Source: Granulicella sp. S156 (GTDB taxonomy: Bacteria > Acidobacteriota > Terriglobia > Terriglobales > Acidobacteriaceae). Taken from it: 64,000 bases of DNA. Made by a program: the position numbers and the translations under genes. Numbering within the stretch: position 1 is the first letter of the stretch; the number at the start of each line of letters is the position of its first letter. Below are positions 1 through 64,000 of this stretch, piece by piece. Under the pieces are notes generated by a model. That model saw only the letters and a program-made list of their open reading frames with translations, was not told where the DNA came from and made no database searches. The DNA is taken from contig NZ_LMUH01000009.1 of NCBI RefSeq assembly GCF_009766105.1, positions 1-64,000 of the forward strand, read 5' to 3'.

Positions 1-440
1 CTGCTCACCCTGTTTAAAACCTACTGCCAACTCTCAAATAACAAAAAAGTCACACGCTCTGAGCGAAGCGGCTCGCGCATTTTGCGAGCCGCGCAGTCGA
101 AGGACCCCGAAACCTCTCGTTCACCGATATGGTGTGGACCTTTTCAATCCCAAAGCCCGTCTGGGAATTTTCGCGCACCCAAAGGATTCAGGGCACGTCT
201 GTGCCACCCATCTCAGCGCCAAAGGCGCGGCTCATACCAGCCCCAGGTACGAAACATAAAAAGGGGTCCCGAGGGCTGAAAGCCTGACTCATCAGCAGGC
301 CACTGACACCCCGAGCCCTCAGACGACGCTAAAAAGGCACGTTTCGTTCCTGTCCGCACCATAAATACCGCCCAGTCAAGCGCATTATGCGCGGCAACTG
401 CCATGCAAACCCTGCACTCATCCAGTTACACTCACAATCG
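1..440. other. Intergenic region with hairpin
   Basis: No convincing gene is visible before the mutarotase start at 441. Positions 68-76 and 84-92 form a perfect 9-bp inverted repeat (GCGGCTCGC / GCGAGCCGC, 7-nt loop). It is followed by a GCAGTCGAAGGACCCC string that also occurs, in variant form, in the repeats near 1.4, 23.9 and 38.7 kb, so this looks like a member of that dispersed family. A weaker pairing joins GAGGGCT near 269 with AGCCCTC near 314. Short open frames here have no recognisable similarity or ribosome binding site and were not called. Confidence 0.45.
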
Positions 441-1376
441 ATGCAAACACTCACCGAGCTCAACGACCAATTTGGCATTCCACAGGTCCTTGTCTTTGCC
501 GAGGGCAAAGGCGGTCTCCTCTGCGCCCAGATCACCACCGAAGCCTGCAGTGCGACGCTTTACCTCCAGGGTGCGCATCTTGCGCACTGGCAGCCCGCCG
601 GGCAGAAGCCGGTGCTGTTTCTCAGCGACCGCTCCAACTTCGCCGAGGGCAAGGCGATTCGCGGCGGCGTCCCGGTCATCTTTCCCTGGTTCGGCCAGCG
701 CACCGGCGCACGTACCGACGGCCCCATGCACGGCTTCGCCCGGACGGAGGTCTGGCAGGTCGCCCTCGCGGCCTTCTCCGACAAAGACCTGCACCTGACC
801 CTGACGCTCGGCCCCAGCGACGAGAGCCGCAAGCTCGGCTTCGACCACTTCCGCGTGGCCTACGAGCTGGTGCTCGGCAGCACGCTGACCATGCGGATCA
901 GCGTCGTCAACCACGCGGAGACGCCGCTGCACTTTGAAGAGGCTCTGCACACTTACTTCGCGGTCGGCGAGCCGGAGCATCTGCGGATCTACGGCCTGGG
1001 CCACACCGAGTTCCTCGACAAGACCGACAGTTTCAAGCGCAAGACCCAGACCGAAGACGTGTTGACGCTGCACCAGACCACCGACCGGCCATACCTTAAC
1101 ACCACCGCAACCGTCACGCTGGAGGACCCCGACCTCAGCCGCCGCATCGTGGTGGCCAAGCAGGGCTCGAAGACCACGGTGGTGTGGAACCCCTGGTCGC
1201 AGGTCGCGGCGACGTTGGCGGACTTTCCTCCCGAAGGCTGGCGCAGCATGACCTGCATCGAGACCGCGAACGCCGCCGACAACGCTCTCACCCTGCAGCC
1301 GAAGGAAGCGCATACGATGGAGGCAAAGATCTCCATCGAACCCTTCAGCGGCAGCGCGACGGAACGGCTCCAATAA
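441..1376 (+). CDS. D-hexose-6-phosphate mutarotase (YeaD family)
   Basis: The 311-residue product matches the galactose-mutarotase-like fold of the glucose-6-phosphate 1-epimerase (YeaD) family, which interconverts alpha and beta anomers of hexose 6-phosphates in the cytoplasm. Visible family signatures are GAHLAHWQP, the phosphate-side RGGVPVIFPWFGQR segment, MHGFARTEVW, the catalytic-His segment EALHTYF and the C-terminal CIETANA segment with the likely catalytic Glu. The frame is open from an ATG at 387, but the ATG at 441 begins directly before conserved sequence (QTLTELNDQFG) and gives a normal family length. Coding is dense and high-GC like its neighbours. It appears to be a single-gene unit, followed by an inverted-repeat intergenic region. 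Confidence 0.88.
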   Translation: MQTLTELNDQFGIPQVLVFAEGKGGLLCAQITTEACSATLYLQGAHLAHWQPAGQKPVLFLSDRSNFAEGKAIRGGVPVIFPWFGQRTGARTDGPMHGFARTEVWQVALAAFSDKDLHLTLTLGPSDESRKLGFDHFRVAYELVLGSTLTMRISVVNHAETPLHFEEALHTYFAVGEPEHLRIYGLGHTEFLDKTDSFKRKTQTEDVLTLHQTTDRPYLNTTATVTLEDPDLSRRIVVAKQGSKTTVVWNPWSQVAATLADFPPEGWRSMTCIETANAADNALTLQPKEAHTMEAKISIEPFSGSATERLQ

Positions 1377-1407
1377 GGTCTGTTGGAGCCCTGCCGCTGC
1401 TTTTGCT

Positions 1408-1575
1408 TGTTTTTCGTCGTCATCCTGAAGCGTAGCTGAAGGACCCCCGCATTTGTGGTGGTACAGACGCCAAGCGCATCACTAGCTTTGGTTCTGTCCC
1501 ACCTTGCATCTGTGGTGACAACAATGCGGGGGTCCTTCGCCTATGGCTCAGGATGACGACGAAAAACAAGCAACG
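1408..1575. repeat. Inverted pair of dispersed intergenic repeat
   Basis: Two copies of one repeat face each other. The left copy (about 1408-1454) reads TTGTTTTTCGTCGTCATCC then AAGCGTAGCTGAAGGACCCC. The right copy (about 1520-1575) reads as its reverse complement (AATGCGGGGGTCCTTCGCC ... GGATGACGACGAAAAACAAG). The transcript between the mutarotase and maf genes could fold into a long hairpin. Related single copies lie at 23946-23998 and 38637-38700. Confidence 0.8.
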
Positions 1576-1642
1576 GCAAGGACGAAAGACATTCGATAAA
1601 CATGAGTTTTCAATAGATCCCAAACAAGATTCAAAGGGGCGT

Positions 1643-2212
1643 ATGAACCAACTCATCCTCGCATCAAGCTCCCCACGCCGCCGCGAGTTGCTGGCCAAGG
1701 CCGGCTACACGTTCGAAGTACGCGCTGCGGACATCGACGAGAGCCTCCACGCGAGCGAGCTGCCTAAGGACTATGTGCAGCGTCTGGCTCTCGAAAAGGC
1801 ACAGAAAATAGCCGCGCTGAATCCCGAGGCGGTCGTGCTCGGCGCGGACACCACCGTTGTGGTGGAAGGCGAAGTGTTGGGCAAGCCCGAGGACCACGCC
1901 GACGCCGAGCGCATGCTGCGCCTACTCTCAGGCCGCACCCACCAGGTATACACAGGCCTTGCCGTGGTGAAGGGAGCAGAGCATCGCATCCACGTGGAGA
2001 CAACGGATGTCGTCTTCCGCGACCTCACGGACGAAGAGCTCGCAACCTATCTCGCTTCAGGAGAGGCCATGGACAAGGCCGGAGCCTATGGCATCCAGGG
2101 CTACGCCGCACGCTGGATTCCCCGGATCGAAGGCGACTACTTCAACGTTGTAGGCCTGCCGCTCTCCGCAATGGTGGGGCTGTTGGGTGAGAGTGTTTTT
2201 AGCGCAGCTTGA
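1643..2212 (+). CDS. maf: Maf family nucleotide pyrophosphatase
   Basis: The 189-residue protein starts MNQLILASSSPRRRELL, the Maf signature (S-S-P-R-R-x-E-L-L). It also carries the conserved VVLGADTTVV and GKP segments and a SGRTHQVYTG segment. Maf proteins hydrolyse non-canonical or canonical nucleoside triphosphates to monophosphates and have been linked to cell division control. The exact specificity cannot be read with confidence here. The frame continues upstream to 1553 through the intergenic repeat. The ATG at 1643 is preferred because an AAAGGGG ribosome-binding-like string at 1633-1639 precedes it and the Maf core starts there. Confidence 0.93.
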   Translation: MNQLILASSSPRRRELLAKAGYTFEVRAADIDESLHASELPKDYVQRLALEKAQKIAALNPEAVVLGADTTVVVEGEVLGKPEDHADAERMLRLLSGRTHQVYTGLAVVKGAEHRIHVETTDVVFRDLTDEELATYLASGEAMDKAGAYGIQGYAARWIPRIEGDYFNVVGLPLSAMVGLLGESVFSAA

Positions 2213-2260
2213 GATATAAACGGGTGGGTTTTTAGCTGTCGAGGAACGAAAATGCCATTT

Positions 2261-2277
2261 TACACGAATTACGTGTA
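2261..2277. promoter_or_regulatory. Palindromic operator candidate for the toxin-antitoxin pair
   Basis: TACACG-AATTA-CGTGTA is a perfect 6+6 inverted repeat ending 10 nt before the proposed GTG start of the antitoxin at 2288. Type II antitoxins commonly autoregulate by binding such palindromes across their own promoter. Its position argues against the upstream ATG at 2252, which would put the operator inside the coding region. Confidence 0.5.
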
Positions 2278-2287
2278 CACTATTTTC

Positions 2288-2506
2288 GTGAAGAACATAA
2301 CGCTCACAGCCGACGAAAACCTTATCGAGCAAGCTCGTGCAGTCGCTCGTTTACAGCACAAGACACTGAACATTGCTTTTCGCGAGTGGCTGTCTCAATA
2401 CGCGCTTCAAGATGGAGCTGCGCAAGAGTACGAAGCCTTGATGGCCCGTCTGCGCTATGCCCGATCTACTGGCCCTTATACGCGAGATGAGATGAATGAG
2501 CGCTAG
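2288..2506 (+). CDS. VapB-like antitoxin
   Basis: The 72-residue product (from the GTG at 2288: MKNITLTADENLIEQAR...) has the shape of a VapB-type antitoxin: a short beta strand followed by a helix-turn-helix-like or ribbon-helix-helix N-terminus (LTADENLIEQARAVARLQHKT) and a variable C-terminal toxin-binding tail. It overlaps the PIN toxin gene by 11 nt, the usual translationally coupled antitoxin-toxin arrangement. An in-frame ATG at 2252 would add 12 residues but would run through a palindrome that looks like the operator. No clear Shine-Dalgarno sequence precedes either start. Confidence 0.72.
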   Translation: MKNITLTADENLIEQARAVARLQHKTLNIAFREWLSQYALQDGAAQEYEALMARLRYARSTGPYTRDEMNER

Positions 2507-2918
2507 GTATTTTCTCGATACCAATGTGCTGGCATATACCTTCGACAATAGGGAGCCGCGGAAAGCACAAGTAGCCGATAGGCTGGTGGCTGAAGGAATA
2601 CAGCAGCGAACGGGCATTATCAGTTATCAGGTGATGCAGGAATTCCTCAACGTTGCTTTTAAACGGTTCAATCCGCCATTGGCATCGAACGATGCTCAGC
2701 AATATCTCTCATCCGTTCTGCGGCGGTTGCTTGCAGTTCAATCGTCCGTGGCGTTATGCAGTGAAGCTCTGCAAATAAGAGATCGCTACCAACTAAGTTG
2801 GTATGACTGCTTGATTGTCGCTGCTGCACTTGAAGCCAAGTGCGAGATCCTGTACACCGAAGACCTGCAGCACGGACAGCGGTTCGGTGAGTTGCTCGTC
2901 GTGAATCCGTTTCTCTAA
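2496..2918 (+). CDS. PIN-domain toxin (VapC-like ribonuclease)
   Basis: The 140-residue protein is a complete PIN domain. It has the N-terminal acidic residue in FLDTNVLAYTFD (D8, with N10), a second in MQEFLNV (E49), a third in SWYDCLIVAAAL (D104) and a C-terminal acidic pair in LYTEDLQHG (E122/D123). These residues coordinate Mg2+ in VapC endoribonucleases, which cleave tRNA or rRNA when released from antitoxin. The gene starts inside the antitoxin gene with an 11-nt overlap. All metal ligands are present, so the toxin is predicted to be active. The pair appears intact, unlike the decayed pair near 48 kb. Confidence 0.9.
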   Translation: MSARYFLDTNVLAYTFDNREPRKAQVADRLVAEGIQQRTGIISYQVMQEFLNVAFKRFNPPLASNDAQQYLSSVLRRLLAVQSSVALCSEALQIRDRYQLSWYDCLIVAAALEAKCEILYTEDLQHGQRFGELLVVNPFL

Positions 2919-3125
2919 GAGTTCTGGTGATTGACGCGCCGTGTTGCGTATTCCTGCAAGGATCTTTTCGATCCTGCATTCCCAACGCCCCCAGCATCCA
3001 TTTGGTCAGTTGAACCGAACTATCGCTGCTACACTGGGCGACGAACACTTAACAGCACAAAGGGAGATCGCGCCACGACGAAGGCGTTTTTCCGGCAGCA
3101 CCGCTTCTCGAAGAGGTATCAGGAC

Positions 3126-4583
3126 GTGTCCCTATCTTGTGCGATCGCTTCTCCTCAGCATTCTTCGCAAAGCGATGCAGGTCCGCGCCTCTCACGCTGC
3201 TGGCTGGCACTCATAGCACTCTGCCTCGTCGGGTTGGCGCCTGTGGCCATGTACGCACAAGCTGCAGACCCCACGGAAACACCGACCATCGTAGATAGCG
3301 GTTTTGTTCCTCAAGGGGTAGCCGTGGACAGCAGCGGCAACGTGTACATCACTGACAGCGTCGGCCGGGTATTGAAGGCGACGCCGTCGGGTGGCATATA
3401 TATCCCGAGCGTTCTTCCGACCAGTGGCTTGAACGATCCTTATGGGATAGCGGTAGATAGCAGCGGCAATCTCTACATCGCGGACAGTGGCAACAACCGC
3501 GTGGTGAAAGAGACGTTGTCCGGCGGCAGCTATAGCCAAAGCAGCATAGGAAGCAAACTGGTTTCTCCTAAAGGAGTGGCCGTTGATAAAAATGGCAACC
3601 TCTATATAACCAGTAAAGGACCCATACCCAATATAGGAAACGACGACGTTTATAAAGAGACGCCGTCAGGCAGTGGCTATAAGGAGCTACCAATTTTCGA
3701 TGGTTTATCCAATCCCTATGGCGTAGCCGTGGATAGCAGCGGCAACGTGTACATCACCAATACCGGAAACAATAGCATTCTGATGGAAACACTATCCGGT
3801 AATAGTTATGAGACAAGCATCGTGGTAGTTCATGATGAAGTGAATTCACCCTATGGCGTAGGGGTGGATAGCAGCGGCAATCTCTATGTCGCCGACACGT
3901 ACAACAACCGCATCGTGAAGGAAGTGCCCCCCGGCATTCCCTATACCCAAAGCGTCGTGGTGATCAATACCAGCTTGAATTTACCGGCAGGCGTAGCGGT
4001 AGACAGCAACGACACCCTCTATATCGCGGACACCCAAAACCAACGTGTCTTGAGGCTGCAGACCGAAGAAGGCTTCACCCTAACCAGCACATCTTCCACT
4101 TCTCAGGGCGTCTACGACGGCAGCGCCACCGCCAGTTATAGCTTCGCGATTACGCCCGTGGCCGGAGACTACCCGAACCTGATTACGCTCTCGGTAACGG
4201 GCCTGCCTACGGGTTTTACGGCAAAGTTCAACCCGGCGACGACCACACCTGGGACGAGCACGGTGAGTTCGCAACTGGTCGTGGAGGACGCCGCTTTGGC
4301 ATCGGAGCAGCATCAACGTGGCTGGAACTCTCCAGGCAAGGACGCGTTTGGGGCAATCTTCGCCTGCCTCTTGTTGCCGTTATTGGGGATGCGCCGCAAG
4401 CTGCGAACTCGCTTGCTGACTCTGCTCCTGCTCTGCGTTGGTCTGACCGCAACCTTCGGAATAACTGCTTGCGGCAGCGGCGGTATACCGCCCGGCCCAG
4501 CCGTCAGTTACACCCTGACCGTAACGGGCACGAGTGGCTCGCTGGCGCACTCCACCCCGGTAACCCTGAGTGTGACCCCGTAG
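3126..4583 (+). CDS. Secreted NHL-repeat protein with C-terminal membrane hairpin
   Basis: The protein (485 residues from the GTG at 3126) has a signal-peptide-like segment (CWLALIALCLVGLAPVAMYAQA). Six repeats follow, built on xGVAVDSSGNVYITDxxxxRVLKET, the NHL/six-bladed beta-propeller pattern; the third repeat is degenerate. After an Ig-like stretch (about residues 310-385) comes an unusual tail. It has a hydrophobic segment ending LLPLLGMRRKLRTR, a second hydrophobic segment, the lipobox-like ITACGSGG, and a short beta-rich end (YTLTVTGTSGS). The function is unknown; such proteins are abundant in Terriglobia. The frame extends to a TTG at 2931, but GTG 3126 has AAGAGG nine nt upstream and gives a better signal peptide. 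A paralogue begins at 62128. Confidence 0.75.
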   Translation: MSLSCAIASPQHSSQSDAGPRLSRCWLALIALCLVGLAPVAMYAQAADPTETPTIVDSGFVPQGVAVDSSGNVYITDSVGRVLKATPSGGIYIPSVLPTSGLNDPYGIAVDSSGNLYIADSGNNRVVKETLSGGSYSQSSIGSKLVSPKGVAVDKNGNLYITSKGPIPNIGNDDVYKETPSGSGYKELPIFDGLSNPYGVAVDSSGNVYITNTGNNSILMETLSGNSYETSIVVVHDEVNSPYGVGVDSSGNLYVADTYNNRIVKEVPPGIPYTQSVVVINTSLNLPAGVAVDSNDTLYIADTQNQRVLRLQTEEGFTLTSTSSTSQGVYDGSATASYSFAITPVAGDYPNLITLSVTGLPTGFTAKFNPATTTPGTSTVSSQLVVEDAALASEQHQRGWNSPGKDAFGAIFACLLLPLLGMRRKLRTRLLTLLLLCVGLTATFGITACGSGGIPPGPAVSYTLTVTGTSGSLAHSTPVTLSVTP

Positions 4584-4653
4584 CAGGTAGTCTTTTCGAT
4601 ACCTCACCGCAAAATTCAGCGGATTGCAACATTCCTTCAGTACGGTAGTCGTT

Positions 4654-5418
4654 ATGCGACTTAGCTTCGTCATACCTGCGTACAACGAAGAAGCCTATCT
4701 GCCGGCGTGTCTGGAGTCCATCCTCGACCAGATCAAAGGTCTCGACAGCCTCACCGAGATCATCGTCGTCAACAACGCCAGCACCGATGCCACTCGCGAA
4801 GTCGCCCTCCGTTACCCCGGCGTCATCGTCGTCGACGAGCCGCGCAAGGGCCTCACCTTCGCTCGTCAGGCCGGCTTTGCCGCCAGCTCCGGCGAGCTCA
4901 TCGCCAACGTCGACTCCGACTCGCGGCTCACGCCCGGCTGGGTCGCCAACGTTCTCTCCGCCTTTGACGCCCAGGTTCCATCCGGTAAGCGCCCACTGGC
5001 CGCCTACTCCGGTCCTATCCTCTACTACGACCTCACACCACGGCAGCGCATTCTCGTCCACGTCTTCTACCTGACGGCATGGACGACTTATGCGATGAAC
5101 CGCTACATCCTGCGCGTGGGTTCGATGGTGCAGGGCGGCAACTTCGTCACTGCTCGCTGGGCACTGGAGGAGATCGGCGGCTTCAATCTTGCGATCAGCT
5201 TCTACGGCGAGGACACCGACATTGCGCGCCGCCTGAACGATGTCGGCGAAGTCCGTTTCACCTTCGACCTGAAGATGTTCTCCTCCGCCCGCCGCCTCAA
5301 GAAGGAAGGCATGTTGACGATGGCCGCAAGGTACTCCATCAACTATCTCTGGACGACCTTCTTCAAGCGCCCCTACACGCACACGCATATCGACATACGC
5401 GAACAGCCTGAAGGCTAG
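4654..5418 (+). CDS. Family 2 glycosyltransferase
   Basis: The 254-residue protein has a GT-A fold typical of family GT2. It has the N-terminal FVIPAYNEEAYLP motif, the nucleotide-binding VVNNASTDATREVA segment, the metal-binding VDSDSR (DxD) motif and a downstream FYGEDTDIARR segment containing the catalytic-base-like ED pair. It transfers an unidentified sugar to an unidentified acceptor, probably in glycan or glycolipid assembly. There are no strong transmembrane helices, so it is likely cytoplasmic or membrane-peripheral. The ATG at 4654 was chosen over an in-frame TTG at 4624 because the GT2 core begins at once (MRLSFVIPAYNEE). It stands alone, followed by two intergenic hairpin repeats. 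Confidence 0.88.
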   Translation: MRLSFVIPAYNEEAYLPACLESILDQIKGLDSLTEIIVVNNASTDATREVALRYPGVIVVDEPRKGLTFARQAGFAASSGELIANVDSDSRLTPGWVANVLSAFDAQVPSGKRPLAAYSGPILYYDLTPRQRILVHVFYLTAWTTYAMNRYILRVGSMVQGGNFVTARWALEEIGGFNLAISFYGEDTDIARRLNDVGEVRFTFDLKMFSSARRLKKEGMLTMAARYSINYLWTTFFKRPYTHTHIDIREQPEG

Positions 5419-5461
5419 GGGCTCCAGGCAACAACATTGCCGATACGAACACCCGCTATCT

Positions 5462-5545
5462 CACACAAAGGTCGCAAAGAAAGCCAAGTTCCGCCACGGG
5501 TACCGTAGCGAAACTTGGCTCTTTTCTTTGCGACCTTTGCGTCAA
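5462..5545. repeat. CAAAGGTCGCAAAG hairpin repeat
   Basis: CAAAGGTCGCAAAGAAA (about 5466-5482) is matched in inverted orientation by TTTCTTTGCGACCTTTG (5523-5539). GCCAAGTT/AACTTGGC lies inside, and GCGTCAAG is the right tail. It belongs to the same style of element as those at 27336, 42166, 53519 and 54784, all with right arms ending in TGCGTCAAG or TGCGTTAA. Confidence 0.8.
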
Positions 5546-5574
5546 GCTGTTGCTTGTTCTTCGAGCTGAAGCTC

Positions 5575-5687
5575 GAGCGGTATCAATGTGAGTGTACCCA
5601 GTGCTACAGGGCTTGACGCCATTTTTTCCCAATAAAAATGGCATTCGCAAGCATTTTCAGAGGGCCAGTGACATTGATACCGCTCTA
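5575..5687. repeat. GAGCGGT-tipped inverted repeat element
   Basis: A perfect 15-bp inverted repeat, GAGCGGTATCAATGT (5575-5589) and ACATTGATACCGCTC (5671-5685), encloses 81 nt. The right tip reads CCGCTCTA, so its minus-strand TAG (5685-5687) is the stop codon of the PHP-family gene. Related elements with a TAGAGCGGTTTCAC tip are at 9885-9934 and 17031-17144, also at 3' ends of minus-strand genes. Confidence 0.85.
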
Positions 5688-6836
5688 AACCAGCTCCAGC
5701 CCTTGCCGCAGATCGTTGACTCCGGGGAATGCCAGGCTGAGCGGGGCAGCGACGCCACGCTTGCCGAACAGACGCACCAGTTTGATCGCCGTCATGATCG
5801 CGGGCGGCGGTGTGCCGCCAACCCAGAGCTGGCTCAACTGCCGCATCTCGCCGTTTTGATCCGGGTGGAAGACGCGATCGTCCCACTTCTGCCAGCCAGG
5901 GAGAAACTGCGGGAAGTCGGTGACAGCATTCAGCGTGGACTGCACAATGCGCTGCTCCCAGCGCTGCTGGTACTGGTCCATGAAGTGGACATGGCTGCGG
6001 CCCTCAACGCGGATCTCTTCGACGAAATCGTTGAAGTTGGTCGCTGTTGTCAGGTTGACGTTTGCGTTTGGCTCCAGCCCGTGCCGGTCGCCGCCCGAGA
6101 TCAGCAGGTACCCGAGTTCGCGGCACAGGCGGCCGACTTCGCGGTTCTCCTGCGCATGGCGCAGCCCGTTCAGCTCCAGGGCGTGGATGCAGTTGCCCAC
6201 CTCGCTCAGGAACCGCAGCATCTCGCTCACGTGCACCGGACCCTTCTTGTGCAGGTCCCAGAGTGGGTGGTTGAACACGATCAGGACATTCGGTTGCTCA
6301 TGCAGTTCGCGCAGCAGCTCGATCAGCCTGGCGTCGTTCGGAGCTACGGTATAGGCCTCGAAGCGGCTCATCCACTCCGTGCCGCTGCCGCTGGGCAGGT
6401 TGTGAATGCCGAGATGAAACACCGTCTGTCCGTAGGGCGCAGACCACTCGACCGACATAGGAATGTGCCGCGACGAGGGCACAGCCCGCAGCAGCAGGGT
6501 GCCTTCGAGTGTGTCGTGGTCCGTGATCGAGACCAGCGGATACAGTCCAAGCCGTTGAATCTGTTTGGCCTCAAGGTCGTACGCCATGCGCGGCTGTAGC
6601 GGCGGACGCCAGTTGGCGCGGTCGAAGTCCAGCTTCACTCCGTAGAGGTTGTAGGCCTTCTTCTCATAGTGAGCCACAACGCGGCCCACTCCGGGCAGCG
6701 CCAATCCCATCGCGTGGATGAAACCCAGCGTCTCCTCCGAACAGCTCGTATGGCTGTGGAGCGAAACGCCTGTCGTAAAGGCTGTAGTGGCTAGCGGCTG
6801 CTTCCAGTTCGTCGAGACTTTTGAATGCGGCTGCAT
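5685..6836 (-). CDS. PHP-domain metal-dependent hydrolase
   Basis: The 383-residue protein carries the spaced metal-binding motifs of the PHP (polymerase and histidinol phosphatase) superfamily: SLHSHTSCS near the N-terminus, SITDHDTLEG around residue 104, a conserved Glu in SVEWS, FNHPLWD, and GGDRHG near residue 260. PHP enzymes are phosphoesterases using two or three metals; the substrate here cannot be inferred. The length exceeds a minimal PHP domain, with an unassigned C-terminal part rich in Trp. Its stop codon TAG is contributed by the tip of the adjacent inverted repeat. It seems monocistronic. Confidence 0.8.
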   Translation of the reverse strand: MQPHSKVSTNWKQPLATTAFTTGVSLHSHTSCSEETLGFIHAMGLALPGVGRVVAHYEKKAYNLYGVKLDFDRANWRPPLQPRMAYDLEAKQIQRLGLYPLVSITDHDTLEGTLLLRAVPSSRHIPMSVEWSAPYGQTVFHLGIHNLPSGSGTEWMSRFEAYTVAPNDARLIELLRELHEQPNVLIVFNHPLWDLHKKGPVHVSEMLRFLSEVGNCIHALELNGLRHAQENREVGRLCRELGYLLISGGDRHGLEPNANVNLTTATNFNDFVEEIRVEGRSHVHFMDQYQQRWEQRIVQSTLNAVTDFPQFLPGWQKWDDRVFHPDQNGEMRQLSQLWVGGTPPPAIMTAIKLVRLFGKRGVAAPLSLAFPGVNDLRQGLELV

Positions 6837-7116
6837 GGTCGCTCCTGGCGGCTATGACATGGTTAGTTCTGCCTAAAGATTGCCAGCCAAATGCGAATGC
6901 ACCGTAATAAGAGCAATAACAGACGTTCAATTTGGCGAAATATGTGCCGAGTTATGTACCCTTTAGCGCAAGTTTCGATTGGAGCGACGCCTCAATGTCT
7001 TCAAAATCCCGCAATTCTTAAGGGAGCATTGCGTTGTCACTCGGTTTCGTCTTTGCAGACCTGTTTATAAATTCCATATCTATAGAGCAGACTGAAATAC
7101 TGTGAGGGGGGACACG

Positions 7117-7926
7117 ATGAAGGGTAAGCAGGCAGTTTTCTTTGTAGTGCTTTTAGTACTCTTCTTTGCCTGCATCTTCAGTCCCTTCTACCTGTCAGAC
7201 GATCCAGCACAAGCCGCAAACAGTGGCCTGCGCAAGGCGTTGATACCTGTACTGCAGGAGTATCGGAGTCTGCAGGCTCAGGCCGCAGCGGGCAAACTCA
7301 GCGGAAAGACAGACCCGGCACTAGCTACAGCGCGACAGCACCTTAACCAGGCAGAACGTTTCGTTCCTCTCTTTGAATCTGAAAATGGAAGGCATGCCAA
7401 TAACCACGCCGAAGGTGCGCTGGATGCGTACGCAAGAAATGTCGAGGACCTGGCCGAGGCAAAGAAATCGATACAAAGTTCACTTGTTGGCGGCGACTCT
7501 ACTTCATCCGGGATAGAACTTACCCAGTCGGCAGATAGAGCTCAACGAGACTTCACCATAGCTTCAAACGCCCTCGCAGAGCCTGCGCACCAGGCCTGGG
7601 GTGTCACCCTTCAGGGCATCTTATTTCCCTTAGGTTTGATGATCCTCCTTCCCAGCATTTTTCTGGTGGGCTTTGGGCCGAGCGCTATGAGAGCACTGCG
7701 TGATCGGGGCATACGGCGAACAGGGGTGCGGATGACGGCCACTGTGATCTCTTCCAGCAAAACAGGGTTGATGGTGAACTATGTGCCGCAATACGAGGTG
7801 ACCGTCCGCCTGCCAACCGGCGACACTACAAAAGTGATACTGCTGGCCTATGCAGGAGCGCCTCCGGGTATGGAGTTGCAAGTGATCGTGGACCCTGCCA
7901 ATCCAAGTAAGGCGGTTGTTGTCTAA
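7117..7926 (+). CDS. Membrane protein with DUF3592-like C-terminal domain
   Basis: The 269-residue product has an N-terminal hydrophobic segment (AVFFVVLLVLFFACIF) followed by about 130 residues rich in Ala, Gln and Glu that look helical. A second transmembrane segment (GILFPLGLMILLPSIFLV) follows. The C-terminal domain starts MTATVISSSKTGLMVNYVPQYEVTV and ends with a VDPANPSKAVVV motif. That last domain resembles DUF3592 proteins, in which a small beta-rich domain follows membrane helices. The function is unknown. The ATG at 7117 has a strong GAGGGGGG Shine-Dalgarno string upstream, so it is preferred over the GTG at 7102. No operon partner is evident. Confidence 0.65.
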   Translation: MKGKQAVFFVVLLVLFFACIFSPFYLSDDPAQAANSGLRKALIPVLQEYRSLQAQAAAGKLSGKTDPALATARQHLNQAERFVPLFESENGRHANNHAEGALDAYARNVEDLAEAKKSIQSSLVGGDSTSSGIELTQSADRAQRDFTIASNALAEPAHQAWGVTLQGILFPLGLMILLPSIFLVGFGPSAMRALRDRGIRRTGVRMTATVISSSKTGLMVNYVPQYEVTVRLPTGDTTKVILLAYAGAPPGMELQVIVDPANPSKAVVV

Positions 7927-7948
7927 ACCTAAGAGCAAGACGGTAAAT

Positions 7949-8719
7949 TTATGGGACCAGCTTCAACTCTCCCACATTCCGCTTTCCCGTCGGACAGATA
8001 TTCAGCAGAGGACAAGCCTCGCACTTCGGTTCGGAGAACGTGCACAGCGTCTGTCCATGCAGCTTCACCAACGAGTGGTGCTCGTCGAGCATCTCCGCAT
8101 CCCAGGTCTCGGGCACGAGGCGCATCAAGCGTTCTTCGGTGATCGCCGTGTCTGCCCGTGGAACAACACATAGCCTTTGCACCACGCGCAAGTGGTTCGC
8201 ATCGATCGAGATCGCTCGCCGCCGCAGCGTGCTGAAGTTCACCACCGCCGCCGACACCTGCGGCCCTATACCCTCGAACTGCTCCAGCCACGCGCGAATC
8301 TTATCCGTGCGATAGCGCGCCAGAAAGTCCAGCGTCAGCGAGCCATAGCGCTCGGTGATGCCCATGAGCGCAGCCTTCAGTCTCGGAGCCTTCACCTCAG
8401 GAAATGTAACCACGGCAATCGCGCGCTCGAGTTCTGGAACAGTGGCGTCACGTACCGCCTCCCAGTTGCCGGGCCAGGCGGGGAAGTAGCGCACCAGGTC
8501 ACGCATCACCTGGTGCGCGGACGGAGTCTTAGTGCGCGAGCTCAGCAGCGAGTAGATGAACTGCGTCAGCGGGTCCCACGGCTCACGCGGCGCGGGCTGT
8601 CCATAGTGCCCCAGCAGCAGGCGATGGATATGCGGCAGTCTGTCAGCCTCCTCAGGCGTAAGGGGACGTCGCGGCGGAGTCGCCTGCTCGATCGGTTCGT
8701 TGAAGAGTTCCGCGCTCAT
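7949..8719 (-). CDS. HhH-GPD DNA glycosylase (endonuclease III-like, Lys missing)
   Basis: The 256-residue protein has the HhH-GPD fold. The helix-hairpin-helix reads EQFEGIGPQVSAAVV (near 147-160), the catalytic Asp lies in SIDANHLRVV (D173), and a [4Fe-4S] ligand set C226-x6-C233-x2-C236-x5-C242 sits at the C-terminus, as in endonuclease III. In endonuclease III the hairpin carries the lyase Lys (GVGRKT); here the aligned residue is Gln (Q154). The enzyme is therefore predicted to be a monofunctional glycosylase or to have altered specificity. The ATG at 8719 overlaps the upstream asparaginase stop by 4 nt, implying translational coupling. An earlier in-frame start at 8770 lies deep in that gene and is disfavoured. 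Confidence 0.85.
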   Translation of the reverse strand: MSAELFNEPIEQATPPRRPLTPEEADRLPHIHRLLLGHYGQPAPREPWDPLTQFIYSLLSSRTKTPSAHQVMRDLVRYFPAWPGNWEAVRDATVPELERAIAVVTFPEVKAPRLKAALMGITERYGSLTLDFLARYRTDKIRAWLEQFEGIGPQVSAAVVNFSTLRRRAISIDANHLRVVQRLCVVPRADTAITEERLMRLVPETWDAEMLDEHHSLVKLHGQTLCTFSEPKCEACPLLNICPTGKRNVGELKLVP

Positions 8720-9720
8720 TCGTTCCGCGTAACCCCCAGCTGCTGTCCCTCGCTCGTCGCCAAACCCCACGCCATGCGCGGCGTATTGTGCGCGAGACCC
8801 ACCGAGCCATCCGGTCCCATCAGAATGATGCCGCCATGCCCACCCAGCCGCTTAAACAGATACGCAATCGCCTCACTCGCCGCCTGCTGGGGTGTGGCTC
8901 CTGCGGCGACGCGGTCCACCGCCCACTTGCCCAGCACCAGCTTCATGATCGGCTCGCCCCAGCCCGTCAGCGACACCGCCGCGCTCTCATTATCGGCATA
9001 GCATCCGCAGCCGATCAGGGAGCTGTCGCCCACGCGCCCCGGAGCCTTCGAGAGCGTTCCGCCGGTCGAGGTTCCCGCGGCGAGATTACCGTCCGCATCG
9101 ATCGCCACTGCGCCCACCGTGTCATGGGAGTGCAGCGTCGGATCCACCACCTGAAACTCCTCCGGCAGCGTCCGCACCGCCGCGGTCATCGCATCGGCAT
9201 CGGCGGCAACATCATCGCCGCTGAACGTCGTATCCCGCCCGCCCGCAGCCTCGGCGCGCTGAAAGGCCATCAGCCGCTCGCGCTCGCGCGGGACGATCAG
9301 TTCGGTGTTATCGACCAGCCGCATACCATGCTGTGTCGCAAACCTCTCCGCACCTGTCCCGACAAAGTACACATGCGGCGACTGATCCAGCACCAGCCGC
9401 GCCGCCTGGATCGGATTGCGCAGCCGCTCCACGCAGGCCACGCCCCCCGTGCGCAGGTTAGCGCCGTTCATCAGCAGGGCATCGAGCTGCACACGGCCAT
9501 CGCGCGTCAGAAAGGATCCCCGCCCCGCGTCGAAGGTATCGTCATCTTCCATCACGGTAACGGCGGCTACGACTGCGTCGACAGAGCTACCGCCGCGCGC
9601 CAGCGCATCCCACCCCGCACGCAGGGCATGGCGAATGCCGTTCTCATGGGCGGCAACGGCATCGTCGGGCATAGCCCACGCGCCGCCGTGGATCAAAAGG
9701 ATAGGAGAGCGTTTCGTCAT
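8716..9720 (-). CDS. Isoaspartyl peptidase / L-asparaginase (Ntn hydrolase)
   Basis: The 334-residue protein is a plant-type asparaginase. It starts with [11 protein letters not shown] and has the [12 protein letters not shown] segment. The autocleavage site [10 protein letters not shown] has Thr201, the expected N-terminal nucleophile of the beta chain, followed by [11 protein letters not shown] and [11 protein letters not shown] substrate-binding loops. Precursor self-cleavage before Thr201 would yield alpha and beta subunits that release beta-aspartyl residues from peptides or hydrolyse asparagine. No signal peptide is apparent, so it is likely cytoplasmic. It is the first gene of a two-gene unit, with a 4-nt overlap into the HhH-GPD gene. 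Confidence 0.93.
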
Positions 9721-9884
9721 CGCTCTGTGATTGTATTTGGCGGACGCTCCCGGCGTCCTTATCGGACTCTCTGGGCCTTTCGCTCTTCACGGCAATCCAG
9801 GAGCAGATGGGATTGAAGTTGGAGCCGGTGAAAGGGCCAGCCGAAGTGCTCGTCGTCGACCATATCGATCGCCCCTCGGAGGAC

Positions 9885-9934
9885 TAGAGCGGTTTCACGG
9901 ATCGTGTCGTGTACGGATTAGTGAAACCGCTCTA
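9885..9934. repeat. TAGAGCGGTTTCAC palindromic element
   Basis: TAGAGCGGTTTCAC (9885-9898) and its exact reverse complement GTGAAACCGCTCTA (9921-9934) flank a 22-nt loop. On the minus strand the terminal TAG (9932-9934) is the stop codon of the membrane-protein gene. It is the most compact of three related elements. Confidence 0.9.
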
Positions 9935-10615
9935 AGCCGTTCTCGCCAGCCACGCCCGCGATAGACGGCGCCTGCGTGGGGGCCGCTGGGTACGCGGCAG
10001 CACAAACCAGATAGCCACAAAGATGCTTGCGGCGAGGGGGATGCTGACGCCGAAGACAGGATGCAGGGTATAGAAATCGTCGCGCGTCACGCTCTGCAGC
10101 TCGATTGCCGGATGCCGCAGATACGCTATCAATCCGAGTGTAGCCAGAAAGAGCACATCGAGACTCGCGGACAGACCTTGAAAAAGCCTGAAGCTTGAGA
10201 GTTGAGAGATCGTTTCTCGGCGTAACAGTAAAAAGACCAGAAACCCTAGCCAGACAAACGTGACTGCTGGCCCGACTCCTCGCGCAATCTCCTGGAATGA
10301 GGAGTATGGCCACGCCACCCGATAATCGGGTATTGCGGCAGAGAACCGGCTCGCTGCAAGTAACCTCCACGCGGGATACAAGGCGCTCCATCCCGCGGAG
10401 AAGACCAGCGGCAGCGCATAGGGCCTGGCCCCTTGATAGATTCTTTGGTAGGCGCTGATCCCGATGGCCATCAGAACCTCACGCCAGAACCAGATGCTTG
10501 ACCGGCCTGATTGCAGCTCTTCGAGCAGATCGCCACACAACGCCTCGTGATCGCAGCCAAAGGTCAAGTGCTCCAGGGACCAGATCGCGAGCGCAACCAT
10601 CGTTCCTGCTTTCAT
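9932..10615 (-). CDS. Membrane protein paired with PadR regulator
   Basis: The 227-residue product contains HEALCGDLLEEL followed by IWFWREVLMAI, a motif pattern seen in acidobacterial proteins encoded next to PadR regulators and in permease-prefix regions. At least four hydrophobic segments follow (e.g. ALPLVFSAGWSALYPAW, TFVWLGFLVFLLL, VLFLATLGLIAYL, SIPLAASIFVAIWFVL), then an Arg-rich C-terminus. No transporter or enzyme motif was recognised. The ATG at 10615 overlaps the PadR stop by 4 nt, so the two are one operon. Its stop codon lies in the adjacent palindromic element. The function is unknown; a membrane partner of the PadR response is an inference. Confidence 0.65.
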   Translation of the reverse strand: MKAGTMVALAIWSLEHLTFGCDHEALCGDLLEELQSGRSSIWFWREVLMAIGISAYQRIYQGARPYALPLVFSAGWSALYPAWRLLAASRFSAAIPDYRVAWPYSSFQEIARGVGPAVTFVWLGFLVFLLLRRETISQLSSFRLFQGLSASLDVLFLATLGLIAYLRHPAIELQSVTRDDFYTLHPVFGVSIPLAASIFVAIWFVLPRTQRPPRRRRLSRAWLARTA

Positions 10616-10944
10616 GCGAGTTCCTCCGGCGTTGGGAGTGACTTCCACAGTTTGTTGAGAACGCTGCGAGTTTCATGAATAGAGCGAAGTCCCTGCTCCG
10701 TGAGCCGAAAGTACCGCTTGGCCCTGCCTCCGCGTTCCGGTGTTGCGTCGCCCAGGCTGGACGCGATCAAGCCCTTGCTCTCCAGCCGGTCCAGTGCGGC
10801 ATAGACGCTTCCGACCGAAACGCGCCGCCCACGCGAGAGCGACAGTTCCCTGGAGAGAGGAACCCCGTAAGCCTCATCTCCCAAACGAAGAATCGTAAGG
10901 AGAATCATCAGCTCAAACTCGCCGAGATAGCTATGTTCCGCCAT
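10612..10944 (-). CDS. PadR family transcriptional regulator
   Basis: The 110-residue protein is a PadR winged-helix repressor. LGEFELMILLTILRLGDEAYGVPLSREL is the N-terminal helix region, SVGSVYAALDRLESKGLI is the recognition helix, and GRAKRYFRLTEQGL is the wing. It starts at the ATG at 10944; an upstream in-frame start at 11001 adds residues unlike the family. It is encoded immediately upstream of, and coupled to, a membrane protein. A 21-bp sequence just before its start (10948-10968) recurs almost exactly upstream of the unknown membrane gene at 15463-16884, which suggests a shared operator and possibly PadR autoregulation. Confidence 0.9.
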   Translation of the reverse strand: MAEHSYLGEFELMILLTILRLGDEAYGVPLSRELSLSRGRRVSVGSVYAALDRLESKGLIASSLGDATPERGGRAKRYFRLTEQGLRSIHETRSVLNKLWKSLPTPEELA

Positions 10945-10947
10945 AAG

Positions 10948-10968
10948 TTCGTTTATAGCGAAGAAATG
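10948..10968 (-). promoter_or_regulatory. Shared TTCGTTTATAGnGAAGAAAT site, copy 1
   Basis: On the plus strand the sequence reads TTCGTTTATAGCGAAGAAAT. On the minus strand it supplies TATAAA, a good -10 hexamer, just ahead of the padR ATG, implying a very short or absent leader. The same 20-mer with one change (G for C) lies at 16947-16966, upstream of another minus-strand gene. A transcription-factor site overlapping the promoter is inferred. Confidence 0.5.
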
Positions 10969-11001
10969 AAGCGAATGCAATCGAAAAGAAGACTCGGCCA
11001 C

Positions 11002-11680
11002 AAATTTTCAGGATGAGGAAGTACGTTCCAGCTGACATGTCATCAAATTCTCTCGCGTAGCGCACAAATTTTTTTGTAGCAAAAATCGGAAGGGCCCGGT
11101 TTCAACCAGGCCGTAAAAAGCCGGGCCAAAGGTCCGCACCGCTCTGCCCTGAGCGTAGTCGAAGTGCCAGAGTGGAGGCGCAGCAGCAACGAATGAATTG
11201 CCTTTTTCATCCGCTTGAACATTCCTGAAGATGACGCATGCCTTTCCTCTCATACGATCGCCATGTATTGGATGACACGCTCTGGTGACGACTTCTTCTC
11301 TGGCTAAAGCCGTCGACAGAATCAAGACAAAATGAAGACAAAATCAAGACAAAGGCTTGTCTTGGGATGAACGGGTTGAAAATTTCGTTTGACAATCACC
11401 TTCCCGATTTGTTTTCATTCGCAGCGATCGACAGACACACTCTCATAATGTCTAGATAAACGGTTGTCTTACAAGTTTGCGTTAGGGGCTGCTCGAGGAA
11501 GGTTCCTGTCCTTTAGCGGAGTTGCCGGTCTGCGCTCAAAACGAAGGAAGAAGCTCTGCGGGCCCTTTGGTGTGCGATCAAACAGTAAGGGCTTCGGTGC
11601 TGAATGTCAGCGCGCGGCTCAAGACATGAACGAAAAAGCGCTGGATAGCGCAGGCAATCGAAAGCATTTTTGGAGGCAAC
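11002..11680. other. Long regulatory intergenic region before the TonB-type receptor
   Basis: No gene is supported here. A 105-codon minus-strand frame at 11008-11325 reads through a CCTGAGCGTAGTCGAAGTGC dispersed-repeat string (about 11148-11167) and was rejected. The region contains the AAGACAAA repeat cluster (11324-11363) and a TTGACA -35-like hexamer at 11389-11394 without an obvious well-spaced -10. The receptor's ribosome binding site, GGAGG, is just before 11681. Confidence 0.5.
11324..11363 (+). promoter_or_regulatory. Helically phased AAGACAAA repeats
   Basis: AAGACAAA occurs at 11324-11331, 11335-11342 and 11346-11353, exactly 11 bp apart. An inverted half-site TTGTCTT follows at 11357-11363 and pairs with the last direct copy. 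Three same-face sites plus an inverted one, 26 bp before a TTGACA string and upstream of the TonB-type receptor, look like a multi-site activator or repressor target. Confidence 0.5.
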
Positions 11681-14600
11681 ATGAAGCAGTGGATTCGCGC
11701 CAGCTTTGGGCTGGAGCAAGCGGATAGGCAGTGTGAGGCAATGAATGGAACAGAAGCACGCAGCAAAGTATTTCTGGCTATTGCTCTGGTGACCCTGTTG
11801 TGGCCGGCTCTCACGGCTAAGGCGCAGAATACAAACTCGGGTGACCTTCGCGGCACCGTGACAGACACCACAGGGGCTGTAATTCCCGGAGTAACGGTTC
11901 AGGTCAAGGATGTGGACAAGGGTGTCGTCAAGACCTACGTCACCAATGGAGCCGGCCTATACGATACAGGTTCGATCACGCCGGATCACTACCTGCTGAC
12001 CTTTACCAGGACCGGGTTCGGAACGTTTGTGCGCGGTCCGATTTCGCTGGACGTCTCCGTTCAGACCATCGATGCGCAACTGAAGGCAGGCTCGACGCAG
12101 GAGGTGGTGGTAACCACGGATGTGCCGCTGTTGAATACCGAGACCGGCTCGCAGGAGGCTACGCTATCCTCCGAGGTCATGTCGCAACTTCCCCAGACCA
12201 ATCTGGGTGCGGACTGGGAGATCTTCACCGTACTGCTGCCCGGAGCCGCTGGCGCTCCCGAGAACGCCAGCAGCGCCTCTGACCCAGGTCAGGTAGCGGC
12301 CATCAATGGCAACCTGCCCTTCGAGAGCATGCTGGCCGATGGCGCCACCACGACGCTGCCGATGAGCCAGAACTCGGACGTCACGATCTTTGAGACGACC
12401 GCCGAGGTCAAGATCAGCACCAACGGCTTCTCGGCGCAGTATGGCCTGGGCGGTATCGTCTACAACCAAATCACCAAGGGCGGCGCCAGCCAGTTCCATG
12501 GTGTTGGATACGAGTACTTCGCCAACGACGCCCTCAACGCCAACCCGTATGAGTTCGGCACTCTCGGCGTGACGCTGCCCAAGTTGCGGTACAACAACTA
12601 CGGCTTTTCCATTGGCGGCCCGGTGATCCCGCACAAGCTCTTCTTTTATTTCGACTTCGACAAGACCATCAACAACAGCTCAAGTATCGGCCATGAGACA
12701 CTGCCGCTCGGGCAGAACGCGGCCATGGCGAACGGTGACTTTACCGCTCCCGGAATGCCCACGATCTACGATCCCACCACGCAGACGATTCAATACACCG
12801 GTAGCCACACGTATACGGTCGCTGGCGGCAATCCGGTCACCCAGCAGTGCCCCTGCGTCATCCGCCAGTCCTTCGCGGACGAGTATCACAATGGCAACCG
12901 CATCCCAGCCAGCATGATCAACCCAGTCTCGCAGAACTTCCAGACCCTTCTGCAGACCTTTGGCAACAACGCGGTACAGCAGCCCTCCAATGTTGGCGCC
13001 TCGGCGATCGTCCAGGGCGTTGTCACCAACAACTATGCGTATAGCGCCCCCAGCATTAATCCCTTTACCAAGTACTTCGGCCGCCTGGATTACGACATCA
13101 ACTCCAAGAACCGGCTCACCATCTCGCAGACGGAGAGCGACAACCCGGGGATCAATTACGGACAGGATGTCTGTCCCCTCAACTGCGAAACCGAAGACGT
13201 AAGCCGTGAAAACGCTCAGATCTCGGATGTTTGGAGTTTCAGTTCAACATTCCAGAACGAAGCGCGCTTCGGCTTTACCGATCAGTTGAACTTCTTTAGC
13301 CCGTCGACCCAGGGCAAGGGCTACACGGCCAAGCTGGGGTACCAGTTAGCCAAAGCGGATGTGATCCCACAATTCTCTTTCGGTAGCCAGATGCAGGGCT
13401 TTAGTACCGGCAATACCAGCCCATTTATCTACAAGGAGTTCGTTTACGATCCTTCCGACGTGATCACGCTGATTCGTGGCAACCACGTCCTGCACTTCGG
13501 CGGCGAGTTCCTGATCAGCCTCGCCGATTCCACACAATATAACTATCTGAACCCAGGCACCCCGAGCTTCAACGGTCAGTACACCGCCTCGGGCGGCCAG
13601 ATTACGGCGACAGCCGGCACAGGAGACGGCTTCGCGTATGCAGACTTTCTGCTCGGCCAGATGAACAGCTACAGCGCCAGTGTGACGCCGGAGTATGGCG
13701 CCCGGACCAAGAGCCCGCAACTGTTCCTGCAGGACGACTACAAGTTGCGTTCCAACCTCACCGTCAACCTCGGTCTGCGCTATCAGATCCACACCGGCTG
13801 GAACGAGGTCAAGGGCAATGAGACGGTCTTCGATCCCACCGTGGCAAATCCCGCCGGTGGCCTTGGTGCCATGTGGTACGGCTTCAGCAAGGCCAATGGC
13901 CGCGGCCAACTGATTGCGCCGGACTACAACATCTGGCTCCCACGCGTTGGCTTTAGCTGGCAACCCATCAGAAATACCGTCCTTCGTGGCGGCTGGGGTA
14001 TCTATACCTCAACTCTCAGCCTCGATACCTATGGCTCCGGCATGGGAGCTGCCTTTGGCAGCAGCGGCAATGTCAACGACACAACCAGCGGCATCTGCCC
14101 GATCGCGCAGATCGACAGCAACGGCAACTCCCCCGATACTACTGACCCCGGCTGCGGTGTCGTCGCCAACGGCACGAACTTCAATACCTTGTCGCCAAAT
14201 GCCGCGTATCTGACGGCGCCGACCACTGCCGATGCGCGCAATGGTCAGGACACAAATTACAACCAGAACCACACGCCCCTGCCTAGGAACTACCAATGGA
14301 ATCTGTCGTTGGAAAACCAGTTAGGTCAGAACTATGTGGCTACGATCACATATGTGGGTAACCATGGAGCCGATCTGAGCTTCCCGGTGGACATCAACCA
14401 GGTTCCTGAAAGTCAGCTCAGTGCCAATGACCTCGGGAATAAACCATATCCGCTATTCAATACGATTACGGGAAGCACCAACAATGCTATCTCCAACTAC
14501 AACGCTCTGCAGGTGCAGGTAACCAAGCGCCTGATCCAGGGTTTTCAGTTCAACGTCAACTACACCTGGTCGCACTTCATGGATGATCTGGACTCGTCCG

Positions 14601-15241
14601 GCTGGGGCTCTCGAGAGGGTTACCAGAACTACCAGAACGCGTTCAAACCCTCTGACAACTACTCCAACAGCAACTTCGACATCCGGAACATGTTCAAAGG
14701 GCAGGCCATCTACGAGCTTCCTTTTGGCAGAGGAAAGCAGTTCCTGAACAAGAACCTGTTGCTGGACGAAGTGCTGGGCGGATGGCAGGCCTCCGGCGTA
14801 TGGGTGGTTGAAGGTGGCAACCCCATGGGCATCACGACAGGTGGCAACAACAGCTCGAACAACCAGTCCGGCTCGTATACCCAGGAGGCGAATCTGATTG
14901 GCAATGTCAATCTGCCCGGCAGCACGAAGTCCCGCCTCAGGGAGTGGTACAACATCAGTGCTCTGGCAGTGCCGGCTCCGTACACCTATGGCAACTTCCT
15001 CAGGAACACCGTCTATGGTCCTGGAGTTGTGAACATAGCGGCTTCTCTGGGCAAATCGTTTGACGTCTGGCCATCCCGCGGAGTGAAGCTTCTGTTCCGC
15101 GCAGATGCTGGAAACGTCTTCAACCACGCCAGCTTCGGCCAGCCTGGAAACAATGCCATCGGGCCTGGAGCGACTGCTAATATCACCAGCACAACGGTCG
15201 GTGGCAGACAGATCCAACTCTATGGTCGAGTCTCGTTCTAA
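11681..15241 (+). CDS. Oar-like TonB-dependent receptor with carboxypeptidase regulatory domain
   Basis: The 1186-residue outer-membrane protein has a long N-terminal extension, a signal segment (VFLAIALVTLLWPALTAKAQ) and a carboxypeptidase-regulatory-like Ig domain (GDLRGTVTDTTGAVIPGVTVQV, about residues 53-135). A plug-like region follows (SQLPQTNLGADWEIFTVLLPG; FSAQYGLGGIVYNQITKGG) and then a long beta-barrel region ending in LYGRVSF with a terminal Phe typical of outer-membrane barrels. Such receptors are extremely abundant in Terriglobia and are thought to import plant-derived glycans or other large substrates with TonB energy. The substrate is not identifiable. A GGAGG ribosome binding site lies five nt before the ATG. 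The 680-bp upstream region contains phased repeats. Confidence 0.92.
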   Translation: MKQWIRASFGLEQADRQCEAMNGTEARSKVFLAIALVTLLWPALTAKAQNTNSGDLRGTVTDTTGAVIPGVTVQVKDVDKGVVKTYVTNGAGLYDTGSITPDHYLLTFTRTGFGTFVRGPISLDVSVQTIDAQLKAGSTQEVVVTTDVPLLNTETGSQEATLSSEVMSQLPQTNLGADWEIFTVLLPGAAGAPENASSASDPGQVAAINGNLPFESMLADGATTTLPMSQNSDVTIFETTAEVKISTNGFSAQYGLGGIVYNQITKGGASQFHGVGYEYFANDALNANPYEFGTLGVTLPKLRYNNYGFSIGGPVIPHKLFFYFDFDKTINNSSSIGHETLPLGQNAAMANGDFTAPGMPTIYDPTTQTIQYTGSHTYTVAGGNPVTQQCPCVIRQSFADEYHNGNRIPASMINPVSQNFQTLLQTFGNNAVQQPSNVGASAIVQGVVTNNYAYSAPSINPFTKYFGRLDYDINSKNRLTISQTESDNPGINYGQDVCPLNCETEDVSRENAQISDVWSFSSTFQNEARFGFTDQLNFFSPSTQGKGYTAKLGYQLAKADVIPQFSFGSQMQGFSTGNTSPFIYKEFVYDPSDVITLIRGNHVLHFGGEFLISLADSTQYNYLNPGTPSFNGQYTASGGQITATAGTGDGFAYADFLLGQMNSYSASVTPEYGARTKSPQLFLQDDYKLRSNLTVNLGLRYQIHTGWNEVKGNETVFDPTVANPAGGLGAMWYGFSKANGRGQLIAPDYNIWLPRVGFSWQPIRNTVLRGGWGIYTSTLSLDTYGSGMGAAFGSSGNVNDTTSGICPIAQIDSNGNSPDTTDPGCGVVANGTNFNTLSPNAAYLTAPTTADARNGQDTNYNQNHTPLPRNYQWNLSLENQLGQNYVATITYVGNHGADLSFPVDINQVPESQLSANDLGNKPYPLFNTITGSTNNAISNYNALQVQVTKRLIQGFQFNVNYTWSHFMDDLDSSGWGSREGYQNYQNAFKPSDNYSNSNFDIRNMFKGQAIYELPFGRGKQFLNKNLLLDEVLGGWQASGVWVVEGGNPMGITTGGNNSSNNQSGSYTQEANLIGNVNLPGSTKSRLREWYNISALAVPAPYTYGNFLRNTVYGPGVVNIAASLGKSFDVWPSRGVKLLFRADAGNVFNHASFGQPGNNAIGPGATANITSTTVGGRQIQLYGRVSF

Positions 15242-15310
15242 CCGGCAAACCGGAACCAACCCAGGGGCGGCGGCGAAAGCTGCCGCCCTTATTTCATCTA
15301 CTCCCAAATC

Positions 15311-15462
15311 TTTCATCTCGACCGAAGTGCGGGGTGCAAGTATGACGGCTTCATGTCATGCGTAGCGTCAAGACCTGCATGTTGCAGAGCGCGATGCAAA
15401 TGTTTGTGGCGCGCTTTGCGTCAAGACCTGCAGCTTGCCTGTACCGGTGCTAATGCGACTGC
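15311..15462. repeat. Truncated copy of composite repeat (homologue of 49381-49592)
   Basis: This segment has the outer arm TCATCTCGACCGAAG (about 15313-15327). It also has a 67-nt block at 15372-15438 that matches 49431-49497 at 65 of 67 positions. The right-hand arms present in the 49-kb copy are missing; the element ends at the 3' end of the convergent gene at 15463. Confidence 0.85.
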
Positions 15463-16884
15463 TTACGGAACAAGCTCGAAATGCTGCACCGCGATATGCG
15501 CTCCCGCCAGCATCCTCTCCCAGGATGGTTTAATGGCCACGGTGATCTCGTCGAACTGTCTTCCGCGGGCGCTGGGCGGAATGGGGAAGTTGAGCGTTTC
15601 ATCGACCGGGGGACGACCCAGAGTGATGTGCTTGCCTTCGCTCGAAGGAACAACCAGCGTTCCCAGAGACTGCGTGAAAGATTCCTTCCCAGTGGTGCGC
15701 GTCAGCAGAACCTCTATGGAAATCTCACCCGCTCGGTCATCCGCATTCTGGATCGCCAGGCGAAGAACTCTGCAGCAGGACATCTCTATCGGATTTCCCA
15801 GATATTGGTGAGCCTCCATCTTCAACTCTTGAAGATCGGTGGAGTGGATATTCACCTTGGTAGGCTCGCCATGAACGACGCGCGCATTGTCTCTCGGGCG
15901 GTGATCCGGTGCCTTGAAGTACCAGTACGCTCCATCGAAGGGAATGATCGTAGGCGCGGTTCGAACGCTGCTGAAAGAGTTTTGGTTGACCGGAGCTGGA
16001 GGGACAGTCTTTTCGCGGGGCTTTGGAGGCAGGATGAGAATGAACCCGGAGTAGCCTCCGTAGGTCTGGCTTTTCGCATTGGTTTTGGGGTGAGAGCCTG
16101 GAGCATCGACCTGAGGTATCCGCAGCAATCCTTTCAATCTCTGCAATCCTTCGGTAAAGGGGCCTGGCCGCAGGAAGGGAATAAGCACAACTCCCGTCAA
16201 TAAAAACACCAGCAGGGAGCCGATCACGAGAGAGCGTTTCGATACCTGAGTCCTGCGAGCGGCATCCTCGGAGCGAGACCTTATCGGAAGGGCCCATAAG
16301 AGCAGCACAGCGCAGAGAGCGAAGAGCCCTCCAGCCCACAACGGATAGCCGAGCAGCAACGCTGCTGCACCCGCCTCCAGGGCGATGGAGGTAAGCGCAG
16401 CCGGAAGGACGCTGCGCAAAAGAGACGGCGGCTCCTGCAGATGGAAGAGGCTCAGTGTATCCGCAGTTTGAAGCGGAGCCGAGGCTTGTTTCTCTACGCT
16501 AGACCTCCATCGCATAAGAAACAAAACGGCAAAGACCGAGATCAGGGGCGGCACGAACGCCGCGCAGATCGAATGCTCTTTGATCAGCAGGACCAGCAGT
16601 GGCAGCCACGCGGGTGACATCCAAAAGCCCAGAATAAGAGGGCGGAACGGAATCTCTATGTGCTCGCGAAACACCCTGCAAATGGCCCAGACGGCCAAAG
16701 CATGGACAGCCGCCGCCAGCAGCACATACACGAACGCAGAACCCAGCAGGCTTAGCCACGTAAGCGAAGGTCGTGCGGGCAATGTGCAGAACAGGTAGGC
16801 GACCGCACCCGTCAGCAGCAGGCTCCCAAGCAGCGGGAGAGTAACCGGAGCTAACGTCTGAGAGGTCTCTTCTGCCACGGCCAC
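15463..16884 (-). CDS. Polytopic membrane protein of unknown function
   Basis: The 473-residue product starts at GTG 16884, with AGGAG close upstream; an in-frame GTG two codons later is an alternative. The first 240 residues hold about six or seven hydrophobic segments (e.g. LGSLLLTGAVAYLFC, VYVLLAAAVHALAVW, LVIGSLLVFLLTGVVLIPFL). The rest (about residues 265-473) is a soluble domain with a Pro-rich start and a beta-rich C-terminus. I recognise no family or catalytic motif. A site nearly identical to one before padR lies about 60 bp upstream, so it may be co-regulated with that operon. It faces the TonB-receptor gene tail to tail. Confidence 0.6.
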   Translation of the reverse strand: MAVAEETSQTLAPVTLPLLGSLLLTGAVAYLFCTLPARPSLTWLSLLGSAFVYVLLAAAVHALAVWAICRVFREHIEIPFRPLILGFWMSPAWLPLLVLLIKEHSICAAFVPPLISVFAVLFLMRWRSSVEKQASAPLQTADTLSLFHLQEPPSLLRSVLPAALTSIALEAGAAALLLGYPLWAGGLFALCAVLLLWALPIRSRSEDAARRTQVSKRSLVIGSLLVFLLTGVVLIPFLRPGPFTEGLQRLKGLLRIPQVDAPGSHPKTNAKSQTYGGYSGFILILPPKPREKTVPPAPVNQNSFSSVRTAPTIIPFDGAYWYFKAPDHRPRDNARVVHGEPTKVNIHSTDLQELKMEAHQYLGNPIEMSCCRVLRLAIQNADDRAGEISIEVLLTRTTGKESFTQSLGTLVVPSSEGKHITLGRPPVDETLNFPIPPSARGRQFDEITVAIKPSWERMLAGAHIAVQHFELVP

Positions 16885-16946
16885 CTGGCTCCTAAAGGAG
16901 AATCATCCGTTCGAACTCGACGAGACAGGAGACGTCTCTCAATATC

Positions 16947-16966
16947 TTCGTTTATAGAGAAGAAAT
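16947..16966 (-). promoter_or_regulatory. Shared TTCGTTTATAGnGAAGAAAT site, copy 2
   Basis: TTCGTTTATAGAGAAGAAAT on the plus strand differs at one base from the site at 10948-10967. On the minus strand it again presents TATAAA and is flanked by TCTTC/GAAGA arms. It lies about 63 bp ahead of the membrane-protein start at 16884, which leaves room for a normal leader. Confidence 0.5.
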
Positions 16967-17030
16967 CACAGGAAAGCAATGTGAGAATAAAAAAGAGGCA
17001 GTTCTATGCCTTCGGCGGGGGAAAATCCGC

Positions 17031-17144
17031 TAGAGCGGTTTCACAACAAGTATTTGCAGAAGCTGACGAGGTTTGCGTGGTTTTCCCCCAGAAAAACCAT
17101 GTGCATCGCCTTTTCCGGGGCACACTTATTGTGAAACCGCTCTA
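17031..17144. repeat. TAGAGCGGTTTCAC inverted-repeat element
   Basis: TAGAGCGGTTTCACAA (17031-17046) is exactly matched by TTGTGAAACCGCTCTA (17129-17144), and the arms continue to 20 bp with one mismatch. The central 74 nt differs from the other family members. The element begins one base beyond the stop codon of the alpha/beta-hydrolase gene. Confidence 0.9.
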
Positions 17145-17145
17145 G

Positions 17146-18315
17146 TTATATCCGCACGCACTGATCACGATCAGTAGCTTCTGCGATCAATGGTTCTGAT
17201 CCAACTTGTGTGACTACATCTCGTATAGCGTCAGCGATCGCTTCCGGCTTCTGCCGATGCATCATATGACCTGAGCCTGCTACCAATCTGTACTCCCCGT
17301 ACCTGGACCGCCTTGCGAGGTCAACCTGGAAGCTATGCCATTCATAGTTGATGGCGTCCACCTGCCGCTGAGTCATGCTGGGAAATGCCGAGAGTGGAAT
17401 CTTTTCTGAACGTTCCAGATCGATCAGAGGTATATCCGCACGCCAGGTAAGCCTCTGATGGTCCGGAAGAAAGCCGTTGTCCCGCAGAAATGCGGGATTA
17501 TTCCAGTTCGGGTCCATCTGTGGTGAGATGGCCGCATCGCGCCACTCCATCTCCTCGTGCGAGGAGTCAACGAAAACGAGTCCACCGACCTCATGCGGAT
17601 ACTGCTGCTGATAACGCCGTACCAAAATGCCACCAGCTGAAGCTCCCACCAGCACATACGGCTGCTTCAGACCCGCAGCCTGGAAAAGGCTGTGCATCTC
17701 CGAGACAACCTGATCGATGGAACGGGACTGCGGGGACTCTTGGACGTGATCGCTACGGCCAGCCCCGATCGCATCGTAACTGCATACTCGAATCGAGGAA
17801 GGTAATTTCTGTTGTACCAGCGCCCATGAGTCGGCCGTGCCAAGCCCTCTTCCACTTGCCAGAATCACGATAGGTCCGGCATTCGGATCCCCTGAACATT
17901 CGAGAAACATCTTATGTCCATTCGGAAGTTGAACCAGATCACCCGATGTTGGAGCTGGCGGAGAGCTTTGTAGGGTAGATCCCTCCTGCGAAAACGCATG
18001 GACAACAGGAGAAGGCCCAATGGAGTAGAAACCGAAAGCAGCACCAACGGTTAAGCCACTAGCCAGCACACTAGCGGCGAACAGGAGGCGGAGTCGGGCT
18101 GCATAGTGTGAGCGTGGGTTAGCAAGGGCGATTGTCTCGGCTAGAAAGCCAGACCAAACTCTCGCAATAGCGCTTGGGCCTTCACTCCAGGCATCCCTGA
18201 GTTCCTCTCGAAACACCTCACGTACTTCATCTCCGTATCGAGCCAATAGCTCATCACTTTGAAACGTGAGAAGACAGTCGAACAAACAGCAGTGCGCTTG
18301 ATACAGGCGATTCAT
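17146..18315 (-). CDS. Alpha/beta hydrolase fused to a permease-prefix-like N-terminus
   Basis: The 389-residue protein has two parts. Residues 1-75 (LLARYGDEVREVFREELRDAW) resemble the cytoplasmic prefix domain found on acidobacterial ABC-type permeases. A membrane segment (LLFAASVLASGLTVGAAFGF) and linker follow. Residues about 125-389 form an alpha/beta hydrolase, with an oxyanion region in ILASGRGLG, the nucleophile elbow VGASAGG (Ser), a likely acid in FVDSSHEE and the catalytic His in GSGHMMH. The enzyme domain would face the periplasm if the segment is a type II anchor. The substrate is unknown. The combination of prefix domain and hydrolase is unusual. Upstream lies a strong 25-bp hairpin (18393-18447). 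Confidence 0.78.
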   Translation of the reverse strand: MNRLYQAHCCLFDCLLTFQSDELLARYGDEVREVFREELRDAWSEGPSAIARVWSGFLAETIALANPRSHYAARLRLLFAASVLASGLTVGAAFGFYSIGPSPVVHAFSQEGSTLQSSPPAPTSGDLVQLPNGHKMFLECSGDPNAGPIVILASGRGLGTADSWALVQQKLPSSIRVCSYDAIGAGRSDHVQESPQSRSIDQVVSEMHSLFQAAGLKQPYVLVGASAGGILVRRYQQQYPHEVGGLVFVDSSHEEMEWRDAAISPQMDPNWNNPAFLRDNGFLPDHQRLTWRADIPLIDLERSEKIPLSAFPSMTQRQVDAINYEWHSFQVDLARRSRYGEYRLVAGSGHMMHRQKPEAIADAIRDVVTQVGSEPLIAEATDRDQCVRI

Positions 18316-18710
18316 CTCTGTTCTCCGATTCTTAATACCCGTTCCATGATCTGCGGCTCAACTCTGGTCAATTGTGTCTCTGCTGCGTCAATGACTCGCG
18401 CTATGTAGATTGCTACTTTATGAGTAGCAATCTACATAGCACGAGTCGACAAGGTCAAGAGCAAAGGCCTGGAGAGTCCCATAAGGATACGAAGAGCGTC
18501 AGGGGGTGAACTCGCTAGTCTGCGACGAGAGGCCTTCTCCCACTGCTTCCGGTACGCCGCCTTGAATCGACTCAGCCGCAGCCTCCCGAAGTCTCGAGAG
18601 TTTGTTGCTTTTCGAGGGTATAAAGTTAAATAAATTACAAAAACATCTTGTTTAAATTAACTAATTTGATTATTGTCGATTTTGTGCTCGAGAAATGAGA
18701 TCGGCAAACT
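18316..18710. other. Divergent intergenic region
   Basis: No gene is supported between the divergently transcribed hydrolase (minus) and DUF2089 (plus) genes. The dominant feature is the long hairpin at 18393-18447. From about 18600 to 18700 the sequence turns AT-rich (AAATAAATTACAAAAACATC) and probably holds the promoter of the DUF2089 operon. Confidence 0.45.
18393..18447. promoter_or_regulatory. 25-bp near-perfect inverted repeat
   Basis: The arms 18393-18417 and 18423-18447 pair at 24 of 25 positions around a TTATG loop. The core is GCTATGTAGATTGCTACT and its exact complement. The only mismatch is C18399/A18441. No T-tract follows on either strand, so it is not a classical terminator. 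It sits 78 bp before the hydrolase start and about 264 bp before the DUF2089 start, consistent with an operator or a structured leader. Confidence 0.75.
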
Positions 18711-19097
18711 ATGGATTCCACCCCCAAACCTGCTTCCGACTGGCAAGACCTGCTCCGCATCGCCCAGGGTAGCCCGCTCCTCATCGAGCGCGTCTCTATC
18801 CCGGAGAAAGGAATCGCTGTCGAAGGCCAATTCACCCTCCCCGAGCTTGCCCGCCTCAGTCTGGAAGACCAGGTCTTCGTCGTCGCCTTCCTTCGCTCTC
18901 ATGGCTCGATCAAGGAGATGGAGCAGACCTTCGGCGTCAGCTACCCCACCATCAAGGCCCGCCTCAACCGCATCTCCGGCCAGCTGCAATTCATTGAAAC
19001 CAACCCGTCTCCATCCCGCGCGGAAGTGCTGGAACGGCTCAAGGCCGGCGAAATCACCGCCGACGAAGCTATCCGCGCACTGGAGGCCCTCAAGTGA
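18711..19097 (+). CDS. DUF2089 family protein
   Basis: The 128-residue protein resembles DUF2089. It has a central helix-turn-helix-like segment (LSLEDQVFVVAFLRSHGSIKEMEQTFGVSYPTIKARL in outline, residues 45-82), in which a sigma-like or HTH fold is likely. It ends with a short helical module, VLERLKAGEITADEAIRALEAL. The same module begins the protein encoded at 19459. The product is probably a DNA-binding or protein-interaction regulator; direct evidence is lacking. Its stop codon overlaps the GTG start of the next gene by 4 nt. Genes 18711, 19094 and 19459 look like one operon. Confidence 0.75.
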   Translation: MDSTPKPASDWQDLLRIAQGSPLLIERVSIPEKGIAVEGQFTLPELARLSLEDQVFVVAFLRSHGSIKEMEQTFGVSYPTIKARLNRISGQLQFIETNPSPSRAEVLERLKAGEITADEAIRALEALK

Positions 19098-19354
19098 CTC
19101 CCAACTTCGCCGTCCTCGGCATTGCAACCCCAACCCGGCACATGCCGCGCCTATGGATCCCTCTCTTCCTACTCTGGATTCCGGTCGTCCTGCTGTCACC
19201 CCTCATTTTCCTGACGCTGGCCGCTGTCGCGATCGTCACCCGCACCACCGTCTGGCGCTTGATCTCCCTTTGCTGGGGCATCCTCTCTGGCCTGCCTGGC
19301 ACTGATGTGCGCGTGCATGCAGACGGCAACCACGTCCTGGTCCGCGTTCTTTAG
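19094..19354 (+). CDS. Small membrane protein in DUF2089 operon
   Basis: The 86-residue product starts at a GTG overlapping the upstream stop codon (GTGA). An ATG at 19142 is an alternative that removes 16 polar residues. It has one strong bipartite hydrophobic region (LWIPLFLLWIPVVLLSPLIFLTLAAVAIV), enough for one or two membrane passes, and a short polar C-terminus (VRVHADGNHVLVRVL). I recognise no family. In similar loci of Firmicutes and Acidobacteriota a small membrane protein accompanies SHOCT/YvlB-like proteins, so an envelope-associated regulatory role is possible but unproven. Confidence 0.6.
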   Translation: MTPNFAVLGIATPTRHMPRLWIPLFLLWIPVVLLSPLIFLTLAAVAIVTRTTVWRLISLCWGILSGLPGTDVRVHADGNHVLVRVL

Positions 19355-19458
19355 CTCCAAGCTCCTCGGGCGCCCCACCCTAGCCGCGTTCTTGTTTTTG
19401 GCGGCCAGGGTGGATAGCACGACCCTCAACGCCTAACCGCTTTCCACGGAGGAACACC

Positions 19459-19935
19459 ATGAACGAAAATCGCCGCCAAATTCTGGAGATGCTCTCCACC
19501 GGCAAAATCACCGCTGATGAAGCCGAACGGCTCATCGCCGCCCTCGAGTCCGGCCCGGCCACCACTGTGGGAGAGCACATGAGCTCGATCCCCGGCTCCA
19601 ACGGAGCCGCCGCCGGCACCGTCAAAACCCGTGCCAAATATCTCCGCGTCCTGGTCGAGGCCGACGAGCAGATGACCGGCAGGAAAGGTCCCACCTCGGT
19701 GAACGTTCGCGTGCCCATGCAGCTGCTCCGCGCCGGAGTGCGTTTGGCCAGCCTCATCCCCGCGCAGGCGCACAGCCAGCTCGACGAAGCGCTGAACCGC
19801 CACGGCGTCCCGCTCACCCTCTCCCAGATCAAGCCCGAGAATCTCGAGGAGCTGATCGACCATCTCGAAGACCTGACCGTTGATGTCGACTCCCGGGACG
19901 TGGGAACAGCGAAAGTCCGAGTCTTCTGCGAGTAG
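19459..19935 (+). CDS. SHOCT-like domain protein
   Basis: The 158-residue protein opens with the short helical module ILEMLSTGKITADEAERLIAALE, like the SHOCT-like segments of YvlB-type proteins. After a Gly/Ala/Ser-rich linker comes a domain with KYLRVLVEA, SVNVRVPMQLLRAGVRLASLIP and a Glu/Asp-rich C-terminal part ending KVRVFCE. GGAGG precedes the ATG by seven nt. The module is shared with the C-terminus of the DUF2089 protein two genes upstream, which suggests that the two products interact or compete for one partner. The function is unknown. Confidence 0.72.
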   Translation: MNENRRQILEMLSTGKITADEAERLIAALESGPATTVGEHMSSIPGSNGAAAGTVKTRAKYLRVLVEADEQMTGRKGPTSVNVRVPMQLLRAGVRLASLIPAQAHSQLDEALNRHGVPLTLSQIKPENLEELIDHLEDLTVDVDSRDVGTAKVRVFCE

Positions 19936-19956
19936 CCCGTGACTGGAATTCACAGG

Positions 19957-20103
19957 ATGATTCAAGCGAGTTCGGAAGAGGAAGTGTCGAAAGAGGAGAT
20001 GAGCTTGCTTCAGGCGAAGATTGCATGCCTGCAACAGCTCATCTCCGAATTGCTTCTGAAGAACCAACGGCTCCGGGAAGCACTAGTAGACAGAAAAACT
20101 TAA
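19957..20103 (+). CDS. Small acidic coiled-coil ORF (48 aa)
   Basis: A short open frame follows the SHOCT-like gene after 21 nt. From the ATG at 19957 it encodes 48 residues (an in-frame GTG at 19939 would give 54). The sequence has an acidic start (ASSEEEVSKEEM) and then a leucine-rich heptad-like stretch (SLLQAKIACLQQLISELLLK), consistent with a short coiled coil, and ends DRKT. No strong ribosome binding site is present. Its position as a possible fourth gene of the operon and its regular amphipathic pattern favour a real gene, but chance cannot be excluded. Confidence 0.45.
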   Translation: MIQASSEEEVSKEEMSLLQAKIACLQQLISELLLKNQRLREALVDRKT

Positions 20104-20113
20104 TACACCGGTT

Positions 20114-22654
20114 CTAGATCTCCGGCCGCAGCTCAACCTTCTTCGTTGCAATCGCCAGCTTGACGCTAGGCAGCTTCGGCCCGGGCCACTCTTCGGCATA
20201 GGCCTCGACAACGATCTGCCCCGGAGTCTTGCTCGCCTGCACAATCACCTGCGCCAGTCCATTGAAGAGGCTCCGCTTCGGCTCTTTGTCTGACTCCTGG
20301 CAGTTCGGGTCGCCGTTGCCGACACCCAACAGAGCGCCATCGCCTGTGATCTTGAAGACGATCTTATTGTCCGCAGTCGGCACAGCGCGACCTTCTTTAT
20401 CGAGCACCTCGACGCGCAGGACCGCAATGTCGGCTCCATCCGCATCGATCTCCAGGCGATCGGCTGTGAGCTTGATCGACTCCGGCTTTCCGGTAGTCTG
20501 CCGTTTCTCCACCAGAATGACCTTGCCGTTCTTACTGCCTCGGGCCTCGATCACACCGGGTTCATACTTCACCTTCCACTCCAGATGCGTCAGTGGCACT
20601 ACCTTCTGGCTGCCCTGACTTTGTCCATTGAGAAACAGCTCTACCTCATCCGCATTCGAATGCACCCACACTGAGACGGGCTCGCCCAGACGCTCCTCCC
20701 AGTTCCAGTGCGGAAACAGATGCAGCACCGGCTCGCTGCCCCACCAGGCCTTGTAGTAGAAGAAGCTGTCCTTCGGAAATCCGCACATATCGACGATGCC
20801 GAACTGCGAGTTGATCGAGGGCCAGCCGTACGGCGTTGGCTCACCACGATAGTCGAAGCCGGTCCACGCGAAGCCGCCGGCCAGCCACTCACGCTCCGCA
20901 TAGTACTTCCACCACTCCTCGGCCAGCTCCGCCCACGCGGGATGGTTCACATCGTAAGCGCTAACCCAGTTGCGCAGCTTGTCCGTCGAGTAGATGCCGC
21001 GCGTCGACACCGCACTCGCAGTCTCCGAGCCGATAGTCAACGCATGAGGATGTGTCTTGCGATACGTATCCGGCGCGGACGGCTGGTTCGGTTTGGTCAG
21101 CAGGCCCAGGTTGTAGTTGAACCCCACCACATCCAGCGCATTCACGACACCTTTCTCATATCCTCCATTGTCCGCAGCAGTACATAGCCGGGTTGGATCC
21201 AGCTCATGGCTGCGCCTCACCATCGCCCCCACAATGCGCTCTCCCTGATCCGCTAAGTCGCCTTGCAGATGCCACTCTTCGTTGCCCATCGACCACAGGA
21301 TGATCGAGGGTGAGTTGCGATAGCGCTTCACCATCGCCTCAAGCTGCGCCAGGCCCTCGTCATTGGAGCTCATCATGCGCGTCTCGCACATCATCATCAT
21401 GCCCATGTGGTCGCAGGCCTCTACCCACTCCGGCGTCGGCATATTGTGTGAGGTGCGAACCGCGTTCGATCCCATCTCCTTCAGCACCGCCAACCGATAC
21501 CACTGCAGACGATCCGGCAGCGCTGCGCCTACACCTGCGTGGTCCTGGTGGTTGCACGTTCCCTTGATCTTGACGGACTTGCCGTTGAGAAAAAATCCCT
21601 TGTCGGCATCGAAACGTATCGTGCGGACGCCGAAGCTGACCTGCTCTGCATCGGTGGTCTTTCCGTCAGATACAACCGTAACCACCGCCGTATAGAGCGT
21701 TGGTGTCTCCAGCGACCACAGCGTGGGCTTGGCGAGTTTCACGCTCGCCGTAAAGTTCGCGGAAGCATCTGCTGCAATCGTCTGTGCCGCCGCCTCTCCC
21801 GTGGCCACGGTCTTCTTCGCCGCATCTAGGATCTTCCACTGAACGCGACATGCCGTCGCCTGCTTGCCCTGGTTCTGTACGACGGTTCCCAGGTTCAGCG
21901 TGGCGTTATCGCCGTGCACTTCGCTACGGACAAAGCTCTCCCACCGGCCCAGATGCAGCGCCTCGGTCTTCGTAAGCCACAGGTGCCGATAGATCCCCGC
22001 GCCCTCATAGAACCAGCCATCGCCAAAGCTCGCATCCATACGCACGACGAGGTAGTTCTTGCCGCCATAGATCAGAAAGTCCGAGAGGTCGAAGCTGAAC
22101 GGCGCATACCCGTTGTCGTTGCGGCCGATAAAGAATCCGTTGAGGAAGACCAGCGCACTGCGAAAGGCGCCATCGAACTCCAGGGAGATCCTGCGCCCCG
22201 AATCTTCTTTAGGAATCTCGAACGAGCGCCGGTACCAGCCGACGCTGGTCTCGGGATACCTGCGTCCCAACGGCTTGTAGCCGTGGCCCTGGAGCGCCTC
22301 GTCGTCGACAAAGGGCAGTTCGACCGCCCAGTCGTGTGGCAGATTCAGCGACTTCCATTTGGAGTCGTCGAACTTCTCCTTCGCAAAGCCAAAGTCGCCC
22401 GACTTGGCAAAGTCCCCCTGGTCAGCTCCAAAGCCCAGGTCATGGGAAGGATCATTGCCATTGCCCTGAAAAAACTTCCACCCAAAGTCCAACAACAGTC
22501 GCTCCCGCGGCGCCAAAGCAGCCAGCGATCCTGCAGAAGTCTCAGCTGCGGCAAACAGAGTCTCGGCACGGGCGACAGCAGAGTTGGCCACAAGGGAAGT
22601 AGCAGACAGGGCAATTCCAGAACGAAGCAGCTCACGGCGAGTGAACACAGGCAT
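20114..22654 (-). CDS. Tat-exported family GH2 beta-galactosidase-like glycosidase
   Basis: The 846-residue enzyme starts with a Tat-type signal (TRRELLRSGIALSATSLVA). The GH2 order follows: a sugar-binding jelly-roll (LLDFGWKFFQG ... LPHDWAVE ... GWYRRSFEIP), an Ig-like domain, and the TIM barrel with ILWSMGNEEW (acid/base E459) and TIGSETAS (nucleophile E544). C-terminal Ig-like domains (VELFLNGQSQG; IEARGSKNGK) complete it. GH2 members of this architecture include beta-galactosidases; specificity among beta-galactoside, mannoside or glucuronide cannot be settled. Export suggests periplasmic oligosaccharide breakdown, fitting the TonB-type receptor and the alpha-galactosidase in the same window. 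Confidence 0.9.
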   Translation of the reverse strand: MPVFTRRELLRSGIALSATSLVANSAVARAETLFAAAETSAGSLAALAPRERLLLDFGWKFFQGNGNDPSHDLGFGADQGDFAKSGDFGFAKEKFDDSKWKSLNLPHDWAVELPFVDDEALQGHGYKPLGRRYPETSVGWYRRSFEIPKEDSGRRISLEFDGAFRSALVFLNGFFIGRNDNGYAPFSFDLSDFLIYGGKNYLVVRMDASFGDGWFYEGAGIYRHLWLTKTEALHLGRWESFVRSEVHGDNATLNLGTVVQNQGKQATACRVQWKILDAAKKTVATGEAAAQTIAADASANFTASVKLAKPTLWSLETPTLYTAVVTVVSDGKTTDAEQVSFGVRTIRFDADKGFFLNGKSVKIKGTCNHQDHAGVGAALPDRLQWYRLAVLKEMGSNAVRTSHNMPTPEWVEACDHMGMMMMCETRMMSSNDEGLAQLEAMVKRYRNSPSIILWSMGNEEWHLQGDLADQGERIVGAMVRRSHELDPTRLCTAADNGGYEKGVVNALDVVGFNYNLGLLTKPNQPSAPDTYRKTHPHALTIGSETASAVSTRGIYSTDKLRNWVSAYDVNHPAWAELAEEWWKYYAEREWLAGGFAWTGFDYRGEPTPYGWPSINSQFGIVDMCGFPKDSFFYYKAWWGSEPVLHLFPHWNWEERLGEPVSVWVHSNADEVELFLNGQSQGSQKVVPLTHLEWKVKYEPGVIEARGSKNGKVILVEKRQTTGKPESIKLTADRLEIDADGADIAVLRVEVLDKEGRAVPTADNKIVFKITGDGALLGVGNGDPNCQESDKEPKRSLFNGLAQVIVQASKTPGQIVVEAYAEEWPGPKLPSVKLAIATKKVELRPEI

Positions 22655-22758
22655 TAGGGATCCTTGACGACTGTGTCTCGCTTACGCAGCACACACAGCG
22701 TAGATTTTTAAGACGATCCATCATCCCAAGAAAACGGTTACTCGTAAAGCGCCGCTTT

Positions 22759-23895
22759 TTATTCGGCCCCTGCGATCATCCCCGCCAGCAACGTCGTCCG
22801 CTCCACCAAGTGTGCCTTCACCACATGTTCATGCGCGGCATGGGCGCCTGCTCCCACCGCCCCCATCCCGTCGAGCGTCGGCACCCCGAGGGCAGCGGTA
22901 AAGTTCCCATCCGACCCGCCTCCGGTCGAGGCCTCGTCCAGCACAAACCCCATCTCGTCCGCCAGCTTCCTGGCCAGACGAAACAGCGCCACCGTCCCCG
23001 GCTTGCGCTCCATTGGAGGCCGGTTGATGCCGCCCGTTACCGTCAGCTTGCATCCTTTGTCCGTAACCTTCAACGATCGGAAGAGCCTCTCCACACGCGC
23101 TGCGTCGCTCGCCTTCGCGATTCTCACATCCACCTCGGCCATGCACTCCGCCGCAATCACGTTCGATCGCGTCCCCCCTGCGATCACCCCTGCATTCACC
23201 GTCAGGCCCTTGTTCAGGTCCGTAAATCCCGCCACCGTCTGCACCAGCCGAGCCATCTCCAGCACGGCCGAGTGCCCACACTCGAAGTCGACGCCGCTGT
23301 GCGCTGCCACACCCTGCACCTTCAAACAGTAGTTCCCAATGCCTTTGCGTGCCGTCTTGTAAGCCAGACCCTGCGCGGGTTCCAGCACAAACACCGCCGA
23401 ACACTCCTGCGCGATCTTCTCGGTGATCGGCCGCGATACTGTGCTGCCCACCTCCTCATCACTATTCAGCAGCAGAGTCACAGGCCTCCCCACTCCGAGC
23501 GCGTTCAATGCCGTAAGCGCCTCCAGGGCCATCACTACCCCGGCCTTCATATCCACCACACCCGGCCCAAAGATTTTGCCTTCAGCCTCCCGCCACGGCA
23601 TCTTCGCCAGCGTTCCCATCGGCCAGACCGTGTCCGTATGCCCAAGCAGCAACACCCGCCCACGCTTGCTCTTCGTCGGCCCAAAGCGCAGCTCCAGCAC
23701 ATCGCCAAACTTCTTCTGCCGATGCCGCTTGACCTTGCCGCCCATCGCCTCAACCCAGCCCGCGACAAGCGCCCCCGCACGATCTACGGCAGCCTTATCC
23801 TCACTGGGAGACTCAATCTCCACCAACTCCCGTAGCCGCTGTAGCAGCCGCTGCTCCTCAGCCCCCACCACCTTCTGAATATTCACCATCGTCAT
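22759..23895 (-). CDS. M20 family metallopeptidase (carboxypeptidase G2-like)
   Basis: The 378-residue protein has all M20 di-zinc motifs: LLLGHTDTVWP (His and Asp), GPGVVDMKAG (bridging Asp), NSDEEVGS (catalytic Glu followed by ligand Glu), a ligand acid in FVLEPAQ and the C-terminal His in AHAAHEHV. The dimerisation domain includes VQGVAAHSGVDFECG. The family removes C-terminal Glu or similar residues from peptides and folate-like compounds; the true substrate is unknown. There is no signal peptide. Alternative starts lie one or two codons apart (MTM). It is a single gene, followed on the other side by a dispersed repeat. Confidence 0.9.
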   Translation of the reverse strand: MTMVNIQKVVGAEEQRLLQRLRELVEIESPSEDKAAVDRAGALVAGWVEAMGGKVKRHRQKKFGDVLELRFGPTKSKRGRVLLLGHTDTVWPMGTLAKMPWREAEGKIFGPGVVDMKAGVVMALEALTALNALGVGRPVTLLLNSDEEVGSTVSRPITEKIAQECSAVFVLEPAQGLAYKTARKGIGNYCLKVQGVAAHSGVDFECGHSAVLEMARLVQTVAGFTDLNKGLTVNAGVIAGGTRSNVIAAECMAEVDVRIAKASDAARVERLFRSLKVTDKGCKLTVTGGINRPPMERKPGTVALFRLARKLADEMGFVLDEASTGGGSDGNFTAALGVPTLDGMGAVGAGAHAAHEHVVKAHLVERTTLLAGMIAGAE

Positions 23896-23945
23896 AGCTT
23901 CTACGCTACCGCGTTCCTCTATGTCCTTGCAGTCATTGATATCTG

Positions 23946-23998
23946 TTTTTCGTCGTCATCCCGAGGCGTAGCCGAAGGACCCCCGCATTGGTGCTACC
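23946..23998. repeat. CGTCGTCATCCCGAGGCGTAG dispersed repeat
   Basis: TTTTTCGTCGTCATCCCGAG continues into GGCGTAGCCGAAGGACCCCC and GCATTGGTGCTACC. It matches the 1.4-kb pair and the 38.6-kb copy apart from a few substitutions. It lies between the M20 peptidase start and lpxC. Confidence 0.8.
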
Positions 23999-24022
23999 TC
24001 AGCGTGAAGGCTAAGGTTCGCG

Positions 24023-25069
24023 GTGTCGCGATCATCCCTGTACCAAACTCCTCAACTGTGTCCAAATAACCACACTCCAATCCCGTCCCCCCGTTGTAGC
24101 CTGTGTCTTTACTGCAACATTCAGGGAAAAGCGCACCTGCCCAACGACGCCAAATTCGAACAGACGATCCACAGCCCGCTGGACTTCAGCGGCATCGGTT
24201 TACACTCCGGCGCGGAGGTCACCATGCGGCTCGTTCCCGCACCTGCCGGCTCCGGCATCGTCTTCCGCCGCACCGACCTCGACAACTTTGAGATTCCCGC
24301 CACCGGCCGCAACGTCGCCAAGGTCAGTTACGCGACCTCGCTGATGCGCCAGGGCGTGCTCATCTCTACCACCGAGCACCTGCTCTCCGCGTTGATCGGT
24401 CTCGGTGTCGACAACGTCATCGTTGAAGTCGACAACCTCGAAGTGCCCATTCTGGACGGTTCGGCCCGGCCCTACGTTACCGCCATGCTCGGTGCGGGGT
24501 TCAAGCGCCAGCGCCGCAAGCGCGAATACCTCCGCATCCTCAAAGAGATCGAAGTTCGCGAAGGCAGCAAGTTCATCGGCGTCTACCCCGGCGAAGGCTA
24601 TTCGATCCACTACACTATCGACTTTCCCGAGCCCATCGGCCACGAGACCTTTATCGGCGACCTCGAAGCCGGCGACTACAGCAGCCTCATCGCACCCGCG
24701 CGCACGTTCGGCTTCCGCGAAGATGAGCCGATGCTGCGCGACATGGGACTGATACGCGGAGCCTCCGACGAGTGCGCCATCATCATCGGAGGCGGCGAGG
24801 TGCAGAACGGCCCGCTGCGCTTTGGCGATGAGTTCGTGCGCCACAAAGTCCTCGACCTCATCGGCGACCTCGCTCTTGCCGGCCGCCGCATCTGGGGACG
24901 CGTCGTCGCCGAACGCGCCGGCCACGCGATGCACACCGCGCTGGTGCAGCGCCTGCTGCGCGACCGCTCGGCCTGGGAGCTGGCGCATCGTTACGAGGAA
25001 CCTGCAGCAGCAGCCGAACCAACGACTCGACCCATTGCGGCAGCTACACTACAGCCCTCCCACGCATGA
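24023..25069 (+). CDS. lpxC: UDP-3-O-acyl-N-acetylglucosamine deacetylase LpxC
   Basis: The protein carries every LpxC signature. These are SGIGLHSGAEVTMRL at the N-terminus, ISTTEHLLSAL (zinc His), VPILDGSARPYV, PARTFGF with RDMGLIRGAS, RHKVLDLIGDLALAG (zinc His and Asp) and GHAMHTALVQ (catalytic His). LpxC performs the committed deacetylation step of lipid A synthesis in the cytoplasm, showing the organism has a lipid A outer membrane. The start is uncertain. GTG 24023 is the only standard start in frame and adds about 42 non-conserved, Cys- and Pro-rich residues. The conserved protein starts near residue 44, so a non-standard CTG near 24137 is possible. It overlaps folK by 4 nt. Confidence 0.93.
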   Translation: MSRSSLYQTPQLCPNNHTPIPSPRCSLCLYCNIQGKAHLPNDAKFEQTIHSPLDFSGIGLHSGAEVTMRLVPAPAGSGIVFRRTDLDNFEIPATGRNVAKVSYATSLMRQGVLISTTEHLLSALIGLGVDNVIVEVDNLEVPILDGSARPYVTAMLGAGFKRQRRKREYLRILKEIEVREGSKFIGVYPGEGYSIHYTIDFPEPIGHETFIGDLEAGDYSSLIAPARTFGFREDEPMLRDMGLIRGASDECAIIIGGGEVQNGPLRFGDEFVRHKVLDLIGDLALAGRRIWGRVVAERAGHAMHTALVQRLLRDRSAWELAHRYEEPAAAAEPTTRPIAAATLQPSHA

Positions 25070-25563
25070 TCGCCGCCATCGCCCTCGGCTCCAACCTACC
25101 CTCACACTTCGGTGACCGCGCAGCCAACCTGCACGAAGCCCTGCGCCAACTCCAAACGCTGGGCCAGGTCACTGCCGTCTCCAGCTTTCACGACACCGAC
25201 CCGGTAGGCTATGAAGATCAGCCGCGTTTCCTGAACGCCGCCGCCCTGCTCGAAACCGAGCTCCCACCCCTCGAGTTGCTGCACGCACTTCTCGGGATCG
25301 AACACTCTATGGGCCGCGACCGCTCCACCGCACCGCTCAAAGGCCCACGCATCATCGATCTCGACCTGTTGCTGTTTGGCGACGTCGTTCTGCAAACACC
25401 CGAACTCACGCTGCCCCACCCAGCAATGCACGAGCGCCGCTTCGTCCTCGCACCGCTCTCTGAAATCGCGCCGGAGATGCAACACCCCACATTGCATTGC
25501 ACCGTTGCTGAGCTTGCGGAAGCCGCTACTTCTTCTCCTCGTGATACTCCTGCTCGGTATTGA
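25066..25563 (+). CDS. folK: 2-amino-4-hydroxy-6-hydroxymethyldihydropteridine pyrophosphokinase
   Basis: The 165-residue enzyme shows the HPPK signature: IALGSNL at the start, [33 protein letters not shown] and the core [14 protein letters not shown], followed by [16 protein letters not shown]. It transfers pyrophosphate from ATP to the pterin alcohol in folate synthesis. The ATG overlaps the lpxC stop (ATGA), indicating translational coupling of lipid A and folate genes. Its C-terminus overlaps the end of the convergent FAD oxidoreductase gene by 38 bp, so the last dozen residues are encoded on both strands. Confidence 0.95.
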
Positions 25564-27247
25564 TCCCCCACACAGCAGCCTTGTCCACATGCCCTGCGGC
25601 GATGCCGTCCACCACGGCCATCGCCGTCAGCATCGAGTGGTCCTGGTTGTTGTACTTGTGCATGCCGTTGCGGCCCACTAGAAACAGGTTCTCGAAGCTG
25701 TCGGTAAACTCGCGCAGTTCGCTGAAGCGATCATAGGTCCCGAAGTACGCCGGATAGGTCTTCGGCACACGCACCACATGCGAGTCCGTCACTTCGCTGG
25801 TCCGCAGGATGCCGATTGTCTCCAGCTCCTTCGCCGCAAAGGTCTTCAATTCTTCATCGGGCATCGCCCATAGCGCATCGGTGTCGTAACAAAAGTATTC
25901 CAGCCCGATCCACACCTTTGTCGGGTCGGAGACCATATACGGCGACCAGTTGTTGAAGATCTGCAGCCGCCCCAGCAGCACATCGGGCTCCTGGATGTAG
26001 ATCCACGTGTCCTTAATCAAACCACCATCCGGCTCACGCACATCCAGCTTGTTTGCGAGCACGCCCACCGTAATGAAGTCGCGATACTGCAGGCCGTCGC
26101 TCACCTCGCGTACATTGGCGGGCACATCGACGTGCAGCGCCTGTACCAGCTCGCGCATCGGCATCGTCGAGATAAAGTAATCACCCTCGATGCGCTTCCG
26201 TTCGCCGGCCTGGTCCACAGCTTCGATCGCAACCACACGCGCGCCTTCCACGAGAATCGCATCGACCTTCCAGTGCATGTGAATCTCGCCGCCCATGGCA
26301 ACGACCTTCTCCGCAACATGCTCCCATAACTGCCCCGGCCCAAACTTCGGATACAGAAAGCGCTCGATCAGCGAAGTATCCGTACCCTTCTGCGCAATAT
26401 CCTTGCTGGAGGTGCCATCTCCTTCAGCGCTCTTCGGCTTACCGGAAAAAGCCTTCTTCACAAAGTGCTTCAGCGCCGTCGTCAGGGAAAGTCCCTTGAT
26501 GCGCTGCGCTCCCCATTCGGCGGAGATCTTGTCGCACGGCGTTCCCCACACCTTCTCCGTATAGCTCTTGAAGAACGTGAGGTACAGCTCTTTGCCGAAG
26601 CGATTAATCAGAAAGTCTTCGAGGCTCTTCTCTTCTTTGATAGGGCTCACGCGACTCATCACGTAGCTATAGCCAATCTTCACCATGCGCACTGGGCCGA
26701 GGTTCGCAATCGTGTTACCGGTGAGTTTGATCGGATAGTCGAAGAACTTACGCAGATAGTAGATGCGGCTCTTGCGCGGCCGTACCAGCATCACCAGGTC
26801 GTCGGACTCAGGCTGCGGTGCAACCACGGTCGCCACTACCTCTTCTTCAGTAACATCCTCTTCTTCTTCATCAGCGGCGTCGCCGTCTTCTGTCTCGTGA
26901 TGCAGCGGTCCCATGCCGCGCAGAGGAGGCTCTTCGTGCAGATGCGCAGGTACCGCAACCTTGCGTTCCTTACCCTGATAGCTGATATCCACGCCGGTAG
27001 GCGAGGCGCCCGCGAGGTCCGGCGGCATCAGGTCCATCCACCACTGCATCACGCGGTCGCTCTTGGAAAAGAAGCGATGTCCGCCGATGTCCATACGGTT
27101 GCCCTTATAGCGGATAGTGCGCGAGATGCCGCCGATCTCTCCACTGGCTTCCAGGATGATCGGCTGCACGTCTGTCTTGCGCAGAAGTTCCAAGGCCGCT
27201 GTCAGCCCTGCCGGCCCTGCCCCGATGATGATTGCCCTACGCGCCAT
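25526..27247 (-). CDS. FAD-dependent oxidoreductase, UDP-galactopyranose mutase / amine oxidase-like
   Basis: The 573-residue flavoprotein (ATG 27247) begins with a Rossmann motif, [41 protein letters not shown] resembles the substrate-side motif of NAD(P)-binding amine-oxidase-like and UDP-galactopyranose-mutase-like proteins. [15 protein letters not shown] and a C-terminal [18 protein letters not shown] match the group often annotated near O-antigen or exopolysaccharide genes. A very acidic insert ([18 protein letters not shown], about residues 120-140) interrupts the fold and is unusual. The exact reaction is not decided by sequence alone. It converges on folK with a 38-bp coding overlap. 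Confidence 0.8.
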
Positions 27248-27335
27248 GCGCCTTTGCCGCTCCAAACACGCATTCCGCGTCGAATCAAGCTTACCGTATG
27301 GTTAGACGGGTGCGAAGACCATGCGACTGCAAGAG

Positions 27336-27417
27336 CCTAACGCAGAAACGCAAAGGAGCGCAGAGGGTTCCGTCGCGTCCTTTGCGTTCTTCCTCTGCGC
27401 CCTCTGCGTCAAGGCTT
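27336..27417. repeat. Hairpin repeat of the CGCAGAGGnnGCAAAG family
   Basis: GCAGAAACGCAAAGGAGCGC pairs in outline with GCGTCCTTTGCGTTCTTCC; CTCTGCGCCCTCTGCGTCAA follows. The right half is nearly identical to the element at 53519-53617. It lies between the FAD-oxidoreductase start and the end of the MBL hydrolase. Confidence 0.8.
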
Positions 27418-27467
27418 TTGGGTTATACCAGCACTTATGCCTCGAGGTTCTCCACCACGAACCAACA

Positions 27468-28457
27468 TCACTCCAAGCCGCCCCTGGCCGATTGGCAGGT
27501 TCCAGGTCCTCCTGGAAAGGCGCTGAAAAACCCGGAACGCCCGTGGGCTGGAATCATCACAAGTGTTGGAAGCATTCTATGCAGCTCATTCAGTTGTTGG
27601 ACCGCCTCCGCTGCCTTCCCCGGCTCGACATCTTGGAGGAAAAAAGGTTTTCGAAGCCTTTCAGTGATCTCCCGGACTTGAAGAGCAGCGTCGCCGACAT
27701 AGAAAATGCGATGATCGGCATCGAGATTGATAAAAACGCCCACGCTGCCAGGCGTATGTCCCGGAAGCGGAACTAAAACGATAGAACCGTCCTCGTAGAG
27801 ATCGAAGCTTTGCTGAAAGATCTCATAGGGCGTGTCAGAAAATCTCAGCTCTCTTGCACGGCCGTCCTCGAGCATCTTGGCCTGTTGAGGAATCACGGCG
27901 CCGGTCTGCAAGGCCTTACGGTCGTACAAGTAGTTCAATTCGAGCGGGCTCAGCAATACGGGGATCCTTGGCAGGTCCTCATACCCTCCCACATGATCGA
28001 GGTGAGCATGCGAGGGAATCAATAGTTGAATCTTCCGGAGCCTTTCTCCCAAAGCGCGCAATGCTTCTGGTAGAGACCCGCGCGGCTTCAGCCGTCCGGG
28101 TATCGCAATCATGACCAATCGCTGCCACATCGGGAACTGCGAAGCTTCCTCCTCGAAACGGCTGGAATTGCCTCCATCGATGAGCACGTCTCCCTTCGGA
28201 TGGCGGATAAGCAGCCCGGAAGCGGTCATTGCGAAAGATCCCGAGCCGAACGCATGGCCGGTTTCGACCCAGCAGACCTCTGTCCGCGGCAGCCGGGAGA
28301 GATTTGCTGGTGTCCTCGATAGATGCCCCAGCGGAGGAAGAGGCCTCCTTCCATACAAGGCAACTGCCAGAAATGCCGGTACCCCAAAAAGGATCGCGGC
28401 GATGACGATACTGACCGTAAAGAGAATGACTCGTAGCGGATTGCGCTTGATCTTCAA
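27468..28457 (-). CDS. Membrane-anchored metallo-beta-lactamase-fold hydrolase
   Basis: The 329-residue protein has an N-terminal membrane segment (VILFTVSIVIAAILFGVPAFLAVAL) and then an MBL domain. The domain shows the canonical zinc motif PSHAHLDHVGG (HxHxDH, near residue 150), GHTPGSVG (His), YVGDAA (bridging Asp) and a terminal His in MIPAHGR. MBL-fold enzymes hydrolyse thioesters, lactones, phosphoesters or beta-lactams; lactonase-like members look most similar, as an inference. It lies 79 nt behind the DoxX-like gene on the same strand, and both are divergent from a MocR regulator that may control them. Confidence 0.85.
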   Translation of the reverse strand: MKIKRNPLRVILFTVSIVIAAILFGVPAFLAVALYGRRPLPPLGHLSRTPANLSRLPRTEVCWVETGHAFGSGSFAMTASGLLIRHPKGDVLIDGGNSSRFEEEASQFPMWQRLVMIAIPGRLKPRGSLPEALRALGERLRKIQLLIPSHAHLDHVGGYEDLPRIPVLLSPLELNYLYDRKALQTGAVIPQQAKMLEDGRARELRFSDTPYEIFQQSFDLYEDGSIVLVPLPGHTPGSVGVFINLDADHRIFYVGDAALQVREITERLRKPFFLQDVEPGKAAEAVQQLNELHRMLPTLVMIPAHGRSGFFSAFPGGPGTCQSARGGLE

Positions 28458-28536
28458 ATCTTGAGTCTTTCCGGAGCGATCTCAGACGTCGGTTCCATTT
28501 ATGGTGCAACGGGATGGAAGAGCTATGGATCGCAAC

Positions 28537-28995
28537 TTAAGCCTCGGAAGCGTTCTCAGAAGAGAGGGGGTCCCAGATAAAACGAGGTCTCGCGACCGCT
28601 CCCAGCAATAGGGCAGCACCTACAGCCGTGAACACTCCATATCCCAGCGTTGTCGGGATGCCGAGAGCAATGCTCATCGTAACCGCAAACAACGCGAGAA
28701 GTGCGGCGCTGGACCACGCAACAATACGTGGATAGACGCCCACTAGGAGCGCCACGGCAAGCGCAAATTCGATGATTGTTTCCAGGATGCCAATCGTCGG
28801 AATGAAGGCCTTCGGTGCAATCTTGATAAGATACGCAACGAATTGCAGGAAGTGTGTCCAATCTCCCCAGGTGACACCCTTCGTTCCATGTCCGCCGTAA
28901 ACGCCGAAACGATCCGCGATCGCAACGAGAAACGCGGAACTAAGGCACAGACGCAGAACGATCCTGCCGATTTGTAAGACTCGCTTATCTGTCAT
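28537..28995 (-). CDS. DoxX-like membrane protein
   Basis: The 152-residue protein has four hydrophobic segments (IVLRLCLSSAFLVAIA, FIPTIGILETIIEFALAVALLVGVY, IVAWSSAALLALFAVTMSIAL, VFTAVGAALLLGAVA), the topology of the DoxX/SURF4-like group. The pattern LRLxLSSAFLVAIADRF at the N-terminus fits. DoxX-type proteins are small inner-membrane proteins with redox- or thiol-related roles in some organisms; none can be assigned here. It is the first gene of a probable two-gene unit with the MBL hydrolase. It is divergent from the MocR regulator across about 180 bp that contain an inverted repeat. Confidence 0.78.
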   Translation of the reverse strand: MTDKRVLQIGRIVLRLCLSSAFLVAIADRFGVYGGHGTKGVTWGDWTHFLQFVAYLIKIAPKAFIPTIGILETIIEFALAVALLVGVYPRIVAWSSAALLALFAVTMSIALGIPTTLGYGVFTAVGAALLLGAVARPRFIWDPLSSENASEA

Positions 28996-29090
28996 AGTGA
29001 TGTCGTCGAATCCTTTCCTTTTTAGGCGAACTCCAGGACGAGGAACCTGGCTTCTCTGGATGCGTATGCTTCGGCGAAGCGTTCAAAAGA

Positions 29091-29114
29091 ATCGTAAGCG
29101 CGCGCTGGTACGAT
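29091..29114. promoter_or_regulatory. ATCGTA-N12-TACGAT inverted repeat
   Basis: A perfect 6-bp inverted repeat with 12-bp spacing lies in the divergent DoxX/MocR intergenic region, 65 bp before the MocR start. MocR regulators frequently bind repeats in the divergent promoter region they share with targets, so this is a candidate site only. Confidence 0.35.
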
Positions 29115-29178
29115 GCCTAGAGCCATATTGCGATGATTCTTTGGACCATTTGAAAAGCTTCAAGAGAGTTCAGGGTCT

Positions 29179-30612
29179 ATGTCTAAAATCGTTAGCTCTT
29201 TCGAACTGACACTTCGGAAACGTCCCCAGCAGGTTAAGCTCACGCGTTGGCTCTATGAAGAGCTGCGTCGAGCCATACTCGACCGCCGCCTTCCACCCGG
29301 AACCCGCCTTCCTGCGACACGAGACTTTGCACAGCAATACGCCATATCTCGAGGAACGGTGGTGACAGCGTTCCAGCAACTGCAAACCGAGGGCTTTCTG
29401 GTCGGCCAGATTGGAGCAGGCACCTGGGTCAACGAGCAGTTGCCTCAGCACCTTCTGGGGCCGAAGACAACGGAAGCCCCAGCTAAGAAACTCACGGGAC
29501 CGCTCCCTGAATGGGTACTCTCTTTCCCGCCGCGTCCGTTTCGTTCTTTCGTCCCCGCCATTTCGGAATTCCCCGTTGATATCTGGGCACGAGTAGCAGG
29601 ACACAGGCTGCGTCGCGCCTCCGCTTCTCTTCTGACTGGATCCGACGCGCGAGGATATGGCCCATTGCGCGAGGCTATTGCGGGATATCTGGGTTCAAAG
29701 CGCGGAGTCAGGTGTTCCCCGGACCAGGTAATCATTGTGACCGGTGCTCAGCAAGGGGTGGACCTCCTTGCACGATTCCTGGTGAAGCCTGGCGACGCAG
29801 TCTGGGTAGAAGATCCTGGATACTTCGGCGCGAAGGCAGCCTTTCGCAACGCGGGCGCGAAGATTATTCCCGTGCCGCTCGATGAAGAGGGCCTCTCGAT
29901 CTCAAAAGGAAAAGATCTCTGCGAGCGCCCCAGGGCCGCATACCTGACGCCGGCTCACCAGTTCCCCCTGGGCATGACCATGTCTCTGCAACGCAGACTC
30001 GCACTTCTTGATTGGGCACGCGAAGTTGGCGCGTTCTTGATTGAAGATGACTACGATAGCGAATTCCGCTTTGAGGGATTACCCGTGCCGGCGCTTCAGG
30101 GTCTGGATCAAACGGGCAACGTCATCCTCCTCGGCAGCTTCAACAAAGTAATGTTTCCCTCTTTGCGTCTGGGATACCTTGTTCTCCCGGCTTCGCTCAT
30201 CGATCGATTTCTGGGATTTCGCTATATCGGCGACCTGCATCCTTCCGGCCTGGATCAGGCCATTCTCTGCGACTTTATTGTCGAAGGACACCTCGGACGA
30301 CATATCCGCCGGATGTGCGATTTGTATGGAGGGAGACTGCTGGCGCTACAAGAAAACGCGAAAAAGTATCTCGAAGGAATCATTGAGATCAAGCCTATCC
30401 AGGCGGGCCTCGCGACCTCTGCATTCCTCCTCAATGGAATGAGCTCACGTCAGGCCGAGGACGCGGCGATCGCGCAGGGCATCGAAGCGATGGCGCTCGA
30501 CCGATTTGTCCTCGGTAGCACGCCTGTACACGGCATGCATCTGGGCTTCGCTGCGTTCGACGAACGAGAGATTCGTCGAGGCATCATCGCTCTGGCGCGG
30601 GCAATTAGCTAG
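29179..30612 (+). CDS. MocR-type GntR/aminotransferase transcriptional regulator
   Basis: The 477-residue protein joins a GntR winged-helix domain to a class I aminotransferase-like domain, the MocR/PdxR architecture. The winged helix covers residues 20-85 (WLYEELRRAILDRRLPPGTRLPATRDFA ... SRGTVVTAFQQL in outline). The PLP-binding features include VTGAQQGVDLLARFL, YLTPAHQFPLG, IEDDYDSEF and the LGSFNKVMFPSLRLGYL segment with the Schiff-base Lys. Family members use PLP or amino compounds as effectors and often control a divergent neighbour, here the DoxX-MBL unit. The C-terminal 480-residue layout is complete with no truncation. Confidence 0.9.
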   Translation: MSKIVSSFELTLRKRPQQVKLTRWLYEELRRAILDRRLPPGTRLPATRDFAQQYAISRGTVVTAFQQLQTEGFLVGQIGAGTWVNEQLPQHLLGPKTTEAPAKKLTGPLPEWVLSFPPRPFRSFVPAISEFPVDIWARVAGHRLRRASASLLTGSDARGYGPLREAIAGYLGSKRGVRCSPDQVIIVTGAQQGVDLLARFLVKPGDAVWVEDPGYFGAKAAFRNAGAKIIPVPLDEEGLSISKGKDLCERPRAAYLTPAHQFPLGMTMSLQRRLALLDWAREVGAFLIEDDYDSEFRFEGLPVPALQGLDQTGNVILLGSFNKVMFPSLRLGYLVLPASLIDRFLGFRYIGDLHPSGLDQAILCDFIVEGHLGRHIRRMCDLYGGRLLALQENAKKYLEGIIEIKPIQAGLATSAFLLNGMSSRQAEDAAIAQGIEAMALDRFVLGSTPVHGMHLGFAAFDEREIRRGIIALARAIS

Positions 30613-30677
30613 GCGTGATTCGCTAGCGTCTTCACGGGATAAAACGGGTTTTTGCTTTTGCCCTTGTATTTGCTGTT

Positions 30678-30725
30678 GCTTTTCTGGTTGTCATTCCGAG
30701 CGCAGCGAGCGAACCCGCTTCCTCC
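30678..30725. repeat. GGTTGTCATTCCGAGCGCAGCGAGCG dispersed repeat
   Basis: TTTTCTGGTTGTCATTCCGA followed by GCGCAGCGAGCGAACCCGCT recurs at 40250-40300 and 61681-61735 with small changes. The AGCGCAGCGAGCGAA core is self-complementary in part. It lies between the convergent MocR and clpB genes. Confidence 0.75.
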
Positions 30726-30762
30726 CGTTCTTTGTCAGCCTCACCCGGGAAAGTGGGGCAAG

Positions 30763-30800
30763 AACCGAAAAGGCATGGCCTCAGCCATGCCTTTCGGTTT
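30763..30800. terminator. Bidirectional terminator hairpin after clpB
   Basis: AACCGAAAAGGCATGGC (30763-30779), loop CTCA, then GCCATGCCTTTCGGTT (30784-30799) form a 16-bp stem with one bulged A. It lies 20 nt beyond the clpB stop codon, between convergent genes, and both ends are A/T rich, so it may terminate transcription from both sides. Confidence 0.75.
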
Positions 30801-30819
30801 GCAGCGAACTACCCGGCCT

Positions 30820-33453
<2,634 letters not shown>

Positions 33454-33542
33454 CTGTCATCTCCTCAACTCAACCACTCGTAGCTCAACAAAAGCCTCTG
33501 TAATACCCACACCATCCTTGGGCCGTATCCTACTCTCGACGC

Positions 33543-34244
33543 ATGTCTGAGCCGAACGCCCATTCCTCGCAGCCTGAAACCGAATCTGCCTCCGAAATCC
33601 GCGCCGCCGGTTCGCTGCCTGCGGCGATGCTTCTGGCCGGTGCCGGCGGAGGCCTCGATGCCTTCGTCTACCTCAATCACGGCCATGTCTTTGCCGCTGC
33701 CATGACCGGCAACGGCATCTTCCTCGGCATCGCCGTTCTGCATCACGAATGGATGCAAGCCGTTCGTCATCTGATCGTGCTCATCTCCTTCGTCTTCGGC
33801 GTCTTCGCTTCCAGAGTCCTTGCCGATACCTTCAAACGTCACGCCATCACTGTCGGCCTGTTCTGCGAGATCGCCGTACTCTTCGCCGCCTCCTGGCTGC
33901 CAGGTTCGTTTCCCGATAGTGTCTTCGTGCCCGTGATCGCGGTGGTTGCCGCGTACCAGGTGGCGAGCTTCCGCACTGCCGATATCTACTCCTACAACTC
34001 GACCTTCCTGACCGGCAATCTGCGTATGGCCATCGAGGGACTCTATGACTCCTTCAACCCCGCCCATCGTGAAGCCGGCCTCCGCCAGTTTCGTCAACTC
34101 TCGCTGATCGTCGTCAGCTTCCTCACCGGGGCCAGCGTCGGAGCCATCCTCTCTCCCCGCTTCCTTAACCACACCCTCTGGTTCCTCGACCTGCCTCTGC
34201 TCGCCGTAGTGCTGCTGGTTGTGCGTCGCAGTCGAACGAGCTAA
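33543..34244 (+). CDS. YoaK-like (DUF1275) membrane protein
   Basis: The 233-residue protein has six hydrophobic segments and the DUF1275 features. These are an N-terminal LLAGAGGGLDAFVYLNHGHVFAAAMTGN-type segment (Gly-Gly-Leu-Asp-Ala then Thr-Gly-Asn) and, in the second half, STFLTGNLRMAIEGL repeating the TGN motif. The function of the family is unknown. It is divergent from clpB, with 89 bp between starts. The N-terminal 25 residues are polar and Ser/Glu-rich, ahead of the first helix. Confidence 0.85.
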   Translation: MSEPNAHSSQPETESASEIRAAGSLPAAMLLAGAGGGLDAFVYLNHGHVFAAAMTGNGIFLGIAVLHHEWMQAVRHLIVLISFVFGVFASRVLADTFKRHAITVGLFCEIAVLFAASWLPGSFPDSVFVPVIAVVAAYQVASFRTADIYSYNSTFLTGNLRMAIEGLYDSFNPAHREAGLRQFRQLSLIVVSFLTGASVGAILSPRFLNHTLWFLDLPLLAVVLLVVRRSRTS

Positions 34245-34586
34245 GCAGGAACTTGTATCTTGCTCATTCTGCTGACAAATCTAAGGATGCGAACCGGGGC
34301 TCACCTCTCTTTAGACGCAACTATAGCCCTAAGGTTGCATAAAATGTGATGGCAATACACTCATGTTTGGAGCAGCACAGGTAGAGCCCTTCAACCTGCT
34401 CGGAACTCTCGATTTCGCCATATATTCGCTGCCTCGCACAGCGCGGTTCGTAGCTGGCCGTACCTTTCGAAGATGTCGTACATGTTCATGGGCAGTAGCA
34501 CACACAAGCGCTTGAATATGCTCTAATTTGGCAGCACGCTATCCTTGCCTGGCTTGAACTGGAACGTTGAACTGCGGTTCTAAAGG
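34245..34586. other. Intergenic region, no recognised gene
   Basis: No open frame with similarity or a binding site is supported in these 342 bp, and no clear member of the dispersed repeats occurs. Base composition is lower in G+C than in the flanking genes. The promoter of the alginate-lyase-like gene should lie here, but I found no convincing hexamer pair. Confidence 0.4.
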
Positions 34587-34598
34587 GTGAGGAGCATG

Positions 34599-35795
34599 AT
34601 GATTGTCGACCCTATGATCATGAATCTCAGTCGCAGACGCTTCTGCACCCTCTCCGCAGCGGCAGCCCTCACCACCCAGAGAGCCTTAGCCTCTCCGAAG
34701 CTCCAAAGCCCCTTCACCATGGTGGCCTCCGTCGATCACGACCGCGTTCTGCGCCTCGCCGATCACTGGCTGCCTGAGGAGCCGCAGACGATCACGTCGT
34801 TCTCTTCGCCCCGGAGCCCCGGCGGCCCGCACGACTTCTTCTCCGAGGCCGACTACTTCTGGCCCAACCCCGCCAATCCCTCCGGCCCCTACAAAGAGAT
34901 CGACGGCAAGAGCAATCCGGACAACTTTCAAGACCATCGCCGCGCCATGATCCGTCTGAGCCTGGCGATGCCCGCGCTCACAGCCGGTTACGTACTTACC
35001 AAGCGCAAGGACTACGCCCGTGCCGCCGCCGCGCATCTGCTGGCGTGGTTCGTTACTCCGGCTACACGCATGACGCCCAATCTTGAGTACTCGCAGGGGG
35101 TGCGAAACGGCGGCGTAACAGGCCGCAGCTACGGCATCATCGACACGCTGCATCTCGTCGAGGTCGTCCGCGCCGCCACCTTCGTGCGCGCGTTCCTCTC
35201 AGCCGCCGAATGGGTCGCCCTGCAAGGCTGGTTCCGCGACTACCTCACCTGGATGAAGACCAGCGAGAAGGGCATCAAGGAGCGCGACGCAACCAACAAT
35301 CACGGCATATGCTGGGGCCTGCAGGTGGCCGAGTTCGCTCGGCTCGCGGACGACGACGCGACGCGCGCGGAAGTCCGCGAGCGCTTCATCCACGTCCAGC
35401 TCCCCATGCAGATGGCCCCCAACGGCGGCTTCCCCCGCGAACTCGCCCGCACCAAACCCTACGGCTATTCCATCTTCAACTTCGACGTGGCCGCTGCCCT
35501 GTGCTGGTCGCTCGGTCAGCAGGAGTTGGTCCGCTTCTCCCTGCCCGACGGCCGCGGCATGTGCCGCGCCGCCGAGTTCCTCGAGCCCTACCTCGCCGAC
35601 AAGAGCAAGTGGCCCTACCCGCACGATGTGCAGCACTGGGATAGCTGGCCCGTCCGCTCACCAGGGCTGCTCTTCTGCGGCGTGGCCTGCCACAACGACG
35701 ACTACCTCGCCCTCTGGCGCAGACTCGACCCCGACCCCACCGACCCCGAGATCATCCGCAACTTCCCGATTCGCCAGCCGGTGCTATGGGTGTAG
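34599..35795 (+). CDS. Tat-exported alginate-lyase-like enzyme
   Basis: The 398-residue protein has a twin-arginine-like signal (NLSRRRFCTLSAAAALT). An alpha/alpha-barrel sequence follows with the alginate lyase (PF05426-type) patterns DYFWPNP, DNFQDHRRAMIRLS, YAQGVRNGG-like YSQGVRNGG, GRSYGIIDTLHLVE and the catalytic-region ATNNHGICWGLQ (Asn-His), then GGFPRELARTKPYGYSIFN. Family members beta-eliminate uronate polysaccharides; the actual substrate is unknown. Several starts exist (GTG 34587, ATG 34596, 34599, 34614, 34620). ATG 34599 is chosen for its spacing from GAGGAG. The next gene starts 66 nt downstream. Confidence 0.85.
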   Translation: MIVDPMIMNLSRRRFCTLSAAAALTTQRALASPKLQSPFTMVASVDHDRVLRLADHWLPEEPQTITSFSSPRSPGGPHDFFSEADYFWPNPANPSGPYKEIDGKSNPDNFQDHRRAMIRLSLAMPALTAGYVLTKRKDYARAAAAHLLAWFVTPATRMTPNLEYSQGVRNGGVTGRSYGIIDTLHLVEVVRAATFVRAFLSAAEWVALQGWFRDYLTWMKTSEKGIKERDATNNHGICWGLQVAEFARLADDDATRAEVRERFIHVQLPMQMAPNGGFPRELARTKPYGYSIFNFDVAAALCWSLGQQELVRFSLPDGRGMCRAAEFLEPYLADKSKWPYPHDVQHWDSWPVRSPGLLFCGVACHNDDYLALWRRLDPDPTDPEIIRNFPIRQPVLWV

Positions 35796-35860
35796 GGTCT
35801 TTGCGTCATTTCGCCTCGATGGATACCCGCGATATCCTTAGTCCCATCTACGGAGACGAA

Positions 35861-37678
35861 ATGGCCCGCTTCACACGAACCTCTTCCGTCGCTCTCAGTC
35901 TCGCGCTGCTGGCATCGCCCTTCGCTGCTGCACAAACCGCTCCTGTCCGCGCCCAGCACGCCATGGTGACCAGCATCCACCACGACGCTACGGACGCCGG
36001 CGTGGAGATCCTGCGCGAAGGCGGCAATGCTGTCGATGCAGCCGTTGCCGTCGGCTTTGCCCTGGCGGTGGTGTACCCGGCAGCCGGCAACATTGGCGGC
36101 GGAGGCTTCATGCTCATCCGCCCCGGTACCAAAACCTTCGCCCACGGCCAGCCGCACTTCCTCGACTACCGCGAGAAAGCCCCCTCCGCTGCCAGTACCG
36201 ACATGTACCTCGACGCCCAGGGAAATGTGATCCCAAAGATGTCTACGGTAGGCTCCAAGGCCAGCGGCGTTCCCGGCACGGTTGCGGGGCTGACCTACGC
36301 CGAAAAGCAGTACGGCAGGCTGGGCCTCGCGAAGGTCATGCAGCCGGCCATCAGGCTCGCGCGCGACGGCTACGTCCTCACCGACGAAGAGGCACGCATT
36401 TTGCATAGCAGTCTCCTCGGCCAGTTTCCCGCCTCCTACCGCATCTTCCAACGCAACGGCAGGTTCTATGAAGCCGGCGAACGCTTTCAGCAGCCCGAGC
36501 TCGCACGAACTCTGCAACGAATCGCCACAGATCCTGATGATTTCTACAGAGGTAAGCTCGCCGCCGAGATCGCCGCCTTCGAACAGGCCAACAAAGGCCT
36601 CATCACCGCGCAGGACCTCGCCGCCTATGAGGTCAAGGAGCGCACCCCGCTGGTCGGCCACTATCACGGCTATGAGGTGCTGACCTCACCGCCGCCCAGC
36701 TCCGGCGGCATCGTTCTGCTCGAGACGCTGAACATCCTCAGCGGCTACGATCTCCCGAAACTCGGCCCCGACCGCAGCCCTGCACAGATCCACATCATCA
36801 CCGAGGCCTTCCGCCGCGCCTACATGGATCGCGGCGACTACCTCGGCGACCCCGACTTCAACACCATACCGCTCGCGCAGATGGCCGACCCCCAATACGC
36901 CGCGGCCTGGCGCAAGACGATCGACCCCACCAAACCCTCGCCCTCCGCAACGCTGGTTCGCCCAACAGGCTTCATGCCCGAGCCGCCGAAACAAGAGGCG
37001 CCCACCCACGAATCGCCGCAGACGACGCACTTTTCTGTCGTCGACGCCGACGGCAACGCAGTGTCCAGCACCTACACGTTGAACTTCGGCTTCGGGTCGG
37101 GCGTCACCGTCGATGGCCTCGGATTCTTGCTCAACGACGAGATGGACGACTTCGCCTCCAAGATGGGCGTACCCAATGGCTTCGGGCTGATCCAGGGTCC
37201 CGCGAACGCGATTGCTCCGGGCAAACGTCCGCTCAGCTCGATGACTCCGACCATCGTCAGCGAGGCACCGAGCTACACGTATCACAAGCTCCTGGGCCGC
37301 ACCACATCGTCTGTGGTCCACCCTGGCAAGCTGCGTCTCGTGCTCGGCTCACCCGGTGGTTCGACCATTATCACCACGGTCGCCAACGACCTCATCAGTG
37401 TGCTCGACAACGGCCTCGACATCCAGGCCGCGGCCGACGCACCGCGCTTCCACCATCAATATCTGCCGGACGTTCTGCAGTTCGAGAAGAAGTTCCCTCT
37501 GGACACCATCGACGCTCTGAAAGCTTCGGGCTACATCACCAAACGCGAGGCTGAGTTTGACGAGAAGAGCGCCGGCCAGTGGGGCGACAGCGAACTGATC
37601 GCCGTCGATCCCAAAACCGGCGAGTTGATGGGCGGACACGACAATCGGCACCACTTCGGCAAAGCCGCAGGGTATTAG
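35861..37678 (+). CDS. ggt: Gamma-glutamyltransferase
   Basis: The 605-residue precursor (ATG 35861, with GGAGA before it) has a signal peptide (SVALSLALLASPFAAAQ) and the GGT pattern. This comprises HHDATDAGVEILREGGNAVDAAVAVGFAL in outline, GNIGGGGFMLI, the KERTPLVGHYHGYEV region, and the autocleavage/nucleophile site PQTTHFSVVDADGNAVSSTYTLN in outline with Thr388. PLSSMTPTIV and LGSPGGSTIITTV follow in the small subunit. It would self-cleave in the periplasm and transfer or hydrolyse gamma-glutamyl groups of glutathione. The stop codon TAG runs into GAGCGG, the same string as the tips of the inverted-repeat family. Confidence 0.95.
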   Translation: MARFTRTSSVALSLALLASPFAAAQTAPVRAQHAMVTSIHHDATDAGVEILREGGNAVDAAVAVGFALAVVYPAAGNIGGGGFMLIRPGTKTFAHGQPHFLDYREKAPSAASTDMYLDAQGNVIPKMSTVGSKASGVPGTVAGLTYAEKQYGRLGLAKVMQPAIRLARDGYVLTDEEARILHSSLLGQFPASYRIFQRNGRFYEAGERFQQPELARTLQRIATDPDDFYRGKLAAEIAAFEQANKGLITAQDLAAYEVKERTPLVGHYHGYEVLTSPPPSSGGIVLLETLNILSGYDLPKLGPDRSPAQIHIITEAFRRAYMDRGDYLGDPDFNTIPLAQMADPQYAAAWRKTIDPTKPSPSATLVRPTGFMPEPPKQEAPTHESPQTTHFSVVDADGNAVSSTYTLNFGFGSGVTVDGLGFLLNDEMDDFASKMGVPNGFGLIQGPANAIAPGKRPLSSMTPTIVSEAPSYTYHKLLGRTTSSVVHPGKLRLVLGSPGGSTIITTVANDLISVLDNGLDIQAAADAPRFHHQYLPDVLQFEKKFPLDTIDALKASGYITKREAEFDEKSAGQWGDSELIAVDPKTGELMGGHDNRHHFGKAAGY

Positions 37679-37739
37679 AGCGGCCGCTGCCGAACCTGAC
37701 AGCAGCTTTAGCCTTGCCGCTCTTGCTGTTGTCTTTCTT

Positions 37740-37800
37740 CTTTTGCTGTTGTTTTTCTTTCTGTCATCCCCGCAGGGGATCTGCTTTTCGTTTGCGGCGA
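37740..37800. repeat. CTGTCATCCCCGCAGGGGATCTGC repeat
   Basis: TCTGTCATCCCCGCAGGGGA, with a CCCCGCAGGGG-type palindrome, is followed by TCTGCTTTTCG. A near copy with TCATTCCCGCAGGGAATCTG occurs at 40217-40243. A TC-rich tract (CTTTCTTCTTTTGCTGTTG) precedes both. It lies between convergent ggt and plsC-like genes and could act as a terminator. Confidence 0.65.
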
Positions 37801-37806
37801 AAAACC

Positions 37807-38604
37807 TCAGCCGTGGTGCGCTACATACGTTGCATAAATCTCATTGCGCAGCCGCTGTGTCAGCGCATCGGCATCACGCGTCGTCATGCCGACGGTTGAG
37901 ATTGGCTCACCGACGATCAGCTTCAGCGGTCGCGGGCGCAACGCGTAGACATGGATCGGCAATAGCTCATAGGTACCCACGAGCGTTAGCGGAACGAGTG
38001 GAACCTGGGCTTTGATCGCAAGCCACGCCGCGCCGGCGACCATCTCCTTCAGCTCTCCTGTCGCCGCGCGACCGCCTTCGGGGAAGATCACCATAGGCAT
38101 TCCGGACTGCAAGGTCTTCACACCGCGAGATAGGCTCACGATGCCTGCCCGCGCGGAGCTTTGGTCGATGGGCACCTGGCCCGAACGGTCAAGATACCAG
38201 CCGATGAACGGGATCTTCCACAAAGGAGCCTTCGCCAGGATGCGGAACTGAAACGGCAGCTTCGCGAAGAGCACCGGCGTGTCGTAGTAGCTAAGGTGGT
38301 TGCTGGCGTAGACGGCGGTCTCATGGACATGCAGCCGCTCGGCATGCTCCAGCGTTACCGGCGACAGCGCGATACGCAGCAGCACACGCGCCCACTGCCG
38401 GGCGATGAAATGCTGCTGGCTGCCATTCTTATCCCACAAGCCGCAGGCGAGCGAAATCGTGCCGAAGAAGATAGTCGCAAGGCCGACCATCGGCAGACAG
38501 AACAGGTAATTGAGCCAGCGCAGTGCGAAGGGCACCGGCGACCGCGGCGCTGGTGTGCGTTCCGTCTGTTCTTCGGGCTGGAGAGTCTCGTTCGCTGCTG
38601 GCAT
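37807..38604 (-). CDS. 1-acyl-glycerol-3-phosphate acyltransferase (PlsC-like)
   Basis: The 265-residue protein has an N-terminal membrane segment (WLNYLFCLPMVGLATIFFGTISLACGLW) and the acyltransferase blocks SNHLSYYDTPVL (HxxxxD), FIGWYLDRSG, VIFPEGGRAATGE (block III) and PLVPLTLVGTYELLP (block IV). It acylates lysophosphatidate or a related lysophospholipid at the inner membrane. HLSYYD keeps the catalytic His-Asp spacing. It converges on ggt and stands alone, with a dispersed repeat behind its start. Confidence 0.92.
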   Translation of the reverse strand: MPAANETLQPEEQTERTPAPRSPVPFALRWLNYLFCLPMVGLATIFFGTISLACGLWDKNGSQQHFIARQWARVLLRIALSPVTLEHAERLHVHETAVYASNHLSYYDTPVLFAKLPFQFRILAKAPLWKIPFIGWYLDRSGQVPIDQSSARAGIVSLSRGVKTLQSGMPMVIFPEGGRAATGELKEMVAGAAWLAIKAQVPLVPLTLVGTYELLPIHVYALRPRPLKLIVGEPISTVGMTTRDADALTQRLRNEIYATYVAHHG

Positions 38605-38636
38605 CTATGGCTATGCTAAACCGCCCCGACGCTGTT

Positions 38637-38704
38637 TGTTTTTCGCCGTCATCCTGAACCCTGAGCGTAGTCGAATGGGGAAGGCCCCCCGCATTTGGTG
38701 CCAC
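38637..38704. repeat. CGCCGTCATCCTGAACCCTGAGCG dispersed repeat
   Basis: TTTTTCGCCGTCATCCTGAA, then CCCTGAGCGTAGTCGAATGG, then AGGCCCCCCGCATTTGGTG belong to the family seen at 1.4 and 23.9 kb but carry an additional CCCTGAGCG segment. It lies between the plsC-like start and the folC stop. Confidence 0.75.
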
Positions 38705-38725
38705 CACGTCAGAGTGCAATAACAA

Positions 38726-40138
38726 CTACTCCGCCAACACGAGCGCCCTCAACTCACCCACCAGAAAGATCGACCCGGTCGCAACGATAACACCCTCGCG
38801 CGGCGTAATAGCCTCAGCCTGTGCCAGCGCTCCCGGCAGATGCGGTGCCGCGTGGGCAGGCACCTCGAGCTTGTGCGCCGCAGTCAACAACTCTTCGACG
38901 CTGGCTGCGCGCGGATTCTGAATAGGGGCCAGGATCACATGATCGTGCGCACGTGCCGGGTCTCCTGACGCGGAGTCGAAGAGTGGCAGCAGCACCTGCG
39001 CCATTTCGTCGATCTGCTTGTCGGCAAGGCACGAGAAGATCAGCGTGCGCGGCATCTCATCGGGCAGTTGCGCGAGAGCCGCACGCAACGTCCACGCACC
39101 TGCAGGATTGTGCGCCACGTCGAGCAGCAAAGGTGCATGGCCACGACGAGAGGCAATCCACTCCAGCCGTCCCGGCCACTCGGTCGCACGTATGCCTTGT
39201 TCGATAGCCGCATTCGGAATGTTGAACCCATGGTTGGTGCGCAGTTCAATCGCTGCCGCAACAGCCAGGGCAATATTGCGCTGTTGATGCTGCCCCGCCA
39301 ACGGTGAGTCGATGTGCAGCACCGCACCGTCGATGGAGAGATCGTAACGGTTCCGCGTGAGCGGAGACCCGAGCCCTGTTTCCTGCTTCCTGTTTCCTGT
39401 CTCCTGCTCTCTAGGCGGCAGACAACGCGCCGCATCCACGCCGCGCACGTTCTTCGCCATCGCTACCTCGCCGATGACGGCGTTGGCTTCGGGATGTTGT
39501 GAGAGCGTCACCAGTACGCCGTCCTGGCGCAGGATCCCCGCCTTTTCCGTTGCAATAGCGCCAATGGAGTTGCCGAGATAGTCGGTGTGGTCAATGCCGA
39601 TGTCGGTGAGGATGGACACCAGCGGCTCGACGATATTGGTCGCGTCGAGCCGTCCGCCGAGGCCCACCTCCAGCACAGCAAGCTCGATGTGCTGTTCGCT
39701 GAAGTAGCAAAATGCAGCAGCGGTGAGGATCTCGAAGAAGCTGGGGTAGTGCGGCAGCGTACCTTGCTCGACCAGCTCGTTTGCCACATCGTCGACGCGC
39801 GTAAAGTTACGGGCAAAGTCGTCGTCCGTTATCTCGGCGAGCTTGCCGTCCATCGAGATGTGGAGGCGCTCATTCACCTGCAGCAGATGCGGCGAAGTAT
39901 AGAGTCCCGTCCGCAAGCCCGTTGCGTTCGCGATCGAGGCCAGTGTTGCTGCAGTCGATCCCTTACCGTTGGTGCCCGCGATCAGTACAGCCGGGAAGCG
40001 ATGCTGCGGATTGTCGAGCGCCTCCAGCAGCGCTCCGATGTGCTCGAGCGAAAACTTGCGCGGAGGCCCGCTGGTCTTGCCGGAGCGCAACTCCGGGCCC
40101 ATGTTTGCCAGTTTGTCCAGTGTTTCAGGGTACGTCAC
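38726..40138 (-). CDS. folC: Dihydrofolate synthase / folylpolyglutamate synthase
   Basis: The 470-residue Mur-ligase-like enzyme shows the nucleotide loop VLIAGTNGKGSTAATLA, TSPHLLQVNERL, YFSEQHIELAVLEVGLGGRLDATN in outline, DIGIDHTDYLG, TEKAGILR and LLLDVAHNPAGAW. It adds glutamate to dihydropteroate or folates. Around residues 243-258 an atypical Gln/Glu/Thr-rich stretch (REQETGNRKQETGLG) is encoded by a heptanucleotide tandem repeat (39375-39409). The repeat probably sits in a surface loop but could shift the frame if its copy number changed. With folK at 25 kb, two folate genes occur in the window. It lies downstream of accD and a methyltransferase on the same strand. Confidence 0.93.
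   Translation of the reverse strand: MTYPETLDKLANMGPELRSGKTSGPPRKFSLEHIGALLEALDNPQHRFPAVLIAGTNGKGSTAATLASIANATGLRTGLYTSPHLLQVNERLHISMDGKLAEITDDDFARNFTRVDDVANELVEQGTLPHYPSFFEILTAAAFCYFSEQHIELAVLEVGLGGRLDATNIVEPLVSILTDIGIDHTDYLGNSIGAIATEKAGILRQDGVLVTLSQHPEANAVIGEVAMAKNVRGVDAARCLPPREQETGNRKQETGLGSPLTRNRYDLSIDGAVLHIDSPLAGQHQQRNIALAVAAAIELRTNHGFNIPNAAIEQGIRATEWPGRLEWIASRRGHAPLLLDVAHNPAGAWTLRAALAQLPDEMPRTLIFSCLADKQIDEMAQVLLPLFDSASGDPARAHDHVILAPIQNPRAASVEELLTAAHKLEVPAHAAPHLPGALAQAEAITPREGVIVATGSIFLVGELRALVLAE
39375..39409. repeat. Heptanucleotide tandem repeat inside folC
   Basis: Five consecutive 7-mers follow the pattern CCTGTTT (CCTGTTT, CCTGCTT, CCTGTTT, CCTGTCT, CCTGCTC). Seven is not a multiple of three, so gain or loss of one or two units would shift the folC reading frame. 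Confidence 0.85.
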
Positions 40139-40204
40139 AGTTTCTCCATCTCTTGGATGTCCTTCAGTAGCCTAGCGGAGTATCTATTTTGTCGTCGCCG
40201 ACGC

Positions 40205-40305
40205 CGTTGCTTTTCTTTCTGTCATTCCCGCAGGGAATCTGCTCTTGTCTTTGCTTTTCTGGTTGTCATTCCGAGTGCAGCGAGCGAGCGAACTTGCTTT
40301 CTCCC
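40205..40305. repeat. Tandem pair of dispersed repeats
   Basis: The CTGTCATTCCCGCAGGGAAT element (40217-40243) is directly followed by the GGTTGTCATTCCGAGTGCAG element (about 40259-40300). Both kinds also occur separately (37.7, 30.7 and 61.7 kb). They fill the gap between the methyltransferase stop and the folC start. Confidence 0.75.
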
Positions 40306-40344
40306 GTCCTTCATCTGTGCCGAGAATCAGAACAGCCGAATGCA

Positions 40345-41202
40345 TCACCTGCTCTGTGCCACGCACATCCGACCACCGTTGCCCCGCAGCAGCAGACCGT
40401 CGTTACGCCCGCTGAAGAACCTCGCCGTCAGCGCCGTGCTATCGAGGTCCTCGACCGCACTCAACCCCGCCAGTGCGAGCTCCGCAGCCAGCGTCTCCGG
40501 CGTGAAGAAGCGCTGGAACGGCTCACCTGCCAGCGCCACACGTTCCGACATGGAATCCAGCATCTTCTGCTCGACCAGCGGCAGCACCTCGCGCGGCTGC
40601 GAGTAGTCGAAGACTACGCTGCTGCCTGCCGCGAAGCTGCCCAGCAACGAGGTCGTCCCGCGAAAGGCCTCCAGCGTGAGATACGGCACCACGCCGAGCC
40701 ACGCTGTCACTGTCGGCAGCGTGCGGTCGAAGCCCGCGACCGCTAGCTCTTCAGCTAAAGACTGCCGTTCGAAGTCGACAGGCACAAACGTCATTGTCTC
40801 GGGAATCGCAATCCCTGCAGCCGCGAGGCACTCGCGCTTCCAGGCCTGCGTCGCCGGGTGGTCCACCTCGAAGACCCGCACCTGCGCGAACGGATTGCGA
40901 TAGGCAAAGGTGTCGAGCCCAGCTCCGAGCACCAGATATTGTTGTGTCCCATTGGCCGAGATGCCATGGGCGAGGGTGTCTTCCGCCAACCGCGCACGAG
41001 CAACCATGAAGGCTCGCAGCGCCGCCGAGAATGGCCGCTTCAGGCTATCGGGTGTACGTTTTACCTCTTCGCGATGCTCCCGGCCGAGGATGCGTACAGC
41101 CAGCGGATCCTCGAAGACCAGTGGCGGAGCATCATGGACTTGGTGCGCCGCACGCCGCAGGGCTACACGTAGGGCGGTGCGGGATGGTTGAGCTTCGTGC
41201 AT
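40345..41202 (-). CDS. SAM-dependent methyltransferase (leucine carboxyl methyltransferase-like)
   Basis: The 285-residue protein matches the TIGR00027/LCM-like class I methyltransferases. It shows VFEDPLAVRILG near the start, ALRAFMVARARLAEDTLAHGI in outline, the SAM-binding YLVLGAGLDTFAYR, RVFEVDHPATQAWKRE (acidic ribose-binding motif), FVPVDFERQSLAEEL and AWLGVVPYLTLEAF. The methyl acceptor is unknown; relatives modify polyketide or mycolate-associated metabolites in actinobacteria. It starts 2 nt after the accD stop, so it is probably co-transcribed and sits between accD and folC, genes that are often adjacent. Confidence 0.85.
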   Translation of the reverse strand: MHEAQPSRTALRVALRRAAHQVHDAPPLVFEDPLAVRILGREHREEVKRTPDSLKRPFSAALRAFMVARARLAEDTLAHGISANGTQQYLVLGAGLDTFAYRNPFAQVRVFEVDHPATQAWKRECLAAAGIAIPETMTFVPVDFERQSLAEELAVAGFDRTLPTVTAWLGVVPYLTLEAFRGTTSLLGSFAAGSSVVFDYSQPREVLPLVEQKMLDSMSERVALAGEPFQRFFTPETLAAELALAGLSAVEDLDSTALTARFFSGRNDGLLLRGNGGRMCVAQSR

Positions 41203-41204
41203 GG

Positions 41205-42074
41205 TTAGAGCTGAGCCGGAACCTGCGCTTTACTGCTCGCCGTCATCCACCCCAGCGCCTGTCCGAGATAGCCCTTCAGCTCCTTGCGTGGCACGATCTC
41301 ATCGAGAAACCCGTGGGTTAGCAGGAACTCCGAGCGTTGGAAGCCCTCCGGCAGTTTCTGCCGAATGGTCTGCTCGATAACGCGCGGACCGGCAAAGCCG
41401 ATCAGCGCACCAGGCTCGGCGATGTTCAGGTCACCCAGCATGGCAAAGCTCGCTGTCACGCCGCCGGTCGTGGGGTCGGTCATCACGCTGATGTAGGGAA
41501 TCTTCTCGTCGTCCATCCTCGCCAGACCCGCCGATATCTTCGCCAGCTGCATCAGGCTGGCGATGCCCTCCATCATGCGCGCGCCGCCCGAAGCCGAGAC
41601 AATAATCAGTGGAACTCTCGTCTCCAGGGACCGGTCCACAGCGCGGGCGATCGTCTCGCCTACGACTGCTCCCATCGAGCCGCCAATGAAGCCGTACTCC
41701 ATCACCGAAAGCACCACGTCCTGCTCACCGATCTTGCCAATGGCATTGATGATGGCGTCGTTCAACCCGGTCTTCTTTTGGGCCTGCGCCAGCCGCTGCT
41801 TATAGGGCTTAAGGTCGGTAAATTCCAGCGGATCGGTCGACCGCAGTTCCAGGTCGACCAGCTCATAGCCGGGTTCGAGCAGGCTTTCAATACGGGAGCG
41901 GGCGTCGAACTTGAAGTGATAGCCGCAGTGCGGGCACACCTGGAGGTTGTTCTCCAGCTCGGCCTTCCAGAGCGTCTTACCGCAGTTGCCGCACTTGGTC
42001 CAGAGTCCCTTGGTACGGACCTCATGGTCCGGCGTAGGGACGATCTCGTGATTGTCGCGCTTGAACCAACTCAT
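41205..42074 (-). CDS. accD: Acetyl-CoA carboxylase carboxyltransferase subunit beta
   Basis: The 289-residue subunit has the N-terminal four-cysteine zinc ribbon (CGNCGKTLWK ... VCPHCGYHF). The carboxyltransferase core follows, with DAIINAIGKIGEQDVVL in outline, FIGGSMGAVVGETIARA, IIVSASGGARMMEG and DPTTGGVTASFAMLGD, then GFAGPRVIEQTIRQKLPEGFQ in outline. It pairs with AccA to make malonyl-CoA for fatty acid synthesis. It is the first gene of a minus-strand unit with the methyltransferase and perhaps folC. An intergenic hairpin repeat lies upstream. Confidence 0.97.
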   Translation of the reverse strand: MSWFKRDNHEIVPTPDHEVRTKGLWTKCGNCGKTLWKAELENNLQVCPHCGYHFKFDARSRIESLLEPGYELVDLELRSTDPLEFTDLKPYKQRLAQAQKKTGLNDAIINAIGKIGEQDVVLSVMEYGFIGGSMGAVVGETIARAVDRSLETRVPLIIVSASGGARMMEGIASLMQLAKISAGLARMDDEKIPYISVMTDPTTGGVTASFAMLGDLNIAEPGALIGFAGPRVIEQTIRQKLPEGFQRSEFLLTHGFLDEIVPRKELKGYLGQALGWMTASSKAQVPAQL

Positions 42075-42165
42075 CGGCGGCTGTAGCTCCTTATGGACCT
42101 TCCAACCTTCGATTGTATCGAAGCCACCGTTTTTCGTTCGCGCGGCAGCAGGGAGTGGTCTTTTA

Positions 42166-42240
42166 GCCCATAGGTTACAGAGGTAACCACGGACGCCGTC
42201 GCGGCCTCCGCGAAACCTCCGCGACCTCTGCGTTAAAGCT
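42166..42240. repeat. Hairpin repeat of the CCTCTGCG family
   Basis: GGTTACAGAGGTAACC is itself palindromic. It is followed by ACGGACGCCGTCGCGGCCTC and CGCGACCTCTGCGTTAAAGC. The right part resembles the CCCTCTGCGTCAAGGC ends of the repeats at 27.4, 53.6 and 54.8 kb. Confidence 0.6.
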
Positions 42241-42265
42241 TTCCTAAGCTATGGCAATAAACCAG

Positions 42266-43657
42266 TTAACGCACCGCCAACGGCTGTTGCGCCGCCGTAG
42301 ACAACGTAATCCCCAGAGCCTTCGCCAAGGTCGGCGCAATCTGCCTCATATCCACAACGCCCAGGTACTTGCCCCGTGCAACGCCATTGCCCATAACGAA
42401 GAACGAAGCCCGCATCGCCGGCGTGGTGGCTGGGTTATACCCATGCGCTCCCTTCAGCGGGCTTGAGTCGGTAACCAGCGGGCCGCTCAAAGCGGCGCCG
42501 TTGCAGTATCCCGACCGCAGCGTAACCACGAAAGGAGCATCAGGGAAGCCGCCCAGCGCCACGACAGAGTCATGGTCCAGGATGGCCTCGATCCCATTGG
42601 CCGGATCGGCTGCGAGCTTGTCCAGCAGCGTGCGCACCTTGTCTCGCGTAGCCGTGTCGGAGGGGTCATGCAGCACAATCGGCGTCACGCAGCCGGCGGG
42701 CCACGGCTCGGCCTGCCAGGACTTCACCTGTAGCGCCCCGCTGGCCGATTTGCCCGTCTGGATCAGCCCCGCTTCGATAAAAGGAATATAGAGGTTGGTC
42801 GAGTGCTCCACGGGCGCAAACCCATGGTCGGAGACGACAGCGATCAGCGCGTTCGGATAGTTCTCCAGCTCCTGCGCCGCCAACCGGGCAACCATGCCGT
42901 CGAGGCCTTCGAGATCCTGGTCAGCCTCCTCGCTGAACGGTCCATGCAGGTGCTCCTCTTCGTCAAGCGAGCTCAGGTGGATCGTCATGAACTCCGGCTT
43001 GTGCTGTTTGAGGATGTCCAGTGAATAGACGGTCTTGACCTCGTCGCCGGCAAGGCTCGTGTCATTGCCCATCATGTAAGGCGTGCCGGAGCGCTGGGCG
43101 ATCCGAGCAAGCTCTCCGTCCGGGCGGGAGACCGCATTCATCAGCAGGCGGTCGTCCGGGTTGATGGCATCGCCGGGCGACGTGCCGCGCCAGTACTCGG
43201 GAATGAGGTAATCGATGGTGTTGGAATCTGCCGTAACCGGCCATCCCACGCTGGCTGTGTGCAGTCCGGCAGCGTGCGCGGCATCCCAAAGCGTCGGCAC
43301 CTTGATCTGGTCGGCGTACCAGTACCACGCGCCGTTGAGCTTGCGTTCGGGATCGAAGCGCGTGTTGTTCAGGATGCCATGCTCAGCAGGCCAGACGCCC
43401 GTAACCAGCGTGGTGTGATTGGGATAGGTAACGGTCGGGAAGGCCCCGTTAACCCCCGCGGCGTGCGTGCCCTCGGCAAGGATGTGCCGCAGCGTGGGGA
43501 TGCGCAGATGGTGCTCGTCAGCCTGAGTGACGTAGTCGGGGCGCATGCCATCGATAGAGATCAGGAGGACCGGCTGGGACGCTCGGGTAGGCGTCTGGGA
43601 GAACAGCGGCGCCGCGGTGACCGTAACGAGAGCGAGAGCTAACAGACGCTTAGACAT
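42266..43657 (-). CDS. Ectonucleotide pyrophosphatase/phosphodiesterase
   Basis: The 463-residue secreted protein (signal LLALALVTVTAAPLFSQ) belongs to the alkaline phosphatase superfamily, NPP group. LLISIDGMRPDYV supplies the first metal Asp (D36). FPTVTYPNHTTLVTGV carries the nucleophile Thr (T77). Later come the HLSSLDEEEHLHGP motif and AVVSDHGFAPVEH, and HGYNPATTPAMRASFF has the last His. It cleaves phosphodiester or pyrophosphate bonds of nucleotides or lipids in the periplasm. It stands alone with its own intergenic regions, and no truncation is seen. Confidence 0.92.
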   Translation of the reverse strand: MSKRLLALALVTVTAAPLFSQTPTRASQPVLLISIDGMRPDYVTQADEHHLRIPTLRHILAEGTHAAGVNGAFPTVTYPNHTTLVTGVWPAEHGILNNTRFDPERKLNGAWYWYADQIKVPTLWDAAHAAGLHTASVGWPVTADSNTIDYLIPEYWRGTSPGDAINPDDRLLMNAVSRPDGELARIAQRSGTPYMMGNDTSLAGDEVKTVYSLDILKQHKPEFMTIHLSSLDEEEHLHGPFSEEADQDLEGLDGMVARLAAQELENYPNALIAVVSDHGFAPVEHSTNLYIPFIEAGLIQTGKSASGALQVKSWQAEPWPAGCVTPIVLHDPSDTATRDKVRTLLDKLAADPANGIEAILDHDSVVALGGFPDAPFVVTLRSGYCNGAALSGPLVTDSSPLKGAHGYNPATTPAMRASFFVMGNGVARGKYLGVVDMRQIAPTLAKALGITLSTAAQQPLAVR

Positions 43658-43790
43658 AGGGTTATAAGACGAGATTTCTATGAATGTGTGGTGAACGAGC
43701 TTCCGCGAACTGTCGAAACTCTACGCCAAATCACGGATTCTCACCATAATTCACACCCACCCTCCCTCCCATGGGATAGCCTGAAAGGAA

Positions 43791-44681
43791 ATGCAACAAG
43801 GAATTTCGACTCACGTTTTTCTGGCCCAACGCCTCACGCCGGGACTGCTCGAAGCGCTTAAGCGCGGCGGGGCGCAGGCCATTGAGATCTTCGCTGCACG
43901 CCATCACTTCGACTACTCCGATCGCGCCGCCGTGCGCGAAATAGCCAACTGGTTCCGTTCCAATGAGGTCACGGCCTCGCTCCACATGCCGCTCTTCAAC
44001 AGCGACGACGACTCCAACTGGAGCCGCCATACCGCGCCCGCTCTCAACCTGATCGACCTGAATAAGTCCACCCGCATCGAGGCCATGGACGAGGTCAAGC
44101 GCGCTCTCGAATCCGCCGAGCAGGTACCCTTCCGCTCCTGTGTGATCCACCTCGGCCTCAAAGACGACCACTGGGACACCCGTTCCCTCGACGACTCCAT
44201 GACCGCGATCGAGCACCTCAAGGCCTTCGCCTCCCCGCTCGGCATGCAGCTGCTGCTGGAGAACCTGAACAACGATGTCGCCACACCGGCACATCTCGTC
44301 GAGATCGTCCGCGCCGGCCACTTCGACAACGTGGGTTTCTGCCTCGATACCGGTCACGCCAATCTCGTGGAACCGCTGCCCGAAACCGGCGACCACGCCG
44401 CGAAAGACGGCATCGCGCAGGCCTTCGAGGCCTTTGGCGACCGCATCGCCGAACTGCACCTGCACGACAACTTCGGCGTTCGCCCCGAAAATGGCAAGGA
44501 CGAGCACTTCTGGCCCGGCAACGGCACGGTCGAGTGGAACCGCGTGGTGAAGTACATCTCCGCGCTCAAGCGGCTACCCGTGGGCATCCTCGAAATCACC
44601 CACGAACTGGGCCAGGACGCAAAACAGATCGAAGTAGAGTCTCGAGCAGCCTGGAAGCTACTCGAAGCCGCAGCTAACTAG
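43791..44681 (+). CDS. Sugar phosphate isomerase/epimerase-like TIM barrel protein
   Basis: The 296-residue protein fits the AP-endonuclease-2/xylose-isomerase-like TIM barrel group. GISTHVFLAQRLTPGLLEAL, AIEIFAARHHFDY, ASLHMPLF, CVIHLGLK, LLLENLNND (metal Glu), NVGFCLDTGHANL (Asp, His), IAELHLHDNFG (His) and GILEITHE (Glu) are the usual metal-binding strand ends. Family members act as epimerases, isomerases or endonucleases; the substrate is not evident. It stands just upstream of a dispersed repeat and asnS on the same strand but is probably a separate transcript. Confidence 0.87.
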   Translation: MQQGISTHVFLAQRLTPGLLEALKRGGAQAIEIFAARHHFDYSDRAAVREIANWFRSNEVTASLHMPLFNSDDDSNWSRHTAPALNLIDLNKSTRIEAMDEVKRALESAEQVPFRSCVIHLGLKDDHWDTRSLDDSMTAIEHLKAFASPLGMQLLLENLNNDVATPAHLVEIVRAGHFDNVGFCLDTGHANLVEPLPETGDHAAKDGIAQAFEAFGDRIAELHLHDNFGVRPENGKDEHFWPGNGTVEWNRVVKYISALKRLPVGILEITHELGQDAKQIEVESRAAWKLLEAAAN

Positions 44682-44690
44682 TTTCATCCC

Positions 44691-44766
44691 GAAACCGGGT
44701 GCCCCATCTTCGCGACGGTTTTATCGTCGCTAAGGTGGGCATCGGACGAAGTCCGACCGCTCCTGC
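44691..44766. repeat. GGGTGCCCCATCTTCG repeat, copy 1
   Basis: GGGTGCCCCATCTTCGCGACG, in which the middle pairs with TCGTCGCTAAGGTGGGCAT, is followed by CGGACGAAGTCCGACCGCTC, a second hairpin. A same-orientation copy lies at 47718-47793. The two copies flank asnS and the reverse transcriptase locus. Confidence 0.85.
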
Positions 44767-44827
44767 CTATCTTTGTCTCACTACCGCCTTCGCGGTCGCC
44801 ACTTTACCCGCGTAAACTGGACATCTC

Positions 44828-46174
44828 ATGTCCATCGAAACAAACGCCCCCATCACCACCATCGCCACAATCGGCCAGCACGAAGGCCAGACCATCACCC
44901 TCCGCGGCTGGCTCTATAACCTCCGCTCCTCCGGCAAACTGCTCTTTCCCACCTTCCGCGACGGCTCCGGCACCATCCAGGGCATCGTCCCCAAAGCCGC
45001 CGTGCCGGAAGAGGTCTTCGACACCCTGAAGAACCTCACCCTGGAGTCAAGCGTCGTCGTCACCGGCAAAGTCCGCGCCGACAGCCGCGCGCCCTCCGGC
45101 TTCGAACTCGACGTCGAGAACGTCTCCGTCACCCAGCGCATCGCCGACGACACACCCTACCCCATCTCGCTCAAAGAGCACGGCGTCGACTTCCTCATGG
45201 AACACCGCCACCTCTGGCTGCGCACACCGCGCCAGTCGGCGATCCTGCGCGTACGCGCGACGATTATGCGTGCCGCAGCCGAGTACTTCGACACCAACGG
45301 CTTCATCCGCACCGATCCACCCATCCTCACGCCCAACGCCTGCGAAGGCACAAGTGAATTGTTCGAGATGGACTACTTCGACAACGACAAAGCCTACCTC
45401 ACGCAGTCAGGCCAACTCTACATCGAGGCAACGGCTCTGGCTCTCGGTAAGGTCTACAGCTTCGGCCCCACCTTCCGCGCGGAGAAGTCGAAGACCCGCC
45501 GTCACCTCACGGAATTCTGGATGATCGAACCCGAGGTCACCTACCTCGACCTCGACGGCTTGATGAACCTGGCCGAGGGCTTCCTCACGCACATCGTCAC
45601 CCGCGTACTCGAAACCCACCGCGCAGACCTCAAGGTCATCGGCAAGGATGTCGCAAAGCTGGAGGCTGTCGCCGCGCCAGGTGCATTTCCGCGTCTCTCG
45701 TATGATGAAGCCCACCAGATGCTGGTCGACGCCCACGCCAAGGGTCTGATCGAAAACGTGCACACCTATGGCGACGACTTCGGTTCCCCCGATGAGACCT
45801 ACATCAGCAATCAATTCGACAGGCCGGTCATGGTGCATCGCTATCCGGCCGAGGTCAAAGCCTTCTACATGCAACCCGACCCCAAGGATCCGACCAAGGC
45901 TCTCTGCGTAGATGTGCTCGCGCCTGAAGGCTATGGCGAGATCATCGGCGGCTCGCAGCGCGTGGACAGCTACGACCTGCTCAAGTCCCGCATCGAGCAG
46001 CACAACCTGCCGCTGGCCGCCTTCCAGTGGTACCTCGACCTGCGCAAATACGGCAGCGTCCCGCACTCCGGCTTCGGCATGGGAATCGAGCGCGCTGTGG
46101 CATGGATCTGTGGGCTCGAACACGTGCGTGAGACGATTCCGTTTGCACGTACGCTGAATAGGATCTACCCATAA
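44828..46174 (+). CDS. asnS: Asparaginyl-tRNA synthetase
   Basis: The 448-residue class IIb enzyme has the OB-fold anticodon-binding domain ([30 protein letters not shown]). The catalytic domain has motif 1 ([16 protein letters not shown]), motif 2 ([25 protein letters not shown] in outline) and motif 3 ([13 protein letters not shown]). The TP[11 protein letters not shown] segment fits AsnRS rather than AspRS. It charges tRNA-Asn. It ends 45 nt before the structured RNA segment and could provide read-through transcription into it. Confidence 0.95.
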
Positions 46175-46219
46175 GGCTCGGCTAGTTTTCGCTTGCTCTT
46201 CGCGTGACACAGGCCTATC

Positions 46220-46393
46220 CTAGAGGTCTGACCCTTGTGTTGAGCGTCGTTGTGAGTGGGGGAACCCGCGAACATCGGGCACAATGCAGCTTCGAGGCGA
46301 AAGTCTCGATTGAGCGAACCGGGCCTCACGGTACCTTCGCTGGGCTCAGACCTTAGTTGTCGGATTGGTTGGGTTTACCAACGGGACCTCTAG
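46220..46393 (+). ncRNA. Predicted structured RNA upstream of the reverse transcriptase
   Basis: A 174-nt segment is closed by a perfect 9-bp inverted repeat, CTAGAGGTC (46220-46228) and GACCTCTAG (46385-46393). Inside, in order, are GTGGG-GGAA-CCCGC (46256-46269), CGAGGC-GAAA-GTCTCG (46293-46308), AGCGAA...TTCGCT with an inner CCG/CGG (46313-46341), and GTTGG-GTTTA-CCAAC (46368-46382). TTGTG (46235) can pair with CACAA (46280). Two loops are GNRA tetraloops, which favours a functional RNA. The 5' strand could alternatively pair with GGGCTCAGACCT (46342-46353). The 3' end abuts the RT start at 46397. Caveat: a weak TTGCTC-N17-TATCCT promoter would overlap the 5' strand. Confidence 0.6.
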
Positions 46394-46396
46394 ACA

Positions 46397-47662
46397 GTGG
46401 AAAAGCTACCGATTGAACAAGTGCGAAGTCTGCGGATTCTCGGACGTGCATGGGCAGCTATTCGGCGTAATGCAAAGAGTTCGAAATCTGAAGAGACACG
46501 TGATGCGGTTGCGGCCTTCGAGGCTGACTCGATCGAAAATGTCACTCGAATTCAACGCCAATTGCAGGGCGGTTGGTTCAAGTTTGCGCCAGCTACCGGC
46601 AAAAGAATCCTAAAGAAGAATAAGAAGGACTTTCGTCCACTAGTTATTGCCCCTCTGCCATCGAGAATTGTTCAGCGTGCCATCCACGATGTTTTGGTCA
46701 GCATGCCTAAACTCCAGATGTACATAAAGACACCCCACAGTTTTGGTGGAATTCAAAAAGGACAGGAAAAAGACGAGATAACGGCGGTTCCAGCAGCCAT
46801 TCACAGTGCTCTCGACGCCATCGGAAAGGGCTCGCAATATATTGTCCGTTCTGATATTTCTGACTTCTTTACCAAGATTCCCAAATCGACAATCACCTCG
46901 ATGATCAGCGAAGTTGTGTGCGATGAAGCCTTTATGAAGTTATTTTCAGAGGCCATTAAGGTTGAATTGGAGAATATGGCAAGCTTGAAAAAGCATGCCG
47001 CTGCCTTTCCTATCGAAGATATTGGTGTAGCGCAGGGGAATTCTCTTTCACCATTGCTCGGAAACCTGTATCTTTACGATTTCGATAAAAAACTCAATGA
47101 ATCGACAGATATTCGATGTATTCGCTATATCGATGACTTCATTATCCTGGCTCCGAATAAATCGGCAGCGGAGAACCAGTTTCAAAAAGCACTTGCAATT
47201 CTCAGGAAGCTCGGCCTCAGCGTTTCGGAAAGCAAGACACAACGCAGTACTGCAAAGAAAGGGTTCGAATTTCTCGGTATTGAGCTTTGCAATGGATTAA
47301 TCCGACCAAATAAAGACTCGAGAGATCGGCTAATCAATTCAGTGTCAAGTGTTCTGACCGAAAGCCGAATATGGCTTGAGAATTATGCTGCGACTGGTAT
47401 CTATGATGAAAAATTAGCTTTGTTCAATACCTTCCGCAGAATTAGGGGAATCACGCAAGGTTGGGGAAAACATTACTGGTTCTGTAACGATCGTAACTGC
47501 TTTGCCGTGCTTGATAAGCAAATATCGAGACTTATAAGGAGCTACCTCGCCTCCTATTCCGAAGCACGCAGAAAAGGTGGGGATTCAATCGGCTGGGATC
47601 TCATTGGAATTGGATCGCTCAGTCGTAGTGACAGCACACGTTATTTCGTTTGGCCCACGTGA
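46397..47662 (+). CDS. Free-standing group II-like reverse transcriptase
   Basis: The 421-residue protein is an RNA-dependent DNA polymerase. It has RPLVIAPLPSRIVQRAIHDVL in outline (RT2, residues 80-100), VRSDISDFFTKIP with the catalytic Asp (RT3), VAQGNSLSPLLGNLYLYDFD in outline (RT4, near 211-230), RYIDDFIILA with the YIDD active site (244-247), LGLSVSESKT (RT6) and KGFEFLGIEL (RT7). The thumb-like part has IRGITQGWGKHYWFC, resembling group II intron RTs. There is no endonuclease domain. The GTG start follows an in-frame TAG by one codon and has no Shine-Dalgarno sequence. Base composition is clearly poorer in G+C than its neighbours, suggesting transfer. It may be a UG/DRT-type or G2L-type RT; the class is not resolved. 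Confidence 0.88.
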   Translation: MEKLPIEQVRSLRILGRAWAAIRRNAKSSKSEETRDAVAAFEADSIENVTRIQRQLQGGWFKFAPATGKRILKKNKKDFRPLVIAPLPSRIVQRAIHDVLVSMPKLQMYIKTPHSFGGIQKGQEKDEITAVPAAIHSALDAIGKGSQYIVRSDISDFFTKIPKSTITSMISEVVCDEAFMKLFSEAIKVELENMASLKKHAAAFPIEDIGVAQGNSLSPLLGNLYLYDFDKKLNESTDIRCIRYIDDFIILAPNKSAAENQFQKALAILRKLGLSVSESKTQRSTAKKGFEFLGIELCNGLIRPNKDSRDRLINSVSSVLTESRIWLENYAATGIYDEKLALFNTFRRIRGITQGWGKHYWFCNDRNCFAVLDKQISRLIRSYLASYSEARRKGGDSIGWDLIGIGSLSRSDSTRYFVWPT

Positions 47663-47717
47663 TGCACTCATGTGTCGAATTCATTCTTTGATGATGAATG
47701 AGATTCCGCATTCTTAA

Positions 47718-47793
47718 TGCCGGGTGCCCTATCTTCGGCGCGGCCCCATCGTGCCTAAGGTGGGCATCGGGCGAAGCCCAACCGCTCTTGTTG
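47718..47793. repeat. GGGTGCCCTATCTTCG repeat, copy 2
   Basis: CGGGTGCCCTATCTTCGGCG, then CATCGTGCCTAAGGTGGGCA and TCGGGCGAAGCCCAACCGCTC match copy 1 (44691-44766) in the same orientation with scattered differences. It follows the reverse transcriptase by about 55 nt. Confidence 0.85.
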
Positions 47794-47857
47794 GATGTTA
47801 TAGAAACCGCTAGTGTTCATACACCAAAATACGTCAGCCCTACACATTGGAGCCTTT

Positions 47858-48061
47858 GTGCGAACGAGCATTGAAATCGACGACCAACTGATGACCGAGG
47901 CCTTGCGTTTGAGCGGTGAATCCACCAAACGTGCCGTCGTCGAAGTAGCTTTACGTCTGCTTATACAGACGAAAGCCCAAACGGGCATCCGCAAGCTTCA
48001 TGGCAAGATCCAGTGGGAAGGTGATCTTACCGAACTGCGCCGGAGCCGAGTGCGGAACTAA
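47858..48061 (+). CDS. Orphan VapB-type antitoxin
   Basis: The 67-residue protein (GTG 47858) reads RTSIEIDDQLMTEALRLSGE, then TKRAVVEVALRLLI, then RKLHGKIQWEGDLTELR. This is the standard ribbon-helix-helix and tail of the VapB family whose C-terminus GKIxWEGDL wraps a VapC partner. An ATG at 47813 lies upstream in frame but inside non-homologous sequence. The expected toxin gene starts directly after (ATG 48061 overlapping the stop) but ends after 16 codons, so this antitoxin is an orphan here. It might neutralise a toxin encoded elsewhere. Confidence 0.82.
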   Translation: MRTSIEIDDQLMTEALRLSGESTKRAVVEVALRLLIQTKAQTGIRKLHGKIQWEGDLTELRRSRVRN

Positions 48062-48111
48062 TGATGGCCATCGTTGACACAACCATCTGCAATGATTGCA
48101 TGCACCCGTAA
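48061..48111 (+). pseudogene. vapC toxin remnant
   Basis: An ATG overlapping the antitoxin stop (TAATG) begins MMAIVDTTICNDCMHP and then stops. The IVDTT segment is the strand and first catalytic Asp that open VapC PIN domains, and the junction is the typical antitoxin-toxin overlap. The rest of the roughly 130-residue domain is absent from the following sequence. A deletion that removed the toxin is the simplest reading. Confidence 0.6.
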
Positions 48112-48131
48112 CGTGAGACAGCGCCCGGTTA

Positions 48132-48302
48132 CTACCGCAGCACCCTCGTCATAAGCAAAGCAAACAGCGCCGCCACACCCACCACCGTCCCAATCAACCC
48201 GGTCGCGATGAAGATCGCTGCGCCGCGTTTCTTCTCGGGAGTGGGTGGGGTGATGCCTACCGTCATGATGAAGCCATCGACTACGCCCTGGATGATGCCC
48301 AT
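48132..48302 (-). CDS. Small membrane protein (56 aa)
   Basis: A minus-strand frame encodes 56 residues starting MGIIQGVVDGFIMTVGITPP. A charged TPEKKRGA segment and one clear membrane helix (IFIATGLIGTVVGVAALFALL) follow, ending MTRVLR. AAGAGG lies about 10 nt before the ATG. Codon use and the polar-to-hydrophobic layout look like a genuine small protein. I recognise no family. It is isolated between the toxin-antitoxin remnant and the AraC gene. Confidence 0.6.
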   Translation of the reverse strand: MGIIQGVVDGFIMTVGITPPTPEKKRGAAIFIATGLIGTVVGVAALFALLMTRVLR

Positions 48303-48412
48303 CTTCGTATACCTCTTCTCAAGAGATAACGGATAGCCCCATCGAGCACCTCGCAGATCTTGCTGCGGCTTGACGATTCTTGCGGGAACTATGATGGAAC
48401 AGGAGGTCGCGG

Positions 48413-49345
48413 ATGCATCGGCCCGGCGAAGGCAACACGACGCAGCGAGACGAAAGCACGCCGTCGAAGCGCGTCTCTGTGTTGGTAGGAACGCGGTCTG
48501 TGCCGCTGCTTCCTGGCCGTCCGCTTACCGATAGCTCGCGCTCGCCCTGGTCCGGCCTGGTGATGGAGAAACATCGCCTCGGCGCCGTCGAGATCCCTGT
48601 GCACGAACACGATACCTTCTGCCTGCACCTGCAGACCAGCGGACCGGTAGAGATGGACTGGAACTCGTCCGGCCGCAGTGGCCGTATACGGTCGGGCGTC
48701 GGCAACCTCATCTTTCTCACACCCGGAACGCGCGACAGCCTGCTTTGGCATGGTCCCTCACAGCGTATCGTCACGTCCCTCCAGCCGTCGCTATTGCGCC
48801 AGGCCGCAGAGCAGATGGAGCTCAAGGGTCTGTGCGACTTCGAAAACCAATGGTCGTTTCAGGATGAGCAGCTTCAACTCTTGCTGACGGAGATGGACCG
48901 CGAGATGGCTGCAGGCTGGCCCATGGGCTCTCTCTACGGCGACCTGTTGGGAATGTCCCTGTCGATCGCGCTCATCCGCAAGTACGGGCACATCTCCGCA
49001 CCGCTGGTTCCGCTCAAGGGTGGCCTCTCCCAGCCACGTCTCAAGCAGGTGTTCGCATACATCGAAGAGCATCTTGATGGTGAGCTTCGCCTGCAGGAGT
49101 TGGCGGACCTGGCAGGGCTGAGCCCGTTCCACTTCGCGCGATCCTTCCGGCAAAGTGTGGGCGCGACACCGCATCAGTACATCCTGCAAAAAAGAGTGCA
49201 GCGCGCCAAGGAACTTCTACTGCGGCCTGAGTGGAGCATCGAACAGGTCGCCTCCGCTACAGGCTTCGCAGGCGCCAGCCAGTTCTCGAGGGTCTTCCGG
49301 CAAAGCGCAGGCGCTACGCCGACGGAGTGGCGGCGAAATGTTTGA
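48413..49345 (+). CDS. AraC family transcriptional regulator
   Basis: The 310-residue regulator has a variable N-terminal effector domain (EKHRLGAVEIPVHEHDTFCLHL, with a cupin-like HEHD) and a C-terminal AraC domain. The first helix-turn-helix is LRLQELADLAGLSPFHFARSFRQ in outline, followed by VGATPHQYILQKRVQRAKELL in outline. The second is IEQVASATGFAGASQFSRVFRQ in outline, ending GATPTEWRR. ATG 48413 gives a normal length. No neighbouring target operon is obvious; the P460 genes face the other way. Confidence 0.92.
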   Translation: MHRPGEGNTTQRDESTPSKRVSVLVGTRSVPLLPGRPLTDSSRSPWSGLVMEKHRLGAVEIPVHEHDTFCLHLQTSGPVEMDWNSSGRSGRIRSGVGNLIFLTPGTRDSLLWHGPSQRIVTSLQPSLLRQAAEQMELKGLCDFENQWSFQDEQLQLLLTEMDREMAAGWPMGSLYGDLLGMSLSIALIRKYGHISAPLVPLKGGLSQPRLKQVFAYIEEHLDGELRLQELADLAGLSPFHFARSFRQSVGATPHQYILQKRVQRAKELLLRPEWSIEQVASATGFAGASQFSRVFRQSAGATPTEWRRNV

Positions 49346-49380
49346 GCGCTACCTATAAATTTGTCATCTCGTCTCACCCC

Positions 49381-49592
49381 AGATTTGTCATCTCGACCGA
49401 AGGCGGCGTTCTTTGCCGCCGCGGTGGAGAGACCTGCAGGTTGCAGATCGCGATGCAAATGTTTGTGGCGCGCTTTGCGTCAAGACCTGCAGCTTGCTCG
49501 TACGGGCACCTATCGCCTGCGCAAACAAACCTGCAGGTCTCTCCACTTCGCATGACGATAAAACCATCATGCTCCGGTCGAGATGACAGATT
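49381..49592. repeat. Nested inverted-repeat composite element
   Basis: The outer arms GTCATCTCGACCG (49387-49399) and CGGTCGAGATGAC (49575-49587) are perfect. The inner arms TGGAGAGACCTGCAGGTT (49425-49442) and AACCTGCAGGTCTCTCCA (49528-49545) are also perfect, at 18 bp. Positions 49431-49497 are nearly identical to 15372-15438. The size and terminal repeats suggest a MITE-like or REP-derived element. It carries no coding capacity. Confidence 0.85.
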
Positions 49593-49635
49593 TCGGGATA
49601 GGTCGGGACAACAAGGCAATGCGTGGTACAAAAAA

Positions 49636-50127
49636 CTACGGCATCACCGCCGCACGCTGCGAAAGCAGATAGCTCTCGCGATCATTCGGCGTAACGCCCG
49701 CCTCCTGATCCACCTGCTTCAACGGCGAGCCTTCATACCGCTGATAGGTGTAGTGCTTATCCGCCGCAATCGTGACGTACTCCACGGACTTCGCTGCCGC
49801 CGGTATATTCCCCCCGAACCAACGCGGATCTTCCTTCTGGGTCCACGTCACAACCGACAACGCCGAGCCCGCGGGATAACCCACCTGCGCACCTGTCCGC
49901 GCATACTGCACAGCAACGTCGTTGCCATAGAGCGTGGACATCGTTCCGGCGTTCTTGTCGATCCACGAAGTAATCACGCGGCCCTGTATCGGGTTCGCGG
50001 GCAACGCCCCGTTAAGCATCGCGCCGGTATTGAGCGTGGTCACAACACGCGGATTGGTCTTGGCGCAGCCCAGCACGCTGCATAGGAACACCATACCCGG
50101 AGCCAGCAGCTTCATTCGTACTCTCAC
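49636..50127 (-). CDS. Cytochrome P460-like lipoprotein
   Basis: The 163-residue protein (GTG 50127, with GGAGG six nt before) has a lipoprotein signal ending VFLCSVLGC, so it is probably lipid-anchored. The mature part includes RVITSWIDKNAGTMSTLYGNDVAV in outline, SALSVVTWTQKEDPRWFGGNIP in outline and KSVEYVTI, matching the cytochrome P460-like beta fold seen in the upstream gene product. No CxxCH motif is present here, so haem binding is uncertain. The GTGA overlap with the upstream stop signals translational coupling. Confidence 0.78.
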   Translation of the reverse strand: MRVRMKLLAPGMVFLCSVLGCAKTNPRVVTTLNTGAMLNGALPANPIQGRVITSWIDKNAGTMSTLYGNDVAVQYARTGAQVGYPAGSALSVVTWTQKEDPRWFGGNIPAAAKSVEYVTIAADKHYTYQRYEGSPLKQVDQEAGVTPNDRESYLLSQRAAVMP

Positions 50128-51077
50128 TGTTGACCTCCAAGCGGCATGGTGTAGACATAGTCGTTCTGGCGCACAGGCTCGTGACAGCCGACGCACTCTT
50201 TGCTGAAGTCCGCGTCTTTGCCGTAGGGCTTCAGGTCCGTGCCTCGCCACCGTGCCCAGCCCCAGCCCTTGGTCGACGCATACTTCTTGCTGTCGCGAAT
50301 CATGAACTCAACCTGGATAAACGCGCCCGTCTGAGAGACACCCTTTCCATCCGGTTGCTGAGCCCATGCGACCTTGGCGAAGGCTGTGCCATCCGGCCAC
50401 GGGTTGATGTGGTTCTCGGCGATGGCCTTTACCGCAACGTCATTGCCCAGGATCTCGCGCATCGTGTGGTTGTCGTAGCGGTCGGTGGAGCTGATGGTCT
50501 TCCAGTTCTTATAGTCGGGCAGGAACTCGATGCCGTTCGGAGAGGCCTTCACGGTCAGCGTCTGGTTGCTGGCCGCGATCCAGCCTTTATATTGCGCATC
50601 GGCAGCGCTGGTATCAGCTGCTGCGGCTGCCCCGGCGGGTGCAGGCGGATTCAGATAGTCGCGCAGCACCTTCAGGTTCTCCGCCGAAACCGCAGCGCCG
50701 GGATGCACCCGCAGATACGACGGCAGCGGCATCGCCCCAAGTTGAATCATGTTGACCGCCTCATACAGCGCGGCCTTCTGTTGCGGGGCGGGCAGTTTGC
50801 CAATCTCAGAGAAGTTGAGATGCGCCCGTGCTTCCTTCACATCCTTCGTCACGATCCAGTAGGCAGGCACAACCTGGTCGAACCACGGCAGCTTCGTCTC
50901 ATTGGAGTGGCAGCTATAGCAGGATTGCCGCAGCACCGCCCGCACCTCAGGAGGAGCTTGCAGTTCCGCCGTGACCGGGGGATTGGTCAGCGTGGGACGA
51001 ATCAATTGAAGGCCAAGGAAGACCAGACCTGCAAGCACCGCGATCCAGAGAACCCGAGCGCCATACGCCGATGCCAT
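50124..51077 (-). CDS. Haem-binding domain / cytochrome P460 fusion protein
   Basis: The 317-residue protein has an N-terminal membrane anchor (VLWIAVLAGLVFLGLQLI). A haem-binding domain follows with the c-type motif CYSCHSNETKLPWFDQVVPAYW in outline (CxxCH, near residues 53-57), then a Pro/Ala linker. The cytochrome P460 domain (about residues 165-317) has YDNHTMREILGNDVAVKAI in outline, FAKVAWAQ and a second CxxCH, ECVGCHEPV. P460-type proteins oxidise hydroxylamine or bind NO in some bacteria; whether the cross-linking Lys exists cannot be settled. It acts at the periplasmic face. It is coupled to the P460-like lipoprotein gene. Confidence 0.85.
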   Translation of the reverse strand: MASAYGARVLWIAVLAGLVFLGLQLIRPTLTNPPVTAELQAPPEVRAVLRQSCYSCHSNETKLPWFDQVVPAYWIVTKDVKEARAHLNFSEIGKLPAPQQKAALYEAVNMIQLGAMPLPSYLRVHPGAAVSAENLKVLRDYLNPPAPAGAAAAADTSAADAQYKGWIAASNQTLTVKASPNGIEFLPDYKNWKTISSTDRYDNHTMREILGNDVAVKAIAENHINPWPDGTAFAKVAWAQQPDGKGVSQTGAFIQVEFMIRDSKKYASTKGWGWARWRGTDLKPYGKDADFSKECVGCHEPVRQNDYVYTMPLGGQQ

Positions 51078-51153
51078 GCAGCACCTCTTCTGTAACGAAT
51101 TACCCGAGTCAGAATAGACGGTCGAGTCGCAGGAATAAGATGCTTGGCTGCTG

Positions 51154-51771
51154 TTACTTCTCGCTGCTCGGCGGCACGAGCCCCTTCAGGCGCATATACA
51201 GTGCAAGCGTCGCATACTGTTCGTTGTCGTGCGATACATTGCCCCAAAGAGCCCCGATGCGCGAACGGGTTGCCTTGCCCAGGGTGAACATCTCGGTCAG
51301 ATTCGTATCGGTCGCGGTCGCATACGCCTTGTCGCACTCCGTAAACGACGCCTTCAGGGCTTCCACAATCGCTACTTTGTCGGCGGTCTCCGCTGGAACC
51401 TTGAACAGGTCGGCAGGGTCTTTGTGGTTCACGGAGCCGCAGATGCGCAACTGCACCTCGCTGACGTGATTCACCACGCGCGCAAAGGTGCGGATGTCAG
51501 GCTCGGGCTTATAGGTATAGGCATCGTCCGGCATCTCTGTTGCCGCCTTCAGGATGTTCGCCTTCACCCCAGCGTAACCACGCTGTACCTCGGCTGCGGG
51601 GCCTGTTGGGACCGGTGCCTGGCTGGCAGCCTGATTGCCGGCTTGGTTGTTCGTTACAGGAGCCGTCGGAGGCGTACCCGCATGGGCCTGCGCCATCGCC
51701 GTTCCTGTTGTCATCAACCCAGCCGCCAAAGCCACCGCACAGATCACCTGCATACGCTGCATCATCCTCAC
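51154..51771 (-). CDS. Secreted DinB-like protein
   Basis: The 205-residue protein has a signal peptide (VICAVALAAGLMTTGTAMAQ) and an Ala/Gln/Pro linker. A DinB/YfiT-like four-helix bundle follows: VKANILKAATEMPDDAYTYKP, DIRTFARVVNHVSEVQLRICG in outline, and ATRSRIGALWGNVSHDNEQYATLALYMRLKGLVPPS in outline. The spaced His residues (VNH, VSHDNEQ) are candidates for the metal site of the family. Secreted DinB-like proteins are common in Acidobacteriota and have no fixed function. It lies on the same strand as the P460 genes but 76 nt upstream of them. Confidence 0.82.
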   Translation of the reverse strand: MRMMQRMQVICAVALAAGLMTTGTAMAQAHAGTPPTAPVTNNQAGNQAASQAPVPTGPAAEVQRGYAGVKANILKAATEMPDDAYTYKPEPDIRTFARVVNHVSEVQLRICGSVNHKDPADLFKVPAETADKVAIVEALKASFTECDKAYATATDTNLTEMFTLGKATRSRIGALWGNVSHDNEQYATLALYMRLKGLVPPSSEK

Positions 51772-51900
51772 CTCGGAACAAGCCTACCTGTGCTTGGCTT
51801 TCCTCACAAGATGACAATAGAACAAACCGGAGCTTCCATTGTCACGAGAATGTCATTGCGAATAGAAAGGCAGGTGAGAAAAGCGCTGTGCGCCCCGATA

Positions 51901-52971
51901 TTACACCGCTGATTCAGAAAGCTGAAGACTTTTACTGCCCCCAGACCACTGATTTACCAGCGGCTTCACCTGTGTCCCGAGCAGCTCGAGCGCGTGCAGC
52001 ATCTTCGCATGAGGCAGCGGGCCGCCACTCAACATCAACGTAATGCGCGAGACACCACCCAGCACGTCGCTCACGTAGCGCATCTTCTTCGCCACCGTCT
52101 CCGGATCGCCGATAAAGTACGCTCCCTGTTCGCTGCGCTGTGCATCGTAGGCCGCTCGTGTCGTAGGAGGCCAGCCACGCTCGCGCCCGATCCGGGTGAA
52201 CGCCATTGAGAGATACGGCCACAAGTCGTCCGCCGCGCCTTCGGTCGTGTCGGCCACAAACCCAATCCCGTGAACGGCAACATCCAGCTTCTCCGGAGCA
52301 TGTCCGGCCCGCAGTCCCGCCTGGCGATACAGGTCGATCATCGGCCGAAACCGGTGCGGCTCACCACCGATGATCGCCACCGTCAGCGGCAAGCCCAGCA
52401 CTCCCGCGCGTACAAACGATGCAGGTGTTCCACCCACGCCGAGCCGTATCGGCAGCACATCCTGCGCAGGCCGGGGCCATACCCCCTGTCCCGTCAGCGC
52501 TGCCCGATGCTTGCCCTTCCACTGCACGTGTGTCTCGTCGCGCAGCTTCAGTAGCAGATCGAGCTTCTCGGAGAACAACTCGTCATAGTGCTTCAGGTCA
52601 TACCCAAACAGCGGGTAGGACTCAATAAACGAGCCTCGCCCCACCACCATCTCTGCACGTCCCCGCGAGATGAGGTCCAGCGTGGCGAAGTCCTGAAAGA
52701 CACGCACCGGATCGTCAGAACTGAGCACCGTTACCGCGCTGGTCAGGCGGATATTCTTCGTCCGTGCTGCCGCAGCAGCCAGCAGGACTGCCGGCGCAGA
52801 GGCAATGTACTCCTCGCGATGGTGCTCGCCGATGCCATAAACATCCAGGCCGACACGGTCAGCCAATTCGATCTCTTCCAGCAGCTCGGCAACGCGCTGC
52901 ACCGCAAGTTCACCCGCCGGTTGCGCCGTGCCGGTAACCGTCTCTACAAAACTATCGATCCCGATCTGCAT
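51901..52971 (-). CDS. LLM-class flavin-dependent oxidoreductase
   Basis: The 356-residue protein (ATG 52971) is a bacterial luciferase-like monooxygenase. It shows MQIGIDSFVETV, GLDVYGIGEHHREEYIASAPAVLLAA in outline, TSAVTVLSSDDPVRVFQDFATLDLISRGRAEMVVGRGSF in outline, and PLTVAIIGG. It would use reduced FMN and oxygen on an unidentified substrate, in the cytoplasm. Two palindromes lie between it and the divergent MarR gene, and MarR is the likely repressor. AGAGGA precedes the ATG. A start at 53019 would extend through the palindromes and is disfavoured. Confidence 0.9.
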   Translation of the reverse strand: MQIGIDSFVETVTGTAQPAGELAVQRVAELLEEIELADRVGLDVYGIGEHHREEYIASAPAVLLAAAAARTKNIRLTSAVTVLSSDDPVRVFQDFATLDLISRGRAEMVVGRGSFIESYPLFGYDLKHYDELFSEKLDLLLKLRDETHVQWKGKHRAALTGQGVWPRPAQDVLPIRLGVGGTPASFVRAGVLGLPLTVAIIGGEPHRFRPMIDLYRQAGLRAGHAPEKLDVAVHGIGFVADTTEGAADDLWPYLSMAFTRIGRERGWPPTTRAAYDAQRSEQGAYFIGDPETVAKKMRYVSDVLGGVSRITLMLSGGPLPHAKMLHALELLGTQVKPLVNQWSGGSKSLQLSESAV

Positions 52972-52984
52972 ATTTCCTCTTTTC

Positions 52985-53029
52985 GGCCAATTATTTTGGC
53001 CTATTCTCATCGATATCAATTATATTGAT
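52985..53029. promoter_or_regulatory. Two palindromes in the divergent LLM/MarR promoter region
   Basis: GGCCAA-TTATT-TTGGCC (52985-53001) and ATCAAT-TAT-ATTGAT (53015-53029) are perfect inverted repeats in the gap between the divergent genes. AT-rich dyads of about 15-17 bp are the usual targets of MarR proteins. The second would block the marR promoter and the first the oxidoreductase promoter. Confidence 0.6.
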
Positions 53030-53039
53030 GTCAATAGGT

Positions 53040-53522
53040 ATGAAAACGATGCAAAAGGCGAATAAGACGGACAAGAGGGCTGACGGGGTGCAACTGTGGC
53101 TTGTCCTTATGAAAGCCTTCCACTCCATCTCTGCCTATGCGATGCACACGCTGCGCGACAGCGGTCTTAGCGACTCGGACTTTCGGGTGCTGGAGGCCCT
53201 GCTGCACAAAGGGCCGCTGCCGGTAAACGTCCTGGGACCCAAGGTGTTTCTCACGCCAGGGTCTATCAGCGTCGCGGTCGACCGGCTGCATGGCCGGGGG
53301 TTAGTAACAAGGGTCGAAAGCGAAGCCGATCGCAGGGTGCGCATCGTCGATCTAACACTCAAAGGCCGCGGCCTGATCGAGCAGGTCTTCGCAGCCCACG
53401 CCAGGGAGATCGACTCCCTGACGCAGGTGCTGGACCCAGAAGAGCGCAAAAAGGTGACCAAAGCGCTCAAGAAGCTGGGCAAACACGCAGCGGAACGCCT
53501 GCAGTCACCCCAAAAGCTTTGA
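53040..53522 (+). CDS. MarR family transcriptional regulator
   Basis: The 160-residue regulator has the MarR winged helix. GLSDSDFRVLEALLHKGPLPVNVLGPKVFLTPGSISVAVDRL in outline is the helix-turn-helix, GLVTRVESEADRRVRIVDLTLKG in outline is the wing with the typical D-x-R-x-x, and dimerisation helices lie on both sides. Starts at 53028, 53040 and 53049 are all in frame. The first lies inside a palindrome, and 53049 has the best-spaced weak AGG. The stop codon TGA is part of the adjoining TTGACGCAGAG repeat. It probably represses the divergent oxidoreductase. Confidence 0.9.
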   Translation: MKTMQKANKTDKRADGVQLWLVLMKAFHSISAYAMHTLRDSGLSDSDFRVLEALLHKGPLPVNVLGPKVFLTPGSISVAVDRLHGRGLVTRVESEADRRVRIVDLTLKGRGLIEQVFAAHAREIDSLTQVLDPEERKKVTKALKKLGKHAAERLQSPQKL

Positions 53523-53617
53523 CGCAGAGTACGCAAAGGAAAAGCGCCAAGCCTCGCCACGACTGCCGTGGCGTCCTTTGCGTTCTTCCTCTGCGCCCTC
53601 TGCGTCAAGGCTTTTTG
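53519..53617. repeat. TTGACGCAGAG hairpin repeat, copy A
   Basis: TTGACGCAGAGTACGCAAAGG at the left and CCTTTGCGTTCTTCCTCTGC plus GCCCTCTGCGTCAAGGC at the right are inverted. GCCACGACTGCCGTGGC forms an inner hairpin. The left tip supplies the marR stop codon. A close relative is at 54784-54882. Confidence 0.85.
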
Positions 53618-53668
53618 CCTCTTTCTGCCCCGTGCATGTTCCAATAGAAGAGAAGGAACCTGAATAGA

Positions 53669-54769
53669 ATGCCCTTGAATTGCGGAATCGTAGGTCTGCC
53701 GAACGTCGGCAAGTCCACCATCTTCAACGCGCTGACGGCCTCCAAGGCCCAGGCTGCGAACTACCCCTTTTGCACTATCGACCCCAACGTCGGTATCGTG
53801 CCCGTGCCGGATGAGCGCATGGACCGCATCGTGACCATGGTCAAGCCCAACTCCATCGTTCCCACCACCATGGAGTTTGTCGACATCGCCGGTATCGTCG
53901 AAGGCGCGAGCAAGGGCGAAGGCCTGGGCAACCAGTTCCTCAGCCACATCCGCCAGACCGACGCCATCCTCCATGTGGTCCGCTGCTTCGCTGACCCTGA
54001 AGTCATCCACGTGGCGGGCGGCGTCAACCCGCAGCACGATATGGACATCATCAATACCGAGCTTCTGCTCGCGGATCTGGAAACCGTGGAAAAGCGCCTG
54101 ACGAAGGCGGAAAAGGCGGCGAAATCGCAGTCCGCCACGGCTGCGCAGAAGTCCGAGCTCTCCACCATCCAGAAACTCCTCGTGGTTCTGAACGCCGGCA
54201 AACCCGCCCGCACCGCCGAGCTCGAAGACGACGAGAAGCTGGTAGCTCGCGACCTCTTCCTCATCACCATGAAGCCGCAGCTCTACGTCGCCAACGTCGA
54301 CGAAGACGGCATCGCGGCCGGTAACGAATACACCAAGATTGTCGAGCAGCGCGCCGCCGAAGAGAACTCTGAAGTTGTCCGCATCTGTGGCGCGATGGAA
54401 GCGGAGATCGCACAGCTCGAGCCAGCCGAACGGGCTGAGTTTCTCGAAGCTGCAGGGCTGGAAGAGCCAGGCCTCAATCGCCTGATCCACGCCGCCTATC
54501 GCCTCCTTGGGCTCATCACCTACTTCACCTCGGGCGTGCAGGAGGTCCGCGCGTGGACGATCAAGCGCGGCACCAAGGCCCCGGGCGCGGCCGGCGTCAT
54601 CCACTCTGACTTCGAGCGCGGTTTCATCAAGGCTGATTGCTACGCATCCAGCGATCTGTTTGCGCTGGGCAGTGAGCAGGCCGTAAAGGAAAAGGGCCTG
54701 CTGCGCTCCGAAGGCAAGGAATATGTCGTGAAGGATGGCGACATTCTGTTCTTCAAATTCAACGTGTAG
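53669..54769 (+). CDS. ychF: Redox-regulated ATPase YchF
   Basis: The 366-residue P-loop protein has G1 GLPNVGKSTIFNAL, G3-like FVDIAGIVEGASKGEGLGNQFL in outline, the HVVRCF and NTELLLADLETVEKRL segments, and the G4-site variant of the YchF/OLA1 group (LYVANVDEDG in place of NKxD), which explains ATP rather than GTP preference. The C-terminal TGS domain includes TYFTSGVQEVRAWTIKRGTKAPGAAGVIHSDFE in outline. It binds ribosomes and is linked to stress and translation control. It lies between two hairpin repeats of the same family. Confidence 0.95.
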   Translation: MPLNCGIVGLPNVGKSTIFNALTASKAQAANYPFCTIDPNVGIVPVPDERMDRIVTMVKPNSIVPTTMEFVDIAGIVEGASKGEGLGNQFLSHIRQTDAILHVVRCFADPEVIHVAGGVNPQHDMDIINTELLLADLETVEKRLTKAEKAAKSQSATAAQKSELSTIQKLLVVLNAGKPARTAELEDDEKLVARDLFLITMKPQLYVANVDEDGIAAGNEYTKIVEQRAAEENSEVVRICGAMEAEIAQLEPAERAEFLEAAGLEEPGLNRLIHAAYRLLGLITYFTSGVQEVRAWTIKRGTKAPGAAGVIHSDFERGFIKADCYASSDLFALGSEQAVKEKGLLRSEGKEYVVKDGDILFFKFNV

Positions 54770-54783
54770 CACCCCGAAAAGCC

Positions 54784-54882
54784 TTGACGCAGAGGGCGCA
54801 GAGGAAAGACGCAAAGGACGCCACGGTAGCCGTAGCGAAGCTTGGCGCTCTTCCTTTGCGAGCTTTGCGTCAAGGCCTTTGC
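54784..54882. repeat. TTGACGCAGAG hairpin repeat, copy B
   Basis: TTGACGCAGAGGGCGCAGAG at the left is matched by GCGAGCTTTGCGTCAAGGCC at the right. GGCGTC-like and AGCGAAGCTTGGCGCTC inner segments also recur in the 5.5-kb copy (GTAGCGAAACTTGGCTC). It follows ychF by 15 nt. Confidence 0.85.
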
Positions 54883-54972
54883 CGTTGCTTGTTCGGGCGA
54901 GTACACACCAAGGTTCACCCACTCGTATTGCTACCCACCCACAGCCCCACTCTGTCCGACACTTGAACTGAC

Positions 54973-56088
54973 ATGGCAAAGAAGAAACTACGCGTAGGCA
55001 TTCTGTTTGGCGGCAAGAGCGGTGAGCATGAGATCTCGCTCCGCTCCGCCCGCTCCATCCTCAAGGCAATCGATCGCAAAAAGTACGACGTGGTCGAGCT
55101 GGGCATCACCAAACAGGGCCGCTGGCTGCAAAGCTCCGCCGCACAGGCCCTGCTCGGCGGCGATTCGACTCCCACAGACTCTAAGGACGAAGCCGGCCTC
55201 ACCATCGCCGCCGCCGCTGCCGAACCGGCCGCAGGTACGGGCCTCGATGTCGTCTTCCCCGTTCTGCACGGCACCTTCGGCGAAGACGGCACCATTCAAG
55301 GTCTCTTCGAACTCGCCGATATCGCCTATGTAGGTTCGGGCGTGCTGGGCTCCTCCGCAGGCATGGATAAAGATGCGATGAAGCGGATGTTCTTCGCCGC
55401 TGGCCTTCCGATGACGCCCCACGTCACGCTGCTGCGCTCCGAGTGGCGCACCGACGCGAAGAAATCCACGCGCCTCATCGAGAAAACCCTGCAATATCCC
55501 GTCTTCGTAAAGCCCGCGAACCTCGGCAGCTCGGTCGGTATCAGCAAAGTAAAGTCACGCGCTGATCTGGCCGCGGCCATGGACCTCGCCGCAAGCTTCG
55601 ACCGCAAGATCGTCATCGAGCAAGGCGTCGGTGGCCCGGGCGTAAAGCCGCGCGAACTGGAAGTTGCAGTCCTCGGCAACGACGCGCCCGAAGCCAGCAT
55701 CGTCGGCGAGATCGTGCCGGCCAAAGAGTTCTACGACTACGAGGCCAAGTACGAGCTCAACGGCGCGGACGAGAGCGTCAGCATCATCCCCGCGAAGCTC
55801 ACGAAGGCCGAAGAGAAGAAGATTCGCGCCATGGCCATCGCGGCCTTCCGCGCCTGCGACTGCGCAGGCCTCGCGCGCGTCGATTTTCTGATGGCTCCCG
55901 CAGTCAAAGGTAAACCTGCCGAAATCGTCCTCAACGAGATCAACACGCTGCCTGGCTTTACCTCGATCAGCATGTACCCCAAGCTGTGGGCGGCGAGCGG
56001 TGTCCCGTACTCAAAACTCATCGACAAACTCATTGAGCTAGCGCTGGAGCGCCATCGCGAGAAGCAGCAGACGCACTTCAGCCGGTAG
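54973..56088 (+). CDS. ddl: D-alanine--D-alanine ligase
   Basis: The 371-residue ATP-grasp enzyme has GILFGGKSGEHEISLRSARSIL in outline at the N-terminus, VVFPVLHGTFGEDGTIQGLFEL in outline, VGSGVLGSSAGMDKDAMK, FVKPANLGSSVGISKV (ATP-binding loop), EQGVGGPG with RELEVAVLG, and RVDFLM then EIVLNEINTLPGFT (metal-binding Glu and Asn). It makes the D-Ala-D-Ala dipeptide for peptidoglycan in the cytoplasm. It is a stand-alone gene following a repeat and ends 21 nt before the DUF2264 gene, which may be co-transcribed. Confidence 0.96.
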   Translation: MAKKKLRVGILFGGKSGEHEISLRSARSILKAIDRKKYDVVELGITKQGRWLQSSAAQALLGGDSTPTDSKDEAGLTIAAAAAEPAAGTGLDVVFPVLHGTFGEDGTIQGLFELADIAYVGSGVLGSSAGMDKDAMKRMFFAAGLPMTPHVTLLRSEWRTDAKKSTRLIEKTLQYPVFVKPANLGSSVGISKVKSRADLAAAMDLAASFDRKIVIEQGVGGPGVKPRELEVAVLGNDAPEASIVGEIVPAKEFYDYEAKYELNGADESVSIIPAKLTKAEEKKIRAMAIAAFRACDCAGLARVDFLMAPAVKGKPAEIVLNEINTLPGFTSISMYPKLWAASGVPYSKLIDKLIELALERHREKQQTHFSR

Positions 56089-56109
56089 ACGCGCTAAGCT
56101 GGAGCTCCT

Positions 56110-57351
56110 ATGCGCCGCCGCGATCTCCTGAAGTCGACACTGGCAACCGCCGCCGCGACGGTGCTACCCGGCATCGCCGCGGCGGAGGCAAAGCCTGTAC
56201 CTCTCCCCAACGACCGCGCCTTCTGGCTGCAGCAGATGCAGCGCGTCGCGCATCCGGTGCTCGACGCACTCAGCCATCGCCGCCTCAAAGCGCTCATGCC
56301 CGTCGAGGCGTTCAAGGGCAACGAAGAGAGCCGCCACCACACCACCTATCTCGAAGCCTTCGCCCGCACCCTCAGCGGGATAGCGCCCTGGCTGGAGCAC
56401 GGTCCGACCCAGGGTGCAGAGGGAGATCTACGCCTTCATTACGTCGGTCTGGCCAGCGATGCGCTGGCAGCAGGCATCGATCCGCACTCGCCTGACTATC
56501 TCGAATTCGGCGCCAACTCGCAGACTCTTGTCGACGCGGCCTTTCTCTCGCTCGCTGTCCTGCGCGCTCCACAAGTTCTGGGATCAACGCTTCATGACAG
56601 TGTCCGCAAGCAGTTAGCTGAGGCTCTCCGCGCTACGCGTCCGATCAAGCCTCCGTTCAACAACTGGCTGCTCTTCAGCGCTGCTGTCGAAGCCGCACTT
56701 TTCATCCTGGGCGAGCCGTGGGACCGATCGCGAGTCGACAACGCTTTGCGGGAACTCGCGATCTGGTACGTCGGCGATGGCGCTTATGGCGACGGTCCAC
56801 ACTTCCACTGGGACTACTACAACTCGTTCGTCATGCATCCCTTCCTGCTCGCGATTCTCGACGCCGTAGGCGATCAGGACGCCGCGTGGAAGGCGATGGC
56901 CCCTGCCATCCACAAGCGCGCCACACGCTACGCCCAGATGCAGGAACGGCTCATCGCGCCGGATGGCAGCTATCCGGCCATTGGCCGTTCCATCACCTAT
57001 CGCTGCGGCGCCTTCCATCTGCTGGCCGACGCCGCGCTGCGCCAGATGCTGCCCGAAGACCTCTCGCCCGAGCAGGTGCGCTGCGCTCTAGCCGCGGTGA
57101 TCCACCGCACATTGACACCAGAAGGAACGTTCGACACCAACGGCTGGCTACGCATCGGTCTTAGCGGACATCAGCCATCGCTGGGGGAGAGCTACATCTC
57201 CACAGGCAGTCTGTATCTCTGTGCCAACGCGTTTCTGCCTCTGCGCTTGCCACCGGAAGAGCGCTTCTGGTCCGCTCCCAGCGCGCCCTGGACTTCGCAA
57301 AAGCTGTGGAGCGACATCGATCTGCCGGCCGATCACGCGATCGAAGGCTGA
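56110..57351 (+). CDS. Tat-exported DUF2264 protein
   Basis: The 413-residue protein begins with a Tat-like signal (MRRRDLLKSTLATAAATVLPG) and matches the DUF2264 pattern. It has FWLQQMQRVAHPVLDAL in outline, GIAPWLEHGP, FGANSQTLVDAAFLSLAVLRAP in outline, NNWLLFSAAVEAAL, YGDGPHFHWDYYNSFVMHPFL in outline, YPAIGRSITYRCGAF and SLGESYISTGSLYLCANAFLPL in outline. The fold should be an alpha/alpha toroid like polysaccharide-processing enzymes. No biochemical activity is established that I can name. It is probably active on plant-derived glycans in the periplasm. Confidence 0.85.
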   Translation: MRRRDLLKSTLATAAATVLPGIAAAEAKPVPLPNDRAFWLQQMQRVAHPVLDALSHRRLKALMPVEAFKGNEESRHHTTYLEAFARTLSGIAPWLEHGPTQGAEGDLRLHYVGLASDALAAGIDPHSPDYLEFGANSQTLVDAAFLSLAVLRAPQVLGSTLHDSVRKQLAEALRATRPIKPPFNNWLLFSAAVEAALFILGEPWDRSRVDNALRELAIWYVGDGAYGDGPHFHWDYYNSFVMHPFLLAILDAVGDQDAAWKAMAPAIHKRATRYAQMQERLIAPDGSYPAIGRSITYRCGAFHLLADAALRQMLPEDLSPEQVRCALAAVIHRTLTPEGTFDTNGWLRIGLSGHQPSLGESYISTGSLYLCANAFLPLRLPPEERFWSAPSAPWTSQKLWSDIDLPADHAIEG

Positions 57352-57399
57352 CGCCAGGATGCCCGGGATATTCAGGCCATAAGGATTACGATAGATACG

Positions 57400-58629
<1,230 letters not shown>

Positions 58630-58683
58630 TTGTGGTGAGATCTATGGGCACGCCTGTAAAGAGCATTAACTACTCCTACGCTT

Positions 58684-58728
58684 GTCATTTCTCCGCTCCC
58701 GTTGGTCGGTCGAAATGACTGGTTTTTG
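58684..58728 (+). terminator. Hairpin terminator after ilvA
   Basis: GTCATTTC (58684-58691) and GAAATGAC (58712-58719) form an 8-bp perfect stem, followed by TGGTTTTT. The GTCATTTC...GGTCGAAATGAC form also resembles the outer arms of the composite repeats at 15.3 and 49.4 kb, so this terminator may itself be repeat-derived. Confidence 0.65.
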
Positions 58729-58741
58729 GGGAGGGCTCATA

Positions 58742-58755
58742 AGTACATCTGTACT
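58742..58755. promoter_or_regulatory. AGTACA-TC-TGTACT palindrome upstream of lacI-type gene
   Basis: A perfect 14-bp palindrome lies about 41 bp upstream of a TATAAA -10-like hexamer (58796-58801). It could be the operator of the LacI-type regulator or of an upstream-acting factor. Known LacI operators usually have a central CG, which this one lacks. Confidence 0.4.
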
Positions 58756-58881
58756 ACTAGACAAGTAACGGGCCTGCCGAATCAAGCGTGTGTCCTATAA
58801 ACGGAATAGACTTGTTTGGATTCGGCTGCAAGATTCGCTATCGTAACGGAAGCGGAAAGGCGATCGCTCTCACACACACAC

Positions 58882-59886
58882 GTGAACATCCGAGAGGTAG
58901 CAAAGAAAGCCGGCGTCTCTACAGCCACTGTCTCCAGGGTTGTAAACGCCACTGTTCCAGTCGGCGCCGTCACCGAGCGCCGCGTGCGTAGCGCAATCAA
59001 GGCCCTTGGCTACTACCCCAACACCCATGCGCGCACCCTCGGCTCCGGCAAGAGCCACATGTACGGCCTCATCATCTCCGATATCAGCAACCCCTTCTTC
59101 CCGGACATCGCCAAGTGTTTCGAGCGCATCGCGGTCGAGCACGGGCAGGAGCTGCTGATTGCGAATACGGACTACCAGCCCCAGCGGATGCAGCTATGCG
59201 TTCGCAGAATGCTGGAGCGCAAAGTAGACGGCGTTGCCATCATGACCTCGGAGATGGATCCCCATCTCATCCGGCTCTTGAACAAGCGCGGCATCCCGAT
59301 CGTGTTCCTCGATACCGGCCGTGTAGGGCCGTATATCAGCAACATCTTCATCGATTACTCCAACGGTATTGAAAAGGCCATCGAGCATCTGGTGGGCCTG
59401 GGACACAAGAAGATCGCTTTCGTAAGTGGTCCCGCTACCCTCGCATCGGCCAACATCCGTAGCGAGGCCTTTGAGCTCTCTCTCAAGAAGAGAGGCCTGA
59501 AATCCGCCGCCAGCTATAGGAAGAGTGGCGATCATCGCATTGAAGGCGGACAGAGTGCCATGGAGGAGTTGCTGAAGCTACGCCAGCCGCCGACGGCCGT
59601 GATTGCTTCGAACGACCTGACCGCGATCGGCATCATCCGCGCAATTCATGCCGCCGGCCTGAAGGTTCCGGGAGACATCTCGGTCATAGGCTTCGACGAT
59701 ATCGAGATCAGCAAGTTCCTGCAGCCACCCCTCACCACAATTCGTGTTCCGCGTGCTGAGATCGGAGTGAGCGCCTTTACGGCGCTCTATGCGGCCAGCA
59801 GCAAACGCGCGGCTCATGGCACGGAGTACAGAATTTCAACCGAACTGGTCGTTCGCGAGTCCACAGGCCCAGTCAAAGCCAAATAG
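58882..59886 (+). CDS. LacI family transcriptional regulator
   Basis: The 334-residue regulator (GTG 58882) starts NIREVAKKAGVSTATVSRVVN, the LacI helix-turn-helix, with hinge ALGYYPNTHARTLGSGKS. The ligand-binding domain follows (YGLIISDISNPFFPDIAKCFE in outline; ERKVDGVAIMTSE; AVIASNDLTAIGIIRAIH; DISVIGFDDIEISKFLQPPLTTIRVP in outline). The longer frame from TTG 58816 adds residues that are not part of the family. It is followed on the same strand by the alpha-galactosidase gene after 129 bp, so it is a probable sugar-responsive repressor of that gene. Confidence 0.92.
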   Translation: MNIREVAKKAGVSTATVSRVVNATVPVGAVTERRVRSAIKALGYYPNTHARTLGSGKSHMYGLIISDISNPFFPDIAKCFERIAVEHGQELLIANTDYQPQRMQLCVRRMLERKVDGVAIMTSEMDPHLIRLLNKRGIPIVFLDTGRVGPYISNIFIDYSNGIEKAIEHLVGLGHKKIAFVSGPATLASANIRSEAFELSLKKRGLKSAASYRKSGDHRIEGGQSAMEELLKLRQPPTAVIASNDLTAIGIIRAIHAAGLKVPGDISVIGFDDIEISKFLQPPLTTIRVPRAEIGVSAFTALYAASSKRAAHGTEYRISTELVVRESTGPVKAK

Positions 59887-59951
59887 CGCTCTGCGCGTGT
59901 TCCTGCTCTTGAGACCTATCATCGCTGGCGCACTACGGCCATCGAACCCGC

Positions 59952-59996
59952 CTCCACAAAGAAAGATTGTGTATCTCCACAAAGCTAGTCTAAAAT
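59952..59996 (+). promoter_or_regulatory. Candidate promoter and direct repeats before alpha-galactosidase
   Basis: CTCCACAAAG occurs twice, at 59952-59961 and 59975-59984, 23 bp apart. TTGTGT (59967-59972) and TAAAAT (59991-59996) with an 18-bp spacer make a reasonable sigma-70-type promoter overlapping these repeats. LacI-type regulators can bind such positions, so this is a regulatory hypothesis. Confidence 0.45.
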
Positions 59997-60015
59997 TCCT
60001 CGCGACGGAGAAATT

Positions 60016-61593
60016 ATGAAATCGGTTACATCAAAGCATTTCAATTTCATCACCCACGCGTGCTGCCTGCTTGGTTTGCTGATCAGCACCGCAGTCGCGT
60101 ATGCGCAGACCGACCTCTCGGGCTATTGGCTACTCAAGGTCTCGAATGGAGACGGAACCTATAGAGAGACCTATTTCGAGTTGAAGCAGAAGGGTGAAAC
60201 CCTTACCGGCAGTCTGTTGGGCAGAGGCCCAAATGGTATCCCGCTCACTGGATCGTTCAAAGACGGTCAGGTGCACTTCGCCACAGTGGTGGCAGCTCCA
60301 CCCGGCGCAGGCTTTTCCGGACGCCAGGTAGCCTATGACGGCACCTTTGAAAACGGAAAGTTTCTGCTTCAGACCATGTCCCGTAAAGAGCTTATAAAAG
60401 GAGTTGCCGAGCGCTCCACCTACGAGGCCACCTTGCCTCCCGCAAGGCTCGCCTTACCTGAACTTCACGACGTCCCCGACAATGGGCTGGCACGAACGCC
60501 ACCGATGGGTTGGAACAGTTGGAACAAGTTTGCCGGAAAGGTCGACGACGCAACCGTTCGCAAGACCGCGGACGCGATCGTCGCCAGCGGCATGAGCAAA
60601 GCTGGTTACGTGTACATCAACATCGACGACACCTGGGAGGGCGCTCGGGACGCGAAGGGCAACATCACCACCAACACTAAATTCCCCGACATGAAAGCCC
60701 TCGCCGACTATGTGCACTCCAAGGGGCTGAAGATCGGCATCTACTCTTCGCCTGGCCCCGAGACCTGCGCCGGTTACGAAGGCAGCTATGGACACGAAGA
60801 GCAGGACGCAGAGACCTACGCCGCCTGGGGCATCGACTACCTCAAATACGATCTATGCGGCGCTCGCCGGATCTATAAGCAGACCGCCGAAGAGACACGC
60901 GGCCTCTACCAGAAGATGGGCGACGCTCTTCAGCACACGGGAAGGCCCATCGTCTATAGCCTCTGTGAGTATGGCGTCGGCGACGTATGGAAGTGGGGAC
61001 CAGAGGTAAGCGGAAACCTGTGGCGCACCACTGGCGACATTCAGGACAACTGGGCTTCTATGGATCGAATCGGGTTTGCCCAACTCGACATTTCCGCCTA
61101 CGCCCAGCCTGGCCATTGGAATGACCCGGACATGCTCGAAATCGGCAATGGCGGCATGACCGCCGACGAGTACCGCACGCACATGAGTCTCTGGTCGATG
61201 CTGGCGGCTCCCTTGATCGCCGGAAATGATGTGGCCAATATGAGCGACGAGACTAAGTCCATTCTGCTGAATGCCGATGTCATTGCCATCGATCAGGACC
61301 CTTTGGCAAAACCAGTGCAGGAGGTTGCCGTTCAAGATAAATCTGTGACCCTCGTGCGGCCATTGCGAGATAACGCTGTGGCTGTCGGCCTGTTCAATAG
61401 AGGAGACCATCCCGTGCAGATAAGTTTCCGCTGGGACAGCCTGCACCTTGGAGCCGTGCTTGGCGCCAAGACATTGCATGCCACAGATCTGTGGAAGCAT
61501 GAAGAGGTTCTCGTTGCAGGGGACAGCTACACTGCAACCGTTCCCAGTCATGGTGTTGTTCTGCTAAAGGTTTCAGCGACTGCGAACAACTAG
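60016..61593 (+). CDS. Secreted GH27 alpha-galactosidase with N-terminal beta domain
   Basis: The 525-residue enzyme has a signal peptide (LLGLLISTAVAYAQ) and an extra beta-rich domain (residues about 32-140: SGYWLLKVSNGDGTYRE, TYFELKQKGETLTGSLLG). The GH27 barrel has PPMGWNSWNKFAGK, YVYINIDDTWEG, WGIDYLKYDLC (nucleophile D279), CEYGVGDVWKWG and GHWNDPDMLEIGN (acid/base D372). The C-terminal domain ends VPSHGVVLLKVS. It releases terminal alpha-galactose from galactomannan or raffinose-type sugars. GGAG precedes the ATG. LacI upstream is its probable regulator. Confidence 0.95.
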   Translation: MKSVTSKHFNFITHACCLLGLLISTAVAYAQTDLSGYWLLKVSNGDGTYRETYFELKQKGETLTGSLLGRGPNGIPLTGSFKDGQVHFATVVAAPPGAGFSGRQVAYDGTFENGKFLLQTMSRKELIKGVAERSTYEATLPPARLALPELHDVPDNGLARTPPMGWNSWNKFAGKVDDATVRKTADAIVASGMSKAGYVYINIDDTWEGARDAKGNITTNTKFPDMKALADYVHSKGLKIGIYSSPGPETCAGYEGSYGHEEQDAETYAAWGIDYLKYDLCGARRIYKQTAEETRGLYQKMGDALQHTGRPIVYSLCEYGVGDVWKWGPEVSGNLWRTTGDIQDNWASMDRIGFAQLDISAYAQPGHWNDPDMLEIGNGGMTADEYRTHMSLWSMLAAPLIAGNDVANMSDETKSILLNADVIAIDQDPLAKPVQEVAVQDKSVTLVRPLRDNAVAVGLFNRGDHPVQISFRWDSLHLGAVLGAKTLHATDLWKHEEVLVAGDSYTATVPSHGVVLLKVSATANN

Positions 61594-61620
61594 GTTAGCG
61601 GTGTCGAATAATCAGGTTTT

Positions 61621-61668
61621 AGTGGGGTGCTGACTGCGCGATTTGCAGCGCACCCCACTTTGGCTTTT
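61621..61668 (+). terminator. Hairpin terminator after alpha-galactosidase
   Basis: AGTGGGGTGC (61621-61630) pairs exactly with GCACCCCACT (61650-61659), enclosing a CTG/CAG extension. TTGGCTTTT follows. It lies 28 nt beyond the stop codon and has the strength expected of an intrinsic terminator. Confidence 0.75.
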
Positions 61669-61791
61669 GCGTCGGTGTCTTTGCTTTTCTGGTTGTCATT
61701 CCGAGTGAAACGAGGAATCTGCTTTCTCCCGCTTTTCACTAGTGCCACTAAAAACCTAATGCGTTAGCTCATCAAACTATCGCTTTGAAGG

Positions 61792-61845
61792 GGCGGGGCT
61801 TCAGCCCCGCCGCTAAGACATCACCTCAGGAGCGGCTTCAGCCGC
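61792..61845. repeat. Pair of GGGCTTCAGCCC-type hairpins
   Basis: GGCGGGGCT-TC-AGCCCCGCC (61792-61811) and GCGGCT-TC-AGCCGC (61832-61845) are perfect stems with the same TC loop. Both share the core GGCTTCAGCC. They look like two units of one small dispersed hairpin family. Confidence 0.8.
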
Positions 61846-62127
61846 AGAGGGAACGATGCCTGTCTAGCCCCAAAATCTATCCCCTGGGATATCTGCAACC
61901 TGCAGCTCGCTCCCTGCCACTCCTTCCTTGTGGCTGAAGCTTCCCCACAAAACAAGACCTTTAGCTAACTTCCAGGAAGCCATTGGGACGATACCCTCCC
62001 TGCCCCCTCAACAAATCTTGTTGACTTTCGCGATCATTACGGATACTTTCTTGTTCCATCTACAGAAGATTCTTTTTATGTGTTTTTCAACCGTATTGTT
62101 TCCTCTGCATTATCCAGGAGATTGACC

Positions 62128-64000
62128 ATGCCCAGCCGTGCTTCCCTGCAGTCGATGTGTGCCCTTTCCCGCAAGATCAAAAATACCTCCTCGGTTTTAG
62201 CGGAACAGCACAGAGACGGCAGACGGGGTGCGATTGCCATCGTGGCGGCTTTCCTGTGTCTCGCCGGCACATCCATGCCGGCGCAGACCGCATCCTTCAG
62301 CGGCGGGCAGAGTACGGTGGGCAGTGGCTTGAGCGTTCCCCTCGGCATAGCGGTGGATGCGGCTGGGAATATATACATCGCGGACTCCGCCAACGGCCGC
62401 GTCTTGAAAGAGACTCTCTCCGCGGGCAGCTTTATCCAGAGTGCCGTGGCCAGCGGCTTGAACAACCCCTATGGCGTAGCCGTGGATGGGGCTGGCAATG
62501 TGTACATCGCCGACACGAACAACAACCGTGTGCTGGAGGAGACACCCTCTGCAAGCGGCTATACCCAGAGCATTATCATCACCGGCCTGAACGCTCCCCG
62601 CGGCCTGGCAGTCGATACAAGCGGAGATGTGTACATCGCCGACACCGCTAACAACCGTGTGCTGAAAGAGATGCTGTCTGCAGGCAGCTATACGCAGACC
62701 CCCGTGGTCTCCGGAACCTCGTACACTCCCGTCGCTGTGTCGGTCGATGCAAGCGGAGATGTCTATATCCTGGGCGACCAGAATCTCATCTTGAAGGAGA
62801 CTCTCTCAACGGGTAGCTATACCGAAAGCACCGTCTCCGCCACCGGCCTCGTGGCTCCTGCTGGCATAGCCGTGGATGCGAGTGGAAATGTCTACGTCAC
62901 GGACTACAGTGCAAACGTGGTCCTCAAGGAAACACTATCAGCGGGCACCTACACCCAGAGCACGCTGATAGGTAGCGGACTATCCAACCCCTATGGCGTA
63001 GCCGTGGACGGGAGCGGAGATGTGTACATCGCAGACTCCCAGCACAACCGTGTGGTGTGGCTCCAGACGGCCGCGGAGAACTTTGGCATTCAGGCCATCG
63101 GAAGTAAGAGCCAGGTAATCTCAACCAGCTTCACCTTCATCACGGGAGGCACGATCGGCACTCCCGCTGTGTTGACGCAGGGCAAAGCAAACCTCGACTT
63201 CGCAGATGCTGGAACCGGAACCTGCACGACGAATGGAACGTCCTACACCTACGCTGCGGGGGATAGCTGCACGGTCAACCTGACCTTTACGCCCACCTAT
63301 GCGGGAGGCAGAAGCGGCGCCATCGAGTTACTCAACAACTCAGGAACCGTGATTGCAACGGGCTACATCTACGGCACCGGTTCAGGCCCACAGATCACCT
63401 ACTCCCCAGGCACGCAAAGCACCGTGGCCGGTAGCGGCCTGAGTCATCTCATGAACATAGCGGTCGATGGAAGCGGGAATCTCTACTTTGTAGATATCGG
63501 CAACAACCGTGTTCTGAAGGAGACACTCTCAGGAGGCACCTACACACAAAGCACGGTGGCTACCGGACTAAGTGCTCCTCTGGGTATCGCGGTAGATGGC
63601 GCTGGAAATGTCTACATCGCCGATTCCAGTAATGGTCGCGTGTTGGAAGAGACCCCGTCAGGCAGCACCTACACGCAGAGGGCCATCGTAGCCAGCAGTC
63701 TGTACGATCCCTATGCTGTAGCCGTAGATGGAAGCGGTAACGTCTACATTGCCGATACCTACAACGCCCGCGTGCTCAAAGAGACGCCTTCTGCAACTGG
63801 CTACATCCAGAGCACCATAGGCACCGGGTTGGGCTATCCGCGCGGCGTAGCGGTGGATGTCAGTGGAAATGTGTACATCGCCGATAGCAGCAACCAACGT
63901 GTGCTCAAGGAGACGCCTTCCGCTGCCGGCTATACGCAGAGCATCGTTCTCTCTGGAACCTCCTACAATCCCAACGGTATAGCGGTGGATGCCAACGGCA
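62128..64000 (+). CDS. Large secreted NHL-repeat protein, cut by window end
   Basis: The frame from the ATG at 62128 (AGGAG seven nt upstream) stays open to the window edge, at least 624 residues. A long N-terminus leads to a signal-like segment (GAIAIVAAFLCLAGTSMPAQ). Six repeats of the type GIAVDAAGNIYIADSANGRVLKET form a first beta-propeller region. An intervening Ig-like domain follows (about residues 312-412; AVLTQGKANLDFADAGTGTC, SCTVNLTFTPTYAGGRSGAI), with features of choice-of-anchor-type domains. At least four further NHL repeats follow. It is a paralogue of the 3.1-kb protein and is longer. No catalytic motif is visible; surface binding or scaffold function is inferred. Confidence 0.88.
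   Translation, partial: MPSRASLQSMCALSRKIKNTSSVLAEQHRDGRRGAIAIVAAFLCLAGTSMPAQTASFSGGQSTVGSGLSVPLGIAVDAAGNIYIADSANGRVLKETLSAGSFIQSAVASGLNNPYGVAVDGAGNVYIADTNNNRVLEETPSASGYTQSIIITGLNAPRGLAVDTSGDVYIADTANNRVLKEMLSAGSYTQTPVVSGTSYTPVAVSVDASGDVYILGDQNLILKETLSTGSYTESTVSATGLVAPAGIAVDASGNVYVTDYSANVVLKETLSAGTYTQSTLIGSGLSNPYGVAVDGSGDVYIADSQHNRVVWLQTAAENFGIQAIGSKSQVISTSFTFITGGTIGTPAVLTQGKANLDFADAGTGTCTTNGTSYTYAAGDSCTVNLTFTPTYAGGRSGAIELLNNSGTVIATGYIYGTGSGPQITYSPGTQSTVAGSGLSHLMNIAVDGSGNLYFVDIGNNRVLKETLSGGTYTQSTVATGLSAPLGIAVDGAGNVYIADSSNGRVLEETPSGSTYTQRAIVASSLYDPYAVAVDGSGNVYIADTYNARVLKETPSATGYIQSTIGTGLGYPRGVAVDVSGNVYIADSSNQRVLKETPSAAGYTQSIVLSGTSYNPNGIAVDANG

Follow-up and report, generated by a model that had tools for sequence, protein, structure and literature searches.

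The window, by which the whole analysed stretch of 64,000 nucleotides is meant, encodes a G2L4-type reverse transcriptase (RT), and comparison with related sequences identifies the element upstream of this gene as one copy of a larger module. In most of the relatives that could be judged, the module contains two copies of a repeat, R, and an open reading frame that is split in permuted order. With a probability of roughly 40%, the locus is proposed to pair a G2L4-type RT with a module acting in cis, through which a gene would be assembled on an RNA template. The duplication and the split frame had been missed by the initial annotation, since they are invisible in the window.

Reverse transcriptase gene and its family

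The RT gene occupies positions 46397..47662 of the + strand, starts with GTG and encodes a protein of 421 aa with a YIDD active site, as determined from the open reading frame list and from HMM and structure-sequence matches. The initial annotation had described a 421-residue frame with YIDD in DNA of lower GC content, and this was borne out, the GC content falling from about 0.60 to 0.43-0.46 across the gene; the group II-like thumb that it also named is recovered only weakly, with 15.1 bits to the GIIM model against a cut-off of 23. The Pfam model RVT_1 matches the protein with E = 7.7e-27. Its best PDB matches found by phmmer are two G2L4 RT structures (E 2.1e-62 and 2.3e-62), residues 8-381 aligning with 9d5x at E 2.1e-62, and the closest non-G2L4 sequence in the PDB follows at E 3.7e-15. 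In the RT3a region, which in G2L4 RTs holds a 9-aa insertion or plug and conserved arginines, the window protein aligns with 9d5x at the level of the region, with a gap of two residues. YIDD is given as the mark separating G2L4 from other RTs in the available parts of PMC4244168 and PMC12337344. Among the 32 RT proteins compared, 29 have YIDD, and YVDD is found at loci L038, L047 and L048.

NCBIfam models of group II, retron and DRT enzymes all scored far under their cut-offs with the window RT (group_II_RT_mat, 143.8 bits against 300; Retron_St85, 55.8 against 235; Drt2, 48.1 against 390), and the top PADLOC models were generic RT and RT_UG17. Because G2L4 structures are the best matches in the PDB, YIDD is present and the other RT models are far below cut-off, the enzyme is, on sequence grounds, of the G2L4 type. 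The earlier statement that it fits none of the known RT classes cleanly no longer holds, since the protein groups with G2L4 RTs by its YIDD and its match to 9d5x. Neither an intron RNA nor any Rfam match at gathering thresholds was found anywhere in the window, and on this and the model scores both a mobile group II intron and a retron were rejected.

G2L4-type RTs are rare in the genome samples drawn. They were found in 4 of 398 genomes from the window's family (source genome counted), 3 of 398 in a phylum sample centred on genome G399 (centre counted), 11 of 328 in one family and 6 of 327 in another, both centred on known carriers, and 1 of 149 and 5 of 149 in two more samples, the last of which overlaps the one of 328. 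Among 72,556 plasmid records one carries such a gene, in P. aeruginosa. On the RT tree the P. aeruginosa protein of locus L019, which matches 9d5x at E 2.3e-119, lies on a different branch from the window RT and is 35% identical to it. A search of viral_contigs gave no homologue of the window RT, and neither viral_contigs (by peptide patterns) nor phages gave one of the L019 RT. A motif scan returned 16 IMG/VR contigs, an RT being visible in the available DNA of L075 only.

Upstream element of the window and its RNA structure

The upstream host gene, an open reading frame at 44828..46174 (+) that we take to be asnS (asparagine-tRNA ligase), serves here as context only. Homology to the 11 loci of the same genus that were compared stops at 46143-46178; a clean empty site in the genus was rejected, as the homology breaks at asnS on one side only. 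A sigma70-like promoter, P1, is predicted at 46193..46221 of the + strand (TTGCTC-17-TATCCT; -35 at 46193-46198, -10 at 46216-46221) and has the top score of all 192 possible -10 sites within the 200 nt preceding R; a stricter scan recovers P1 of L007, and lists no promoter at P1 of the window and none in L013. R is present at 46234..46350 (+) as a single copy in the assembly, 80% identical to R of L002, and is followed up to the RT start by a tail at 46351..46396 (+), a conserved block in a 16-locus alignment.

The 9-bp inverted repeat reported by the initial annotation is exact, with CTAGAGGTC as left arm at 46220..46228 (+) and GACCTCTAG as right arm inside the tail at 46385-46393, 3 nt before the start codon. 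A pair of this length also occurs in 67 of 1000 mononucleotide shuffles of 46175-46396, and for this reason the repeat alone is weak evidence. Its left arm overlaps both the predicted start site and the last bases of the best -10, and would therefore lie mostly upstream of the predicted start of transcription. The closing stem was dropped as a conserved RNA feature in view of the shuffle count and of its outer columns, which are mostly gaps in the other rows of the alignment. The predicted RNA fold of 46218-46400 reaches -78 kcal/mol (z -3.4; 1 of 200 shuffles as stable) and includes the two GNRA-capped hairpins noted earlier, with loops GGAA and GAAA.

It had been suggested that the DNA upstream of homologous RTs be compared and the stems examined for covariation. 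The RTs of relatives, both in the window's family and in named proteobacterial genomes, are preceded by counterparts of the element at about 46234 to 46396; a conserved sequence thus accompanies the RT on its upstream side. Covariation was counted by placing the window's own MFE structure on 16 homologous sequences, with 500 shuffles. No shuffle reached the paired percentage, the number of cells with two-sided change or the covariation score of the window fold; the fold is ordinary on two other measures, the pairs with two-sided change (36 of 500 shuffles) and further pair types (148 of 500), and helices 2 and 5 are poorly kept, being 51% and 40% paired across the homologues. Most of the signal comes from helix 4, a hairpin at 46313..46341 (+) in the 3' part of R, with 92.6% of cells paired and two-sided changes at 3 pairs. 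RNAalifold, applied to the same alignment, gave -17.45 kcal/mol with two-sided change in 8 of 29 pairs. The covarying hairpin indicates that R is under constraint at the RNA level too. The initial proposal of an RNA that is template or cofactor of the RT agrees with the conserved partner sequence and with this constraint; the role of template would now take the more specific form set out below.

A duplicated module in related loci

The DNA upstream of the RT was compared at 31 loci, namely the window, 17 relatives, L019 and 12 loci from the phylum sample and two family samples. At 18 of them a direct repeat pair is present, with its copies near positions -540 and -175 relative to the start of the RT. 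Eight have no repeat pair (the window, L005, L006, L008, L012, L016, L017 and L047), and five could not be assessed, owing to an N gap inside R (L003) or to short upstream DNA (L004, L011, L048 and L055), a 23-nt piece of the repeat pair still being present in L004. Further upstream, L005 and L012 carry different repeats; the RT of L017 is truncated.

The two copies, named R1 and R2, are 117-152 bp long and 96.6-100% identical at 17 loci, the pair of L015 being split by an N gap; L075 also has a pair, with 137 of 138 positions identical. R1 and R2 are 352-382 bp apart; the DNA between the copies is named S, and the tail from R2 to the RT measures 30-68 nt. In the 17 relatives that were dissected the order, with predicted promoters, is P1-R1-C-P2-N-R2-tail-RT. 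The P. aeruginosa locus L019 has the layout R1-S-R2-RT, its record annotating N-R2 as a small hypothetical protein, and the order R1-C-N-R2 is kept from the Pseudomonas plasmid to L002 in the window's family. The window has P1-R-tail-RT only, N and C being absent from the assembly. No DNA match to the L019 upstream module was found in E. coli. Long target-site duplications were rejected as a mobility signature, similarities between the flanks being limited to L016, L009 (inverted), L013 and L049 in a scan that covered the loci with sufficient upstream DNA, without L048 and L055.

R1 equals R2 exactly in 8 of 17 pairs (L002, L007, L009, L013, L019, L037, L049 and L054; L015 omitted), and the copies differ by 1-3 substitutions in the remaining pairs; L018, L043 and L044 have in common a 3-nt indel close to the 3' edge. 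Between loci R varies much more: in five more distant locus pairs it differs by 17% (L051 and L052) to 31% (L037 and L054), with R1 and R2 98-100% alike within each locus. Comparison of the copies therefore indicates that R1 and R2 evolve together, an identity that can also arise from ordinary gene conversion. In six close pairs R is much more conserved than the RT gene: RT identities of 71% (L013/L014), 79% (L013/L015), 84% (L018/L043), 78% (L019/L075), 79% (L007/L006) and 78% (L009/L016) stand beside R matches of 124/125, 122/125, 143/143, 132/132, 130/130 and 132/133.

Promoters were searched for with a simple sigma70 score over 116-177 -10 positions in the 124-185 nt flank of the double loci. 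In 11 of 17 double loci the end of the best -10 precedes the R1 edge by 6-12 nt; in L013 the best site is 17 nt away, and in the remaining five the site at R1 ranks 2 to 4. At the single-R loci the promoter at R ranks first of 192 in six of the seven tested, the window included, and second in L047. R therefore begins about where P1 predicts the start of the transcript. P2, a second promoter-like site, lies in S (TTGNCN-15/16-TAGNCT and similar), 31-40 nt before the conserved motif AAAAAC, and is the first or second best site in S at 15 of the 16 loci with this motif. L038 lacks a well-ranked P2, and L049 is without the motif.

Two near-identical repeats adjoining an RT, one of them behind its own predicted promoter, recall diversity-generating retroelements (DGRs), in which template and variable repeats differ at adenines. 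R1 RNA might accordingly serve as a template repeat, its cDNA replacing R2, or the direction might be the opposite. Such copying is very improbable here: the changes between R1 and R2 are few, mixed and not biased to adenines, eight pairs having none, no variable-protein target was seen at these loci, and the arrangement of frame and promoters is unlike that of DGRs.

A permuted reading frame across the module

Frame j denotes, separately for each locus, the frame that stays open longest across R and the adjoining DNA. In the window, R is open in frame j over 39 codons, with 2 and 1 stops in the other two frames, and the frame ends at TAG 46354-46356, just past R. Counted across the relatives in j/j+1/j+2, stops number 0/18/3 in N at 16 loci; at 17 loci they number 0/29/16 in R and, over the initial 105 nt of C, 0/33/46. 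As j was first picked for being the longest open frame, the independent evidence is its phase, which is common to all 16 motif loci relative to AAAAAC (codons xAA AAA C). When the frame is fixed by the motif alone, N, R and C are free of stops at 14 of 14 loci, for which dinucleotide shuffles give a joint chance of 1e-18 under an assumption of independence that does not apply to these loci. A test that conditions on relatedness, made on seven sister pairs with L054 entering twice, gave log10 P of -1.2 (N), -2.1 (R) and -2.1 (C) for survival of the open frame under the observed substitutions.

The frame reads N-R-C and the genomic order is R1-C...N-R2; therefore the whole ORF would exist only after joining through R, and would then be preceded by P2 and a Shine-Dalgarno-like site. 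Thirty genomes with an RT were searched with a profile of the joined protein. In the 21 with a match it met no contiguous N-R-C copy; at the RT locus the matches were to one of the two halves, N-R2 or R1-C, or to R alone, and there were three partial matches elsewhere (G211:C88, at a contig end, G1259:C73 and G403:C12). The R1-C match extends past the R1 edge into promoter DNA in several genomes, G950 and G926 being the clearest cases. Five of the nine genomes without a match are known double loci (G736, G807, G1071, G1265 and G1348); having missed their halves, the profile is blind in divergent clades.

Codon-level signals are uneven. Changes at the three codon positions number 109/113/101 in C and 65/51/65 in N, without third-position excess, and 126/119/167 in R, a mild excess (12 overlapping pairs). 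Amino-acid similarity is best in j of the three frames for N and R, not for C, where it is -0.01 in j against 0.37 in j+1. The synonymous fraction is highest in j for N only, being 0.142 in j against 0.241 in j+1 for C, and 0.162 in j against 0.173 in another frame for R. A motif of C, around GCTAGTAGCATTTATTTCACGGGCGGG, is conserved by eye with a shift of one base in phase in the clade of L037, L053 and L054, and C may consequently be conserved as DNA or RNA.

The well-spaced Shine-Dalgarno sequence and start codon belong, by eye, to another frame (M-x-x-x-C-K-N-V-P; CKNVPTR). Frame j has an ATG at 12 of 16 loci; MQKRAN was dropped as the certain start of a small protein, its ATG being absent in L052, L037, L053 and L054. 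L004 and L015, inspected by eye, also lack a frame-j ATG. The frame-j ORF stops before the end of S at 12 of 17 loci; an endless ORF, as in neo of the DRT2 system, is not general because the length of the R-S unit is not divisible by 3 at every locus. Searches with the N-R2, R1-C and joined ORFs gave no convincing protein family match, and the AlphaFold model of R1-C is uninformative (mean pLDDT 53.7).

The absence of a codon-level signal in C, the covarying hairpin and the conservation of R beyond that of the RT gene would agree with a locus that makes no joined gene, R RNA serving the RT as a structured cofactor or as a leader. P1 would then give R1 RNA and P2 an mRNA of leader peptide, N-R2 and RT, gene conversion would keep the copies of R alike, and the open N-R-C frame would be partly coding, as the small protein annotated from N-R2 in P. 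aeruginosa suggests, and partly due to chance. This arrangement is rather unlikely: it does not account for the lack of any stop of C in j at all 17 loci, where the other two frames hold 33 and 46, nor for the retention of R1-C-N-R2 over so wide a range of hosts, direct repeats of 130 bp being expected to be lost easily.

Loci with a single repeat

The RT tree has 31 rows, L017 being omitted, and the 7 single-R rows need 7 changes on it. Single-R loci adjoin double-R sisters (L006 beside L007, L016 beside L009, L008 beside L010), and the other deep RT clade consists of six double-R rows and one that is not assessable. Assemblies break at R, as is evident from L003 and L015, where R contains a gap of 100 N. 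R is open in j at seven of the eight loci without a visible second copy, the exception being L012, the RT frame of which also has a stop. From these sequences the single-R form is either the product of frequent R1xR2 deletion or a collapse of the 130-bp repeat by short-read assemblers, and the P1-R-tail-RT of the window would likewise be either a deletion derivative or an assembly collapse.

Alternatively, the module may be a recombination switch, in which R1 and R2 undergo homologous recombination or single-strand annealing, an S-R circle with P2-N-R-C being excised and P1-R-tail-RT left behind. The RT would then be an annealing or repair enzyme that copies no template, G2L4 annealing possibly helping. 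The single-R loci match the predicted remnant exactly and are scattered on the RT tree beside their double-R sisters, and the circle would hold the same joined gene as a concatemer made by copying. Such a switch is nevertheless unlikely, since some or all single-R loci may be assembly collapses, as the N gaps in L003 and L015 indicate, old deletions need not have kept R free of stops in j, and the start of R at the predicted promoter start is left unexplained.

Proposed gene assembly by reverse transcription

The assembly of a gene by reverse transcription would proceed as follows, each step beyond the sequence facts (the transcript, the jump from R1 to R2, the cDNA and the joined gene) being inferred. 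Transcription from P1 would yield a terminally redundant RNA of the form R-S-R, that is R1-C-P2-N-R2-tail, possibly continuing into the RT. The RT would start in or near the tail and copy the RNA to its 5' end, running off at R1, and the R1 cDNA would anneal to R2 of the same or another RNA, in the manner of retroviral R-to-R strand transfer. Continued rounds of copying would produce (R-S)n cDNA carrying P2-N-R-C; once a second strand is made, P2 would drive the uninterrupted N-R-C gene. Its product would be a small protein with a basic hydrophobic N-terminus, not encoded in one piece on the chromosome. By analogy, the likely use is that of a hidden effector made on demand, as neo of DRT2.

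The step of strand transfer suits a G2L4 RT because strand annealing and snap-back synthesis by such an enzyme are described in the available part of PMC12337344. Counted against gene assembly are the lack of a third-position excess in C, for which j is also not the best frame by similarity, and the lack of N and C in the window itself; published work, moreover, places G2L4 RT in break repair by microhomology end-joining, not in defence. A priming or tail hairpin common to the loci compared was not found, and pairing between S and the tail was rejected, the expected pairs ranging from 0 to 19 with no pattern across loci.

It may tentatively be suggested that G2L4 RTs drive a second, independently built class of hidden genes, in which R-S-R RNA is converted by R-to-R transfer into concatemeric DNA, where a gene kept in permuted order would become complete and be transcribed from an internal promoter of its own. 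Strand transfer would then use the annealing and microhomology activity of G2L4 RT, DNA repair being a side effect or a second job. A conserved cis module, found also at the P. aeruginosa relative, would give the G2L4 RT a template and a product, and these would alter the picture of this RT as a free-standing DNA repair enzyme. Whichever reading holds, the architecture of the module makes the natural role of G2L4 RTs directly testable.

Comparison with known systems

A literature search, with partial coverage, gave no description of an upstream repeat or module at G2L4 RTs; the available portions of PMC12337344, PMC4244168 and the main text of PMC13015716 name no such module, and the first of these refers to G2L4-type RTs as free-standing proteins. 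The RTs of P. aeruginosa and of the window have YIDD in common, and it is the former locus that displays the two-copy layout. The module resembles DGRs in having a homologous repeat pair beside an RT, and differs from them in that R1 and R2 are without adenine-biased differences.

In DRT2, according to the accessible parts of PMC12039810 and PMC11100668, a permuted template yields an ORF and a promoter only in concatemeric cDNA. The G2L4 module is similar in its upstream template followed by an RT and in a permuted ORF that, to judge from sequence, would become whole only after joining. It differs in several respects. The RT belongs to another group, as the Drt2 score of the window RT indicates; the joint in DRT2 is a 3-nt ACA jump, whereas that of the G2L4 module would be the 130-bp homology of R1 and R2; and the ORF of the module is on the RNA-sense strand, usually with a stop. 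The DRT2 promoter is completed in the concatemer, whereas the predicted P2 is whole within S.

The R of retroviruses and LTR elements starts near the promoter start and recurs downstream in the same transcript, which suits strand transfer. R of the module likewise begins near a predicted start site, and its second copy lies downstream within the predicted transcript; unlike in the retroviral and LTR arrangement, at the G2L4 loci no further copy was noticed 3' of the RT, and no integrase was seen there. Should the joined gene be made, DRT2 would not be alone in assembling a gene by reverse transcription, and such assembly could use long terminal redundancy, as retroviruses do.

Assembly of the direct repeats

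The near-identical direct repeats of about 130 bp upstream of the reverse transcriptase (RT) gene, R1 and R2, seem to be a place where assemblers fail. Two of the compared G2L4-type RT loci, L003 and L015, carry 100-N assembly gaps within R, upstream of the RT, and a joined-protein profile search revealed an additional R-like piece at the end of contig C88 of genome G211. Therefore, the loci with a single visible copy of R, to which that of the window belongs, may be artefacts.

Leader ORF and divergent family members

In double loci, where both repeats are present, the DNA between them (S) was seen by eye to contain a short leader ORF, M-x-x-x-C-K-N-V-P-T-R, with a well-placed Shine-Dalgarno sequence and in a frame other than j, the frame open through N, R and C (for example, at about 4690-4770 in L013 and about 1190-1240 in L007). 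By the same inspection, this ORF overlaps the 17-nt motif ATGCAAAAACGTGCCAA, which is kept across distant lineages. In the very divergent double locus L049, R1 and R2 are identical over 129 nt, and the AAAAAC motif is absent from S. Within the RT family, a side branch made up of three other loci (L038, L047 and L048) carries YVDD instead of the active-site motif YIDD.

Genes flanking the RT

In L016, a 149-nt stretch of the end of the upstream gene recurs beyond the RT with 83% identity, possibly an old duplication at insertion; relative to the assumed start of R, the upstream copy lies at -220 to -81, and the second copy is found 38-184 nt past the RT stop. In the window, the RT is closely followed by a small ORF (47813-48061) resembling by eye a VapB-type antitoxin that lacks a toxin partner; it had no match in PADLOC. 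On the P. aeruginosa megaplasmid (L019), a tRNA-like sequence, found by eye, lies ~0.9 kb upstream of the G2L4 RT, which is followed by genes for a recombinase-family protein (5396-5977) and a TIR-domain protein (6261-7172).
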